64,000 nucleotides of DNA from Citrobacter amalonaticus (lineage in GTDB: Bacteria > Pseudomonadota > Gammaproteobacteria > Enterobacterales > Enterobacteriaceae). The notes beneath the pieces are model-generated. The model was given only the letters and a program-made list of their open reading frames with translations, had not been told where the DNA came from and searched no databases. The stretch is from positions 1,116,001-1,180,000 of the forward strand of contig NZ_AP024585.1 in assembly GCF_018323885.1 (NCBI RefSeq). Reading direction: 5' to 3'. The position numbers and the translations under genes are program-made. This document shows, piece after piece, positions 1 through 64,000 of this stretch; the stretch's first letter is position 1; the number at the start of each line of letters is the position of its first letter.

Positions 1-409
1 CACCGTGAATCATCAGATATTTGCCTTCATAACCATGAGCACGGTCATAGGCATTGGGGAAGCCTATATTAATGGCTTTATAAAAGCGGCTGTCAGGTTT
101 GAGCTGGCTACGCTGGACGTTATAAAAACCTTCAGGACTTTTAAAATCGCCCTGGCGTTGTTTTGGACCTAATCCGCCGGAGTAATTACAAATTTTGTAG
201 CTGTCGAGAAGTTGATACTGTTCGCCCATCTTGACGTAGAGATCGAGCGTGCGCTCTTCCTTGAAGATCTGAATATAGACCGGCGATCCCATCAATTGCT
301 GCTTATACTCTTTGCTGATGGGGGTTGTGGAGCTATTGCTACTCAGCAAGCCGGCGAATGACACGCACGGGATCAAAAGCATCGCAATAAATAATGCGAT
401 TTTACGCAT
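1..409 (-). CDS. dpaA: DpaA (YafK), peptidoglycan-lipoprotein amidase of the L,D-transpeptidase fold, 5' part
   Basis: This reverse-strand gene starts at the ATG complementary to 407-409 and runs off the left edge, so about 136 N-terminal codons are visible. The protein begins with a signal peptide (MRKIALFIAMLLIPCVSFAG) followed by a region I recognise as E. coli YafK: the stretch around SPVYIQIFKEERTLDLYVK and the later GPKQRQGDFKSPEGFY. The YkuD-fold catalytic part lies off the window. In E. coli this periplasmic enzyme cuts Braun lipoprotein from peptidoglycan. The dinJ-yafQ toxin-antitoxin pair found beside it in E. coli K-12 is absent; yafL follows directly. Confidence 0.9.
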   Translation of the reverse strand, partial: MRKIALFIAMLLIPCVSFAGLLSSNSSTTPISKEYKQQLMGSPVYIQIFKEERTLDLYVKMGEQYQLLDSYKICNYSGGLGPKQRQGDFKSPEGFYNVQRSQLKPDSRFYKAINIGFPNAYDRAHGYEGKYLMIHG

Positions 410-757
410 ACTGCTTGTTCCTTGATAAAACGATTGCACACGCCAGAACGGCAAAAATAAGATCCCCAAATCGGACTAATCTGGATTTGGAACGCTCACA
501 TTAACACCACGACAGTTTTTCGCAAGCCCCTCGTGGTGCGTTTACAATTTATACAGAACGTTAGCGACACTGGCTGTCAGAACCGGCCCGATTTTGTCCA
601 TTTCCGCAGAACGGATGTCAGGCTCGTTGCCAGGGGCATGGCGGATACAATTCACTGATAATAAACCATTAATTTTTTAATTATTGATTATTAAGCCTGG
701 TCAGTTCCTCGCCTGGTTAAACTGTCGCCTCACTGTTTATTTAGGTTATGTTTTTTT
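410..757. other. Intergenic region between divergent dpaA and yafL
   Basis: About 350 bases with no convincing coding sequence. It must hold the promoters of both divergent genes. The part just upstream of yafL (660-700) is AT-rich. I see no toxin-antitoxin gene here. Confidence 0.5.
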
Positions 758-1507
758 ATGTTTTTATCCGGTGCTCCGCGCGCCATTCTGCCGGGGCTAC
801 TCTCGTTATGTCTCCTTTATTCACCGTTATCTGCAGCCGTCTCTTCACATCAGACGTTTAGCTATGCCGCGACGTTGCGGATGCATAACCGTGAACGTCT
901 GCTCAGTAAATATCAGGCGAAGCGCAGAAGGCAGGCGCATTACATTGTTTCCGGAACCCCGCAGAGCAAGAGAGCGTTGCGCCAGCACAACCGTGAGTTG
1001 CTTGAACAGCATCCAGAATGGTTCCCGGGGCCGCTGCGCGCGGACAACCATCGCTGGCAGGAACTGGCAGAAAATAAGGCGTTCCTCACTAGCGACCATT
1101 TGCAGAACATCACGGAAGTGGCGATTCATCGCCTTGAGGCGCAACTGGGGAAACCGTACGTATGGGGAGGCGTCAATCCGGATCGCGGATTCGACTGTAG
1201 TGGGCTGGTTTTCTACGCCTACAATAAAATCCTGGCGGCCAAATTACCGCGCACGGCAAATGAAATGTATCATTACCGTCGGGCAACCATTGTCGCTAAC
1301 CGTGACCTGCGCCGTGGCGATCTGCTGTTCTTCCATATACACAGTCAGGATATCGCCGACCATATGGGTGTTTATCTGGGGGATGGACAGTTTATCCAGT
1401 CCCCGCGTACGGGCGAAACCATCCGGGTGAGCCAATTGACCGATCCGTTCTGGCAGGATCACTTCCTCGGCGCACGCCGGATCCTCAAGGAAAATACCAT
1501 CATCTAA
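758..1507 (+). CDS. yafL: YafL, NlpC/P60-family cell-wall endopeptidase
   Basis: 249 residues, the length I know for E. coli YafL. The protein has an N-terminal hydrophobic segment (about residues 8-27, probable export signal), a basic helical linker to about residue 120, and an NlpC/P60 domain from about 125 to the end. The catalytic Cys is Cys147 in GFDCSGLVF and the probable catalytic His is His202 in DHMGVYLGDG. The family hydrolyses peptide cross-bridges in peptidoglycan; the substrate of YafL itself is not evident from sequence. The Shine-Dalgarno at the ATG is weak. The stop codon overlaps the last bases of the convergent small ORF. Confidence 0.9.
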   Translation: MFLSGAPRAILPGLLSLCLLYSPLSAAVSSHQTFSYAATLRMHNRERLLSKYQAKRRRQAHYIVSGTPQSKRALRQHNRELLEQHPEWFPGPLRADNHRWQELAENKAFLTSDHLQNITEVAIHRLEAQLGKPYVWGGVNPDRGFDCSGLVFYAYNKILAAKLPRTANEMYHYRRATIVANRDLRRGDLLFFHIHSQDIADHMGVYLGDGQFIQSPRTGETIRVSQLTDPFWQDHFLGARRILKENTII

Positions 1508-1743
1508 CAGGCAAGCAGCAACAGGATGATGAAGACAAGCATCATCGTGCCTGCCAGCAACAGATCGACGGGTTCGATGAGCGCGACGTGCGCGGGCATC
1601 GCGTCATCTGTTGATTGCGTTTCATTATGTTGTTGCAACTCTTGCTGGCGCACAAACTCCCGGTATGTGCGCCAGTACAATCTGGCGTCATCATGCTGAG
1701 CGTCGTTTTCTGAAGGGGATGGGATATTCTGTTGAATGGTCAC
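1504..1743 (-). CDS. Small tail-anchored membrane protein, function unknown
   Basis: 79 codons from a GTG start, with a good AAGGA ribosome-binding site seven bases upstream. The N-terminal 55 residues are polar, rich in Gln, Asp and Arg (for example ARLYWRTYREFVRQQELQQ). The last 22 residues are a strongly hydrophobic segment (VDLLLAGTMMLVFIILLLLA), giving the look of a C-tail-anchored inner-membrane protein. It ends inside the yafL stop region (4-nt tail-to-tail overlap). I do not recognise the family. It may be expressed alone or be a leftover of the Flag-2 neighbourhood. Protein-like composition and the SD support it; no homologue is known to me. Confidence 0.5.
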   Translation of the reverse strand: MTIQQNIPSPSENDAQHDDARLYWRTYREFVRQQELQQHNETQSTDDAMPAHVALIEPVDLLLAGTMMLVFIILLLLAC

Positions 1744-1848
1744 TCATCAATCCTTTAACTTGAGCAGGCATTTGAAATGCAACCTCCTTGTCGCGTCATC
1801 TTTATAAAGCGGCAGAAAAAACGCCGACTTAAACAGCCGGGTAATTAT

Positions 1849-3552
1849 TTAACTCAGTGCCCCCATAATTTTCAGCTCCAGTTCATCTGCCACTTCGTTA
1901 TAAGACAGAACGTTCAGACCCGGCGCGAAGAGTCGGGCATAGCGCGCCAGCAGCGGACGTAGCGACGGCGCGACCAGCAGCACCGGCTCTTTGCCTGCGG
2001 CTTTCATCTGCTCCTTAATTTGCGGCATATTGCTCTGGAACTGATTGAGCATGTTCGGATCCACCGGCACGCTATCGAGCATCACCTTACCGCTCTGCTG
2101 CGCCTGATTCACCACGTTAGAAAGCAGGTTTTCCAGTTCGTTATTCAGCGTATAGACCGCCAGTTCCTGCTTGCGGACAAACGGGTGCGTAATGCTGCGA
2201 CGCAGCGCAAGGCGGATATCAGCGACCAGCAGAATGGGATCTTTCGTTACGCTACTGCTGGCAACCAGCACGGTGGCGATAGTCACAATGTCGCGCAGTG
2301 ATACGCCTTCAGTCAGCAGCGCCCGATACACTTTCAGCAACTGGCTGTAGTTGAGCGCGGCGCTGAGATCTTCCGCCAGGCGCGGTGCCATTGACGAGAG
2401 ACGGTTATGCAGCTGCGTAATGTCATCATAATTAAACAGATCGGGAATATAGTTGCGCACCACCTTATTCACGTGCGTGGCAATCACGCTGGCGCTGTCG
2501 ATCACCTGATACCCCATATTCAACGCTTTCGCCTTCTGCGCTGCCTGGATCCAGGTCACCGGCATCCCGTACGCCGGGTCATTACCCAGAATGCCATCTA
2601 TCTCGCCGTAAGTTTCGCTGGAAGGCAGCGCCATCAGGCGGTCAGAGGGAATATCGGCTTCATCGGCCTTAATCCCGTTGATATAGATCGCGTACTGGCT
2701 GGGCTTTAACCTGAAATTTTCACGAATGCGAATTTCCGGCAGCAGCACGCCGTTGGTATCGGAGATCACCTGGCGCACGCCACGGATACGCTGGGTCAGC
2801 GGATTGCCTTTTGATTTATCCACCAGTGAGACCAGCTTATACCCCAGGCTCAGGCTGATTGGCTCAATCAGCGGGATGGTTTCCCAGGTAATCTGCTGCT
2901 CGGTCGTTTCGACGATTGTTTTCGTCAGCGTTTCGAGGTTTTTCTCTTCAGCCTCAGCGGCTTTCGGGCGTTTACTCATCCGCCAGGCGGTAAAGCCCAG
3001 CAGACCGCTGAACGCGAGGAACGGGAAATGTGGCATTCCCGGCACCACTGCCAGTACAAACATAATGCTGGTGGCGGTATACAGCACCGACGGGTTGGCC
3101 AGTAACTGTGCGCGAACATCGGTGGCGATATCGCCATTGTCACTGACGCGGGTCACGATGATCGCGGCGGCGGTAGAGAGCAGAAGAGAAGGGATCTGCG
3201 CCACCAGACCGTCACCGATGGTCATCAGCACGTACTGCTGGAATGCCGCTTCGGCACTGAGATTGTATTTAAAAATCCCGATGCACACGCCGCCGATCAG
3301 GTTGATCGCCAGAATCATCATCCCGGCGATGGCGTCGCCGCGCACGAACTTCGAGGCCCCGTCCATCGCGCCATAGAAATCGGCTTCGCCGGCGACGTCC
3401 TTACGTCGCGTCTGCGCCTGCTGCTGGTTGATAAGCCCGGCATTCAGGTCGGCGTCGATCGCCATCTGTTTGCCTGGCATCGCATCAAGGGTAAAGCGGG
3501 CGGACACTTCGGAGATACGTTCAGCGCCTTTGGTGACGACGATGAAGTTGAT
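1849..3552 (-). pseudogene. lfhA: lfhA remnant: FlhA-like flagellar export protein lacking its N-terminus
   Basis: The reading frame encodes a FlhA-family protein with the FHIPEP signature region (GAERISEVSARFTLDAMPGK), several membrane segments to about residue 190 and the long cytoplasmic domain. Family members are about 690 residues; this one lacks roughly the first 110, including the first membrane helices. Genuine lfhA sequence begins at INFIVV (about 3552). The open frame continues to an ATG at 3588, but those codons are antisense to lafU and not FlhA-like. It is a remnant of the Flag-2 lateral flagellar cluster, fused head-to-head to lafU by a deletion. No promoter of its own is visible and no other flagellar gene is nearby, so it is very probably non-functional. 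Confidence 0.85.
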
Positions 3553-4393
3553 TGTGAACAGCGTCAGTAAATCCGATCGAGAAAACATTGTGGCGGCGTT
3601 GCATGGCCAGTCGATCTTTAATGGCGGGGGCTTAACGGCGCTGAATAAAATTGGTCAAAAGCCGATTACCGCGATGGCAAGCAGGAGTAGCACCCCGCGT
3701 AATAAGTCCACCACCGAGGAAACGAACTCAGCAAAAGAACGGATAAAAGTGAGTGAGGCAACCGAAAGAAAAGCGCGTGATGTGAATGAGAAAACGGCGC
3801 TGCTGAAAAGAAAATCCGCCTCAGAATTAGGTGAATTGGCCACCAGTATTAATACTGTTGCGCGAAATGCGCACATGGAAACTAACCTGGAAATGGAGAT
3901 AGTGCCCCAGGGGTTACGTGTGCTGATTAAAGACGACCAAAACCGCAGTATGTTTGAGCGTGGCAGTGCACGGATCATGCCGTTCTTTAAATCGCTTCTG
4001 GTTGAGCTGGCGCCGGTTTTTGACTCGCTGGACAATAAGATCATTATTACCGGGCATACGGATGCCATGGGTTATAAAAATAATATTTATAACAACTGGA
4101 ACCTGTCAGGGGACAGAGCGTTATCCGCACGTCGCGTACTGGAAGAAGCGGGGATGCCGGAGGATAAAGTGATGCAGGTTAGTGCGATGGCTGACCAGAT
4201 GCTGCTGGATACCAATAATCCGGAAAGCGCAGGAAACCGACGCATCGAAATAATGATTCTGACCCAGAGCGCAGCCGATACTTTGTATCAATATTTTGGT
4301 CAGCATGGTGAAAAAGTGGTTCAACCGTTGGTGGAGAAACTGGATAAAAAACAGCACCTCGCTGCATTACATCGCAACCCGATACCACAGTAG
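3549..4393 (+). pseudogene. lafU: lafU remnant: MotB-like stator protein lacking its membrane anchor
   Basis: Genuine MotB/LafU-type sequence begins at IVNSVSKSDRENIVAALHG, immediately after the lfhA junction, so the N-terminal transmembrane helix that anchors stator proteins is missing. The C-terminal OmpA-like peptidoglycan-binding domain is intact (TGHTDAMGYK, then NWNLSGDRALSARRV and NRRIEIM). The frame is open back into lfhA, but the first plausible internal start in lafU sequence is ATG 3674, which has a poor ribosome-binding site. With no partner LafT or rotor genes it is a relic of the deleted Flag-2 cluster. A secreted or cytoplasmic OmpA-domain fragment could in principle still be made. 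Confidence 0.85.
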
Positions 4394-4453
4394 TCACGAC
4401 GCTGGAATTCGTCGCGTTGTTCGGGTGAGCGATCGCTTCCCATTTATTGATTT

Positions 4454-4473
4454 CACTGTATACTTAAACAGTG
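4454..4473 (+). promoter_or_regulatory. LexA (SOS) box of dinB
   Basis: CTGT-N8-ACAG with an 8-base AT-rich centre (core 4456-4471) and symmetric flanks (CA/TG), ending 17 bases before the dinB ATG. This matches the LexA consensus and the known SOS control of dinB. Confidence 0.9.
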
Positions 4474-4489
4474 TTTCGGGAGGTGGGTG

Positions 4490-5545
4490 ATGCGTAAAAT
4501 CATACATGTTGATATGGACTGTTTTTTCGCCGCGGTTGAGATGCGGGACAACCCGGCGTTGCGCGACATCCCTATTGCCATTGGCGGCAGCCGTGAGCGC
4601 AGAGGCGTTATCAGCACCGCCAACTATCCCGCCCGTAAATTTGGCGTGCGCAGCGCGATGCCGACCGGTATGGCGCTGAAACTGTGTCCGCACCTCACGT
4701 TATTACCGGGCCGTTATGAGGCCTACAAAGAAGCCTCCCGCCAAATCCAGTCCATTTTCGCCCGCTATACCTCATTAATTGAGCCGCTGTCACTGGACGA
4801 GGCGTATCTGGACGTCACGGACAGTACACACTGTCATGGGTCAGCCACGCTTATCGCTCAGGAAATACGCCAGACGATTTTCAACGAGCTGCAACTTACC
4901 GCCTCGGCGGGCGTGGCGCCGGTGAAGTTTCTGGCCAAAATTGCCTCCGATCTGAATAAACCCAACGGACAGTATGTCATTACGCCGGATGATGTGCCGG
5001 CGTTCCTCAGTACGTTGCCGCTGGGGAAAATTCCCGGCGTCGGTAAAGTGTCTGCGGCAAAACTGGAAAGCATGGGGCTACGCACCTGCGGTGATGTCCA
5101 GCAGTGCGATTTGGCGACATTACTTAAGCGCTTCGGTAAGTTTGGGCGGGTATTGTGGGAGCGTAGCCAGGGAATCGACGAACGGGATGTCAATAATGAA
5201 CGCTTACGCAAATCGGTCGGCGTGGAACGCACCATGGCGGAAGATATTCATCAGTGGTCTGACTGTGAGGCGATCATTGAGCAGTTATATCCGGAACTCG
5301 AACGGCGACTGGCGAAAGTCAAACCCGATTTATGCATTGCTCGCCAGGGGGTAAAGCTCAAGTTCAATGACTTTCAGCAAACCACCCAGGAACACGTCTG
5401 GCCGAAGCTGAATAAAGAAGACCTGATTTCTACTGCGCATAAAACCTGGGATGAGCGGCGGGCAGGGCGGGGGGTAAGGCTGGTGGGGCTGCACGTAACG
5501 CTACTCGATCCGCAACTGGAACGGCAGTTATTGCTGGGGTTATAA
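4490..5545 (+). CDS. dinB: DNA polymerase IV (DinB, Y family)
   Basis: 351 residues from ATG 4490, equal to E. coli Pol IV; a GTG one codon earlier is possible but less likely, and GGAGGTGGG provides the ribosome-binding site. The Y-family palm motifs are present: [10 protein letters not shown] near the N-terminus (metal-binding Asp8) and SLDEAYLDV (catalytic Asp/Glu about 103-104), then a helix-hairpin-helix segment ([14 protein letters not shown]) and the little-finger domain. The last residues (ERQLLLGL) keep the beta-clamp-binding tail QLLLGL. It performs error-prone translesion synthesis and -1 frameshifting, induced by SOS through the LexA box just upstream. The yafNOP genes that follow dinB in K-12 are absent. 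Confidence 0.97.
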
Positions 5546-5552
5546 AGAGCAA

Positions 5553-5593
5553 AATGCCGGATAAGGCGCAACGCGCCGCCATCCGGCATTTTT
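5553..5593. repeat. REP element / terminator between convergent dinB and pepD
   Basis: ATGCCGGAT and ATCCGGCAT arms around GGCGCAACGCGCC form a strong palindrome followed by a T-run. It is a typical enterobacterial REP unit and may also stop transcription from both sides. Confidence 0.8.
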
Positions 5594-5612
5594 ATAGCAC
5601 GACAGCCGTAAC

Positions 5613-7070
5613 TTACTTCGTCGGAATCGCTTTCAGCAGTTCGGTCAGAAGCGTCCAGTAATGACTGACGCTTTCGATATGCACCTGCTCATCCGGTGAG
5701 TGTGGACCGGTAATGGTTGGCCCGATAGAGACCATATCCATATCCGGGTACGGTTTCTTAAACAGACCGCACTCCAGACCCGCGTGGATAATCTGGATGT
5801 TCGGCGTCTTGTTGAACAGACGCTGATAGGTTTCGCGCACCAGATGCATCACCGGTGAGTTCGCATCCGGCTGCCAGCCAGGGTAGCTCCCTTTCGCTTC
5901 GGTTTTCGCGCCTGCCAGTTTCCCCAGCGAATCCAGCATGCTAACGACATAGTCTTTACCGGTGTCGATCAGCGAACGGATCAGGCAATGGATTTCGACG
6001 TTGTCGTCGGTCATGGTGACGACGCCCACGTTCAGTGAGGTTTCAACCACGCCTTTTGCGACGTCGGAATTGCGGATCACACCGTTCGGCGTGGCGTTCA
6101 GCAGACGGATAAAGCCATCGCGAGATTGTGCGGTCAGTGCGGCTTTATCGCTCGCGGCGCTCTCCAGCAGAACCACCAGGTTTTTCTCTTTTTCAGCCAG
6201 TTCGTTTTTCAGAATGTCCTGATAAGCGTTAACCCGCGCTTTCAGAGCCTCTACGTTGTCTGCCGCAACGGCAACGGTCGCAAAGGCTTCACGTGGAATT
6301 GCGTTACGCAGCGTACCGCCGTTGAAATCGACCAGACGCAGATCCAACTCTTCAGCATGACCGGCCAGGAAACGAACCAGCAGTTTGTTCGCGTTGCCAA
6401 GACCAACGTGGATTTCGCCACCGGAGTGACCGCCTTTCAGCCCTTTCAGCGTCAGCTTAAAGGTCTGGAAACCTGCCGGAACGGCTTCGCGGGTCAGCGG
6501 CAGGTTAGAGGTGAAGTCGATCCCTCCTGCGCAACCCATGTAGATCTCACCTTCTTCTTCCGAGTCGGTGTTGATCAGAATATCCGCCTGCAGCCAGTTG
6601 GCCTGCAGACCAAATGCACCGTCCATCCCCGCTTCTTCGGTCATGGTCAGCAGCACTTCCAGCGGTCCGTGAACGACGCTGTCGTCAGCCAGAACCGCTA
6701 ATGCGGAAGCCATCCCGATGCCGTTATCGGCGCCCAGTGTGGTACCACGCGCTTTCACCCATTCGCCATCAATATAAGGCTGGATCGGATCTTTGGTGAA
6801 ATCGTGCACAGTGTCGTTGTTTTTCTGCGGCACCATGTCCAGGTGCGCCTGCAGAACCACCGGTTTACGGTTTTCCATTCCCGCACTGGCCGGTTTGCGA
6901 ATCAGGATATTCCCTACCTGGTCGCGCTCGACGTGGAAACCTTTCTCGTTTGCCCAGCCGATGATGTGCTCAGCGAGCTGCTCTTCATGATAGGACGGGT
7001 GAGGAATTGAACAGATTTTTGCAAAAATATCCCACAGCGGTTGCGGGGAGAGTTGAGATAGTTCAGACAC
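5613..7070 (-). CDS. pepD: Aminoacyl-histidine dipeptidase (peptidase D, M20 family)
   Basis: 485 residues, the same as E. coli PepD. This cytoplasmic zinc aminopeptidase hydrolyses Xaa-His dipeptides such as carnosine. Metal and catalytic residues of the M20 fold are visible: His76 and Asp78 (QAHLDMV), Asp115 (GADNG), the Glu145-Glu146 pair (TMTEEAG) and Asp169 (NTDSEEEG), with a dimerisation/lid domain inserted around residues 200-390 that contains GLKGGHSGGEIH. The gene is transcribed alone, divergently from gpt across about 290 bases, and ends tail-to-tail with dinB over a REP element. No feature is missing. Confidence 0.97.
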   Translation of the reverse strand: MSELSQLSPQPLWDIFAKICSIPHPSYHEEQLAEHIIGWANEKGFHVERDQVGNILIRKPASAGMENRKPVVLQAHLDMVPQKNNDTVHDFTKDPIQPYIDGEWVKARGTTLGADNGIGMASALAVLADDSVVHGPLEVLLTMTEEAGMDGAFGLQANWLQADILINTDSEEEGEIYMGCAGGIDFTSNLPLTREAVPAGFQTFKLTLKGLKGGHSGGEIHVGLGNANKLLVRFLAGHAEELDLRLVDFNGGTLRNAIPREAFATVAVAADNVEALKARVNAYQDILKNELAEKEKNLVVLLESAASDKAALTAQSRDGFIRLLNATPNGVIRNSDVAKGVVETSLNVGVVTMTDDNVEIHCLIRSLIDTGKDYVVSMLDSLGKLAGAKTEAKGSYPGWQPDANSPVMHLVRETYQRLFNKTPNIQIIHAGLECGLFKKPYPDMDMVSIGPTITGPHSPDEQVHIESVSHYWTLLTELLKAIPTK

Positions 7071-7268
7071 GATAATTCTCCTTGTATACCCGTCATACTT
7101 TAGGTGGTATTCAGGCTATAGATGCGCTGCAAACAGGCTTGCAGGTCACAGGGTTAGCAGGTTAATTATTACCACAAGTCTGGCTTGCGAGATGCGCTTG
7201 AGAATACCACTTTCTGCGCCCGCTGCGAGTATAAAGCACGTAAAAAGAGGGCCCGATTCCGCGAAACA

Positions 7269-7298
7269 CTGGTTTTTGGTGGCTCAGATCTCTATAAT
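7269..7298 (+). promoter_or_regulatory. Probable sigma-70 promoter of gpt
   Basis: A perfect TATAAT (7293-7298) is preceded by CTGGTT at an 18-base spacing, 66 bases upstream of gpt. The -35 box is weak, so the call rests mainly on the -10. Confidence 0.5.
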
Positions 7299-7364
7299 CT
7301 CGCGCAACCTATTTCCCCCTCGAACACTTTTTAAGCCGTAGATAAACAGGCTGGGACACTTCAC

Positions 7365-7823
7365 ATGAGCGAAAAATACGTCGTCACCTGGGACATGCTG
7401 CAGATCCATGCACGCAAACTGGCAAACCGCCTGATGCCTTCAGAACAGTGGAAAGGCATCATTGCCGTTAGTCGTGGTGGTCTGGTGCCGGGCGCATTGC
7501 TGGCACGTGAACTGGGCATTCGTCATGTCGATACCGTATGCATTTCCAGCTACGATCACGACAACCAGCGTGAACTGAAAGTTCTGAAACGCGCTGAAGG
7601 CGATGGTGAAGGCTTTATCGTCATCGACGATCTGGTGGATACCGGTGGTACCGCCGTGGCTATCCGTGAAATGTACCCAAAAGCGCACTTTGTCACTATC
7701 TTCGCGAAACCGGCGGGTCGTCCGTTAGTCGATGATTACGTGATTGATATCCCGCAGGATACCTGGATTGAGCAGCCGTGGGACATGGGCGTGACCTTCG
7801 TTCCGCCGATTTCTGGCCGCTAA
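7365..7823 (+). CDS. gpt: Xanthine-guanine phosphoribosyltransferase
   Basis: 152 residues, equal to E. coli Gpt. The type I PRTase PRPP-binding motif is [12 protein letters not shown] (residues 86-97), with the acidic pair Asp88-Asp89. The enzyme salvages guanine, xanthine and (less well) hypoxanthine by transferring phosphoribosyl from [12 protein letters not shown] near residue 36-43 is the second conserved loop and the C-terminal [13 protein letters not shown] contributes the purine site. It is monocistronic: its own -10 lies upstream and a hairpin follows the stop. Confidence 0.97.
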
Positions 7824-7836
7824 TCTCTGACTTTTT

Positions 7837-7861
7837 CAACGCCTGGCACAGCCGGGCGTTG
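7837..7861 (+). terminator. Stem-loop after gpt
   Basis: CAACGCC and GGCGTTG arms enclose an 11-base loop and are followed by a short T-containing run (TTCTATTT). Probable intrinsic terminator, modest U-tract. Confidence 0.6.
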
Positions 7862-7922
7862 TTCTATTTAGCCGGTGTCGGGTTACAATAAGCCTCAGTG
7901 AGTACTTCAGGAGGCTGTACGC

Positions 7923-9167
7923 ATGTCACAGGCTAATCTAAGCGAAATCCTGTTCAAACCCCGTTTCAAACACCCCGAAACGTCGACCCTGGTCCGCCGT
8001 TTTAATGCCGGGATGCAGCCGCCTGTGCAATCGGCGCTGGATGGCAAGAATATTCCCCACTGGTATCGCATGATTAACCGCCTGATGTGGATCTGGCGCG
8101 GGGTGGATCCGCGAGAAATTCTGGATGTTCAGGCGCGCATCGTGATGAGTGACGCCGAGCGCACCGATGCCGATCTTTACGATACGGTGATCGGTTACCG
8201 TGGCGGCAACTGGATTTATGAATGGGCAAAACAGGCGATGGACTGGCAGCAGAAAGCCTGCCAGGAAACGGACCCTGAGCGCAGTGGTCGCTACTGGCTA
8301 CACGCTTCGACGCTGTACAACATCGCTGCCTATCCGCACCTGAAAGGGGACGATCTGGCGGAACAGGCGCAGGCCTTATCTAACCGTGCCTATGAAGAAG
8401 CCGCGCAGCGACTGCCCGGTACGCTGCGTGAGATGGAATTTAGCGTGCCTGGCGGCTCGCCCGTCACCGGGTTCTTGCATATGCCGAAAGGCGACGGCCC
8501 GTTTCCGACGGTGCTGATGTGCGGCGGTCTGGATTCAATGCAAACCGATTACTACACCCTGTATGAGCGTTATTTTGCGCCGCGCGGCATCGCCATGCTG
8601 ACGCTGGACATGCCTTCCGTCGGTTTCTCGTCAAAATGGAAGCTCTCTCAGGACTCCAGTCTGTTGCACCAGCATGTGCTGAAAGCGCTGCCGAATGTGC
8701 CGTGGGTGGATCATACCCGGGTGGCGGCGTTCGGATTCCGTTTTGGTGCCAACGTGGCGGTGCGTCTGGCCTATCTTGAATCACCGCGTCTGAAAGCGGT
8801 GGCCTGCCTCGGTCCGGTTGTCCATGCGTTGCTGAGCGATCCGTTACGTCAGGGAGCGGTACCGGAAATGTATCTTGACGTTCTGGCAAGTCGACTGGGG
8901 ATGCACGATGCGTCCGATGAAGCGTTGCGCGTGGAGCTTAATCGCTATTCGCTGAAGGTGCAGGGACTGCTTGGCAGACGCTGCCCGACGCCAATGCTGT
9001 CGGGCTTCTGGAAGAACGATCCGTTCAGTCCGGAAGAGGAGTCGCGTTTAATCACGTCTTCATCTTCTGACGGTAAGCTGCTGGAGATTCCCTTCAATCC
9101 GGTGTATCGCAATTTTGACAACGCGTTACAGGAAATCACCCGCTGGATTGAAAAGAGATTGTGTTAA
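7923..9167 (+). CDS. frsA: FrsA (YafA), alpha/beta-hydrolase-fold protein
   Basis: 414 residues, equal to E. coli FrsA. The N-terminal half is a helical cap; the C-terminal half has the alpha/beta-hydrolase core. The nucleophile elbow position reads GFRFGAN (about residues 277-283), so the usual GxSxG serine is replaced by Arg, as in other FrsA proteins. E. coli FrsA binds unphosphorylated EIIA-Glc and affects the respiration/fermentation balance; its chemistry is still argued over (esterase versus decarboxylase reports). The ATG is preceded by CAGGAGG, a strong ribosome-binding site. crl follows 57 bases downstream. Confidence 0.95.
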
Positions 9168-9170
9168 TAA

Positions 9171-9626
<456 letters not shown>

Positions 9627-9629
9627 TCC

Positions 9630-9672
9630 AAAAAAGAGGCCGGATGAATCATCCGGCCTCTCTGTTTTTAGC
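9630..9672. terminator. Bidirectional terminator between crl and phoE
   Basis: GAGGCCGGATGA and its complement (9636-9660) form an 11-12 bp GC-rich stem flanked by an A-run on the left and a T-rich run on the right, so it can serve both convergent genes. Confidence 0.85.
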
Positions 9673-9705
9673 CGGATAAGTCAACTCATCCGGACCATTC
9701 TGGCA

Positions 9706-10758
9706 TCAGAACTGATAGGTCATACCCAGCGCCACGATGTCATCGCTGTTGACGCCCAGTTTGTTGTTGTCATCAATCTGGTTGATTTTATAATCAACAA
9801 ACGCCGACATATTCTTGTTGAAATAATAGGTCGCGCCGACGTCGATATATTTCACGATATCTTCATCACCAATACCTTCAATATCTTTGCCTTTCGACTG
9901 AACGTAACCGATGGACGGACGCAGGCCGAAATCAAACTGATATTGTGCGACGGCTTCGAAGTTTTGCGCTTTGTTGGCAAAACCACCGGAGATCGGCGCC
10001 ATGTTGCGGGTTTCAGAATAGATGGTCGCCAGATAGATGTCGTTGCCATCGTATTTCAGACCGGTCGCCCAGCCTTCAGCATTCTGGCCATGACCGCGCG
10101 CCTGCTGGTTTTGCTCATTGGTACGGTCAGAGTTGGCATAGGCGCCAATGATCGCGAAATCGCTGCCGCCGAAGTCGTAGCTCAATGATGTCCCGAACCC
10201 GTCACCGTTTTGTTTCTTCACGTCACGGTCTTCGTTTTTGCCCTGATATTGCAGGGTCATGTTCAGACCGTCGATCACGCCGAAGAAGTCGGTGTTCCGG
10301 TATGTCGCCAGACCGCTGGCGCGTTTGGTCATAAAGTTATCGGTCTGCGCCAGGCCGTCACCACCAAATTCCGGGAACATATCGGTCCAGGCGGCAACGT
10401 CATACAGTGCGCCCAGGTTACGACCATAATCGAAAGAGCCGATATCTTTTAGCTTGACCCCGGCAAACGCCAGACGCGTTTTCTGACCAGATTCGCTTTC
10501 GGTTTTGTTGCCCGCAAATTCCGCTTCCCAACGGCCGTAACCGGTCAGTTGATCGTTAATTTGCGTTTCGCCTTTAAAACCAAAGCGAACATAGGTCTGG
10601 TCGCCGTCTTTGCTGTCATTGTCGCTGAAATAGTGCATCGCTTTGACTTTGCCATACACATCCAGTTTATTACCGTCTTTATTAAACACTTCCGCTGCCT
10701 GCACGGATGCCGATGCCACAATACCCATCACCACTAATGCCAGAGTGCTCTTTTTCAT
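9706..10758 (-). CDS. phoE: Outer-membrane phosphoporin PhoE
   Basis: 350 residues. There is a signal peptide of 21 residues (ending SVQA), a mature start [17 protein letters not shown], sixteen-strand porin composition and a C-terminal aromatic residue (GMTYQF) needed for BAM recognition. The constriction-loop region PEFGGDGL is conserved. PhoE favours anions and is made under phosphate limitation. Identity as PhoE rather than OmpC/OmpF rests on its place next to proBA and crl, the sequence resemblance and the Pho box upstream. It is transcribed divergently from proB. Confidence 0.93.
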
Positions 10759-10840
10759 TTTCAGTCCTGATTTAACGTACGCGCTATTATTTACTGGGTG
10801 TGATCCCCGTTGAAAGACAGGAGGGTTTTAACGTTCTGGA

Positions 10841-10858
10841 GTGAAGGTTTTATGACAA
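10841..10858 (-). promoter_or_regulatory. Pho box (PhoB site) upstream of phoE
   Basis: On the phoE strand the sequence TTGTCATAAAACCTTCAC matches about 14 of 18 positions of the PhoB direct-repeat consensus CTGTCATAAATCTGTCAC. A weak -10-like GTTAAA follows about ten bases later. It lies 83-100 bases upstream of the phoE start. Confidence 0.65.
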
Positions 10859-11045
10859 CGTAAGAATAATTTTAAAAAAGGATGTTTTTCTGTTTCAGTA
10901 ATAAAAACGTCAAAAATTGCCGCTACGCTTGCTGATCCAGCACAACAAAATTACATGCTTTGTGCGCTGCTTGTTGGCAACCGGGGCCAGTCCTGCTAAA
11001 ACGTTCGTTTACTATCATTTTCCCTATTTTGAACGGCAGAGAATC

Positions 11046-12149
11046 ATGAGTGACAGCCAGACGCTGGTGGTAAAACTCGGCACCAGTGTGCTAACGGGCG
11101 GATCGCGCCGCCTGAACCGTGCCCACATCGTAGAACTTGTTCGTCAGTGCGCGCAGTTGCATGCCGCAGGACACCGTATTGTTATCGTCACGTCGGGCGC
11201 TATCGCCGCCGGGCGTGAACATCTCGGATATCCGGAACTGCCGGCGACCATTGCCACCAAGCAACTGCTGGCGGCGGTCGGGCAGAGCCGACTGATCCAA
11301 CTGTGGGAACAGCTGTTTTCGATTTACGGCATTCACGTCGGGCAGATGCTGCTGACGCGGGCGGACATGGAAGACCGGGAACGCTTTTTGAATGCGCGCG
11401 ACACTCTGCGTGCCCTGCTGGATAACAATATCGTTCCGGTGATCAATGAGAACGATGCAGTTGCCACAGCGGAAATTAAAGTGGGCGACAATGACAATCT
11501 CTCCGCGCTGGCGGCGATCCTCGCCGGGGCAGACAAACTGCTGCTGCTGACCGATCAACAGGGGTTGTTCACCGCCGATCCACGTACCGACCCGCAGGCC
11601 GAACTGATTAAAGATGTCTACGGGATTGATGACGCGTTGCGCGCAATCGCCGGCGACAGCGTATCGGGGCTGGGAACGGGCGGCATGGGCACTAAGTTGC
11701 AGGCCGCTGACGTCGCCTGCCGCGCCGGGATTGACACGATTATCGCCGCTGGCAGCAAGCCGGGCGTGATTGGTGATGTGATGGAAGGCATCTCTGTCGG
11801 TACCCGCTTCCATGCACAGGCCTCTCCGCTGGAGAACCGCAAGCGCTGGATCTTTGGCGCGCCGCCTGCTGGTGAAATCACCGTAGATGAAGGCGCGACG
11901 GCGGCGATTCTGGAACGCGGCAGTTCATTGCTACCGAAAGGCATTAAAAGCGTGACAGGCAACTTCTCACGTGGTGAAGTGATCCGCATCTGTAATCTGG
12001 AGGGGCGTGATATTGCCCACGGCGTGAGCCGCTACAACAGCGACGCGCTGCGCCGCATTGCCGGACACCACTCTCAGCAGATTGACGCGATTCTGGGTTA
12101 CGAATATGGCCCGGTCGCCGTTCATCGCGATGATATGATTACCCGTTAA
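11046..12149 (+). CDS. proB: Glutamate 5-kinase (proline biosynthesis, step 1)
   Basis: 367 residues from ATG 11046, equal to E. coli ProB; the frame is open further upstream but the 5' extension is not ProB-like. An amino-acid-kinase domain (residues 1-255, with [36 protein letters not shown] and [12 protein letters not shown]) is followed by a C-terminal PUA domain from about residue 275. It phosphorylates glutamate to gamma-glutamyl phosphate and is feedback-inhibited by proline in the family. proA begins 11 bases after the stop, forming the proBA operon in which the labile product is handed to ProA. Confidence 0.97.
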
Positions 12150-12160
12150 GGAGCAGATAA

Positions 12161-13414
12161 ATGCTGGAACAAATGGGCATTGCTGCCAAAGCCGCGTCGT
12201 ACAAACTGGCGCAACTCTCCAGCCGCGAAAAAAATCGCGTGCTGGAACAAATAGCTGATGCGCTTGAAGCGCAAACGGAAACTATCCTGAACGCCAACGC
12301 GCAGGACGTGGCCGAAGCGCGTACGAACGGTCTGAGCGAGGCGATGCTTGATCGCCTGGCGCTGACGCCGGCGCGCCTGAAAGCGATTGCTGATGACGTC
12401 CGTCAGGTCTGCAATCTGGCGGATCCGGTTGGGCAGGTGATTGACGGAGGGCTATTGGACAGCGGGCTGCGTCTGGAGCGTCGCCGTGTGCCGCTGGGCG
12501 TGATTGGCGTGATTTATGAAGCCCGCCCGAACGTCACCGTCGATGTCGCCTCCCTGTGCCTGAAAACGGGCAATGCGGCGATTCTGCGCGGCGGTAAAGA
12601 GACATATCGCACCAATGCCGCCACCGTGCGGGTGATCCAGCAGGCGTTAATCTCCTGCGGGCTACCGGAAGCGGCGGTACAGGCCATTGAAAGCCCCGAC
12701 CGTGCGCTGGTGAATGAGATGCTGCGCATGGACAAATATATCGACATGCTGATTCCGCGTGGCGGCGCGGGTCTGCATAAGCTGTGCCGCGAGCAGTCGA
12801 CCATTCCGGTGATCACCGGTGGGATTGGGGTGTGTCATATCGTTGTCGACGACAGCGCAGAGATTGCCCCGGCGCTGAAGATTATCGTCAATGCGAAAAC
12901 GCAACGTCCGAGTACTTGTAACACAGTAGAGACGCTGTTAGTGCACCAGGACATCGCGGCGCGTTTTCTGCCTGCGCTGAGTCAGCAGATGGCGGAGAAC
13001 GGTGTAACGCTGCATGCGGATGAACGGTCGCTTGCCCTGTTGAGATCAGGCCCGGCAAACGTGGTGGCAGTCAAAGCGGAAGAATTTGACGACGAGTTCC
13101 TGTCGCTGGATTTGAACGTCAAAATCGTCGCGGACCTGGATGACGCCATCGCGCATATTCGCGAGCACGGCACTCAGCATTCCGACGCCATCCTGACGCG
13201 CACCATGCACAACGCGAACCGTTTTGTGAACGAAGTGGATTCGTCCGCGGTATACGTCAACGCTTCGACCCGTTTTACCGATGGCGGACAGTTTGGTCTC
13301 GGTGCGGAAGTTGCCGTCAGTACGCAAAAATTACATGCCCGTGGTCCTATGGGGCTGGAAGCGCTGACTACCTATAAGTGGATCGGCTTTGGTGACGATA
13401 CGATTCGTGCCTAA
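12161..13414 (+). CDS. proA: Gamma-glutamyl phosphate reductase (proline biosynthesis, step 2)
   Basis: 417 residues, equal to E. coli ProA. This aldehyde-dehydrogenase-superfamily enzyme reduces gamma-glutamyl phosphate to glutamate semialdehyde with NADPH. The catalytic cysteine lies in [12 protein letters not shown], and the cofactor region around [18 protein letters not shown] and the glycine-rich IPRGGAGL are present. The ribosome-binding site AAGGAG is eight bases upstream. Second gene of the proBA operon; thrW lies 114 bases downstream. Confidence 0.97.
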
Positions 13415-13528
13415 ATAACGCCGGGTGATGCAAAATCAGCCACTTGATTCGCAAGGCTATTGACGCATCGCCCGGTTAGTTTTAACCTTCTACCCCGTGT
13501 TCACACTCGTGGTCACGTCCTCTTCAGG

Positions 13529-13604
13529 GCCGATATAGCTCAGTTGGTAGAGCAGCGCATTCGTAATGCGAAGGTCGTAGGTTCGACTCCTATTATCGGC
13601 ACCA
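13529..13604 (+). tRNA. thrW: tRNA-Thr (anticodon CGT), thrW
   Basis: A 76-base cloverleaf with encoded CCA: acceptor arms GCCGATA/TATCGGC, D-arm GCTCAGTTGGTAGAGC, anticodon stem GCATT/AATGC with CGT at 13562-13564, and T-arm GGTTCGACTCC. It lies after proBA exactly where E. coli has thrW. This tRNA is a known integration hotspot (for example CP4-6 in K-12), and foreign DNA begins right after it here. I found no second copy of its 3' end within the window, so no attR is visible. Confidence 0.96.
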
Positions 13605-13679
13605 TTTCAAACGCTTTCCAGGCCGACAGAAATCAATTAAAGCCCATCTACTGCGGTTTATAGCCCGATCTTATCTCTT

Positions 13680-13785
13680 GTTATCAACGGGACTCAACCG
13701 GAATCTAGTCACAGCCGGGGGCATCAGTGGGGGCATTCTGTGTTCGGTCCAGGAGGATGCCCCCGATCAAGCTTCATACGCGACA
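13680..13785. repeat. GGGGGCAT repeats and inverted repeat just inside the thrW junction
   Basis: GGGGGCAT occurs twice, 12 bases apart (13717 and 13729), and ATGCCCCC follows about 22 bases later. Similar G-rich motifs often lie beside tRNA-targeting integrase sites. Here no integrase gene remains, so this is probably the border of a decayed integrated element. Confidence 0.35.
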
Positions 13786-13789
13786 GGGT

Positions 13790-14195
13790 TGCTATATCCA
13801 GAGATAAATACGCCTCTGATGGCCGTCTGGCGACGTAATCCTCAAAACAGGTGCTGGTTCATTCTGATCAAGGTCGTCATACACAAGCTATGAGTGACAG
13901 TCGTTTCCGAAATCACACGGACTAAAGGGTTGTAGTATGAGTCGTCGTGGTAAATGCCACGACAACGCCGTTGCAGAAAGTTTTTCCCGCTATTGAAGCG
14001 TGAACGGATAAAGAAATAGTTCTACGGAACGCGTGAAGAAGCCGCAGTGATATTTTTGATTACATCGAAATATTTATAACAATAAACGTCGATATGGTTC
14101 TGGCGATCGGATGCCACCGGCAGAAAGTGAAAATCAATATTATCAACGGCTCTGAAGTGTCTGGATTATCCGTGGCGATTCACGCATCAAAATAA
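13790..14195 (+). mobile_element. Degraded IS3-family transposase (orfB 3' end)
   Basis: Conceptual translation across frames gives pieces typical of IS3-family OrfB: AVWRRNPQ, then HSDQGRHTSYE in another frame, SMSRRGKCHDNAVAESF, a broken ERIKK-YGTREEA region and YNNKRRYGSGDRMPPAE with NQYYQRL at the end. At least two frameshifts and several stops break it, so it is a non-functional fragment of the catalytic DDE domain. The sequence ends in a GAAGTGTCTGGATTATCC-type tip. It lies between thrW and the SPATE gene and marks the entry of foreign DNA. Confidence 0.75.
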
Positions 14196-14573
14196 TTTCG
14201 ATATAAGCAGCCTCTTCCGCAAGGTCAATAAGGAAAAACTGATTTGTTGATTGGTGTAATTCTATTGATGCTAATATTTGATGTTTATGATTTTTTGGGG
14301 TGGCAGTAAAATATCACAAAATGATAATTAAATGAATTTTTTGATAAATCGACATGAATATGCATAATTTTATGATATAAAAGTTAACACCAGATCAGGA
14401 AAATGATGTTTTCAAAAAGTGAAGTGTCGGGACTTTATTGATTGGCGAAGGTGTTAATTTAAAATAATTACACTTTATTTTCTTTTGTCATGTTTAACAT
14501 ATCCTTTTTTATTAGCTGAATATAAATTAGTTTAATTGTTGATGTTATCTATGAGGGTCGTGGAGAGTTTGCT
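14196..14573. promoter_or_regulatory. AT-rich upstream region of the SPATE gene
   Basis: Roughly 380 bases, strongly AT-rich compared with the backbone and with no coding potential that I trust. It must hold the SPATE promoter and is the kind of DNA H-NS binds; that regulation is inference only. Confidence 0.45.
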
Positions 14574-17500
14574 GTGAACAAAATATATTCACTTAAATAT
14601 TGCCCTGTTACGCAAGGGCTCATTGCTGTATCTGAGCTGGCCAGCCGGGTGGTTAAACGAACAAGCCGGAAATTAAAGCAAATATCACTTATTAGCGTCT
14701 CTGTGACTTGTTTATCTTTTCCGATGATGTCACAGGCTGGTATTGTTCGAGACGATATTTCTTATCAGTTATTTCGCGACTTTGCAGAGAATAAAGGACT
14801 CTTTGTTCCCGGTGCTACTGATATCCCCGTCTATGATAAAAATGGTCAGCTTGTAGGTCGTCTGGATAAAGCACCAATGGCGGATTTCAGTAGCGTAAGT
14901 ACCAGTGGGGTGGCCACACTGATTTCGCCGCAGTATCTGGCCAGTGTGAAACATAACAGTGGTTATCAAAGTGTCAGTTTCGGTGATGGGAAAAATACTT
15001 ATACGATAGTCGATCGTAATGATCACCCCTCTACTGATTTCCATGCACCACGCCTGAATAAACTGGTCACTGAAGTTGCCCCTGTCAGCGTTACAGCTGA
15101 AGGTACCAAAGTTAATGCCTATAAAAATACTGAACGTTATACGGAGTTTTATCGTGTGGGGAGTGGAGCGCAATATACAAAAGACAGGGATGGAAAATTA
15201 ACCAGGATTGCAGGCGGATATGCTTTTAAAACAGGGGGAACAATTGGTACTCCCCTCATTTCAAACGGAACCATTGTTACCAACCCCGGCCAGACTTTCA
15301 ATCCGGTTAATGGGATCATACCAAGTTATGGCGTTCCCGGAGACAGTGGTTCACCGCTTTTTGCTTACGACTCATTGCAAAAAAAATGGGTCATGGTTGG
15401 TGTTTTAAGATCCTATGCTGGCCTTACTGGAGCAACAAGTTGGTGGAACGTTATTCCGACCGATTATCTGAATAAGGTTATGGAAGAGGATTTCGATACC
15501 CCTGTCGCTGCTGTCTCTGGTAAAGAACCTCTTGCCTGGCATTTTGACCAGAATACCGGTACTGGCACATTGTCTCAGGGGACAACAACCTGGGATATGC
15601 ACGGTCAGAAAGGAAAAGACCTCAATTCGGGCAAAAATCTGGTGTTCAGTGGACAGAACGGCACAATTCTCCTGAAAGACAGCGTAACGCAGGGGGCCGG
15701 CTATCTGGAATTTAAAGACAGTTACACAGTGTCCGCTGACGCCGGAAAAACATGGACAGGTGCAGGTATTATTACAGACAAGGGGACCAATGTGACCTGG
15801 AAGGTCAACGGCGTTGCCGGTGACAACCTGCATAAACTTGGTGAAGGGACGCTGACCGTAAGCGGTATCGGGGTTAATCCCGGCGGGCTTAAAACCGGGG
15901 ACGGGACTGTCATTCTGGCTCAAAAGCCTGATGCCGCAGGAAATGTCCAGGCTTTCAGCTCAGTCAATCTTGCCAGTGGACGTCCGACCGTTGTGCTTGC
16001 GGATTCACGACAGGTTAACCCGGATAATATCTCCTGGGGTTATCGGGGAGGGGTGCTTGACCTGAACGGTAACGATATCACTTTCACTCGTCTGCGGGTG
16101 TCTGATTATGGTGCGGTCATTGCAAACAAGGCCGCGAATAAATCCCACCTGTCACTGAATTTGTCTACAGCAAATAATGAAGAAGTCAGCGTCCCGATTG
16201 GTACTGTTAATCCGTTTGGCGGAAAAGGTACACCCGGAAGCTTATACAGCCGTAATCTGAATGGACAGACATCCTACTATATTCTTAAATCCGCCACCTA
16301 TGGTAATACCCTGTGGGGGAACAGCCTGAATGACCCGAAACAATGGGAATTTGTCGGTACTGATAAAAACAAAGCCATTCAGACTATAAAAGACCAGGTC
16401 CTGGCCGAACGTGCAAAACAGCCTGTTATCTATCATGGCCAGTTGACCGGGAATATGGATGTCACTATCCCTCCGTTACCGGGAGGAAGAACAGCTATAT
16501 TTGATGGCAGTGTAAACCTGCCGGAAGGTAGCCTGAGCCAGGACGGTGGCACCCTGGTATTCCAGGGGCATCCGGTTATCCATGCTTCAGTCAACGGCAG
16601 TGCCCCTGTCTCCCTGACCCAGAAAGACTGGGAGAACCGTCAGTTCACACTGAAAACGCTGTCACTGAAGAATGCTGACTTCCATCTTTCACGTAATGCT
16701 GTCCTGAACGGTGACATTCAGTCGGACAACAGCCATATAGCACTGGGAAGTGACAAGGTTTTTGTAGATAAAAATGACGGGACGGGAAATTATGTCAGCG
16801 CGGTTGAAGGCGTTTCCACCCCGGATACCGTGAATGACAGGAGCCAGTATCAGGGCAATATCACGCTGCAGAAAGGCTCCACGCTGGACATTAACAACCG
16901 CTTCACCGGCGGGATTGAGGCTCATGACAGTCAGGTAAACGTCACCTCATCTGAGGCCGTGCTGCAGAACAGCGGTGTCTTCGTGAACTCTGCTCTCTCC
17001 GTTCGTGACGGCGGTCATCTGAAAGCACAGAAAGGGCTCTACAGTGACGGCCGGGTTCAGATTGGGAAGAACGGTACACTTTCCCTGAGCGGAACGCCGG
17101 TTACCGGCTCAGACGGTCAGTTCACGCCGATGTTGTCTATGACAGAAGGATACGATTTGACCGGCAACAATGCCACTCTGGACATCCGCAACTGGGCACA
17201 TGTTTCCGGGGACATTCATGCAACCAGCCCGTCCGCTGTCCGTATTGGAACGGATGCGCCCGGGACGCTGTCTTCCTCCGTTTCGTCCGCACTGGCTGAA
17301 GGAATGTTTGGTGGATATAACGCGGCATACTACGGTGCCATCACCGGCGGTAAGGGAAACGTCAGCATGAACAATGGGCTCTGGCAGCTGACCGGAGATT
17401 CCACCGTCAACAACCTGACGGCCCGTAACAGCCGGGTACAGTCTGAAGAAAAGGGCGCCTTCCGCACCCTGACGGTAAACACGCTTGATGCCACGGGCAG

Positions 17501-18686
17501 TGACTTTGTCCTGCGTACTGACCTGAAAAACGCCGATAAAATCAGCGTGACGGGGAAAGCCGGCGGTTCAGACAACACCCTCAACGTCAGCTTTATGAAG
17601 AACCCGACTCCGGGGCAGTCCCTGAACATCCCGCTGGTCAGTGCGCCGGCCGGCACGGCAGGGGATGTCTTTAAGGCCGGTACCCGGGTCACGGGGTTCA
17701 GCCGGGTGACACCGACGCTGCATGTCGACACCACCGGCGGCAGTACGAAGTGGATTCTGGATGGTTTCAGAGCAGAGGCTGATAAAGCCGCTGCGGCGAA
17801 GGCGGACAGTTTCATGAATGCCGGCTACAAAAACTTCATGACGGAAGTGAACAACCTGAACAAACGTATGGGTGAACTGCGTGACACGAAAGGCGACGCC
17901 GGAGCCTGGGCCCGTATCATGAACGGCGCTGGTTCAGCAGACGGCGGGTACAGTGATAACTACACCCACGTTCAGGTCGGTTTTGACAAAAAACATACGC
18001 TGGACGGTGTGGACCTGTTCACTGGTGTCACGATGACCTATACCGACAGCAGCGCAGACAGTGATGCGTTCAGCGGGAAGACAAAATCCGTGGGCGGCGG
18101 TCTGTATGCTTCAGCGCTGTTTAATTCCGGTGCCTATATCGATTTGATTGGTAAATATATTCACCATGACAATGATTACACGGGCAACTTTGCCGGTCTG
18201 GGGACGAAGCATTACGGTACGCACTCCTGGTATGCCGGTGCCGAAACAGGTTACCGTTATCACCTGACGGAGGACACCTTTATTGAGCCGCAGGCCGAAC
18301 TGGTTTATGGCGCGGTGTCCGGCAAAACGTTCCGCTGGAAAGAGGGAAATATGGACCTGAGCATGAAGAACAAGGACTTCAGTCCACTGGTCGGCCGGAC
18401 AGGTGTGGAGCTGGGCAAAACCTTCAGCAGTAAGGACTGGAGCGTGACGGCCCGGGCCGGCACCAGCTGGCAGTTCGACCTGCTGAATAACGGCGAGACC
18501 GTACTTCGTGATGCGTCCGGAGAGAAACGGATTAAAGGGGAGAAGGACAGCCGGATGTTGTTCAATGTCGGCATGAATGCGCAGATAAAGGACAACATGC
18601 GCTTCGGGCTGGAGTTTGAGAAATCCGCCTTTGGTAAATACAACGTGGACAACGCAATAAACGCGAATTTCCGTTATATGTTCTGA
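14574..18686 (+). CDS. SPATE: secreted serine-protease autotransporter (class 2-like, Tsh/Vat/Hbp type)
   Basis: 1370 residues from a GTG start with GGAGAG eight bases upstream. An extended signal peptide (MNKIYSLKYCPVTQGLIAVS, then a hydrophobic core) probably ends near residue 55 (MSQA). The peptidase S6 domain carries the triad His127 (SVKHNSGY), Asp155 (STDFHAPR) and Ser258 (GDSGSPLFA). A beta-helix passenger follows, then the invariant SPATE cleavage site EVNNLNKRM (cut expected between Asn1093 and Asn1094) and a 12-strand beta-domain of about 277 residues ending FRYMF. The 1370-residue length and the segment after the protease resemble Tsh/Hbp/Vat/Pic (class 2) more than Pet/EspP/EspC. 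C. rodentium is known to have SPATEs (CrC1, CrC2); I cannot say which this is. Class 2 members typically cleave mucin-like glycoproteins. Confidence 0.93.
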   Translation: MNKIYSLKYCPVTQGLIAVSELASRVVKRTSRKLKQISLISVSVTCLSFPMMSQAGIVRDDISYQLFRDFAENKGLFVPGATDIPVYDKNGQLVGRLDKAPMADFSSVSTSGVATLISPQYLASVKHNSGYQSVSFGDGKNTYTIVDRNDHPSTDFHAPRLNKLVTEVAPVSVTAEGTKVNAYKNTERYTEFYRVGSGAQYTKDRDGKLTRIAGGYAFKTGGTIGTPLISNGTIVTNPGQTFNPVNGIIPSYGVPGDSGSPLFAYDSLQKKWVMVGVLRSYAGLTGATSWWNVIPTDYLNKVMEEDFDTPVAAVSGKEPLAWHFDQNTGTGTLSQGTTTWDMHGQKGKDLNSGKNLVFSGQNGTILLKDSVTQGAGYLEFKDSYTVSADAGKTWTGAGIITDKGTNVTWKVNGVAGDNLHKLGEGTLTVSGIGVNPGGLKTGDGTVILAQKPDAAGNVQAFSSVNLASGRPTVVLADSRQVNPDNISWGYRGGVLDLNGNDITFTRLRVSDYGAVIANKAANKSHLSLNLSTANNEEVSVPIGTVNPFGGKGTPGSLYSRNLNGQTSYYILKSATYGNTLWGNSLNDPKQWEFVGTDKNKAIQTIKDQVLAERAKQPVIYHGQLTGNMDVTIPPLPGGRTAIFDGSVNLPEGSLSQDGGTLVFQGHPVIHASVNGSAPVSLTQKDWENRQFTLKTLSLKNADFHLSRNAVLNGDIQSDNSHIALGSDKVFVDKNDGTGNYVSAVEGVSTPDTVNDRSQYQGNITLQKGSTLDINNRFTGGIEAHDSQVNVTSSEAVLQNSGVFVNSALSVRDGGHLKAQKGLYSDGRVQIGKNGTLSLSGTPVTGSDGQFTPMLSMTEGYDLTGNNATLDIRNWAHVSGDIHATSPSAVRIGTDAPGTLSSSVSSALAEGMFGGYNAAYYGAITGGKGNVSMNNGLWQLTGDSTVNNLTARNSRVQSEEKGAFRTLTVNTLDATGSDFVLRTDLKNADKISVTGKAGGSDNTLNVSFMKNPTPGQSLNIPLVSAPAGTAGDVFKAGTRVTGFSRVTPTLHVDTTGGSTKWILDGFRAEADKAAAAKADSFMNAGYKNFMTEVNNLNKRMGELRDTKGDAGAWARIMNGAGSADGGYSDNYTHVQVGFDKKHTLDGVDLFTGVTMTYTDSSADSDAFSGKTKSVGGGLYASALFNSGAYIDLIGKYIHHDNDYTGNFAGLGTKHYGTHSWYAGAETGYRYHLTEDTFIEPQAELVYGAVSGKTFRWKEGNMDLSMKNKDFSPLVGRTGVELGKTFSSKDWSVTARAGTSWQFDLLNNGETVLRDASGEKRIKGEKDSRMLFNVGMNAQIKDNMRFGLEFEKSAFGKYNVDNAINANFRYMF

Positions 18687-18693
18687 CAGATAT

Positions 18694-18725
18694 TAGTGGA
18701 GAGTGTCATGAGACACTCTCCACTA
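18694..18725 (+). terminator. Hairpin after the SPATE gene
   Basis: TAGTGGAGAGTGTC and its perfect complement around an ATGA loop give a 14-bp stem starting eight bases after the stop codon. There is no clear T-run, so termination is likely but not textbook. Confidence 0.65.
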
Positions 18726-19050
18726 AAGTCGGAAGTCTTCGATGAGGTCTCCAGATTATCGATCATAGAGATATCCCTTTGTTGATTTTTCATTTTTTGT
18801 TGCCTGGATTTCACCGGCGAGCGCATTTATGCCGATTTTGATTATTTCCTTTATTCGGAAAATTAATCGTTTTCACAATGAGGGGACAAACGTAATGCTC
18901 CCCTCGGGTTCTCCTTATGAGAAACGGATTAACCCGCACCGATATTTCTACTGATTTTCAAACTCAGAATTTTCGCGCGCGCGGCGCTGTATTAATCCCC
19001 TGCCTGGTCATATAGTGCCTGCAGTACCTGAATATCAGCTTAAGGAGAAG
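18726..19050. other. Intergenic region between SPATE and PHP-domain gene
   Basis: About 325 bases, AT-rich in its first half, with no gene I can support. The end of it must contain the promoter of the PHP-domain gene. Confidence 0.4.
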
Positions 19051-19053
19051 ATG

Positions 19054-19947
19054 ATGAAGCGTATCGATTTGCACATGCATTCGGTATACAGCGACGATGC
19101 GGATTTCCCTGTCAGCGATCTGTTGACAATGGCGAAAGCGGCGAACCTGGCGGTGCTGGCGATAACCGATCACAACTCGGCGCGGTCCGTTGAGGAAGCT
19201 ATTCACTATGGCAATGAAAACGCTGTGAGAGTGATGACGGGCATTGAAATTGACTGCTCGTTTGCGGGTAATAACTATCATCTGCTGGGCTACGGTTTTC
19301 GTCGTGATTGTCGGGATTTTGACGTCGTCGAGCAGAATTTCCACCATCTGGAAAGCGTCGCGACCCCGCTGAAACTGGCGAAACTTCGGGCGCTCGGGTT
19401 CCAGCTTGACGTCGATCGCCTGTATGCCCTGGCGGGCGATCGCGTTCCGCAGGAAGAGCAGATGGCGGAGTTAATTTTAGAGGATGCGCGCAATGCGAAT
19501 CATGAACTGTTGCTGCCGTACCGGGCAGGGAACTCTCGCAGCGACATGCCGTTGATTAACTTCTTCTGGGATTTTTTTGGCCGCGACAAACCCTGTCATG
19601 TGAAGGTTGAACTGCCGCCCATGGCAGAGATGGCGTCGATGATTATTGATAACGGCGGTATTCCGGTGATTGCGCATATCGGTGCCAACGTAAAGGAAAA
19701 GCCGTTGTCGGTGATTGAGCAAATGTTGCCGCTCGGCGTACAGGGCGTGGAGGTTTTTTCCAGCTATCATGATGAAGCACTTCGTCGCGAACTTTATCAG
19801 TTCACGCTGGATAAAGCGTTGTTGGCGACCAGCGGCAGCGATTTCCACGGTAAAAACAAGCCCAACATCAAGATGGGCAGCAGCCAGCCCTGGGCGGCCG
19901 CACTGCCGAAGACGCTGGAAATTCTTGAAAGGGTGACGCTTTATTAA
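19054..19947 (+). CDS. PHP-domain metal-dependent phosphoesterase
   Basis: 297 residues from ATG 19054; ATG 19051 is adjacent and AAGGAG lies just upstream of both. The polymerase-and-histidinol-phosphatase fold is clear from its metal-binding motifs in order: DLHMHSVYSDD (HxH), TDHNSA, GIEIDC, HLLGYGF, VIAHIG and the C-terminal GSDFHG. The family includes phosphatases and the 5'-nucleotide/RNA-processing enzyme RNase AM (YciV/TrpH), to which this is distantly similar. The substrate cannot be told from sequence. It faces an orphan PTS EIIB across a shared terminator, so a role in handling a PTS-imported sugar phosphate is possible but only an inference. There is no E. coli K-12 gene at this position. 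Confidence 0.8.
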   Translation: MKRIDLHMHSVYSDDADFPVSDLLTMAKAANLAVLAITDHNSARSVEEAIHYGNENAVRVMTGIEIDCSFAGNNYHLLGYGFRRDCRDFDVVEQNFHHLESVATPLKLAKLRALGFQLDVDRLYALAGDRVPQEEQMAELILEDARNANHELLLPYRAGNSRSDMPLINFFWDFFGRDKPCHVKVELPPMAEMASMIIDNGGIPVIAHIGANVKEKPLSVIEQMLPLGVQGVEVFSSYHDEALRRELYQFTLDKALLATSGSDFHGKNKPNIKMGSSQPWAAALPKTLEILERVTLY

Positions 19948-19954
19948 CATAGAC

Positions 19955-19987
19955 AAACCCGGCGTAACGCACCGGGTTTAATTTTTT
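19955..19987. terminator. Bidirectional terminator between PHP gene and EIIB gene
   Basis: AAACCCGG and CCGGGTTT arms (19955-19979) with a ten-base loop are followed by AATTTTTTG. The symmetric A/T flanks suit both convergent genes. Confidence 0.8.
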
Positions 19988-20042
19988 GAGATTGCCCCTG
20001 TTATTCTTATTCATGAGCGGAAGCGGCAAATACGTTGCGGCG

Positions 20043-20357
20043 TCAGGCTGCCAGCTCAGGCATTTTCTCCTTCACAAAGTTTAACACTTTCTCCGCATCC
20101 AGCGACGCGTAGGGCAGGCTTTCAATAATGGCGACAGGGCGTGCATTTCCGACAATGTCATAAATTTCATTGAGCTTGTACTGAATATGCGGCGCTATGA
20201 GAAAACCGTCGAAAGCGGGCGCCACGCTTTCGAAATTATCCAGCCCCACCGCGCTTATCATGAGAGGATAGCCGCGGCTTTCAGCCAGTACCTGCATCTT
20301 TTTGGCAAGAGAATTTGCCGTATTCCCGAACAAACAACCTATCAGAAGCTTTTTCAT
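20043..20357 (-). CDS. Orphan PTS EIIB component, lactose/cellobiose (ChbB-like) family
   Basis: 104 residues from the ATG complementary to 20355-20357, with a perfect AGGAGG nine bases upstream; a longer frame to 20504 lacks such a site. The fold is that of small EIIB proteins of the lactose/cellobiose PTS: an N-terminal strand MKKLLIGC with the candidate phospho-Cys8, a loop (LFGNTANS) differing from the usual C(S/A)AGMSTS, helix LAKKMQVLAESRGY, and the later FLIAPHIQYKLNEI. No EIIA or EIIC gene is present in the window, so it would need partners encoded elsewhere or have a regulatory job. Confidence 0.75.
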   Translation of the reverse strand: MKKLLIGCLFGNTANSLAKKMQVLAESRGYPLMISAVGLDNFESVAPAFDGFLIAPHIQYKLNEIYDIVGNARPVAIIESLPYASLDAEKVLNFVKEKMPELAA

Positions 20358-20504
20358 GTTTTTGACCTCCTGAAAACGGTTCACAGAATAGGGCTGGCTG
20401 TGTTCAAAAAATGAGCGCCACATCTTATTTGCATAACAAATATATTCCAGCGTCGGTAGCGCAGACCTCTGGTGCCTCCTGCCGTGAAGACAGGTTGATG
20501 ACAC

Positions 20505-20530
20505 TTAAGTGGAACTGAGTTCCTGAACAC
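20505..20530. promoter_or_regulatory. Palindrome between divergent EIIB and Crp/Fnr-family genes
   Basis: GGAACTGAGTTCC (20511-20523) is a perfect odd palindrome preceded by CTTAAGT, lying between the divergent EIIB gene and the regulator gene. It could be an operator for the neighbouring regulator. Position and symmetry are the only evidence. Confidence 0.3.
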
Positions 20531-20689
20531 GTCATGAAAAGGTGTGGTACGCACAGCAGTCAATTCGCATCAATGTGACAACACAGGGAGTTGGCGATAG
20601 TAAAAGGGACAGATGTCCTTTTTGTTATCGCCGCGCTCACTTTATTGTGCTATCCCATAAAGGGAAAATGGGATTGCGTCGAGGGGAAG

Positions 20690-21379
20690 ATGAAAAATAT
20701 CAATGACAGTGCCTTAAAAGAGCGGTTTATTTTAACGAACAGGTTATCGGCGATAATTAACCCCTCCCTGTTAGCGACACTGCGTCTGGTCAAAATTGAT
20801 GCCGGTGAGTATCTGATGACGCAAAACACCTATTTGACGCATCTCTATTTCCTGGTTGACGGTAAACTGCAGGTCGAGCGCCATAATCCAAACGGGACGC
20901 ACGCGGTTTATTCTTTTGAAACGCCTTTTTCGGTGGTTGGCGAAATGGAACTTTTCTCCATTAAGAAAAGTAAGGCTGTCGGTTCCGTTCAGGCATTAAC
21001 GGACTCATGGTTACTGACCCTACCGGTCGAGGCCGTAAAAGAACACGCGATGAACGATCCCGCCTTTCTTCTTTTTATGTGCCAGAATTTAAGTCATAAA
21101 CTACTGCATAATTCACTGATCCATTCCAGTGGCGCGATTTCGGTGGAATCTAAATTGCGTAAATTCTTACTTATTAAAACGCAAAACGAAGGCGCCACAA
21201 TTCAACTGGAGAAAAGAGAGTCACTCGCGGCCATGTTGGGTGTTTCTGTCAGGCAACTCAATCGGGCGCTGATAAAACTTGCGCAGCAAGGGATTATTCA
21301 ACACAAAAATAAAACCCTGAAGGTGATTAATCCTGTTCGCTTATCAGATTTTCCTGCTGACAAATCTGAATTGGTGTGA
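20690..21379 (+). CDS. Crp/Fnr-family transcription regulator (YeiL-like)
   Basis: 229 residues from ATG 20690 with GAGGGGAAG just upstream; the frame is open earlier, but that part has no protein-like signal. Residues about 20-130 form a cyclic-nucleotide-binding-type beta-roll (YLMTQNTYLTHLYFLVDGKL, then FSVVGEMELF), and the C-terminus holds a winged helix-turn-helix (KRESLAAMLGVSVRQLNRAL). It resembles E. coli YeiL in size and layout. The cysteines for an FNR-type Fe-S cluster are absent, and I do not see the full cAMP-binding residue set of Crp, so its ligand is unknown. The divergent EIIB gene is the most obvious candidate target. Confidence 0.8.
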   Translation: MKNINDSALKERFILTNRLSAIINPSLLATLRLVKIDAGEYLMTQNTYLTHLYFLVDGKLQVERHNPNGTHAVYSFETPFSVVGEMELFSIKKSKAVGSVQALTDSWLLTLPVEAVKEHAMNDPAFLLFMCQNLSHKLLHNSLIHSSGAISVESKLRKFLLIKTQNEGATIQLEKRESLAAMLGVSVRQLNRALIKLAQQGIIQHKNKTLKVINPVRLSDFPADKSELV

Positions 21380-21485
21380 GTTGGAGTGGGGTAAATAATC
21401 CCGGAAGCATGAGATAATGCGCCCGTTGTGAAGGCAGGCTGGAGCGATATTTCAGCCACCAGGTACATTACGATGAGATCAACGG

Positions 21486-22331
21486 ATGAATCTTCTTGAA
21501 CTGACACTTCTGAGTGGACAATACAACGATCGTGAAACGGGCGGAAAGATCCCGTGGAATGATCCGGATTTCAGCCGCAGGATGCTGGAAAACCATTTGT
21601 CGCAGGAACACGACTGGGCCAGTCGTAAACTCTCGGTCATTGAACAACAGGTTGACTGGATCGCCCGCCAGCTTCCCGCGGGCGCAACAATACTTGATTT
21701 GGGATGCGGCCCCGGATTTTACACTCAACGTCTCGCGCAGCGCGGATTTGATTGCACTGGCGTCGATTTTTCTCCGGCCTCTGTGCAGTGGGCGCGAGAA
21801 CAGGCGCAGAGCGCAGCGCTGGATATTGATTATCAGGAACAGGACGTCCGCGACTACCAGCCTGATGGCACGTTTGATTTCGTTATGATGACCTTCGGTG
21901 AAATCAATGTCTTCAGTTTTGAGGATGCGCAACGGCTGGTGGCGCGTAGTGCAGCCTGGCTGAAGCCGGGGGGCAAGTTGCTGATTGAAGTGCATACGTT
22001 TGACGAGGTCAAAAGACAGGGGATGGCTCCCGCGTCCTGGCAGCGGTGTCCAGAGGGGCTTTTTCTCGCCGAACCGCATCTTTTATTAAGCGAAAATCGC
22101 TGGAATGAAGAAACGCAAACCAGCACCACGACGTTCTGGGCGCTCAAGGCCGACGCCAGCGTTGTGCATTTTAGCAGCCAGACGCGGGCCTGGCGGGATG
22201 ACGAGTATTTGCAGTTGCTGGCGCAGTGCGGTTTTCACACGACGACGCGTATTGCCGCTGAAGAGTGGCCGGTCAGTGAAACCTTTGCCGGCAAGCTCTA
22301 CGCCCTGATGGGACGTCGAGAGACGGTATAA
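21486..22331 (+). CDS. Class I SAM-dependent methyltransferase, substrate unknown
   Basis: 281 residues. Motif I, ILDLGCGPG (residues 69-77), and the following acidic residue in DCTGVDFSP define a Rossmann-fold methyltransferase of the Methyltransf_11/25 type. FDFVMMTFGEINVF is the post-II/III strand region. An N-terminal helix-rich cap precedes it and a C-terminal part with beta strands (TTTFWALKADASVVHF) follows. Substrate cannot be predicted. It lies 106 bases after the regulator with its own stop hairpin. I cannot tell whether the two are co-transcribed. Confidence 0.8.
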   Translation: MNLLELTLLSGQYNDRETGGKIPWNDPDFSRRMLENHLSQEHDWASRKLSVIEQQVDWIARQLPAGATILDLGCGPGFYTQRLAQRGFDCTGVDFSPASVQWAREQAQSAALDIDYQEQDVRDYQPDGTFDFVMMTFGEINVFSFEDAQRLVARSAAWLKPGGKLLIEVHTFDEVKRQGMAPASWQRCPEGLFLAEPHLLLSENRWNEETQTSTTTFWALKADASVVHFSSQTRAWRDDEYLQLLAQCGFHTTTRIAAEEWPVSETFAGKLYALMGRRETV

Positions 22332-22369
22332 ACGACAATTGCTCTGTGCTGCAACCAGAGAAAACCGAT

Positions 22370-22398
22370 GCCCGATGGCTTACGCTGTCGGGCTTTTT
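22370..22398 (+). terminator. Terminator after the methyltransferase gene
   Basis: GCCCGA (22370-22375) pairs with TCGGGC (22388-22393), followed directly by TTTTT. Good intrinsic terminator. Confidence 0.75.
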
Positions 22399-22842
22399 CG
22401 CTATAACGGAGAACCTTACCTGGCAAGGGCATGATTCATCCTCAGGATTCAGCCATGTCATTCGGGCGACGGCGAAGCGATTCAACCTCCCGTGCAAGTA
22501 TCTCAGTAAAAAAATGCCCTGGAAGATACAGCTCGATCCTTCGCGCTTCCCGGGACAATGCTTGTAGATAACACCTTGTTTACTAAAAAATTGATAGGCA
22601 ATTATTTGCAAGCCTTTAAAGTCAATCATTATCCTTGTTTATCAAACATAAAATCTACAAAACTAGACATCTATCGAGTTTTCATCTTAAAGTCCCGATG
22701 TTGGCACTAGACAAAACTGTCTTATGGTTATCAAATGGTTAAATAATATTTCGCTGGATGTGAATGATCGACCAGATAGATGAATGGTCGGCGGGTAATT
22801 CAGCGGCTACAAGCAAGACAACACACCATTTCGGGAGAAATT
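22399..22842. promoter_or_regulatory. Upstream region of the POT transporter gene
   Basis: About 440 bases, AT-rich in its second half, with no credible gene. It carries the transporter promoter; I do not recognise a specific operator. Confidence 0.4.
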
Positions 22843-24387
22843 ATGCATTCCTCTGTTAATAAAAACGAAAGCCGAACGTTCTTCGGCCATCCCTATCCGC
22901 TGGGGTCACTGTTCTTCACGGAGATGTGGGAACGGTTTTCGTTTTATGGCATTCGTCCGTTACTGATTCTGTTCATGGCCGCGACCGTCTACGACGGTGG
23001 CATGGGACTGGCGCGGGAAAATGCGTCTGCTATCGTCGGTATTTTTGCCGGCAGTATGTACCTGGCAGCGCTGCCGGGCGGCTGGCTCGCGGATAACTGG
23101 CTCGGGCAGCAACGCGCGGTGTGGTACGGCTCGATCCTGATCGCGCTCGGCCATCTGTCGATTGCCCTGTCGGCCTGGATGGGCGACAACCTGTTTTTCA
23201 TCGGTTTGATGTTTATCGTGCTGGGGTCGGGTCTGTTCAAAACCTGTATCTCGGTCATGGTGGGAACCCTCTATAAGAAAGGCGATGCCCGCCGCGATGG
23301 CGGTTTTTCGTTGTTCTACATGGGGATTAACATGGGGTCATTCATTGCCCCGTTGATCTCTGGCTGGTTAATCAAATCTCACGGCTGGCACTGGGGCTTT
23401 GGTATCGGTGGGATCGGGATGCTGGTCGCGCTGATTATCTTCCGCGTGTTTGCCGTTCCTTCCATGAAACGCTATGACCGCGAAGTGGGGCTTGATTCGA
23501 CCTGGAACAGCCCGGTGGTGAAGAGAAACGGCGTGGGACGCTGGTTGCTGGCGCTGGCCGTTGGTGTTGCCATCATTGTGACGCTGATTGCCCAGGGCGT
23601 GATTGTCATTAATCCGGTCGCCGTTGCCAGCATGCTGGTCTACGTTATTGCCGCGTCTGTGGCGCTCTACTTTATCTATCTGTTCGTGTTTGCCGGGTTG
23701 ACCCGCAAAGAGCGCGCCAGACTGTTGGTCTGCTTTATTTTACTGGTTTCTGCGGCCTTTTTCTGGTCGGCGTTTGAGCAGAAACCAACCTCGTTCAACC
23801 TGTTCGCGAACGACTACACCAACCGCATGATCGGTGATTTCGAAATTCCAGCCGTCTGGTTCCAGTCGATCAACGCCCTGTTTATCATCCTGCTGGCTCC
23901 GGTCTTTAGCTGGGCCTGGCCGGCACTGGCGCGCCGAAATGTGCGCCCGAGCAGTATCACCAAGTTTGTTATCGGTATTCTGTGCGCGGCAGCGGGCTTT
24001 GGCCTGATGATGATGGCGGCGCAGAATGTCCTGAGCAACGGTGGAGCAGGCGTATCGCCGTTCTGGCTGGTGGGCAGCATCCTGATGCTGACGCTGGGTG
24101 AGCTGTGTCTGAGCCCGATTGGTCTGGCGACCATGACGCTGTTAGCGCCCGAAAGAATGCGGGGTCAGATGATGGGCCTGTGGTTCTGCGCCAGCGCTTT
24201 AGGTAACCTGGCGGCGGGTCTGATTGGTGGGCACGTTAAGGCTGACCAACTGGACATGCTGCCTGATCTCTTCGCCCGCTGCTCCATTGCATTGCTGATT
24301 TGTGCAGCAGTACTGATTGTGCTGATTGTTCCGGTGCGTCGGATGCTGGAAAACGCGCAAACGAAAACGGAGCAAAAACCGGCGTAA
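22843..24387 (+). CDS. POT/PTR-family proton-coupled oligopeptide transporter
   Basis: 514 residues from ATG 22843, preceded by GGGAGA. The family's ExxER proton-coupling motif is at residues 27-31 in EMWERFSFYGIRPL, followed by the PTR2 signature region (IVLGSGLFKTCISVMVG) and FSLFYMGINMGSFIAPLISG. Hydrophobic segments account for about 14 membrane helices. Inner-membrane uptake of di- and tripeptides driven by the proton gradient is the family role. It is not an obvious orthologue of DtpA-D of E. coli: the N-terminal ERFSFYGIRPLLILFM resembles POT proteins of other gammaproteobacteria. It is an accessory gene with its own terminator. Confidence 0.88.
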   Translation: MHSSVNKNESRTFFGHPYPLGSLFFTEMWERFSFYGIRPLLILFMAATVYDGGMGLARENASAIVGIFAGSMYLAALPGGWLADNWLGQQRAVWYGSILIALGHLSIALSAWMGDNLFFIGLMFIVLGSGLFKTCISVMVGTLYKKGDARRDGGFSLFYMGINMGSFIAPLISGWLIKSHGWHWGFGIGGIGMLVALIIFRVFAVPSMKRYDREVGLDSTWNSPVVKRNGVGRWLLALAVGVAIIVTLIAQGVIVINPVAVASMLVYVIAASVALYFIYLFVFAGLTRKERARLLVCFILLVSAAFFWSAFEQKPTSFNLFANDYTNRMIGDFEIPAVWFQSINALFIILLAPVFSWAWPALARRNVRPSSITKFVIGILCAAAGFGLMMMAAQNVLSNGGAGVSPFWLVGSILMLTLGELCLSPIGLATMTLLAPERMRGQMMGLWFCASALGNLAAGLIGGHVKADQLDMLPDLFARCSIALLICAAVLIVLIVPVRRMLENAQTKTEQKPA

Positions 24388-24418
24388 AATGCCTGACCGA
24401 TAATTAACACTCGCAGAT

Positions 24419-24452
24419 AAAACCGGTGCCTGATGCGCCGGTTTTATTTTTT
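24419..24452 (+). terminator. Terminator after the POT transporter gene
   Basis: AAAACCGG (24419-24426) pairs with CCGGTTTT across a short loop and is followed by ATTTTTTC. Strong intrinsic terminator. Confidence 0.85.
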
Positions 24453-24985
24453 CTTGCCAGGTATAATCTTTATTCTGACGAACAAACGCCCGTCTCATAA
24501 TCGTTAATGCTATTCCCACCAGAACATGCTTCAGGCTGAAAAAACGTCGGCCTGTTGTCGCTATGTTGCCGGAGATGATCGGCGAAATACCGTCACTCTT
24601 CCTCACAAAATGAGGTTTCACATGATCCTTTATGTCTGATTAATGAGGAAAGATCTTAAGTGGAGATTAATTATTCTTAAACACCTCATTTCTGAACTGC
24701 ATTTAAAGAAATAATATGCTGTATATAATTCTATTTAAGGAATTATATTCTTTTATTGTTTTGTTTTTAAGATGATTGAATTGTCATCATGGCTAAGATC
24801 ATTTCATTTGTTCTCACGCCTGATATCTGGAAAATATTGCCTAAATACCGCAATGAGACTCAGGGCGTTTGGGTCGGAAGGACATACGTTACATTGCCGT
24901 GACTTTTACTTAACGCATTCACAAATACACTGCATTTAATCATGCGATGTATAGCGTGCTGTTATTTCGATACAGTGGAATTGAT
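24453..24985. promoter_or_regulatory. AT-rich upstream region of the first AIDA-type autotransporter
   Basis: About 530 bases, largely AT-rich from 24650 on, without a supportable gene. It includes CTTAAGTGGA at 24654, a 10-mer also seen upstream of two other loci in the window. Expression control is unknown. Confidence 0.4.
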
Positions 24986-27928
24986 ATGAAGAGAAAAGAA
25001 TTTAAATTAACAACCATGGCGTTGTTAATCAGTAGTCTGTTAATGGCAAATAATGTCTGTGCTGCCATTCATGATGTAGATGGTATTATTAGCGGAAGCG
25101 GGATCATCGCTAAAGATCAGGAATATAAAATCATTAGCACCGCAGGGGAAAACAATACGATCTCCGTGGCGAATAATGGTGGTGTAACCATTACCAACCC
25201 AGGCGGAACGCCCACGGTCTCGGGTGGGGGCGAATTTGAAAACGGTGACTTTTTAATTTCCAACGGGACAGTGATTGTTGCCAACAGCGGAACCATTAAT
25301 TTAGGTTCAGGGACTACCGTGAATCATATCATCGGCGATGTCATTCCAGGCACCGTCGAGGGGCGACCAGACATTCCGCTGGATAATGATTATCAGTTCA
25401 TGTATGCGGTGGGTATCGTTCAGGTGGGTGGTAACAGTGCAGCCTATCTCGCGCAAAAAGGCTCGATCGTTGCCGATAATTTGACGATAAATATGAGTCA
25501 AAAGCGTGATGGCAAAGATATTGCGGGCATTCTGGGCAATAAACACAATGGCGTCTTTACCTTAACCGGCACCACCACGGTTAATTCTGCGGTGACCGGG
25601 GCGAATGGGAAGAATTTCGCGATCTATGCAAAGTCGGGATCGAAAATCAACGCTGAAAATTTGATCGTCAATAGTAAGGGGACATTCTACGCCGTCGGCC
25701 TCGATTCGGAATCCAGTGTGGATGCCGACCGTTCACTGATTCGTTATAAAAATGCCACGATTACATCCGTCGCCGATCAGTATGCGGACGGTATCAGTTC
25801 TAACGGGGCTGACGTTGAAGCGTTGGGCGACACCGCTATTGATGTCACCGTGAACGATGCGAATGGCGTGATTTCCGGGATCTGGGTTTCAGATGGTCTC
25901 ACCGGCGTTGATCTGGATGCACATGTGACCATGGCAGGAAAGACGAGCCTGCTGCTGAAGTCAGGCGCGGAGAGTACGGTTCTCAGTGGTGTCGAGTCCG
26001 TGGGCGCTTCGCAGTTTACCAGTAACGACCTGAATATCACGCTGGATACTCAGGGGCATCAGCAAACAACCGGTACCGGCATTCGGGCCAGTAAAGAAGA
26101 TGCGCTCACGGCGGGTAAAATCGACATTAATGGTCGTCTGAACATTGATGTTGTCGATACTACCCGCAGCGGGAGCTGGAACTACGTCCGTGCGGACAAG
26201 GGCGGCGAAATCACGCTGAACGGTGGGGTACAGATGGGGGTTAGCTACAACGACCCGGATGCCACTGCCATTCTGGCGGAAAATGCCGACTCCCGTGTGA
26301 CGATTAACCCGCAGAAAATCGACGTTGTCGGGACGATTGAAGCCCTGGATTCCGCCGTGGTTGATGTGAATGCGATTAACCAGTCGCGTTTCGTCGGCGG
26401 GATGGTCACCAGCGGCAATGCAGTGAATAACCTGTCGCTGGCCGACGGCTCGGCCTGGAACATGACCAAAAGTTCTCAGCTCACCAACCTGACGCTGAAT
26501 GACTCCACGCTGACCTTTATGCCAGCCGCCACAAACCGTCGTATGCTGACGCGTGATACCGCGAGCTTCAAAACCCTGACAGTGGACGGTGATTACACAG
26601 GCACTAACGGTAATCTCGTGATGAACACCCAACTGGGCGATGACAGCTCACCGACTGACCGGATGATCGTTGCGGGCAACACCTCCGGCACCACGAACGT
26701 TAAAGTACTGAACGCCGGGGGCGCGGGCGGTCTGACGACGTCGGGCATCGAACTGATTAGCGTTGGCGGCAATTCTGACGGTGTGTTTAAACAAAATGGC
26801 CGTATCGTGGCCGGTGCGTATGACTACACCCTGCATCGCGGTGAAGGCGAGAATAATAAAAACTGGTATCTGAGCAGCGCCCTGTCTCCGGTTACTCCGC
26901 TGGATCCTCTGAATCCTACCGATCCGCAGCCGCCAACTCCGACGCCGCGCGAACACGCGGTGCGTCCGGAAGCCGGTCTGTACGGCATGAACCTGCAGGC
27001 GGCAAACACGCTGTTCAATACCCGTTTGCAGGATCGTCTGGGCGAAACGCATTACGTGGACGCGCTGACCGGCAAAGAAGCCGTCACCAGTATGTGGCTG
27101 CGTAACGTGGGCGGTCATACCCGTCAGAAAGACAGCAGTGGTCAACTGGATATGCAGGCCAACCGTTATGTCATGCAACTGGGCGGCGACATTGCGCAGT
27201 GGTCTTCGGACAACACTGACCGCTACCATCTGGGCCTGATGGCCGGTTATGCCAACCAGAAAGCGCGCGCCGAAAACCAGCGTAACGGTAACCGGGCCGA
27301 CAGCCGCATCAGTGGTTACAGCGTTGGTTTGTACGGCACCTGGCTGCAGGACAACGCGACGCATGAAGGCGCGTATGTCGATAGCTGGGCGCAGTACAGC
27401 TGGTTTGATAACACCGTTTCTGGTCGTGATGTCGAATCTGAAGAGTATGATTCTAAGGGCTTCACCGCCTCTGTTGAATCCGGCTACACCTGGAAACTGG
27501 CCGAACTCAGCGAGCGTAACGCGCTGTATATTCAGCCAAAAGCCCAGATCACCTGGATGGGCGTGAAGGCAGATGAGCACAAAGAAGTTAACGGTACCCG
27601 CGTTGAAGGTAACGGCGATGGCAACATCCAGACCCGCGTCGGCGTCCGTCTGTTCGGCAAGGGCCACAACACACTGGACGACGGCAAAGACCACACCTTC
27701 CAGCCGTTTGTCGAAGCCAACTGGATCCACAACAGCAAAGACTTTGGCGTCTCAATGAACGGTGAAAATGTGAATCTGAAAGGCGCCCGCAATATCGGCG
27801 AACTGAAAGCCGGTGTTGAAGGCCAGTTGACGAAGAACGTCGCCCTGTGGGGCAACGTCGCTCAGCAGGTTGGTAACAACGGCTACAGCGACACTTCAGC
27901 GATGATCGGTATTAAAGCGTCGTTCTGA
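24986..27928 (+). CDS. AIDA-type autotransporter adhesin (980 residues)
   Basis: Start chosen at ATG 24986, which begins a typical signal peptide (MKRKEFKLTTMALLISSLLM, then ANNVCA); the frame is open 13 codons earlier. The passenger (about residues 29-635) is Gly/Asn/Thr-rich with beta-helix repeats (for example ILGNKHNGVFTLTGTTTVNS). A pertactin-type junction/autochaperone segment (GDYTGTNGNLVMNTQLGDDS and GRIVAGAYDYTL) comes before a proline-rich linker at about 638-655. The 12-strand beta-domain starts at RPEAGLYGMNLQAANTLF and ends in the aromatic GIKASF. No protease motif is seen, so an adhesin or biofilm role is likely. Its beta-domain is closely related to that of the convergent gene at 28811-31369. 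C. rodentium has an AIDA homologue, AdcA, but I cannot assign it. Confidence 0.88.
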   Translation: MKRKEFKLTTMALLISSLLMANNVCAAIHDVDGIISGSGIIAKDQEYKIISTAGENNTISVANNGGVTITNPGGTPTVSGGGEFENGDFLISNGTVIVANSGTINLGSGTTVNHIIGDVIPGTVEGRPDIPLDNDYQFMYAVGIVQVGGNSAAYLAQKGSIVADNLTINMSQKRDGKDIAGILGNKHNGVFTLTGTTTVNSAVTGANGKNFAIYAKSGSKINAENLIVNSKGTFYAVGLDSESSVDADRSLIRYKNATITSVADQYADGISSNGADVEALGDTAIDVTVNDANGVISGIWVSDGLTGVDLDAHVTMAGKTSLLLKSGAESTVLSGVESVGASQFTSNDLNITLDTQGHQQTTGTGIRASKEDALTAGKIDINGRLNIDVVDTTRSGSWNYVRADKGGEITLNGGVQMGVSYNDPDATAILAENADSRVTINPQKIDVVGTIEALDSAVVDVNAINQSRFVGGMVTSGNAVNNLSLADGSAWNMTKSSQLTNLTLNDSTLTFMPAATNRRMLTRDTASFKTLTVDGDYTGTNGNLVMNTQLGDDSSPTDRMIVAGNTSGTTNVKVLNAGGAGGLTTSGIELISVGGNSDGVFKQNGRIVAGAYDYTLHRGEGENNKNWYLSSALSPVTPLDPLNPTDPQPPTPTPREHAVRPEAGLYGMNLQAANTLFNTRLQDRLGETHYVDALTGKEAVTSMWLRNVGGHTRQKDSSGQLDMQANRYVMQLGGDIAQWSSDNTDRYHLGLMAGYANQKARAENQRNGNRADSRISGYSVGLYGTWLQDNATHEGAYVDSWAQYSWFDNTVSGRDVESEEYDSKGFTASVESGYTWKLAELSERNALYIQPKAQITWMGVKADEHKEVNGTRVEGNGDGNIQTRVGVRLFGKGHNTLDDGKDHTFQPFVEANWIHNSKDFGVSMNGENVNLKGARNIGELKAGVEGQLTKNVALWGNVAQQVGNNGYSDTSAMIGIKASF

Positions 27929-27975
27929 TGCCAAGTGCCGGGAGGCGGTTTCGCTTTACCCGGCCAGGCAAAAAA

Positions 27976-28016
27976 CCTGTAGGCCGGATAAGGCGCAACG
28001 CGTCGCCATCCGGCAG
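27976..28016. repeat. REP element
   Basis: TGTAGGCCGGATAAGGCG, then CGTCGCCATCCGGCA: a typical enterobacterial REP unit 50 bases after the autotransporter stop and before the convergent exporter gene. Confidence 0.8.
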
Positions 28017-28049
28017 TATGGGCATGAAATCCTCTATCTAAACAGTATG

Positions 28050-28682
28050 TTACCGATGCGTAATCCCTTCATAAATTAAACGTAACGCCAGCAGGCCAAT
28101 TATCGCGCCGATGATGCGACTGGCGACGCGCTGTATTCTGCCGTATGCCCGACGCACGGCAGGCAACGAAAAGGCCTGGCTCAGAAAGACGCGCCAGATA
28201 ACCGAAGAGAGCACAATCCCGGCCCAGGCCATCATCCTTGCCCACATGGGCGTGTCGGCACTCAGCGTAACGGAGAAGATACTGATAAAAAACAGGACGG
28301 TTTGCGGATTTGACAGATCGGTCAGTAAGCCACGACGAAAGAACACGGTCCATGGCGCGCTAACGGGTTGCTGCAGCGTTGGCATCTGCGGTGTGGCCTG
28401 GTGACGCATACTGTTCCAGGCAAACCACAGCAGATACGCGCCGCCGCCAATTTTGATCACCGAAAATACCGCCTCGCACTGGGTGATCAGTGTCGCCATG
28501 CCAAACAGCCCCAGCCCGGAATAGATAGCGTCACCTGACGCAACGCCCAGACCGGTTAATACTCCTGCGCGCCGTCCGGAGGCCAGACTGGTTTGCACGA
28601 CCACAAACAGATTGGCGCCGGGGTTGAAGAAGGTTAACACGAACAGGCTGACGGTGAGGAAAACCGCATGTAGAGGTTCCAT
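28050..28682 (-). CDS. LysE/RhtB-family amino-acid exporter
   Basis: 210 residues from the ATG complementary to 28680-28682 (MEPLHAVFLTVSLFV); an ATG three codons upstream lies too close to the AGGGA ribosome-binding site. The LysE signature is visible: the FFNPGANLFVVVQTSLASGRRAG stretch after helix 1, then GGGAYLLWFAW and FRRGLLTDLSNPQTVLFFISIF. Six membrane segments are predicted. The family exports amino acids such as threonine, homoserine or leucine; which one cannot be read from sequence, and the second motif resembles RhtC. It lies alone between two convergent autotransporter genes and is probably a passenger of that locus. Confidence 0.85.
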   Translation of the reverse strand: MEPLHAVFLTVSLFVLTFFNPGANLFVVVQTSLASGRRAGVLTGLGVASGDAIYSGLGLFGMATLITQCEAVFSVIKIGGGAYLLWFAWNSMRHQATPQMPTLQQPVSAPWTVFFRRGLLTDLSNPQTVLFFISIFSVTLSADTPMWARMMAWAGIVLSSVIWRVFLSQAFSLPAVRRAYGRIQRVASRIIGAIIGLLALRLIYEGITHR

Positions 28683-28772
28683 AAACCACATTTCCCTGAG
28701 CTGGATAACGTCACTCCATCTTATTTACAACAAAATCTGAGGGATGCGAATGGGATCACAAAGGGAGGCGAG

Positions 28773-28804
28773 TGAAAAAAACCACCCGTGTTACCACGGG
28801 TGGT
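28773..28804 (-). terminator. Terminator of the second AIDA-type autotransporter
   Basis: ACCACCCGTG and CACGGGTGGT form a 10-bp stem with a four-base loop. On the minus strand it is followed by TTTTTTCAC, a good intrinsic terminator directly after the 28811 stop. Confidence 0.9.
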
Positions 28805-28810
28805 AGAAAG

Positions 28811-31369
28811 TCAGAAGCTGTATTTCAGTCCTAACATTCCCTGCGTATCGCTGTAGCCGTTGTCGCCAATTTGCTGGGCGACGTTGCCCCACAGTTGCAG
28901 ACGCTGGCTAAGCTGGCCTTCAACGCCCACTTTCAGTTCGCCAATATTGCGGTTGCCTTTCACGTCGTTGCTGATGTCATCCATCTTCACGCTGTAGCTA
29001 CGGGTGTTGTGAAGCCAGTTGGCTTCGACAAACGGCTGGAAGGTGCGGTCTTTGCCGTCATCCATGGCGTTATGGCCTTGCAGATAGGCTTTGACGCCAA
29101 GACGCGTTTGCAGGTTGCCGTCGGTTTTATCCACCACCCGGGTGCCGTTTTTCTCAACGTGCGTATCGGCCTGCACGTCCATCCAGGTGATTTGCGCTTT
29201 AGGCTGGATGTACAGCGCCTTACGCTCGCTGAATTCGGCCAGTTTCCAGGTGTAGCCTGTTTCGACAGAGGCGGTGATGCCGTCTGAATCATACTTTTCA
29301 GACGCCAGGCCCTGTCCGGACACGGTGTTGTCAAACCAGTTGTAGAGCATCCAGCCATCGACATACGCACCGGTTTTATCGGCGTCGTTGGCATACCAGG
29401 TGCCGTACAGACCGGCGCTGTAGCCGCTGATTTCCCCGCGAGAGGTGTATCCGGTCAGGCTGGAGTGGCTGCGGCTCTTGCTGTTGGCGTAACCGGCCAT
29501 CAGACCCAGATGCCAGCGATCGAGACCGTCGGTGCTCCATTGCGCGATATCGCCGCCCAGTTGCATCACGTAGCGGTTGCTCTGGGTGCTGATCTGCCCG
29601 GAACTGTCTTTGAAGCGGTTATGCCCACCGACATGACGCATCCACAGGCTGGTAACCTTCTGCTCGCCGGATAACACGTCGGTGGACTGGGTTTCACCCA
29701 GACGATCGTGAAGCCGGGTGGTGAACAGCGTGTTGGCGGCAAGGGTGTTCGCCAGATAGCTGCCGGTTTCCGGGCGATACTGATGCGGACCTTCCGGTGT
29801 CGGAGACTCTGGAATTACGGGTTCTTTCGGCTCAGTTGGTGGAACCGGTTCTGGCAAGGCCAGGCTGGTCAACGACCAGTTCTGGTTATCTCGTTTCACA
29901 AGGTCGTAGTCATATGCGCCTGCGACAATACGGCCTTCTTTCACAAAGGTACCGTTTGAAGTCCCTTCAACGTCGATAATACGGATACCTTCAATCGTCG
30001 CGGCTCCGTTACCGCCCGCGTTACTGACGCTGACGCGCGTGATGCCGTGGGTATCACCTTTCACAATCAGCTTATCCGTTGGCGACAGGTCATCACCCAG
30101 CACAGTGCGCAAGGCCAGCAAGCCGTTGTTTCCGGTGTAATCACCGTTAATTGTCAACAGGGTTGGGCTAAAGGCTGCTTGCACTTGCGACGGGGAAGAG
30201 AGTATCGCTGTGCCTGCCAGCTCCAGCGAATTCAGCGTCTGTGAATAGCCGTTAAGATCCAGCTGCGCACCGCTGTCCACGCGGTAACCGGATCTTGCAC
30301 TCAGGGTATTTTCTGCCCCGGCGCGCAATGTACCATTTGCGACGTGGGTAGGGCCCTGATAGGTGTTAGCGCCTGTCAGCGTGGTCGTCCCAGAGCCGAA
30401 ATGGTTGACTTCGCCAATACCTGTGATTTTGGCCGAGAGTACGAAGTCGTCGCTGTTGTGATTAAAGTTGAGCTCTGCCGTGCTCATACCGCTGGTGTTG
30501 CCAAGGTAGATCCACGGCAGGTCCAGTGTTCCCGCAGCCTGTTGTGCTTCGCCCTTTGCGCCGCCAATATTCAGGATGCCGGTACTGCCTTCTCCCACTG
30601 CCAGCCAGATTAAGTTACCCGAGCGGACCGTTGCGCCGTTGCTGACGGTGAGGATCCCGGTGGCGTCATTGGGTGTTGTTGCGAACCCCCCGAGGTAAAT
30701 ACCTTCCGTCACATCCAGCAGCGAGTTTTCACCGTCCACGAGGGCGACACCGTAGCCATTACGACTGGTGTTATTCGTATTGCCGACGTAGCCAATGTTC
30801 ATGTGTTCGCTTAAGGAGAGGGTTCCGCCGCGGGTAATCACCAGGTTACCGCGCCCCTGATCGCCGACCACGCTCCAGACGGAAGAGACGGACGAATTTG
30901 CGCCATCGATGGTAACCGTTCCCTGCGCGTTTGCAGCATATTCTCCAATACGTAATTCATCAATGCCGCTGATTTTACTACCGTTATTCACCAGCAGCGT
31001 ACCTGAACCATCATGGGTCCCGAGTACCAGATTCAAATTGCCCAGTGTCCAGGTCGCACCATTCGTCAGCGTCACGCTGCCGTTTGCGCCATTACCGATC
31101 ATACCGGCGGCGGTGGTGATAGCCCGACCATCGATCAGCAGTGAGCCGTCGGAGTTATCACCCACCCAAAGACTGCGGAAGTTATTCCATGCGGGGTCGG
31201 TATTTTCCGTGGCGGAAAGCGTAATATTTTGTCCATTATTAATAATGACAGTATCCCCCACACCTGTTGGTGGGGAAATATTATTATTGGCTACCGCAGT
31301 GGACGTTAAAGCCATGGAAATTGCAATGGCTAATAGAGTTTCAGGGAAACACTGTGCATTTATTTTCAT
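28811..31369 (-). CDS. AIDA-type autotransporter adhesin (852 residues)
   Basis: A signal peptide (MKINAQCFPETLLAIAISMA, cut near TAVA) leads to a passenger of repeated glycine-rich strands (GSLLIDGRAI, GSVTLTNGATWTLGN, GTLLVNNGSKISG and so on) typical of autotransporter beta-helices. The junction region GDYTGNNGLLALRTVLGDDL and GRIVAGAYDYDL is followed by a Pro/Glu linker (about 503-527) and a beta-domain of about 320 residues ending GLKYSF. No catalytic motif is present; adhesion is the likely role. It is closely related in its last third to the gene at 24986-27928, in opposite orientation. Its size is compatible with AdcA of C. rodentium, but that is only a guess. An AT-rich 830-base region lies upstream. 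Confidence 0.88.
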   Translation of the reverse strand: MKINAQCFPETLLAIAISMALTSTAVANNNISPPTGVGDTVIINNGQNITLSATENTDPAWNNFRSLWVGDNSDGSLLIDGRAITTAAGMIGNGANGSVTLTNGATWTLGNLNLVLGTHDGSGTLLVNNGSKISGIDELRIGEYAANAQGTVTIDGANSSVSSVWSVVGDQGRGNLVITRGGTLSLSEHMNIGYVGNTNNTSRNGYGVALVDGENSLLDVTEGIYLGGFATTPNDATGILTVSNGATVRSGNLIWLAVGEGSTGILNIGGAKGEAQQAAGTLDLPWIYLGNTSGMSTAELNFNHNSDDFVLSAKITGIGEVNHFGSGTTTLTGANTYQGPTHVANGTLRAGAENTLSARSGYRVDSGAQLDLNGYSQTLNSLELAGTAILSSPSQVQAAFSPTLLTINGDYTGNNGLLALRTVLGDDLSPTDKLIVKGDTHGITRVSVSNAGGNGAATIEGIRIIDVEGTSNGTFVKEGRIVAGAYDYDLVKRDNQNWSLTSLALPEPVPPTEPKEPVIPESPTPEGPHQYRPETGSYLANTLAANTLFTTRLHDRLGETQSTDVLSGEQKVTSLWMRHVGGHNRFKDSSGQISTQSNRYVMQLGGDIAQWSTDGLDRWHLGLMAGYANSKSRSHSSLTGYTSRGEISGYSAGLYGTWYANDADKTGAYVDGWMLYNWFDNTVSGQGLASEKYDSDGITASVETGYTWKLAEFSERKALYIQPKAQITWMDVQADTHVEKNGTRVVDKTDGNLQTRLGVKAYLQGHNAMDDGKDRTFQPFVEANWLHNTRSYSVKMDDISNDVKGNRNIGELKVGVEGQLSQRLQLWGNVAQQIGDNGYSDTQGMLGLKYSF

Positions 31370-32199
31370 ATATTGACTCTTCCTTAAGATTTAAATATTA
31401 CATCCAGGCCAGGCATAAGCCAGAAAAGCCAGTGCTGAATACACGGCTATTTGTCGGGTTGCTCATGCAAATAAAATTCTGATGATTTTTAATATTATTT
31501 GCCGTTGGCGATATAGCGTAATCGTTTTGCCGCAGGCTTGCATTCGATATTGATAGGCTGAGTCTATTAACCGTCGTTAACAGAGTGAAAATATTTAAGT
31601 GATGGCTAATTATTTGATTACAAATGTTTATTGTTTTTGGCTATCCCTCCAGGAATAATGCAAATATAAGGCGGAAAACAACAGGATAGGCGAGGATTTT
31701 GATAAGATAGACTGAATAGATGCGAAGGATTAACATTAGTGTGAGTGTCGCTTTAATATGTTTAATTGCGGACGGGAATAATGTTTTTTAAGAATTTTAG
31801 GCTGGCTAATTATCATTGTTTTGATGAACGTCAATTTTTACATTGGTATTAATCTGAATGTTTTTTGTCGATGTTAAGATTATTGCCAATAAGTTGGAAA
31901 GGGTTTTGATAATAATCTTAAGTGGAGTTGTTCTGAACAGGGTTATGCATATTTACGCAATAATGAGAGATTTATTAAAAGACGGGGGTATCGGTCATTA
32001 TTTTATTTATATGCAGAAAGTGACTTAACTTTACCGTAGTATGCAAAAAAGTACTGAGCAGGCCGAAACCACAAAAGCAACCTATCACTGAAAGGTCTCT
32101 GGATTTTTTCTGGAAGCTGAACTAGTTATTAATCATCCCTGAACAGCGGCATGGATTCAGCGGTGATGATAGCGTCATAACATAACCTGGAGCTTCTCT
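31370..32199. promoter_or_regulatory. Long AT-rich region between the autotransporter and yahO
   Basis: About 830 bases with no credible gene on either strand, markedly AT-rich. It must hold the autotransporter promoter on the left and the yahO promoter on the right. CTTAAGTGGA occurs near 31916. It looks like a silenced or heavily regulated upstream region rather than a lost gene. Confidence 0.45.
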
Positions 32200-32475
32200 A
32201 TGAAAACTGGATATAAACTCTTGATTGGTGCGTTGGCTTTTGTGGCGACAAATGCGTTTGCAGCGGAGCTGTTAACAAAAGCTGAGTTTGAGAAGGTGGA
32301 GTCGCAGTACACCCTGATTGGCAACATCAATACCAGCAATGAAACGTCCACTCAGGATGCGAAAGAAGATCTGCTCAAAAAAGCGGATGAGAAAGGGGCT
32401 GATGTGGTCGTGCTGACTTCCGGTCAAACCGACAACAAAATTCATGGCACTGCCAATATCTACAAGAAAAAGTAA
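32200..32475 (+). CDS. yahO: YahO, small periplasmic DUF1471 (YhcN/BhsA-like) protein
   Basis: 91 residues, equal to E. coli YahO, with the same start-to-end pattern: a signal peptide cut at FAA, then [39 protein letters not shown] and the C-terminal [19 protein letters not shown]. Proteins with this domain are small periplasmic stress or biofilm factors; YahO's own function is unknown. It lies upstream of prpR, as in E. coli, marking the return to backbone. The AACCTGGAG ribosome-binding site is good. Confidence 0.93.
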
Positions 32476-32482
32476 TTCGTAA

Positions 32483-32552
32483 GCGTGCCGGATGGCGCTG
32501 GCCTGGTGAAATGTGTAGGCCGGGTAAGACGCTGTGTGTCGCCATCCGGCCG
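32483..32552. repeat. REP elements between yahO and prpR
   Basis: Two REP-like half palindromes (GCCGGATGGCGCTGGCC; GTAGGCCGGGTAAGACG with GTCGCCATCCGGCC) lie between the convergent stops. Confidence 0.75.
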
Positions 32553-32553
32553 T

Positions 32554-34149
32554 TCATTCCTTCAGCCGTCGCCAGAATGTGGTTCTGCTGATCCCCAGAT
32601 AACGCGCGGCGGCGCGCTTATCGCCGTTAAACTGCGCCAGCACCTGCTGTGGCGTAGCGGAAGGCGAAGGGGATGACGGCGATTCGTTCTCCGCCAGTTC
32701 CGGCAGTATCTGCTGTAATAAATGTTCATTCAGTTGTGGCATCGGTTCAACGCTTAAAAACAGTGCCAGCCGTTCCATCATATTGCGCAATTCGCGAATA
32801 TTTCCCGGCCACTGATAGTGCAACAGCGCACCGGCACTCTGCGCCAGTCCGGCGCGCACCGACTCGGTAAATGGTACGGAGAGCGCGGCCAGCGATTGTT
32901 TTAAAAAACCTTCCGCCAGCGGCAGGATATCGGCGGGGCGCTCCCGTAGAGCCGGTAACGACAGACGTAAAATACTCAGGCGATAAAACAGATCGCGACG
33001 AAACTGCCCGCGTTTCATCTCGTCTTCCAGATTGCAGTGGGTGGCGCTAATCACCCGCACTGTCACCGGAATGGGGTGATGTCCACCCACCCGGGTGACC
33101 TCTTTTTCTTCCAGCACGCGCAGCAGTCGGGTTTGCAGCGGCAGCGGCATTTCGCCGATTTCATCGAGAAACAGCGTTCCGCCGTGGGCGATTTCAAACA
33201 GCCCGGCACGACCACCGCGTCGCGATCCGGTGAAGGCGCCTTCCTCGTAGCCAAACAGCTCCGCTTCCAGCAACGATTCGGCGATCGCCCCGCAATTCAC
33301 CGCGACGAACGGATGCGCCGTTTTGTCGCCGCGCGTGCCAGGACGCGTACAAAACTCGCGGTGAATGGCCTGGGCTGCCAGTTCTTTCCCGGTGCCGGTT
33401 TCCCCCTGAATCAGGACAGAGGCGGGTGAACGGGCATACAGCATAATGGTATGGCGCACCTGTTCCATCTGTGCGGACTCGCCACGAATATCCCCCAGCC
33501 CATAGCGGGTGCGCAGCGCCTGATCGGAGGCATAATGACCGTGGCGACGTTGGGTCAGGCGGGTCATGTCCAGCGCATCGCTAAAGGCCTGACGCACCGT
33601 GGCGGCGGAATAGATAAAGATACCGGTCATGCCTGCCTCTTCCGCCAGATCGGTGATCAGTCCCGCGCCAACCACCGCGTCAATGCCGTTTGCTTTCAAC
33701 TCGTTAATCTGCCCGCGCGCGTCTTCTTCGGTGATATAGCTGCGTTGTTCCAGTTGCAGGTTGAAGGTTTTTTGAAAAGCCATCAGCGCGGGGAGTGTCT
33801 CCTGGTAGATCACCACGCCAATGGAGGCGGTCAGTTTTCCGGCCTTTGCCAGCGCCTGCAGAACGTCAAACCCGCTGGGTTTGATCAGGATAACTGGTAT
33901 CGACAGGCGACTTTTCAGATACGCGCCGTTCGATCCGGCGGCGATGATCGCATCACAGCGTTCGGTGGTCAGCTTCTTACGGATATAGGTGACCGCTTTT
34001 TCAAAACCGAGCTGGATGGGGGTGATGGTCGCCAGATGATCAAACTCCAGGCTGATGTCGCGAAACAGATCGAACAGTCGCGTTACTGAGACCGTCCAGA
34101 TAACCGGTTTGTCATCATTCACCCGCGGGGGAAGCGTTGTCGTCGCCAT
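32554..34149 (-). CDS. prpR: PrpR, sigma-54-dependent activator of the propionate operon
   Basis: 531 residues from ATG 34149 (a TTG two codons earlier is also open); E. coli PrpR is about 528. The N-terminal PrpR_N domain (residues 1-190) senses 2-methylcitrate. The central AAA+ domain has Walker A GETGTGKE, the sigma-54-contacting loop [13 protein letters not shown] and Walker [13 protein letters not shown]. The C-terminal Fis-type helix-turn-helix is [19 protein letters not shown]. It is divergent from prpBCDE, and two inverted repeats plus a -24/-12 promoter lie in between. The region linking the N-terminal and AAA+ domains differs from E. coli but is intact. Confidence 0.96.
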
Positions 34150-34191
34150 AGCCAACCCAAAATAAAAGGACAGAGTAATGGGTGTAGTCTT

Positions 34192-34239
34192 GTTTCATAA
34201 TTGTTGCAATGAAACCGATCGGGACGTTTCATGAAACGT
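34192..34239. promoter_or_regulatory. Two PrpR binding sites (inverted repeats)
   Basis: GTTTCAT-N10-ATGAAAC at 34192-34215 and the perfect 16-base palindrome ACGTTTCATGAAACGT at 34224-34239. They share the GTTTCAT/ATGAAAC half-site and lie about 100 bases upstream of the sigma-54 promoter, as expected for enhancer sites. Confidence 0.75.
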
Positions 34240-34334
34240 TAGCTGACACGCTTTTTTTCGCTTATCGCGGTATGCTGTGTTTTATCTTATTGTTATATCG
34301 ATGGTTATTTAAAACACTCTCTTTCAAAGCGCCT

Positions 34335-34351
34335 TTGGCATAGCCCTTGCT
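34335..34351 (+). promoter_or_regulatory. Sigma-54 promoter of prpBCDE
   Basis: TTGGCATAGCCCTTGCT has the GG (34337-34338) and GC (34349-34350) dinucleotides at the required spacing and matches the -24/-12 consensus TGGCAC-N5-TTGC in all but one base. It lies about 50 bases before prpB. Confidence 0.85.
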
Positions 34352-34399
34352 TTATGTGAATCAACGGTTAGTTACAAGTTGATAACACGAGGATGGACT

Positions 34400-35278
34400 A
34401 TGTCTCTGGATTCTCCGGGTCAGGCATTTCGCGCTGCACTCACCAAAGAAAACCCCTTACAAATCGTCGGCACCATCAACGCCAACCATGCGCTGTTGGC
34501 CCAGCGCGCCGGGTATCAGGCGATTTATCTTTCGGGCGGCGGCGTCGCGGCTGGTTCGCTGGGACTGCCGGATCTGGGCATCTCCACCCTGGACGACGTC
34601 TTGACCGACATTCGCCGCATCACCGACGTCTGCCCGCTCCCGCTGCTGGTGGACGCTGATATCGGCTTTGGTTCGTCGGCGTTTAACGTTGCGCGCACCG
34701 TCAAGTCGATGATCAAAGCCGGGGCGGCGGCGCTACACATCGAAGATCAGATTGGCGCCAAGCGCTGCGGCCATCGTCCGAATAAAGCGATTGTTTCGAA
34801 AGAGGAGATGGTCGATCGCATTCGTGCGGCAGTGGATGCCCGTACCGATCCCCACTTTGTGATCATGGCGCGTACCGATGCCCTGGCGGTGGAAGGGTTA
34901 GACGCAGCGATCGATCGCGCCCGGGCCTATGTCGAAGCGGGCGCCGACATGCTGTTCCCGGAGGCGATCACGGCGCTTTCGATGTACCGCCAGTTTGCCG
35001 ATGCAGTCCAGGTGCCGATTCTTGCCAATATCACCGAATTTGGCGCTACGCCGTTGTTCACGACCGACGAACTGCGCAGTGCGAACGTGGCGATGGCGCT
35101 CTATCCGCTCTCGGCATTCCGCGCCATGAACCGGGCTGCTGAAAAGGTCTACAACGTGCTGCGCCAGGAAGGGACGCAAAAGAGCGTTATCGACATCATG
35201 CAGACCCGCAACGAACTGTATGAAAGCATCAATTACTACCAGTACGAAGAGAAGCTCGACGCGTTGTATATCAAGTAG
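34400..35278 (+). CDS. prpB: 2-Methylisocitrate lyase
   Basis: 292 residues from ATG 34400 (GAGG eight bases upstream). It belongs to the isocitrate-lyase/PEP-mutase superfamily and cleaves 2-methylisocitrate to succinate and pyruvate, the last step of the 2-methylcitrate cycle. The catalytic Cys123 lies in KRCGH (121-125), and the Mg-binding acidic residues lie in [16 protein letters not shown]-like [12 protein letters not shown] and the C-terminal YINYYQYE-type helix ([14 protein letters not shown]) are present. It is the first gene of prpBCDE. A REP element separates it from prpC. Confidence 0.96.
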
Positions 35279-35311
35279 GCCGGATGGCGGCTACGCCTTA
35301 TCAGGCCTGGA
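35275..35311. repeat. REP element between prpB and prpC
   Basis: TAGGCCGGATGGCGGCTACG and CGCCTTATCAGGCCTGG form a REP palindrome directly after the prpB stop. Intra-operon REPs often stabilise the upstream transcript. Confidence 0.8.
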
Positions 35312-35357
35312 CGAAAACCCTCAGTACCCTACATATGACAATAATGATGAGGACAAC

Positions 35358-36527
35358 ATGAGCGACACAACGATCCTGCAAAATAATACCCATGTTATTA
35401 AGCCTAAAAAATCCGTCGCGCTGTCCGGCGTACCGGCGGGCAATACCGCGCTGTGCACCGTCGGCAAAAGCGGCAACGATCTGCACTATCGCGGCTACGA
35501 TATTCTCGATCTCGCCCGGCAGTGCGAATTTGAAGAAGTCGCGCATCTGCTGATTCACGGCAAACTCCCGACCCGTGACGAACTTCAGGCATACAAAAGT
35601 AAACTCAAAGCGCTGCGCGGGTTACCGGCTAACGTCCGTACCGTACTGGAAGCGCTGCCAGCGGCATCGCATCCGATGGACGTGATGCGCACCGGCGTAT
35701 CGGCGCTGGGCTGTACGCTGCCGGAAAAAGAGGGGCACACCGTTTCCGGCGCGCGTGATATTGCCGATAAGCTGCTGGCCTCGCTCAGTTCCATCCTGCT
35801 CTACTGGTATCACTACAGTCACAACGGCGAGCGTATTCAGCCAGAAACCGATGACGACTCTATCGGCGGCCATTTTCTGCACCTGTTGCACGGCGAAAAA
35901 CCGACGCAGAGCTGGGAAAAAGCAATGCACATTTCGTTGGTGTTGTACGCCGAGCATGAGTTCAACGCCTCCACCTTTACCAGCCGCGTGATTGCCGGCA
36001 CCGGATCGGATGTTTACTCGGCCATTATCGGCGCGATTGGCGCACTGCGCGGTCCGAAACACGGCGGGGCGAATGAGGTCTCGCTGGAGATTCAGCAGCG
36101 CTACGAAACGCCGGACGAAGCCGAAGCCGATATCCGTAAGCGCGTGGAAAACAAAGAAGTGGTGATTGGTTTTGGTCATCCGGTTTATACCATTGCCGAT
36201 CCGCGTCATCAGGTCATCAAACGTGTGGCGAAGCAGCTTTCCGAAGAGGGGGGCTCGCTGAAGATGTACAACATTGCCGATCGTCTGGAAGAGGTGATGT
36301 GGGAGACGAAGAAGATGTTCCCTAACCTCGACTGGTTCTCGGCGGTCTCCTACAACATGATGGGCGTTCCCACCGAAATGTTTACCCCGCTGTTTGTCAT
36401 CGCCCGCGTCACCGGCTGGGCGGCACACATTATTGAACAGCGCCAGGACAACAAAATCATTCGTCCTTCCGCCAACTATACCGGCCCGGACGATCGTGAG
36501 TTTGTGCCGATCGATCAGCGTCAGTAA
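35358..36527 (+). CDS. prpC: 2-Methylcitrate synthase
   Basis: 389 residues from ATG 35358, equal to E. coli PrpC; the frame extends upstream through the REP but is not protein there. This citrate-synthase-family enzyme condenses propionyl-CoA with oxaloacetate. Catalytic histidines lie in GPKHGGANE and GFGHPVYT, and the typical C-terminal [20 protein letters not shown] is present. GAGG sits 7-10 bases upstream. It is second in prpBCDE. Confidence 0.96.
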
Positions 36528-36567
36528 TTCATTACCTCTAAAGATAAAAAAACAGGAAACGTACCTT

Positions 36568-38019
36568 ATGTCCGCTCAAATTTTAAATGTTCGCCCGGAA
36601 TTCGATCGTGAAATCGTTGATATCGTGGATTACGTCGTCAACTACGAGATAGCGTCAACGGTGGCGTATGACACCGCCCACTACTGCCTGCTTGATACGT
36701 TGGGCTGTGGTCTGGAAGCGCTGGAATATCCGGCCTGTAAAAAACTGATGGGGCCGATTGTTCCGGGGACCGTGGTGCCCAACGGCGTGCGCGTGCCGGG
36801 TACCCAGTTTCAGCTCGACCCGGTACAGGCCGCGTTTAACATTGGCGCGATGATCCGCTGGCTCGACTTCAATGACACCTGGCTGGCGGCGGAGTGGGGC
36901 CACCCTTCCGATAACCTCGGCGGGATCCTGGCGACAGCGGACTGGCTCTCACGCAACGCGGTCGCGGCGGGTAAAGCGCCGTTGACCATGAAACACGTGC
37001 TGACCGGAATGATTAAGGCCCACGAAATTCAGGGCTGTATCGCGCTGGAAAACGCCTTTAACCGCGTGGGGCTTGACCACGTTCTGCTGGTCAAAGTGGC
37101 CTCCACCGCCGTGGTGGCTGAAATGCTGGGGCTAACGCGTGATGAGATCCTCAACGCGGTGTCGCTGGCGTGGGTCGACGGACAGTCGCTGCGCACCTAT
37201 CGCCATGCGCCGAATACCGGCACGCGTAAATCCTGGGCGGCGGGCGATGCAACCTCGCGCGCGGTGCGTCTGGCGCTGATGGCGAAAACCGGTGAGATGG
37301 GTTATCCGTCAGCGCTGACGGCGAAAACCTGGGGGTTTTATGACGTCTCATTCAAAGGCGAGTCGTTCCGCTTCCAGCGTCCATACGGCTCCTACGTAAT
37401 GGAAAACGTGCTGTTCAAAATTTCGTTCCCGGCGGAGTTCCACTCTCAGACGGCGGTTGAAGCGGCAATGACGCTGTATGCGCAAATGCAGGCAGCAGGT
37501 AAAAGCGCTGCAGATATCGAAAAAGTGACCATTCGCACCCACGAAGCCTGCATTCGCATCATTGATAAGCAGGGGCCGCTGAATAACCCGGCCGATCGCG
37601 ATCACTGTATTCAGTATATGGTGGCGATCCCGCTGCTGTTCGGACGCTTAACGGCGGCGGATTATGAGGACGGCGTGGCACAGGACAAGCGAATCGATTC
37701 CCTGCGCGAGAAGATCCGTTGTGTTGAAGATCCGGCGTTTACCGCGGACTATCACGATCCGGAAAAACGCGCCATCGCCAATGCGATCACCCTGGAATTC
37801 ACTGACGGTTCACAGTTTGACGAGGTGGTCGTGGAGTTCCCGATTGGCCATGCACGTCGCCGTACCGACGGGATCCCGAAACTGATCGAAAAATTCAAAA
37901 TTAACTTGGCGCGCCAGTTCCCGACTCGCCAACAGCAGCGCATCCTGGAGGTCTCCCTGGACAGAACTCGCCTGGAGCAGATGCCGGTCAATGAGTACAT
38001 GGACCTTTATGTCATCTAG
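36568..38019 (+). CDS. prpD: 2-Methylcitrate dehydratase
   Basis: 483 residues from ATG 36568, equal to E. coli PrpD. A member of the MmgE/PrpD family, it dehydrates 2-methylcitrate to 2-methyl-cis-aconitate without an Fe-S cluster. Hallmark sequences are [20 protein letters not shown] near residues 91-110 and [13 protein letters not shown] with the [13 protein letters not shown] region. AACAGGAAAC serves as ribosome-binding site, 40 bases after prpC. It is third in the operon. Confidence 0.96.
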
Positions 38020-38058
38020 AACCCGCTTCATCAGGCGTAAGTTCAACAGGAGAGCGTT

Positions 38059-39945
38059 ATGTCTTTTAGCGAATTTTATCAGCGTTCTGTTACGCAACCG
38101 GAATCATTCTGGGCCGAGCAGGCCCGGCGGATTGACTGGCAGCAGCCGTTTATCCGCACGCTGGATCACAGCCATCCGCCGTTTGCCCGTTGGTTTTGCG
38201 GCGGTACCACCAATCTGTGTCATAACGCCATTGACCGCTGGCTGGAGAAACAACCGGATGCGCTGGCGCTGATCGCTGTCTCATCCGAGACCGAAGAGGA
38301 GCGCACCTTTACCTTCCGTCAGCTCTATGACGAAGTGAACGTGGTGGCGTCAATGCTGCAATCGCTCGGCGTGCAGCGCGGCGATCGGGTTCTGGTATAT
38401 ATGCCGATGATCGCTGAGGCGCATATCACGCTGCTGGCCTGCGCGCGGATTGGCGCGATCCACTCGGTAGTGTTCGGCGGTTTTGCTTCGCACAGCGTGG
38501 CGGCGCGCATCGATGACGCGAAGCCGGTGCTGATTGTCTCCGCCGATGCGGGGGCGCGCGGCGGTAAAGTGTTGCCCTATAAAAAGCTGCTCGATGATGC
38601 GATCGAGCAGGCGCAACATCAGCCGAAACAGGTGTTATTGGTGGATCGCGGGCTGGCGAAAATGGCGCGTGTGGCCGGTCGCGATCTCGACTTTGCGACG
38701 TTGCGCCAGCAGCATCTCGGCGCCACGGTGCCGGTGACGTGGCTGGAATCCAATGAAACGTCCTGCATTCTTTATACCTCCGGCACCACCGGAAAACCCA
38801 AAGGCGTGCAGCGCGATGTCGGCGGCTATGCCGTGGCGCTGGCGACCTCAATGGCGACCATTTTTGGCGGCAAAGCGGGGGGCGTGTTCTTCTGCGCGTC
38901 GGATATCGGTTGGGTTGTCGGGCATTCCTACATTGTCTACGCACCGCTCCTGGCAGGGATGGCAACCATTGTGTATGAAGGACTGCCGACGTATCCGGAC
39001 TGCGGCGTGTGGTGGAAGATCGTCGAGAAATATCAGGTCAACCGGATGTTCTCGGCACCGACCGCCATTCGCGTGCTGAAAAAATTCCCGACCGCGCAGA
39101 TCAGCAATCACGATCTCTCCTCGCTGGAGGTGCTCTATCTGGCAGGCGAGCCGCTGGACGAACCGACCGCAAGCTGGGTAACGGAAACACTGGGCGTGCC
39201 GGTTGTTGATAATTACTGGCAGACCGAATCCGGCTGGCCGATTATGGCGCTGGCCCGGGCACTGGATGACCGACCGTCGCGCCTCGGCAGCCCCGGCGTG
39301 CCCATGTATGGCTATAACGTCCAGTTGCTCAATGAGATGACCGGCGAACCCTGCGGCGCCAACGAGAAGGGGATGGTGGTGATCGAAGGGCCGCTGCCAC
39401 CCGGCTGTATTCAGACCATTTGGGGCGACGATGCACGGTTTGTGAATACCTACTGGTCGCTGTTCAATCGTCAGGTATACGCCACGTTTGACTGGGGTAT
39501 TCGTGACGCCGACGGTTACTACTTCATTCTGGGGCGCACGGATGATGTGATTAACGTCGCCGGGCATCGCCTGGGCACACGGGAAATCGAGGAGAGTATC
39601 TCCAGCTATCCGAACGTGGCGGAAGTGGCGGTGGTCGGGGTGAAAGATGCGCTGAAAGGGCAGGTGGCGGTAGCGTTTGTTATTCCCAAACAGAGCGACA
39701 GTCTGGAAGACCGCGATGTGGCGCATTCGGAAGAGAAAGCGATCATGGCGTTGGTGGACAGCCAGATTGGCAACTTTGGTCGTCCTGCCCACGTCTGGTT
39801 TGTTTCGCAACTGCCGAAAACGCGATCCGGCAAAATGCTCCGCCGCACGATCCAGGCCATTTGCGAAGGCCGCGATCCGGGCGATCTCACCACGCTTGAC
39901 GATCCGGCGGCGCTGCAGCAAATCCGCCAGGCAATGGAGGAGTAA
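38059..39945 (+). CDS. prpE: Propionyl-CoA synthetase
   Basis: 628 residues, equal to E. coli and Salmonella PrpE. This acetyl-CoA-synthetase-like enzyme activates propionate with ATP and CoA. The AMP-binding motif ILYTSGTTGKPKGV and the adenylate region YWQTESGWP are present. The catalytic, acylation-controlled lysine falls at residue 592 in KTRSGKMLRR, the position known in Salmonella PrpE. A CAGGAGAG ribosome-binding site precedes the ATG, 39 bases after prpD. It is the last gene of the operon; in E. coli codBA and cyn genes follow, here lacZ does. Confidence 0.97.
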   Translation: MSFSEFYQRSVTQPESFWAEQARRIDWQQPFIRTLDHSHPPFARWFCGGTTNLCHNAIDRWLEKQPDALALIAVSSETEEERTFTFRQLYDEVNVVASMLQSLGVQRGDRVLVYMPMIAEAHITLLACARIGAIHSVVFGGFASHSVAARIDDAKPVLIVSADAGARGGKVLPYKKLLDDAIEQAQHQPKQVLLVDRGLAKMARVAGRDLDFATLRQQHLGATVPVTWLESNETSCILYTSGTTGKPKGVQRDVGGYAVALATSMATIFGGKAGGVFFCASDIGWVVGHSYIVYAPLLAGMATIVYEGLPTYPDCGVWWKIVEKYQVNRMFSAPTAIRVLKKFPTAQISNHDLSSLEVLYLAGEPLDEPTASWVTETLGVPVVDNYWQTESGWPIMALARALDDRPSRLGSPGVPMYGYNVQLLNEMTGEPCGANEKGMVVIEGPLPPGCIQTIWGDDARFVNTYWSLFNRQVYATFDWGIRDADGYYFILGRTDDVINVAGHRLGTREIEESISSYPNVAEVAVVGVKDALKGQVAVAFVIPKQSDSLEDRDVAHSEEKAIMALVDSQIGNFGRPAHVWFVSQLPKTRSGKMLRRTIQAICEGRDPGDLTTLDDPAALQQIRQAMEE

Positions 39946-39948
39946 TCT

Positions 39949-40032
39949 GATGGCCCGGTGGGGCGGCGTAAACGCCTTATCTGGCCTACAATGACTCAAC
40001 ATGTAGGCCAGATAAGCGTCTAGCCATCAGGC
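39949..40032. repeat. Paired REP elements (BIME) between prpE and lacZ
   Basis: Two inverted REP-like units (GGCGTAAACGCCTTATCTGGCC and TGTAGGCCAGATAAGCGTC), separated by about 15 bases, fill the gap between the convergent stops. Confidence 0.8.
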
Positions 40033-40034
40033 AC

Positions 40035-44181
<4,147 letters not shown>

Positions 44182-44200
44182 ACCACTCCTCGACTGGGGA

Positions 44201-44977
44201 TTAAAACGTCAGGGTTTCTCCATCTTCCGGCACCCGGACACATTCTGCAATCTGGTTATCGCGCGCGTATTCCCTGAGCGCCGCGCGTGTTAGCAGGCAG
44301 TGGTTTATCGCCTCCATGTGAACAGCCACAATCTGCGCGTCGGGCAGAACGAAGTGGGTTTTCAGCACATCTTCTGCGCCCATGATAATCGCGCCAAAAC
44401 CGATCACGTGGGCAAACCCGGCGTTCAGGACCACCACATCCGGCTGGAAGGTGATGAAGTTGCTTTCAACCTCATCGCGCCAGATCGTATCGCCAACCAG
44501 ATACAGCGTTTTTTCTTGCGGATGCTGGAAGATTACCCCGCAGGCATCGCCCATCCGCTCGGCCATGGCGGGAATGGCGTACAGCCGGTCGGAACCGTGC
44601 TGACCGCCCGTTTTGCGCAGGGTTACCTCACCTAATCGGGTCTCGTCCGTCAGTACGGTGAGTTGGCTGAAACCCTGTTCCCGCAGGATTTGCGCATCCT
44701 GGTCGTTTTGCACATATATCGGCTTCTCTTTCGGCACGACCTTTGCGGCGACCTCGTCCCAGTGGTCCGCATGAAGATGGGTGACGATCAGGACGTCCGC
44801 CTGCAACAGGGTGTTGATGTCGCACGGAAGTTCTACGCCAGGATTGCGGATTTCGGCCCGCGCCGTGCCGGGAAAACCGGGATACGCGCCCTGCGGGGCG
44901 AGCATCGGATCGACCAGAAAGGTTTTGCCGCCAAAGGTAATCAACTGGGTGGCGTTGCGAATATGGGTAATGTTCAT
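44201..44977 (-). CDS. Metallo-beta-lactamase-fold hydrolase (UlaG-like family)
   Basis: 258 residues from the ATG complementary to 44975-44977, with GGAG seven bases upstream; an upstream extension to 45094 is not protein-like. The metal-binding motif is THLHADHWD (residues 66-74), with further ligands in GDTIWRDEV and near the C-terminal VHMEAINHC. The family (Lactamase_B_2) includes UlaG lactonase and phosphodiesterase-like enzymes. The substrate is unknown. It is first in an operon with the DJ-1/AraC-type regulator, an arrangement that suggests a small-molecule detoxification or catabolic step switched by the regulator. Confidence 0.85.
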   Translation of the reverse strand: MNITHIRNATQLITFGGKTFLVDPMLAPQGAYPGFPGTARAEIRNPGVELPCDINTLLQADVLIVTHLHADHWDEVAAKVVPKEKPIYVQNDQDAQILREQGFSQLTVLTDETRLGEVTLRKTGGQHGSDRLYAIPAMAERMGDACGVIFQHPQEKTLYLVGDTIWRDEVESNFITFQPDVVVLNAGFAHVIGFGAIIMGAEDVLKTHFVLPDAQIVAVHMEAINHCLLTRAALREYARDNQIAECVRVPEDGETLTF

Positions 44978-45561
44978 GGTGATACTCCACGTGAGGGGGC
45001 TAGTGGTGTCATCGTAGAGTGTTGACCAGAAGCTGAATGTGGGCAAATGGGCGAATACCGATGGGATTGGGCCAACAGAGGGAATTTGTGCCAAATCCGA
45101 ATACCGTCTCTACATTTCCCAGTTTATTTGTTGGTTGCAGATGAAATAAAGAAATTTAAGGATTTATAAACGTACCACTTTATATTGTCGAGTACGAGAG
45201 GTAACAGCCTGTTTTTATCAAGAATTAAATTAATGCTGTTGCTTAAGTGATTTTCTCTATATTAATGCTATGGTGATTTGAGCCTTATCTAACTTTTTGA
45301 TTTTGTGCTGTTAATGTTCTTATTTATTAAAGTATAAAGTTATTTAAGAATTATTCGTTACTTTTCTTTTGCTATTTACTCTATAACGGGAGTTCGGTAG
45401 TTTTCAAATACTATGCTTGCTACCCATTCAGTGTTAAGCAAAATTCCATAATTTAAATATTCACTGTTTTTCTTACTCGTTAGTTTTTTCAGGCTTATTT
45501 ATTGTCTAAATAATGCATTGAAATGAATTAAATGTTGTAGAAACTAACAAAGGATTTATTT
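44978..45561. promoter_or_regulatory. AT-rich region between the hydrolase and the third autotransporter
   Basis: About 580 bases between divergent genes. The part from 45120 to 45560 is strongly AT-rich with no open frame worth calling. It holds the autotransporter promoter and looks like foreign, H-NS-type DNA. Confidence 0.45.
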
Positions 45562-48500
45562 ATGCAACATTTTAATAAAAATAAAATAGCGTTATTGCTT
45601 GCTTCACTCTTTATTTCCCCTGGACTGGTAATCGGTGCCACGATTCATGTTGATGGCTCATTTCCTTATACGGCGCAATCCAACACAGGGACTCACGGGA
45701 TTAGCGGCGGCAGTGAAGGCGCCGGAGCCGGGTATGTCTTATCGCCGAACCCGGAAACGACCGCGGCGGATAACAGCGTAAGCGTTGGCAGCGGCACCAC
45801 GATTAAAGGCGGTAATGGCTACGCTGGCGGCGACGGTGCTGACGGAATGACCGGTAATAATGTAACCATCACTAACGGCGGAGCAATTACGGGCGGTGAT
45901 GGGAGCTATAGCGTTAGCGGCAGTGGCACAGGGGGGGTGGGAATCTCGGGTTCTGACCTGTCGATAACCAATTCTCGTACTGGCTCTATCACCGGTGGCG
46001 AAGGGGACAGATATTCCGCTAGCGGTGCGGGTATCTCAGGTAACAGCCTCATGATCACCAACGATGGTGCTATCACCGGAGGCGATGGCAGTTACGGTTA
46101 TGATGACTACAGCGGTAGGAGCGGTATTGGCGGTGCTGGAATATCCGGCACTGACCTGACGATTATCAATACTTATCGTATTACCGGTGGTGAAGGCGAT
46201 TCCAGTGGCGTGGGAGGCGATGCCATTTCGGGTTCTGCGATGACCATAACCAACAGCGGCGCTATTCTTGGTGGCGAAGGGGGCTATGGCTATGATGGGG
46301 CTGAAGGTGGCAATGCCGGCGCCGGAATATCCGGCAGTAATATGGTGATTGATAATATTGCCCGTGGGTCAATTACGGGTGGTCGAGGCGAATCCGGCAG
46401 CGCAGGTGGCGATGCGATATCGGGTACCGACCTGAGAATCACCAACGGCGGATCCATTGTCGGGGGCGAAGGAGGGTTTGGCTACGGAGAGAATGCCGGC
46501 AATGCTGGCGCGGGAATATCCGGCAGCAATATGACCATTAACAATTTAGCCGGTGGTTCCGTGACCGGCGGTGAAGGCGGCTATGGCGGTCTGGACGATG
46601 CCGGCGGTGCCGGGATGCCCAGCGCAGGGGGCGCGGGAATACTGGGTAATAATATGACAATCACCAATGCGGGATCGGTTACCGGTGGTGATGGGGGTTT
46701 TTCTGGCGGTCAGACAACAGGCCCCGACGGCGCAGACGGTGGTGCAGGCATATATGGTAATCATCTGACCATAACCAATATGGCCAGCGGTTCGATCGTC
46801 GGTGGCGAGGGATCCTACGGTGGCGCTGGCAGTGATAGCAACAACGGTGGTAACGGTGGTACCGGAATCGTCGGCGACAGTCTGACGATTATGAATAACG
46901 GCTCTATTGTAGGAGGGCGAGCCAGCAATGGCAGAAACGGTGGCACTAACGGTGCAGGTGGCGCAGCGATATCCGGCAGTAACCTGACGATAATCAATAA
47001 CCGCGTGATTACCGGCGGCGCTCCGTACTCGAGCGGTGGCGAAGCTGGCGCGGCTATCAGTCTTAGCGGCGGCAACAACATGCTGACACTGAATACCGAC
47101 TCGACTATCACCGGCGATATCAGGCTGGCCGATGGCGCGACAACGTTGCAGATCGTCAGTAATGATGAAGCAAACAGAGCCATCAACGGTAATCTGACGG
47201 TGGGTCAGTCGGCCAGCGTGACGCTGGCTGAACAGCCGATTGAATTTTCCGGTAATGCTTCGTTTGCCGATGGGGCAGCGCTCACCCTTGGCAGTGACGT
47301 CAGCCTCAAGGCGGCATCGCTTACTGTTGGCGACAACGCCTCGCTTAACGCCAACATTACCCACTGGGATATGCAGGACATTCTTCTGGTTGAAACCACA
47401 AACGGGATTACGGGCGCTTTTTCTTACAGTAATGCCCTCGTGGCAGGCATGAACCAGCCGGACTTTGCTTATATCAACGCAGGTTCTCGAGTCATTAAGT
47501 ACTCTCTGTACTGGAACGGGCTGGATTCGGATGCGCACGGAACGTTCACGCTTGATGAGGGCAGAACCTTCGATCTCGGCGTCGCGCTGGCGGACAATAC
47601 GGTGCAGGTCAATCCGGCCTGGGACGGTAAAAGCCTGACCAAAGCGGGAGAAGGCACGCTGATACTGTCAGCGGAAAATACCTATACGGGGTCGACTTTT
47701 GTCAGTGAAGGCATGCTGAAGACGACCACGTCGAATGCATTTGCCAGTACCTCCGGCGTCATCGTCGGCGAGGAAGGGACGCTTAACCTTAACGGCAACA
47801 GCCAGACCGTCAACGCGTTGGATAACCGTGGCACCTTGCTGATTGATGATGATGGTGTTCCGCCTTCCTCACCTCTCAACGTCATGCTGACGGGCGATGT
47901 GACGAATAGCGGCAATATCATTCTTAACAACAGCGTGACCAGCGCCGGGAATATATTGACCATCAATGGGGACTATGCGGGTAATGGCGGTACGCTTTCG
48001 CTGGGCACCGTTCTCGGCGGCGACAACAGCCTGACGGATAAGCTGGTGATTACCGGCAACGCGACCGGCACGACCTATGTGCATGTTAACAATGAGAATG
48101 GCTCAGGAGCCTTGCTGCATGAAGGGATTAAAATTATTGAGACCGGCAGTTCAACGCCAGAGGCCTTTGTGCAACGAGGTCGTATCGTGGCGGGAAGCTA
48201 TGAATATCACGTGAAGCAGGGAACGGCTGCCGGCAGTGACAGGAATAACTGGTATTTAACCCATTTGGCGGATACGCCTGTTCCTGATGATTCCCCTGAT
48301 GTCATTGATAACGATCGGCCTGCGCCGGGCGACCCCTCGGATGCGGTCAACCTCTATCGCCCTGAGGGGGGAAGCTATGCCAGCAACCTGGCGGCAGCGA
48401 ATACGCTGTTTAACACCCGACTGCAGGACCGTCAGGGAGGTTCCTGGTATACCGACCCTGCTACCGGGGAACGGCATATGACCAGTCTGTGGCTGCGTAC

Positions 48501-49335
48501 GTCAGGCGGGCACAGCAAGGGGCGGATGTCGGACGATCAGAACACATCGTCTTCTAACCGCGTTGTTGTGCAGATCGGCGGCGCGTTGTTGCAGGGGAGT
48601 GTGAACGGCACGGATGGCTATCAGTTGGGCGTAATGGCAGGCTATGGTAAGCAGGATAACGACATCCATAACAGCCTGTCAGGCTACGATTCTCGTGGTG
48701 AGGTGAGCGGCTACAGCGCGGGTCTGTACGGAACCTGGTATCAGAACGCCGTGGATAAAACCGGCCTGTATGTCGATTCATGGGTACTCTATAACTGGTT
48801 TGACAATACGGTTAAAGGTGATGAGATTGCTCAGGAAAGCTATAAAAGCAAGGGGCTGACGGCGTCGCTGGAATCGGGTTACGCCTTCCATCTGGGGTCA
48901 TTCATGGCAGCAGACGACATAGAAAGCAACGTGTATCTTCGCCCACAGGCACAGGTCACCTGGATGGGGGTGAAAGCTAACGACCATACAGAGAAAAACG
49001 GCACGCGGGTTCAGGGGCAGGGCGACAACAATATTCAGACCCGTCTGGGCATGCGTCTTTACGTCAATGGTAAAAGCGCTGCGGAAAAAGGAACCGTACG
49101 CGAGTTTGAACCCTTTATCGAGGCGAACTGGATACACAACTCGAAGCAGTACGGTGTCAGGATGAATGACACGAGCACCTCCCTGCAGGGAAGTCGAAAC
49201 GTCGGTGAAGTGAAGGTGGGCGTCGAGGGGCGGTTGACCCGGGACCTGAGCGTCTGGGGCAACGTTGCGCAACAAATGGGTCATAACGGTTTTCGCGATA
49301 CGAGCGGCGTGCTGGGAATCAAATACCAGTTCTAG
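45562..49335 (+). CDS. AIDA-type autotransporter with a 12-fold glycine-rich repeat passenger
   Basis: 1257 residues; AAGGA lies a few bases before the ATG. A signal peptide (MQHFNKNKIALLLASLFISP, cut near VIGA) is followed by residues 95-495 made of 12 imperfect repeats of the pattern G-I-S-G-x-x-(L/M)-x-I-x-N-x-G-x-I-x-G-G-(D/E)-G. A non-repeat passenger follows (500-780), then the autochaperone region (GDYAGNGGTLSLGTVLGGDN, GRIVAGSYEYHV), an Asp/Pro linker (about 905-928) and the beta-domain starting LYRPEGGSYASNLAAANTLF and ending GIKYQF. The beta-domain is homologous to those at 24986-27928 and 28811-31369 but more distant. Glycine repeats of this kind build long beta-helices; an adhesin is likely. 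No catalytic motif is seen. Confidence 0.88.
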   Translation: MQHFNKNKIALLLASLFISPGLVIGATIHVDGSFPYTAQSNTGTHGISGGSEGAGAGYVLSPNPETTAADNSVSVGSGTTIKGGNGYAGGDGADGMTGNNVTITNGGAITGGDGSYSVSGSGTGGVGISGSDLSITNSRTGSITGGEGDRYSASGAGISGNSLMITNDGAITGGDGSYGYDDYSGRSGIGGAGISGTDLTIINTYRITGGEGDSSGVGGDAISGSAMTITNSGAILGGEGGYGYDGAEGGNAGAGISGSNMVIDNIARGSITGGRGESGSAGGDAISGTDLRITNGGSIVGGEGGFGYGENAGNAGAGISGSNMTINNLAGGSVTGGEGGYGGLDDAGGAGMPSAGGAGILGNNMTITNAGSVTGGDGGFSGGQTTGPDGADGGAGIYGNHLTITNMASGSIVGGEGSYGGAGSDSNNGGNGGTGIVGDSLTIMNNGSIVGGRASNGRNGGTNGAGGAAISGSNLTIINNRVITGGAPYSSGGEAGAAISLSGGNNMLTLNTDSTITGDIRLADGATTLQIVSNDEANRAINGNLTVGQSASVTLAEQPIEFSGNASFADGAALTLGSDVSLKAASLTVGDNASLNANITHWDMQDILLVETTNGITGAFSYSNALVAGMNQPDFAYINAGSRVIKYSLYWNGLDSDAHGTFTLDEGRTFDLGVALADNTVQVNPAWDGKSLTKAGEGTLILSAENTYTGSTFVSEGMLKTTTSNAFASTSGVIVGEEGTLNLNGNSQTVNALDNRGTLLIDDDGVPPSSPLNVMLTGDVTNSGNIILNNSVTSAGNILTINGDYAGNGGTLSLGTVLGGDNSLTDKLVITGNATGTTYVHVNNENGSGALLHEGIKIIETGSSTPEAFVQRGRIVAGSYEYHVKQGTAAGSDRNNWYLTHLADTPVPDDSPDVIDNDRPAPGDPSDAVNLYRPEGGSYASNLAAANTLFNTRLQDRQGGSWYTDPATGERHMTSLWLRTSGGHSKGRMSDDQNTSSSNRVVVQIGGALLQGSVNGTDGYQLGVMAGYGKQDNDIHNSLSGYDSRGEVSGYSAGLYGTWYQNAVDKTGLYVDSWVLYNWFDNTVKGDEIAQESYKSKGLTASLESGYAFHLGSFMAADDIESNVYLRPQAQVTWMGVKANDHTEKNGTRVQGQGDNNIQTRLGMRLYVNGKSAAEKGTVREFEPFIEANWIHNSKQYGVRMNDTSTSLQGSRNVGEVKVGVEGRLTRDLSVWGNVAQQMGHNGFRDTSGVLGIKYQF
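45846..47050 (+). repeat. 12 imperfect glycine-rich coding repeats
   Basis: Twelve copies of about 27-40 codons, each with an ISG-type turn, a strand such as NMTITN and the turn GSITGGEG. In the first half, longer copies (with GYGYD-like tails) alternate with shorter ones (GEGDSSGVGG type), giving a two-module superrepeat. The repeats are degenerate at the DNA level. Confidence 0.8.
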
Positions 49336-49352
49336 CCTTATGATGTGCCTCC

Positions 49353-49388
49353 AGCCCTCCCGGCTTTTTTGCCGGGAGGGCTGTTTCT
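49353..49388 (+). terminator. Terminator after the third autotransporter
   Basis: AGCCCTCCCGGC (49353-49364) pairs perfectly with GCCGGGAGGGCT (49371-49382) around a T6 loop, followed by GTTTCTCTCTT. Very stable stem. Confidence 0.9.
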
Positions 49389-49507
49389 CTCTTACTTGCC
49401 CCGCACGTTGTGGTATGAGCAATAGCGCAGCATTCCTACTTTTGTCTTAGTGTCAGGCTGCTTTGCCCCTGCCAGAGTGTAGATAACCCCCATGAAGTGG
49501 AGGCGTT

Positions 49508-49597
49508 ATGAGCTGGCGACCCATTCTGTATCTGATTGTGACTCCTGATCCTGCATTAAGCGCCCGGCGCGGGTTTTTACGACTGGTGCAACGCTGA
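49508..49597 (+). CDS. Possible 29-residue small protein or leader peptide before mmuM
   Basis: ATG 49508 is preceded by GGAGG at a four-base gap. The frame encodes 29 residues, MSWRPILYLIVTPDPALSAR then RGFLRLVQR, and ends 91 bases before mmuM. Its second half overlaps a GC-rich hairpin (GCGCCCGGCGCGGG then T5) that could stop transcription, so a leader/attenuator is conceivable. Short open frames arise by chance; only the Shine-Dalgarno supports it. Confidence 0.25.
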   Translation: MSWRPILYLIVTPDPALSARRGFLRLVQR

Positions 49598-49688
49598 CGG
49601 TATGTCTGGAATTGCGTGTGAGCGCGGATCCCCGTCGCTGACGCTGTGTTATGGTGACTGTTCTCGTTCGCAAAACAGGAGCCTTATC

Positions 49689-50621
49689 ATGTCGCAATAT
49701 AATCCGTTAAGTGCCCTCCTGGATAAGCAGGATTTCCTGTTGCTGGATGGCGCACTGGCGACGGAGCTGGAAGCGCGTGGGTGCCATTTAGCCGACAGCC
49801 TATGGTCAGCGAAAATTCTGCTGGAAAACCCGGAGCTTATCCGCGAAGTGCACCTTGACTATTTTCGGGCGGGGGCGCAGTGCGCCATCACCGCCAGCTA
49901 TCAGGCGACGCCAGCGGGATTTGCCGCCTGCGGCCTTGATGAGGCGCAGGCGAAAGCGCTGATTGGGAAAAGTGTCGAGCTGGCGCGTAAAGCGCGTGAG
50001 GCGTATCTGGCAGAAAATCCGCAGGCGGGCACGCTGCTGGTCGCCGGTTCGGTTGGGCCTTACGGCGCATTTCTGGCTGATGGTTCGGAGTATCGCGGAG
50101 ATTACACGCTGAGCGGCGAAGATTTTCAGGCGTTTCACCGTCCGCGCGTGGAGGCGTTGCTGGATGCCGGAGTCGATCTGCTGGCCTGCGAAACGCTACC
50201 AAATTTTGCCGAGATTCAGGCACTGGCGGCGTTGTTAACCGCATATCCGCGTGCGCGAGCGTGGTACTCTTTTACCCTGCGCGACAGCGAGCATCTGAGC
50301 GACGGCACGCCGCTACGCGAGGTTGTGACGTTTCTCGAACACTATCCGCAGACGGTGGCGGTGGGGATCAACTGTATTGCCCTGCAACAGGCCACCGCCG
50401 CTTTGCAGCATCTGCACGGGATAACGGCGCTGCCGCTGGTGGTCTATCCGAACAGCGGAGAGCATTACGATGCGAGCAGCAAAAGCTGGCATCATCATGA
50501 TGAATCGTGTGCGCGCCTGGCGGATTACCTGCCGCAGTGGCAGGCGGCCGGGGCGAAGTTGATTGGCGGGTGCTGTCGCACCACGCCAGAGGATATTGCC
50601 GCGCTGAACGCGCAACGTTGA
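49689..50621 (+). CDS. mmuM: Homocysteine S-methyltransferase
   Basis: 310 residues from ATG 49689 (AGGAG seven bases upstream), equal to E. coli MmuM. It transfers a methyl group from S-methylmethionine (or SAM) to homocysteine, giving methionine. The zinc-binding cysteines are visible in GINCIALQ (first) and in the C-terminal GGCCRTTP pair; LLDGALATELEARG starts the TIM-barrel. In E. coli it follows the permease gene mmuP, which is absent here, so S-methylmethionine uptake must rely on another transporter or the enzyme may use SAM. Confidence 0.95.
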   Translation: MSQYNPLSALLDKQDFLLLDGALATELEARGCHLADSLWSAKILLENPELIREVHLDYFRAGAQCAITASYQATPAGFAACGLDEAQAKALIGKSVELARKAREAYLAENPQAGTLLVAGSVGPYGAFLADGSEYRGDYTLSGEDFQAFHRPRVEALLDAGVDLLACETLPNFAEIQALAALLTAYPRARAWYSFTLRDSEHLSDGTPLREVVTFLEHYPQTVAVGINCIALQQATAALQHLHGITALPLVVYPNSGEHYDASSKSWHHHDESCARLADYLPQWQAAGAKLIGGCCRTTPEDIAALNAQR

Positions 50622-50661
50622 GTTTGTGCCGGGTGTGGCTGATGTCTTACCCGGCATTGCA

Positions 50662-51708
50662 TCATGCCGCATCCGCTAACACAAACATGCCGTACGGGTG
50701 GATTTCCAGATAGTACGTCTCACCGACATCCGGCTGCAGGCGTGTAGCGTTGACCTGTAACAGGATCTCCTGTCCGTGCCACTCCACCGTGACTTCATAC
50801 TGCGGTCCCATATAGGCGACATGACGAATCACACAGCGCTGACTCTCCTCTCCGCGATCGCTTAAGGTGATCGCTTCCGGCCTGACGCCAACGGTGCCGG
50901 TGCCCTGAGCCACAAAGTGCGCCGGGCGAGGCAGGCGATAACCAAAGATATCAACAGAGGCTTCGCTGAAGGTCGCCGGGAACAGGTTGGCGTCACCCAT
51001 AAAGCTCGCCATAAAACGGGAGGCGGGTTGGCGATAGAGATCCTGCGGCGAGCCTATCTGCATGATATGCCCCTTGTTCATCACCAGCACGGTGTCGGAA
51101 ACCGCAAAGGCTTCGCTCTGATCGTGGGTAACGTACAGCGAGGTGATATCAAACTGCTTTTGCAGCTCGCGGATCTTATCGCGCATGCTGCGGCGCAGGT
51201 TGGCGTCGAGGTTACTCAATGGTTCGTCAAATAACAGCACCTTCGGTTTGAGGATCAGCGCGCGCGCCAGCGCCACGCGCTGCTGCTGACCGCCGGAGAT
51301 CTGATCAACATAGCGGTCCTCGAATCCTTCCAGATCGACCATTGCCAGCGCCTCTTTCACCCGCGTCTTCACATCGGCGCGCGACACGCCCAGCATCTTC
51401 AGACCGTAGCCGACGTTTTCCCCCAGCGACATATGCGGGAACAAAGCATACGACTGGAACACCATACAAATATCGCGCTGCTGAATAGAACGATGAGTGA
51501 CGTCTTCGCCATCAATAAAAATTTGACCTTCGCTCGGTTTTTCCAGACCGGCGACCAGGCGCAGAATGGTGGTCTTCCCGCAGCCGGACGGGCCAAGCAG
51601 CGTCACCATCTGCCCTTGCGGGATGGTGAGATTGATATTGTCGATGACCGTGTTGCTGCCGAATCGTTTAGTGACGTTGCGCAGTTCAACGAAATTTTTC
51701 TGACTCAT
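50662..51708 (-). CDS. afuC: AfuC, ATPase of a sugar-phosphate ABC importer
   Basis: 348 residues from the ATG complementary to 51706-51708, which has GGAG six bases upstream; the ATG at 51720 overlaps the afuB stop but lacks a site. Walker [10 protein letters not shown] (about 39-47), the signature [15 protein letters not shown], Walker [13 protein letters not shown] and the switch His in YVTHDQSEA are all present, followed by a TOBE-type regulatory domain. It was long annotated as a ferric transporter (FbpC-like). Work on Actinobacillus and C. rodentium AfuABC showed uptake of hexose and heptose phosphates instead. The gene arrangement with UhpABC-like proteins here favours that role. Confidence 0.88.
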
Positions 51709-51719
51709 AGTGCGCTCCA

Positions 51720-53798
51720 TTACGCCTGGTTTTTGGCTTTAGACCGGGAAATACGCGCTTCCCCAATCAGCCAGTCAAAGATGAAAATAATCGCCAACAT
51801 GACCACGATCAGAATCGACCCATAGGCAATCGCCACGCCGTACTCGCCGTCTTCCACGCGGTTCAGAATGTAGGCCGTTGCTACGCGGGTGTCCGGTGTA
51901 ACGAGGAAGACAATCGCGCTGACGGTGGTGATGGCGCGCACGAAGCTGTAGATCAGCGCCGAGAGAATGGCCGGGCGCAGCAGCGGCAACAGAATGTGCG
52001 TGATGGTGCGTAAGCTCCCGGCACGCAGACTGAGCGAGGCTTCGTCCAGTGATTTATCGATCTGGCCGAGTCCGGCGATCCCGGCGCGAATACCGACCGG
52101 GACGTTACGCATCACCATCGAGATAATGACAATCGCCGCCGTGCCGGTGAGGTATACCGGAGCGCTGTTAAAGGCAAGGATGTACGAAACGCCCGCCACG
52201 GTGCCCGGTACGGCAAAGCACAACATGGTGGTGAACTCGATGGTCTTTTTGCCTTTGAACTGCTGGCGCACCACAATCCAGGCGATCAGCAGACCGAAGG
52301 CGGCGGTGATCGGCGCGGCAATCCCGGCATACAACAGGGTATCGAGCAGCGAAGGCCATGCGCCGTCACTCATCCCCTGACCAAACAGTTTGATGAAGTT
52401 ATCCAGCGTCAGGGTGTAGTCCACGCCCCAGTTCACGGTGAAGCTGCCGTAGAAAATGCTGCCATAGAGCAGGGCGTTAAAGGCAATCCATATCGCCAGA
52501 ATAGCCACCACGCTCCAGACCAGCGTCACCGGCAGCGGCTGGACGTCGCCACGGTACGATTTCCCGGAAACGGTGACGTAAGAGCGCTTGCCAATCCACA
52601 TGTACTGTACACAGAACACCAGCAGCGAGAACAGCAGCAGGAACGCACCCAGCGTACTGGCGGCCTGGTAATCAAGCTGTGAGCCGGTGATGTAGAAGTA
52701 AATTTGCGTTGCCAGCACGTCGAAGTTCCCGCCGAGCACCAACGGGTTACTGAAGTCGGCCAGCGACTGCACGATGACAATCAGGAAGGCGTTCGCCAGC
52801 GCCGGTTTCAGCAGTGGGACAAACACGCCGTTAAACGTCTGCCAGCGGCTGGCGCGCAGGGTATATGACGCTTCTTCCAGCGACGGGTGAATGGTTTTGA
52901 TCGCGCCGTCGAGGATCATAAACGCCATTGGGGTAAACGCCAGCACCTGTGCCAGCCAGATGCCGGTAAATCCGTACAGCCAGTTGGTGTTCGTCAACCC
53001 GAACCAGTCGACCATTAATTCGGTCACATAGCCGGAACGGCCCATCATCAGCGTGACGCCAAGCCCCACCACAAACGGCGGTGTGACGATCGGCAGAATC
53101 GAAAAGATACGCCCAATAATGGCGCTTCGCTGAGCGATGCGGGTAGTATAAATCGCCAGTACCAGACCGAAGAAAGTACAACCGATACCTACCGCAATCG
53201 ACAGGGCGATAGAGTTGAGGATCACCTGAATGATATGCGCCTGCGACAGCACATTCATAAACGCCAGCGGCGCGAACTCCCCGGCGTCGTTGGTGAACAT
53301 TGGGATGAAAATGGCGATGCTCGGCCAGACGATAAAGATGCCGATGAGCGCCACGATAGTGACCAGCGAACCGATCACAAACCGGTCGCCGCCCAGCCAT
53401 TCGAGGCGGGTCAGCGCCAGCGTCATGATCGCCCCCAGCGCGACAAACAGCACGATAGTGGCGTAGCCTAAACCGCGCCCTTCAACGGTGGCGCTGATGA
53501 CGATAAACGCCATACACAACAGCGCCCAGCCCGCATCGAGGGTGTGGCGGTTGCGCTGTTCGCGTCTGGCTTCGTGGAACGGGCGTACCAGCAGCAGGCT
53601 CGGCAGCAGATACCAGAGCCAACTGATATTGAACCGTGACCAGCCGTAGGCCTCGAGGATTTCATCGCTCGTGGACTCCAGCAGACCGTAATCCAGGCTC
53701 CAGCTCGGCAGCAGAACGAATGCCAGCCAGCCGAGTAAAACCCAAAGGAATATCGCATCCCGCTTTTTCACAGGATGGAGTGCAAGTGTGTGTGACAT
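51720..53798 (-). CDS. afuB: AfuB, fused-permease component of the sugar-phosphate ABC importer
   Basis: 692 residues from ATG 53798, twice the usual permease length, with two MetI-type permease units in tandem: EAA-like loops at [15 protein letters not shown] in the first half and [15 protein letters not shown] in the second. About 12 or more membrane segments precede and separate them. This doubled FbpB-like arrangement provides both transmembrane halves in one chain. The stop overlaps the upstream alternative afuC start (TAATG), so translation of afuB and afuC is coupled. The afuA-afuB gap of about 140 bases holds a REP element. Confidence 0.88.
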
Positions 53799-53821
53799 AC
53801 GTTTTCCGGTGTTCAATCCCG

Positions 53822-53908
53822 AGTAGGCCGGATACGCGTGAGCGCCATCCGGCATTCAGGGTGACGATGATTGCCGGGGGGCGGCGTTGCCTTACCCGGC
53901 CTACGTAA
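53822..53908. repeat. REP elements between afuA and afuB
   Basis: Two REP-type palindromic units (TAGGCCGGATACGCGTGAGC, then GCCATCCGGCA; and GCGGCGTTGCC with TTACCCGGCC) lie within the operon. They probably protect the upstream afuA transcript and raise binding-protein level. Confidence 0.75.
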
Positions 53909-53937
53909 CCTTAACGTCAGGAAGTCATCGTGTGGGC

Positions 53938-54969
53938 TTATTTACCCATCTTCACTTCGCTGACCCATTTATTGATCAACGCTTTACGGACATCCGTTGA
54001 ACCGTATTTATCCATGTCATAGTTGATAAGCTTCAGGTCGTCGAGCTTCAGCGAGTTCGGCGAGGTTTCGGCGGTGGTATTGGTCAGGATCTGATAGGAC
54101 TTGCCTTTCTTCCACGCCAGTTCCTGGGCGTCTTTTGACAGTACCCAATCGACAAACAGTTTGGCGTTGTCGAGGTTACGTGCCCCTTTCAGGATGCTGA
54201 CGCCGCCGATTTCATAACCGGTACCTTCACACGGAGAGATCAGCTCCAGCGGTGCGCCCTGTTCTTTTTCCAGCGAGTAGTCATGCAGGAAGCCAATGCC
54301 GATGGCGGTTTCGCCACGAGCCGCGTTACGCGCCGGGGCAATACCGGATTTGGTGTACTGCGAGACGTTGGCGTTCAGTTGTTTCAGGTAATCAAAGGCC
54401 TGATCGTCACCCCAGAGTTGGGCGAAAGTGGCCAGTGCGGTGTAGGCCGTACCGGAGCTTTGCGGATCGGCAATCTGAATTTCACCTTTGTATTCCGGTT
54501 TGGTCAGGTCTTTCCAGCATTTCGGCACCGGCAGGTTTTTCTCTTTCAGGCGTTGAGTGTTTACGCCAAAACCGAGGATCCCCACGTAGACCGCTGACGA
54601 GAGGTTGCCTTTCACTTTCGCCGGATCGCGGAATTTCTCCATGACCTGTTCCAGGTTAGGGGATTTGTACGGCTGCAGCAGACCCATTTCACCGGCCTGA
54701 GATTGTGGATCCAACGTGCCGCCGTACCAGACGTCAGCCTGCGGGTTTTTCTTCTCGGCATCAACCTTCGCCAGCGTGCTGCCGGAGCCGTTGCGAATAA
54801 ACGACGTTTTCACGTCATATTTTTCCCCAAAGGCTTTGGTTTCCGCTTCGCACATCTCGTTGGTGGCGCTGCAATACACCACCAGACGCCCTTTCGCGTG
54901 TGCGGCGCCCGATAAGGTCGCCAGCGCAACGGCGGAGGCAATCAGAGTAGAGGTAAGGGTCATTTTCAT
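53938..54969 (-). CDS. afuA: AfuA, periplasmic sugar-phosphate-binding protein
   Basis: 343 residues. A 25-residue signal peptide (MKMTLTSTLIASAVALATLS, then GAAHA) leads to a class II-type periplasmic binding protein of the FbpA/Afu family (LVVYCSATNEMCEAETKAF, GGTLDPQSQAG, DPQSSGTAYTALATF). FbpA proteins carry paired tyrosines for iron near the C-terminus; I do not see that YY pair here, consistent with a non-iron ligand. The AfuA of C. rodentium binds glucose-6-phosphate, fructose-6-phosphate and sedoheptulose-7-phosphate. Its start overlaps the stop of the UhpC-like gene (ATGA), tying the two together. Confidence 0.9.
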   Translation of the reverse strand: MKMTLTSTLIASAVALATLSGAAHAKGRLVVYCSATNEMCEAETKAFGEKYDVKTSFIRNGSGSTLAKVDAEKKNPQADVWYGGTLDPQSQAGEMGLLQPYKSPNLEQVMEKFRDPAKVKGNLSSAVYVGILGFGVNTQRLKEKNLPVPKCWKDLTKPEYKGEIQIADPQSSGTAYTALATFAQLWGDDQAFDYLKQLNANVSQYTKSGIAPARNAARGETAIGIGFLHDYSLEKEQGAPLELISPCEGTGYEIGGVSILKGARNLDNAKLFVDWVLSKDAQELAWKKGKSYQILTNTTAETSPNSLKLDDLKLINYDMDKYGSTDVRKALINKWVSEVKMGK

Positions 54970-56270
54970 TGTTTTATCCTTTGACTGAGAGTGGTGGTGA
55001 TGCCCGCCATCAGCAGCGGCATCAGCAGTAAACCCATAAGTACGGCGGCGACCGAGAGCAAACTGAACATCCCCGACCAGCCGTAGCGTTCAATGACCAG
55101 CGACAGAGGCCAGCCCGCCAGCGCTGCCCCCAGATAGGCGAACAGGCCGAGAAAACCAGTGATTGAGCCTGCAGCCGCTTTGTGTCCGCATTCCACCGCC
55201 GCCAGACCAATCAACATTTGTGGACCAAAGACAAAAAAGCCCACCGTAAAGAAACAGACAGCAAGCAGGGCGTAATGATGAACGGGTGCCAGCCATAGCG
55301 CGGCGACAGAGACCATCAGGCCCAGCGTAAACAGCAAAATCATCGGCGCCCGCTGACCGCTAAACAGCAGGTCCGACCCCCAGCCGGCAAACAGCGCGCC
55401 GAGGAGTCCGCCGACTTCAAACAGCATCACCGTGGCGTTGGCGCTGAGCAGGTTGACGCCGTGGCTTTCCGTCAGCCAGATGTTGCCCCAGTCGTTAAGC
55501 GCAATGCGGATCAGATAGACCAGTACATACGAAACGCCCAGCAGCCAGATCATCGGGTTTTTCAGCATCGTGGTACGCAGCATTTGCCACAGTCCCATCG
55601 GTGGACTCTGCTGCTCCTGGCGCAGCTCCAGCGGATCGTTGCGCCAGTTGCCGACGGACGGTAACCCCTCTTCCTGGGGCGTGCCTTTCAGTTGCAGCGC
55701 TAACCCCATTCCCAGCGCCATGCTAATTATCCCTGGCATCAGCATTGCGGCCTGCCAGCCCCACCAGTGGGCGGCGAAGGCGCTAATCAGCGGGATAATC
55801 GCCCCGCCAATGTTGATCGACATATTCCAGCAGCCCCACCAGAAGCCGCGTTCGTTACGCGAATACCAGTGGGTCAGCAGGCGAGCACAGGGCGGCCATC
55901 CCCAGCCCTGAAAAAAACCGTTCAGCGTCCAGACTGCCAGCAGCAGCGTCAGCGACTCGCCAAAAGCAAACACCACGTTCAACAGGCCAGTAGCGAACAG
56001 TCCCGCGCCCATAAACCAACGCTGTCCGTGGCTGTCATGCCACAACCCGGCGGTAAATTTCGACAGGCCGTAGGTCAGATAAAACAAGGAACCCAGCAGA
56101 CCGATGTCACTTTTATCCAGCCCGAGATCGGTTTGCAGCGCTGGCAGCACGTAGTTAACGCTTTTACGCGTCAGGTAAAACGCGGCGTAACCGATGACCA
56201 TGTACATCAGCAGCCGGGGACGCAGCGTCCGGTAACGTTGTGTGATGTCAGTTGCTGCGCCTGCGTGCAT
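54966..56270 (-). CDS. UhpC-like organophosphate:phosphate antiporter-family protein (sensor or carrier)
   Basis: 434 residues with about 12 membrane helices of the major facilitator superfamily, GlpT/UhpT/UhpC branch. GYAAFYLTRKSVNYVLPALQ near the N-terminus and FVFGPQMLIGLAAVE with the GFLGLFAYLGAALAG segment match UhpC. In E. coli UhpC is a receptor for external glucose-6-phosphate that signals through the kinase UhpB. The place between the UhpB-like kinase gene and afuA suggests the same receptor role for AfuABC control, though a transport role cannot be excluded. It lies 84 bases after the kinase gene and overlaps afuA by four bases. Confidence 0.87.
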   Translation of the reverse strand: MHAGAATDITQRYRTLRPRLLMYMVIGYAAFYLTRKSVNYVLPALQTDLGLDKSDIGLLGSLFYLTYGLSKFTAGLWHDSHGQRWFMGAGLFATGLLNVVFAFGESLTLLLAVWTLNGFFQGWGWPPCARLLTHWYSRNERGFWWGCWNMSINIGGAIIPLISAFAAHWWGWQAAMLMPGIISMALGMGLALQLKGTPQEEGLPSVGNWRNDPLELRQEQQSPPMGLWQMLRTTMLKNPMIWLLGVSYVLVYLIRIALNDWGNIWLTESHGVNLLSANATVMLFEVGGLLGALFAGWGSDLLFSGQRAPMILLFTLGLMVSVAALWLAPVHHYALLAVCFFTVGFFVFGPQMLIGLAAVECGHKAAAGSITGFLGLFAYLGAALAGWPLSLVIERYGWSGMFSLLSVAAVLMGLLLMPLLMAGITTTLSQRIKQ

Positions 56271-56354
56271 AGCCGTCTCCGTTTTGTTGACTATAAGAAA
56301 GAGAAACCGAAAGGGGATGAGAGAAAGTCCGGAGTGACTAAGACTTTTTCCTGG

Positions 56355-57896
56355 TCAGAAGGCGATTTGTTGCAAATTTGTGGGCAAGTTAACACTTACC
56401 CGCGTACCGTGCCGCGATTCCAGCGCCAGTTCACCCCCGAGGGCGCTGACCCGCTCGCGCATTCCCTGAATGCCAAAACCGGCTATCTTGTCTGCACTGA
56501 TCCCCACGCCGTTGTCGGACACGTCCAGATGCAGCATATCTCCCTGCTGACGCAGAACAATTCGTACTTCGCTGGCCCCGGCGTGTTTACAGATGTTGTT
56601 GAGCAACTCCTGTAACAGTCGATAGAGAGTGAAGCGCACCGTTTCATTCTCGGGCGTGGCGGTAAGCTGATAGTCAAACTGGCAGTGAATGCCGCGTTCC
56701 GTAAAGGCAAACTCGTTGAGCAGGTGGAGCAGCGCCTCTTTGAACGACAGTTCGTCCAGCGCGGGTGGGCGAAGCTGGCGCAACAACTGGCGGGTGGAGT
56801 GATGGATTCGCCGGGCGAGATCGTTGATCTGGCTGGCGGCGGCCTGGGCTTGCGCCGGATCGTGCGCCCGTTTTACCAGTTGCGACTGGATCTGAATGGC
56901 GGTGATGTTCTGCCCAATCTCGTCATGCAGTTCGCGCGCCAGGCTCTTGCGCGTATCCTCTTCGGTATGCACCAGTTTCTCGGCCAGCGCGCGCCGCGCC
57001 GCCAGTTCCGCTTCCAGACGCCGGCGATAATGGTGCAGGTTTTGCGCCAGATGCTGCTGACGACTGATGGCGATCCCCAGACCAATACCGAGCAGTGACT
57101 GTGTCGCGAGAAAAATCTCCAGTTCAATCAGATTGCTGAAGCCCACGCCAATCTGGCGGGCGATGGTGATCATCATGCTGCCGAGTAGCCCCGAGAGCAC
57201 GCCACCCTGCCAGCCGAATTTCCACGCCATCACCACGTTGGGCAGAAACACCACAATCAACAGCAGGCGTTCAATCTCTGGCGACAGCACCATCTGGGTG
57301 CCAATGCCAATGATAAAAAACAGGCTGCACCAGATGATGAGCGAGGTACGCAGCGGCGGGTTATTGGTGTCCAGACCCAGCAGGTGGTAGCGATGCTGCT
57401 GGCGCAGAAACTCGAAGATCAGATAAACGAACGGCGTCAGTAGCACGCCACCGGTAAACGATGCCAGCCCGAGCAGCATCGCCGGACTTTTGACAAACGG
57501 CGACAGCAGAGCGGCGTTGAGCAATGAGGCGGCTGTTACCGTGGCCAGCAACAGCGTCAGCCGCTGCCAGTAAAGAGGGAAACGGTACCAGAAAGCCTGT
57601 GCGAGGCTGGCGGGAATCATGCTGATAAGCGGTGTGGTCAGCAGAATATAACCATTGAGCAGTTGCTCGCTGTGCAGCCAGAACATCATCATCATCGGTG
57701 GCAGCACCAGCGCGAGCCAGTAGCGGCGTGAAAGCAGGATCAGCAGCGCCAGGTAGACGCCGTGCGGCAGGAACAGGGCCGCCTGCTGGCCGTTGTGGGT
57801 CAGATAAAAACCGAGCGTCCACAGCATCAGCCAGCCGGTGCCCCAGGCCAGCACAATAAACAGTGAGATGACGACGTGGCGGAGGTTGTGCGACAT
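56355..57896 (-). CDS. UhpB-like membrane sensor histidine kinase
   Basis: 513 residues from the ATG complementary to 57894-57896, overlapping the response-regulator stop by one base (TGATG). The N-terminal 280 residues hold about eight to ten hydrophobic helices of the MASE1 type, as in UhpB. The cytoplasmic part has the HisKA_3 phospho-acceptor motif ELHDEIGQNITAIQ (His about 324) and an HATPase domain with the N box QELLNNICKHAGASEV and the G boxes VSDNGVGI and GFGIQGMRERVSALGG. It is expected to phosphorylate the upstream-encoded regulator in response to the UhpC-like receptor. Confidence 0.9.
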   Translation of the reverse strand: MSHNLRHVVISLFIVLAWGTGWLMLWTLGFYLTHNGQQAALFLPHGVYLALLILLSRRYWLALVLPPMMMMFWLHSEQLLNGYILLTTPLISMIPASLAQAFWYRFPLYWQRLTLLLATVTAASLLNAALLSPFVKSPAMLLGLASFTGGVLLTPFVYLIFEFLRQQHRYHLLGLDTNNPPLRTSLIIWCSLFFIIGIGTQMVLSPEIERLLLIVVFLPNVVMAWKFGWQGGVLSGLLGSMMITIARQIGVGFSNLIELEIFLATQSLLGIGLGIAISRQQHLAQNLHHYRRRLEAELAARRALAEKLVHTEEDTRKSLARELHDEIGQNITAIQIQSQLVKRAHDPAQAQAAASQINDLARRIHHSTRQLLRQLRPPALDELSFKEALLHLLNEFAFTERGIHCQFDYQLTATPENETVRFTLYRLLQELLNNICKHAGASEVRIVLRQQGDMLHLDVSDNGVGISADKIAGFGIQGMRERVSALGGELALESRHGTRVSVNLPTNLQQIAF

Positions 57897-58525
57897 CAAT
57901 GCCCCGCCAGTAACTGATGGTCGAGAGCGAAATGAACCAGATCGATGGTGCTGTGACAGTTCAGCTTGCCCAGCACGTTGGCGCGATGGACATGGACCGT
58001 TTTATGGCTGAGATCGAGTTTGAAGGCAATCTCCTTAACGCTGTCGCCTTTGACCAGTAAATCAAACACTTCCCGTTCGCGTGGTGTCAGAACTTCCAGT
58101 ACCGGTGATGACGGTTCTCCACCACGCAACGCCCGCAGCGCATCCGCGCAGAGGTAATGTCCCCCCAGCCCAACGGAACGGACGGCCTGCACTAACTCTT
58201 CCGGCCCGCAGCGTTTGGTCAGATAACCGCTGGCTCCCGCATCCAGCGCGCTCTGCACGAAGGCTGGTGTGTCATAGATGCTAAGAATAATGGCGCGAAA
58301 TTGCGGCCTCTGTGCCCGCAGGCGTTTCAGCAGGCTCAGACCGTTTTCGTCCGGCATGGCGATGTCCATCACCGCAACGTTAACGTCGTCCTGCAACAAC
58401 GCAGGCCAGGCTTCCGCCGCGCTGCTATACTGGCCTGCGACGTCGAGGTCTTCTTCGAGACTGAGTAACTGCGCAAAGCCGGAACGCACCACCACATGGT
58501 CGTCCACCAGCACCACACGTATCAT
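57896..58525 (-). CDS. UhpA-like response regulator (NarL/FixJ family)
   Basis: 209 residues. The receiver domain has the phospho-acceptor Asp54 in AVMDIAMPDENG with the acidic pair Asp8-Asp9 (VLVDDHVV). The output domain is a LuxR-type helix-turn-helix (LTPREREVFDLLVKGDSVKE, then IAFKLDLSHKTVHVHRANVLGKL). First gene of a six-gene same-strand run (regulator, kinase, receptor, afuA, afuB, afuC) with two one- to four-base overlaps, so it probably switches on the importer in response to external sugar phosphate. Its upstream side abuts the large inverted-repeat block. Confidence 0.9.
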   Translation of the reverse strand: MIRVVLVDDHVVVRSGFAQLLSLEEDLDVAGQYSSAAEAWPALLQDDVNVAVMDIAMPDENGLSLLKRLRAQRPQFRAIILSIYDTPAFVQSALDAGASGYLTKRCGPEELVQAVRSVGLGGHYLCADALRALRGGEPSSPVLEVLTPREREVFDLLVKGDSVKEIAFKLDLSHKTVHVHRANVLGKLNCHSTIDLVHFALDHQLLAGH

Positions 58526-58650
58526 GATTTTGCTCTCTTGCCGGATAATGATCCTATGATGCCTGGCGCCGCTGGGCTGGCAATCAATCAGGTACAGTTA
58601 TGGAATGAATGTAACAAAATGGCAATATTTGGGGGCGCTGGTGGTATGTG

Positions 58651-59275
58651 TTTTCATGTCATTTCATTAAAGGGGCCCGGGAAAGATTTCAGGCATTTCC
58701 ATGTCACTTCATCAAAGGGTTCCGTTCGCTTTATGACTATTGCTTCTTTGGAACTTACTCACCCGCGAACGTGTTAAGGGCGTTCTCCGCCACGCCCTTA
58801 ACAATCCCGGCTCCCGGCAAGGAAAATCGCCACTTCGTGGTCCATTCGCCTTATGTCGTCTGCCTTTCGGGTCGGGGTCGAGCCTGCATCCCTGCAGGCC
58901 GACCCCTCCGCCCGCTTCCCTGCGGGCGGACCCGGGCAGCCGTCAACGGTTCATCGATTTTCACGCCGGACCAATGGCACCGCTTCGATTCTCTGCTCTT
59001 CAGGTAAATTCATTTCGCTGTAAAAAAAGCAAACCGCAGAGATGGTCAGGTGTGGATGGGTCCGGCTGAAAATTGCCGACAATTTTCCTGCCGGGAGGCA
59101 GGATTGTTAAGGAGGCGGCGACGAGCCTCCTTAACACGTTCGCGGAAAATTTACGTCCAGAGAATCACGGTTCGTAGGGCGAACGGAACCCTTTGATGAA
59201 GTGACATGAAAACGTCTGTTCCACGGTTAGAAATACAAGGCGAACGGAACCGTTTGATACGGTGACATGAAAGTC
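58651..59275. repeat. Non-coding block of nested inverted repeats and strong hairpins
   Basis: A 30-base sequence at 58700-58729 is perfectly repeated in inverted orientation at 59179-59208, and each arm has a second, diverged copy further out (near 58653 and 59239-59269). Inside, 58764-58779 and 59129-59144 form another perfect 16-base inverted pair, each adjoining its own hairpin: GTTAAGGGCG/CGCCCTTAAC (58773-58802) and GTTAAGGAGGC/GCCTCCTTAAC (59106-59135). The stems differ but both pair, i.e. compensatory change. The centre adds GGGGTCG-GCCTGCA/TGCAGGC-CGACCCC and TCCGCCCGC/GCGGGCGGA stems (about 58874-58930). No protein is supported. It separates the divergent regulator and tauA genes. 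It could be a mobile repeat element or a structured RNA; I do not recognise the family. Confidence 0.75.
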
Positions 59276-59403
59276 ATATCCCAACTAACCATTCCCACTT
59301 TTTTTCTAAAAACGCTTTGTTCTTAGCAAGAATTTTTAATTCCTTTATCAAATCCGGCCATAACGAAATACTGCCTCCATAACAAGACAGGGGAGCAGAC
59401 ACT

Positions 59404-60366
59404 ATGGCCGTTTCATCGCGTAATACACTTCTTGCCGCACTGGCATTCATCACCTTTCAGGCGCAGGCGGTGAACGTCACCGTCGCGTATCAAACCTCCG
59501 CTGAACCGGCAAAAGTGGCCCAGGCGGATAACACCTTCGCCAAAGAGAGTGGGGCCACCGTCGACTGGCGTAAATTCGACAGCGGCGCGAGTATTGTGCG
59601 CGCCCTGGCCTCCGGCGACGTACAGATCGGCAATCTCGGCTCCAGTCCGCTGGCGGTCGCCGCCAGTCAACAGGTGCCGATCGAGGTTTTCCTGCTGGCG
59701 TCAAAACTCGGTAACTCCGAAGCTCTGGTGGTGAAAAAAACGATTGGTAAACCCGAGGATCTGATCGGCAAACGCATCGCGGTGCCGTTTATCTCCACCA
59801 CCCACTACAGCCTGTTGGCCGCGTTAAAACACTGGGGGATTAAACCCGGTCAGGTGGAGATTGTGAACCTGCAGCCGCCAGCGATTATCGCCGCCTGGCA
59901 GCGCGGAGATATTGATGGTGCCTACGTCTGGGCACCTGCCGTTAACGCGCTGGAAAAAGACGGCAAGGTGCTGACCGACTCGGAAAAAGTCGGTGAGTGG
60001 GGCGCACCGACGCTGGATGTGTGGGTCGTGCGCAAAGACTTTGCCGAGAAGCATCCGGAGGTAGTGAAAGCCTTCGCGAAAAGCGCCATCGACGCGCAGC
60101 AGTCCTATATCGCCAATCCCGACGAATGGCTGAAGCAACCGGAGAACATCAGCAAGCTGTCGCGTCTGAGCGGCGTTCCGGAAGCCGATGTGCCGGGACT
60201 GGTAAAAGGCAATACCTATCTCACTCCCCAGCAGCAGACGGCTGAGCTAACCGGACCGGTAAACAAAGCGATTATCGACACCGCGCAGTTTCTGAAAGAG
60301 CAGGGCAAGGTGCCTGCGGTGGCAAGCGATTACAGCCAGTACGTCACCGACCGCTTCGTGCAATAA
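59404..60366 (+). CDS. tauA: TauA, periplasmic taurine-binding protein
   Basis: 320 residues, equal to E. coli TauA. A 22-residue signal peptide ([20 protein letters not shown], then QA) is followed by [20 protein letters not shown]. The aliphatic-sulfonate-binding fold (SsuA/NrtA type) is clear from [20 protein letters not shown] and [12 protein letters not shown]. It delivers taurine to TauBC for use as a sulfur source. The 128 bases upstream, after the inverted-repeat block, must hold its promoter; in E. coli it is Cbl/CysB-dependent, but I cannot place the site here. Confidence 0.97.
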
Positions 60367-60377
60367 AGGAGGCGCTG

Positions 60378-61145
60378 ATGCTGCAACTTTCTCATCTGTA
60401 CGCCGATTACGGTGGTAAACCGGCGCTGGAAGATATCAATCTGACGCTCGACAGTGGTGAGCTGCTGGTGGTGCTGGGGCCTTCGGGATGTGGCAAAACG
60501 ACGCTGCTGAACCTGATTGCCGGATTTGTACCGTATCAACACGGTAGCATTCAGCTGGCGGGAAAACGCGTTGACGGGCCGGGGGCAGAGCGCGGCGTGG
60601 TGTTTCAGCACGAAGGGCTGCTGCCGTGGCGCAACGTGCAGGATAACGTCGCGTTGGGTCTGCAACTGGCGGGCATCGGGAAAGCGCAGCGTGTCAGCAT
60701 CGCTCAGGATATGTTGAAAAAAGTGGGGCTGGAAGGCGCGGGAAAACGCTTCATCTGGCAGCTTTCCGGCGGTCAGCGCCAGCGCGTTGGCATTGCCCGC
60801 GCGCTGGCGGCGAACCCACAGCTGTTGCTGCTGGATGAACCCTTTGGCGCGCTGGACGCCTTTACCCGTGAACAGATGCAAACCCTGCTGCTGAAACTCT
60901 GGCATGAGACCGGCAAGCAGGTGCTGCTGATAACACATGATATTGAAGAAGCAGTGTTTATGGCGACCGAACTGGTGCTGTTGTCACCAGGACCTGGCCG
61001 GGTGCTGGAGCGTCTGCCGTTGACCTTTGCCCGGCGCTTTGTGGCAGGCGAAGCGAGCCGCAGCATTAAGTCCGATCCGCAGTTTATCGCGACCCGCGAA
61101 TATGTCTTAAGCCGCGTCTTTGAACAACGGGAGGCCTTCTCATGA
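60378..61145 (+). CDS. tauB: TauB, ATPase of the taurine ABC importer
   Basis: 255 residues, as in E. coli. Walker [10 protein letters not shown] (34-42), signature [15 protein letters not shown], Walker [13 protein letters not shown] and the switch His in LITHDIEEA are all present. AAAGGAGG provides an excellent ribosome-binding site, 11 bases after tauA. Its stop overlaps the tauC start (ATGA), typical of coupled translation. Confidence 0.97.
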
Positions 61146-61969
61146 GTGTGGTGATCAACGACAAACCGCGCCAACGGCCACTGAGATGGCGCTGGCCGTT
61201 CTCGCGCCAGATTACGCTGAGCCTGGCGACGCTAACGGTGATTCTGGCGGTGTGGTGGACGGTTGCCGCGCTGCAGCTGATAAGCCCGTTGTTTTTGCCG
61301 CCGCCGGACCAGGTGATGCAAAAGCTTATCACCATCGCTGGTCCGCAAGGATTTATGGATGCCACGCTGTGGCAGCATCTGGCCGCGAGTCTGACCCGCA
61401 TCGTGCTGGCGCTGCTGGCTGCGGTGGCGTTCGGTATTCCGATCGGGATTGCGATGGGGCTCAGTCCGACGCTACGCGGCATTCTCGATCCGATCATCGA
61501 GCTTTATCGTCCGGTGCCGCCGCTGGCTTATCTGCCATTAATGGTTATCTGGTTCGGGATTGGCGAAACGTCCAAGATCCTGTTGATCTACCTGGCAATT
61601 TTTGCCCCGGTCGCCATGTCGGCGCTGGCGGGCGTGAAGAGCGCGCAGCAGGTACGGATCCGCGCCGCCCGATCGCTGGGCGCGAGCCGGGCGCAGGTAC
61701 TGTGGCTGGTGATCCTGCCAGGCGCGCTGCCGGAGATCCTCACCGGATTACGCATCGGACTTGGCGTGGGCTGGTCGACGCTGGTGGCGGCGGAGCTGAT
61801 TGCGGCAACGCGGGGGTTAGGGTTTATGGTGCAGTCGGCCGGTGAGTTTCTGGCGACCGACGTGGTGCTGGCGGGGATCGCGGTGATTGCGATTATCGCC
61901 TTTATTTTAGAACTGGGTCTGCGTGCGCTTCAGCGCCGTCTGACGCCCTGGCATGGAGAAGTCCAATGA
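61142..61969 (+). CDS. tauC: TauC, permease of the taurine ABC importer
   Basis: 275 residues, as in E. coli, with six membrane segments and the permease EAA-like loop [20 protein letters not shown] before [15 protein letters not shown]. It overlaps tauB and tauD by four bases each. It forms the inner-membrane channel with TauB. Confidence 0.97.
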
Positions 61970-62817
61970 GTGAACGTCTGAGCATTACCCCGCTGGGGCC
62001 GTACATCGGCGCACAGATCGCCGGGGCGGATTTGACCCGTCCGCTGAGCGACAATCAGTTTGAGCAGCTTTATCACGCGGTACTGCGCCATCAGGTGGTG
62101 TTCCTGCGCGAACAGGCCATTACGCCACAACAGCAACGGGCGTTGGCCCAGCGCTTTGGCGATCTGCATATCCATCCGGTCTATCCGCATGCGGAGGGCG
62201 TCGAGGAGATTATCGTGCTGGATACCCACAATGATAATCCGCCGGATAATGACAACTGGCACACCGACGTGACGTTTATTGAGACACCGCCTGCCGGGGC
62301 GATTCTGGCGGCAAAAGCGTTGCCGTCAACCGGGGGCGACACGCTGTGGACCAGCGGCATTGCGGCGTATGAGGCGTTGTCGGAGCCGTTTCGTCAGTTG
62401 CTGAGCGGTTTGCGGGCGGAGCATGACTTCCGCAAGTCCTTCCAGGAATACAAATACCGCAAAACAGAGGAAGAGCATCAGCGCTGGCGTGAAGCGGTGG
62501 CAAAGCATCCGCCGCTGGTGCACCCGGTGGTAAGAACCCATCCGATCAGTGGTAAACAGGCGCTGTTTGTGAATGAAGGCTTCACTACGCGCATTGTTGA
62601 CGTCACGGAGAAAGAGAGTGAGGCGCTGCTTGGCTTTCTGTTTGCGCATATTACGAAACCGGAATTCCAGGTGCGCTGGCGCTGGCAGCCGAATGATGTG
62701 GCGATTTGGGATAATCGTGTGACGCAGCATTATGCGAACGCCGATTACCTGCCGCAGCGGCGTATTATGCACCGTGCCACGATTTTAGGGGATAAACCGT
62801 TTTATCGAGCGCCGTAA
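61966..62817 (+). CDS. tauD: TauD, taurine dioxygenase
   Basis: 283 residues, as in E. coli. This Fe(II)/2-oxoglutarate-dependent enzyme converts taurine to sulfite and aminoacetaldehyde. The iron triad is in place: His99 and Asp101 (NWHTDVTF) and the distal His in YLPQRRIMHRATI, with the 2-oxoglutarate-binding Arg in the same stretch. It closes the tauABCD operon, supplying sulfite for cysteine synthesis when sulfate is scarce. In E. coli hemB follows; here an acyltransferase gene is convergent. Confidence 0.97.
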   Translation: MSERLSITPLGPYIGAQIAGADLTRPLSDNQFEQLYHAVLRHQVVFLREQAITPQQQRALAQRFGDLHIHPVYPHAEGVEEIIVLDTHNDNPPDNDNWHTDVTFIETPPAGAILAAKALPSTGGDTLWTSGIAAYEALSEPFRQLLSGLRAEHDFRKSFQEYKYRKTEEEHQRWREAVAKHPPLVHPVVRTHPISGKQALFVNEGFTTRIVDVTEKESEALLGFLFAHITKPEFQVRWRWQPNDVAIWDNRVTQHYANADYLPQRRIMHRATILGDKPFYRAP

Positions 62818-62826
62818 TTTCCGCCT

Positions 62827-62852
62827 CGGGCCGGTATGTCATTGTCGGCCCG
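62827..62852. terminator. Stem-loop between convergent tauD and the acyltransferase gene
   Basis: CGGGCCG and CGGCCCG arms enclose a 12-base loop. There is no T-run on either side, so it may act as a weak or factor-dependent stop. Confidence 0.4.
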
Positions 62853-62859
62853 GTACGCG

Positions 62860-64000
62860 TCACGTCACCGGGCAATGGCGTGATAAATGTGCCTCAATAT
62901 AGCGCTGATAACGGTTGGCCTTCAGACGGGTCAAATCCACCAATACCAAGCCATCTACGCAGTGGTTAAAATCCGGATCGCTGCCGAAATCGATGAACTG
63001 TACGCCGCCGGGTTCGCAGAGCTCTGAGTATTGCTTATAGAGTGGGGGAATACCGCAGCCCAGATTTCCCAGCAGCGACTTCAGCCGCGTCAGATCGTCG
63101 GCGTAGTCGCTACCGGTAAACTGCGCCAGCACATCCGGTAGCGAAGCGGGATACGGCTGGCGTGAGACGGCCAGCGGATGCGTGGGCGGGAACCACAGAC
63201 GATAGAAGGCAACCAGCAGATCGCGCGCATCCGGCGGTAATCCTCCGGAGATAGACACGGGTCCGAACAGGTAACGATACTGCGGGTAACGCGCCAGGTA
63301 TGCGCCGATTCCTGACCAGAGATAATCCAGCCCGCGACGTCCCCAGTAGCGCGGCTGAATAAAGCTACGTCCCAGTTCAATACCGTGTTTCATGATGTCC
63401 GCCATCTGCTCATCGTAATCAAACAGACTGTGACTGTAGAGTCCATCCAGCCCCTGCTTTTCCAGTTGTTGTGCGCAGGGGATAAACCGGTAAGCGCCGA
63501 CGATCTCAAGATCCTCCTCGTCCCATAAGATCAAATGCAGATAGTCATCATCGTAGCGATCGATATCTCTGCGCTTGCCGCTCCCTTCACCCACGGCGCG
63601 AAAGGCGATTTCACGCAGTCGTCCCAGCTCGCGCAGGACCGTCGCTTCCTCTTGCCCGTTGCGCTGCCAGAGATAAATGTGCTTACCGTCGGCGGTTATT
63701 CCCAGACATTCCGCCTGTGCCAGCTCGCGTTTCAGTCGCGCTCTGTTTTCCGGCGGGGCGATTGTCGATTCGGTACGAAAGAGACCTGGTCGGCCTTTGC
63801 CCAACGCAATCACGTGCTCCCGGCACTTTTCCGCCTGCTCGCGCACGCTGCTTTTGCTGGTAGACCATTGCGTCCAGGCAATTTGTTGGCCTATACGTAC
63901 GGGTAGCGTGCTGCCACGGCGGCGAAACATTTGCTGCATTAACAGCAGCAGCGTGGCGCGGGAAGAAACCAGTCCGCTGGCATAGAACAGCGGACTGTTA
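62860..64000 (-). CDS. OlsF-like ornithine-lipid acyltransferase (PlsC-type plus GNAT-type), 3' part
   Basis: The frame is open to the right window edge, so about 379 C-terminal codons are visible and the start is missing. The first visible residues (SPLFYASGLVSSRATLLLL, then RRRGSTLPVRIGQQI) look like the end of a PlsC-type O-acyltransferase domain. From about the middle the sequence matches the OlsB/GNAT-like acyl-ACP:ornithine N-acyltransferase family (AECLGITADGKHIYLW, YDDDYLHLILWDEE, EIVGAYRF, ELGRSFIQPRYWGRRGLDYLW). A PlsC-like domain followed by an OlsB-like domain is the layout of OlsF, which makes ornithine lipid in Serratia. Standard E. coli lacks it. The start ATG at 63939 is internal. 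Confidence 0.75.
   Translation of the reverse strand, partial: NSPLFYASGLVSSRATLLLLMQQMFRRRGSTLPVRIGQQIAWTQWSTSKSSVREQAEKCREHVIALGKGRPGLFRTESTIAPPENRARLKRELAQAECLGITADGKHIYLWQRNGQEEATVLRELGRLREIAFRAVGEGSGKRRDIDRYDDDYLHLILWDEEDLEIVGAYRFIPCAQQLEKQGLDGLYSHSLFDYDEQMADIMKHGIELGRSFIQPRYWGRRGLDYLWSGIGAYLARYPQYRYLFGPVSISGGLPPDARDLLVAFYRLWFPPTHPLAVSRQPYPASLPDVLAQFTGSDYADDLTRLKSLLGNLGCGIPPLYKQYSELCEPGGVQFIDFGSDPDFNHCVDGLVLVDLTRLKANRYQRYIEAHLSRHCPVT

Follow-up and report, generated by a model that had tools for sequence, protein, structure and literature searches.

A Probable Decayed Copy of a Dispersed, Inverted-Unit Repeat Homologous to TwoAYGGAY in Citrobacter amalonaticus

Introduction

The closest described relative of the DNA considered here is TwoAYGGAY (Rfam RF01731), which shares with it two neighboring hairpins with GGA loops. 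According to the open-access text of its description, TwoAYGGAY is found in the human gut, the gamma-Proteobacteria, and the Clostridiales, and is probably an RNA and probably not cis-regulatory (PMC2864571); the binding of CsrA has been proposed for it in the accessible part of a later source (PMC4333381). The available text on the CsrA/RsmE proteins gives ANGGAN as their recognition motif and apical hexaloops of the type CANGGANG as high-affinity targets, with CsrA bridging sites that lie 10–63 nt apart (PMC4894983, PMC3791407, PMC7652899). Two kinds of mobile DNA provide further comparisons, that is, the REPs, which are given as 20–40 bp long in the accessible text of PMC3733652, and the insertion sequence IS4, which, in the MG1655 strain of Escherichia coli, has the ends TAATGCCGATCAGTTAAG and CTTAACTGACTGGCATTA and a 12-bp duplication.

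The window analyzed here is a stretch of 64,000 nucleotides of the C. amalonaticus genome (contig NZ_AP024585.1, positions 1,116,001 to 1,180,000). An earlier note, made from the sequence of this window, had singled out a non-coding element of nested inverted repeats at positions 58651..59275, and had offered a non-autonomous mobile element, a structured RNA, or a regulatory structure acting on the neighboring genes as possible readings. In our view, this element is probably what remains of one copy of a dispersed repeat, formed of two inverted units homologous to TwoAYGGAY, with transposing relatives and a selected fold.

Organization of the Element and of Its Counterparts in the Congeners

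The sequence, the profile of the unit (270 positions), and the comparison with the congeners describe the whole element as two structured units in inverted orientation, now decayed, whose tails are repeated, and its non-coding character was upheld. It lies between the gene of a UhpA-like response regulator (57896..58525, minus strand; 190.6 bits, under the NCBIfam UhpA cut-off of 258) and tauA, which encodes the substrate-binding protein of the taurine ABC transporter (59404..60366, plus strand; 689.5 bits, cut-off 490). When the 625 bases are matched against themselves in inverted orientation, the best score is 111 bits, compared with a maximum of 33.7 in 200 block shuffles. The element includes an imperfect inverted repeat of 136 nt (77%), in which 58690–58825 pairs with 59083–59218, and within which the perfect 16-base inverted pair recorded by the earlier note was found (CGCGAACGTGTTAAGG / CCTTAACACGTTCGCG). 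The four units of approximately 30 bases described in the same note, two per arm, were all located, on the minus strand at 58651..58679 (outer left, the most diverged of the four) and 58700..58729 (inner left), and on the plus strand at 59179..59211 (inner right) and 59240..59272 (outer right). The terminal 30 bases or so of the unit are thus repeated in tandem in each arm (58651–58729 and 59179–59272), and the tail sequence is different in other congeners, yet is repeated there too.

The left unit (58715..58983) is complete, with its RNA orientation on the minus strand, and covers positions 2–268 of the profile, at 221 bits. Its conserved core (58799..58972, minus strand) scores 167.4 bits with R1, a covariance model built on the unit core and including the window unit itself. 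On this strand, the long closing stem P1 is formed by 58951..58964 (5' strand) and 58821..58834 (3' strand), and encloses the two GC-rich central stems that had been noted earlier, that is, hairpin 4 (58907..58931), with the loop C-AGGGAA-G, and hairpin 3 (58882..58900), with the loop C-AGGGAU-G, both of the ANGGAN type. Hairpin 2 is found at 58830..58840 (minus strand), and hairpin 1, of the GGGCG/CGCCC type, at 58772..58803 (minus strand), with a perfect 12-bp stem (TGTTAAGGGCGT/ACGCCCTTAACA). Its equivalent in the right unit (59105..59136, plus strand), of the GGAGG/CCTCC type, also has a perfect 12-bp stem (TGTTAAGGAGGC/GCCTCCTTAACA) of different sequence, so that the claim of arm hairpins with changed, but still pairing, stems stands.

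Between the two units, whose 5' ends face each other, lies a spacer (58984..59058), and its counterpart in the congener locus L008 has two terminator-like sites, where 0.3 were expected. In the right unit, R1 recovers the 5' and 3' ends of the core joined together, without hairpins 3 and 4 (59059..59109, plus strand; 38.7 bits), and the remaining 3' part (59078..59193, plus strand) corresponds to profile positions 153–268. The congener copy at the same place (locus L008) is a quasi-palindrome of approximately 650 bp, 69% self-complementary, in which a unit of approximately 265 nt is present twice, in inverted orientation and with divergence between its copies. The window copy has 121 bp fewer than L008 in its right arm, with CGAC on both sides of the junction (59077..59080), and the missing segment includes both key hairpins of the right unit. 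The comparison with this one congener clearly points to a 121-bp deletion at CGAC in the right unit, and the layout seen in the window is incomplete because the copy is a deletion derivative of the longer quasi-palindrome, a point that the earlier reading had missed. The single complete unit kept by the window copy is on the minus strand, in the reverse direction to tauA.

The tau locus is present in all eight congeners, including the source genome (G000). The element is found upstream of tauA in five of them (G000–G003 and G005), and no unit was found within 1.5 kb upstream of tauA in G004, G006, and G007. In two of the five occupied genomes, G002 (L010) and G003 (L011), the whole pair is inverted in relation to the flanking genes, when compared with L008, L009, and the window, which indicates that the long inverted arms may recombine. 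A structure of DNA or RNA that regulates this uhpA-like/tauA region in particular could account for the presence of the element at tauA in most of these congeners, and of a single unit upstream of the same gene in 17 of the 5426 genomes of E. coli. This reading is improbable, however, given the three congeners without a unit at this place, the two inversions of the whole pair, the broken right unit of the window, and the relatives that adjoin many unrelated genes, mostly at their 3' ends, which also leaves the special link to uhpA or tauA suggested earlier without support.

The source genome contains one other copy, between an ORF of 453 amino acids, which we take to be a RhlE-like helicase, and a convergent ORF. 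At this second locus, the pair is present in five of the six congeners in which the neighboring gene was found, and in G006 its place is occupied by what is presumably a REP-type sequence. An insert of approximately 75 bp is common to two right units, those of the tau locus in G002 (L010) and of the second locus in G005 (L033), and adds hairpins, one of which has the loop AUGGAU, a further loop of the CsrA type.

Distribution, Pairing, and Genomic Context of the Unit

The DNA of the window has matches in 14 of 59 genomes, including its own, and the unit core (R1, E<=1e-6) was recovered in 51 of 149 Enterobacteriaceae genomes, again including its own, with up to 18 candidates scored per genome. 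Dispersed copies had been expected for a mobile element, and these matches portray the unit as a repeat dispersed among the genomes of the Enterobacteriaceae. The window DNA also has matches in 554 of the 5426 complete genomes of E. coli, with approximately 70% identity at the best places, and the units examined there occur singly. The proX unit, for example, is matched over at least 80% of the query in 531 of 5426 genomes, and K-12 MG1655 has another sequence at this place, presumably of the REP type. The unit is full or truncated in the asmA–yegH interval, where the 152-bp "RSA" repeat of E. coli is a possible candidate for the truncated form. A 21-base pattern of the right unit was found in 52 stretches of named Citrobacter, Yokenella, and Trabulsiella genomes, and the right unit of L002 had no match in the phage records. 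As a side observation, the unit and REP-type sequences appear to swap at the same intergenic place, both at proX in E. coli (L037, L040) and at the second locus of G006.

The arrangement of the units was surveyed in 84 de-duplicated clusters from 78 loci that had been chosen for matching. Forty of the 42 two-unit clusters are in minus-plus order, with the 5' ends of the RNA facing each other, and the gap between them is 44–95 bp in 38 of these 40 pairs; the remaining clusters are 22 single units and 20 arrays. At L048:6130-8754 (genome G018), the orientation of the eight units of the array alternates strictly, as in an outsized BIME. Other loci of G018 also hold arrays of units. A simple heuristic based on ORFs places 30 clusters between convergent genes, 34 between co-directional genes, and six between divergent genes, with 14 ambiguous cases, and the window copy belongs to the few in the divergent context. 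The intergenic position, inverted pairs, alternating arrays, and preference for gene 3' ends are all shared with REP/BIME/REPIN sequences, but the unit, at approximately 265 nt and with several stems, falls outside the REP size range.

Some loci contain further elements. In G034, the unit is split by an ORF of an IS110-family transposase at two loci (L063:15191-16570 and L064:4417-5924; 306.7 and 346.8 bits, NCBIfam cut-off 140), and looks as if it had been a target for IS110 elements. In G016, a match to the small RNA DsrA (L017:913-999, 73.8 bits) is separated by approximately 400 bp from the pair of units (L017/L065), and the flanks of this pair, judged by eye, have 11 bases in common (TGTCAGCGGGG).

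Relationship with TwoAYGGAY

The earlier note knew of no named family with this layout, which has to be revised, as Rfam TwoAYGGAY is homologous: the sister copy in the source genome scores 44.0 bits with RF01731 and a copy in G016 scores 49.2 (cut-off 43), and five further matches in these loci lie below the cut-off. For the window copy, RF01731 has no match at E<=10. The window copy is thus to be seen as a homologue, rather than a proven member, and its loops AGGGAU and AGGGAA fit ANGGAN, but fail the strict AYGGAY criterion. The assignment of the window copy to an Rfam family on its own had been tried, and returned only chance-level matches, the link being found through the sister copies; the genome-wide search with RF01731, under stricter filters, listed none in G000.

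In the opposite direction, R1 recovers RF01731 loci in G034, G010, and G027, at 128, 55, and 51 bits, respectively; G034 supplied training rows for the model, and G010 and G027 did not. The RF01731 locus of G045 (L066) was not found by R1 at E<=0.1. Taken together, these matches argue for the common descent of the window unit and the members of TwoAYGGAY. The loops of the present units differ from the strict AYGGAY form, being of the ANGGAN type, and mostly AGGGAU.

Several genomes contain RF01731 itself as a repeat in multiple copies. It has matches in 12 of 59 relatives (E<=0.001; up to 39 candidates scored per genome), with up to 21 matches listed, and exceeds the cut-off in seven of the 59. 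Among 274 Gammaproteobacteria (up to nine candidates scored per genome), there are matches in 17, of which 13 are over the cut-off. Three or more additional pairs in minus-plus order are among the matches listed (G351, G461), and the 14 control genomes gave no match. The inverted pairing sets the units apart from the published TwoAYGGAY, in that it was not found in the accessible text of PMC2864571 and PMC4333381, and no mention of mobility, pairs, or IS4 ends was found in the open-access text that also included PMC11701678.

Transposition of the Relatives in the Citrobacter freundii Group

In many of the Citrobacter copies, the flank beyond the 3' end of the unit reaches a common terminus, similar to TTAACTGAACGGCATTAC. 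When an IS4-like end is defined as a sequence with at most 5 of 18 mismatches to CTTAACTGACTGGCATTA within 150 nt of the unit, such ends are found in 49 of 79 named Citrobacter-type flanks, against 14 of 3420 shuffled flanks, and also in three of four flanks in G030 and two of two in G016. No IS4-like ends were found in four E. coli flanks, 49 in G018, 11 in G009, five in G034, three in G024, two of a C. freundii plasmid, and one of K. aerogenes.

Target duplications were sought in 16 of 30 pairs, those that had independent flanks, contained no N, and matched both termini within 5 edits. Seven of these 16 pairs have direct repeats immediately next to the element with a score of at least 6, against four of 240 mispaired flanks, and four of the 16 have them with a score of at least 7, against none of 240. 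The other nine had no clear duplication, and one of the 16 (L127) was mis-anchored and counted as negative. This test replaced that of palindromic flanks, in which three of 18 loci reached a score of at least 18, against four of 306 mispaired cases, with means of 13.5 and 10.3.

Three loci can be compared with their empty sites. At L168, a terminator-like hairpin (AAAAATGGCTCCC-loop-GGGAGCC-T run) is unbroken in six congeners, and the element lies between CCACGTACGGGA and CCACGTAAGGGA, with a 12-bp duplication; in two of the six rows, the overlap was 27 and 11, respectively, rather than 12. At L160, an unbroken hairpin of the GGCCCCG-loop-CGGAGCC type is found in ten congeners, and 12 bp are duplicated, with differences. 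At L146, a 9-bp duplication was read from three sequences, the other eight of 11 comparison sequences being too diverged at the junction. The IS4-type ends, the duplications of 9–12 bp, and the empty sites together show that pairs of the C. freundii group have transposed, at two of the three loci into terminator hairpins.

The ends of these pairs, within 2–5 of 18 bases of those of IS4, and their 9–12-bp duplications, close to the 12 bp of the E. coli IS4, are features shared with IS4 and with MITEs moved by it, and a length of 601–724 bp with no transposase inside is a further likeness to MITEs. The cargo is different, being a pair of covarying structured units, as is the terminator hairpin used as the target at two loci. 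An IS4-family transposase probably moves these pairs in trans. IS4-like transposases (E<=1e-50) were found in five of 59 relatives, and in neither G000 nor G016.

The test that had been suggested for mobility, that is, dispersed copies with target duplications, was thus positive for the relatives in the C. freundii group, and negative for the window copy, whose flanks have no duplication (the best flank match is 5 of 6 bases). IS4-like ends were found in none of 11 flanks in the window genus, the window copy included. This copy differs from an IS4-derived MITE in having neither IS4 terminal repeats nor a target duplication of IS4 size; we infer that it either lost its IS4 ends or never had them, and it is most likely the relic of an old insertion which has ceased to move.

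Selection on the Fold and the Conserved GGA Loops

The left half of the element folds at -118.4 kcal/mol on the minus strand (z = -5.18), with stems supported by the alignment, and at -112.2 kcal/mol on the plus strand (z = -6.40); as both strands fold about equally, folding energy alone cannot name the strand. More informative evidence was provided by an alignment, by sequence, of 28 unit cores (A4). Standard pairs fill 94.4% of the pair cells, against 76.3% after shuffling and at most 45.4% when the partners are slid, although the slid versions are at a disadvantage here, as the structure came from A4 itself and was extended by hand by four pairs. Cells changed on both sides number 155, against 41.4 in the shuffled alignments, and such cells occur in 24 of 33 pairs, against 16.2; the count of additional pair types stands out less (46 versus 41.0), and was reached in 15 of 500 shuffles. 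The strand indicator, in which G-U is compared with A-C pairs, gives 166 versus 18, but just 28 versus 17 without two of the pairs, in an alignment fitted to the structure.

The pairing-preserving change that the earlier note had seen in the stems therefore holds when more copies are aligned, and the stem differences do covary, above both controls, which shows that the fold has been selected. It might be supposed, instead, that the element consists of chance remnants of unrelated repeats, with stem differences that are not covariation, as the window copy is broken and has no ends. Such an origin is highly improbable, however, given the covariation and the full pairs of the same layout found in many genomes.

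The conservation of the loops was examined in the best 150 of 185 R1 matches, from 100 loci, which were fitted to R1 and included 142 distinct sequences (A5). In hairpin 4, the loop is ANGGAN in 139 of the 142, and C-ANGGAN-G in 134, across 40 distinct stem sequences. In hairpin 3, among the same best 150 of 185 matches, C-ANGGAN-G is found in 119 of the 142, and GGA in 128. In the 131 units in which it was measurable, the distance from the start of one GGA to that of the other is 27–29 nt. Both loops of the window unit fit the CANGGANG hexaloop type of CsrA-binding RNA. As the two loops keep C-ANGGAN-G, a CsrA-binding transcript is predicted to be plausible, and CsrA would be the leading candidate partner of the unit. 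The presence of csrA in all 17 RF01731-positive genomes, against 235 of the 274 sampled Gammaproteobacteria, goes in the right direction, without discrimination. The GGA in hairpin hexaloops is also a feature of the CsrB/RsmZ-type RNAs, from which the unit differs in having two conserved loop sites and in being dispersed and mobile.

Two readings of the selected fold have to be weighed. In the first, which we rate a little short of probable, the selected product would be an RNA that presents two CsrA-type hexaloops approximately 28 nt apart and holds one CsrA dimer. In the second, the fold would serve the mobility of the DNA, which seems possible, but is the less favored of the two. In its strict form, held to be equally possible, the repeat would be purely selfish DNA, whose fold is recognized on the single strand by a moving or copying enzyme, with the GGA loops being DNA that binds a protein, and no role for an RNA. 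In the REP/REPIN and IS200/IS605 systems, hairpins are recognized in this way, on single-stranded DNA, by the mobilizing enzyme. The dispersal, inverted pairs, and alternating arrays of the unit are compatible with this, as are the strong folding of both strands and the spacer, whose counterpart in L008 has no promoter-like site. Transposition through IS4-type double-strand ends, which lie outside the unit, would, however, leave no need for the folded core, and both loops match the published CsrA/RsmE hexaloop in its fixed and its free positions. The structured RNA and the non-autonomous mobile element, which had been offered as separate options, both fit the family.

Conclusions

On the sequence evidence, two inverted units homologous to TwoAYGGAY together form the dispersed repeat of which the window contains one broken relic, and the meaning of the window itself is modest, the interest lying in the family. 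A broader proposal, which we put forward tentatively and regard as rather unlikely at present, is that the repeats of the TwoAYGGAY class are mobile CsrA sites, in which IS4-ended inverted pairs insert into terminator hairpins, and the read-through transcripts of many operons gain a CsrA-binding 3' extension. If true, a selfish element would titrate a global regulator of its host, or put those mRNAs under its control.

A named family of structured RNAs that behaves as a paired, mobile repeat appears to be new, with none being reported in the open-access text searched, and offers a reason for the many copies of this family at unrelated loci. A structured RNA of unexplained function, listed since 2010, would become a mobile repeat with ends, a target preference, and a testable partner, which points to transposition as a way in which the binding sites of a global RNA-binding regulator may spread.
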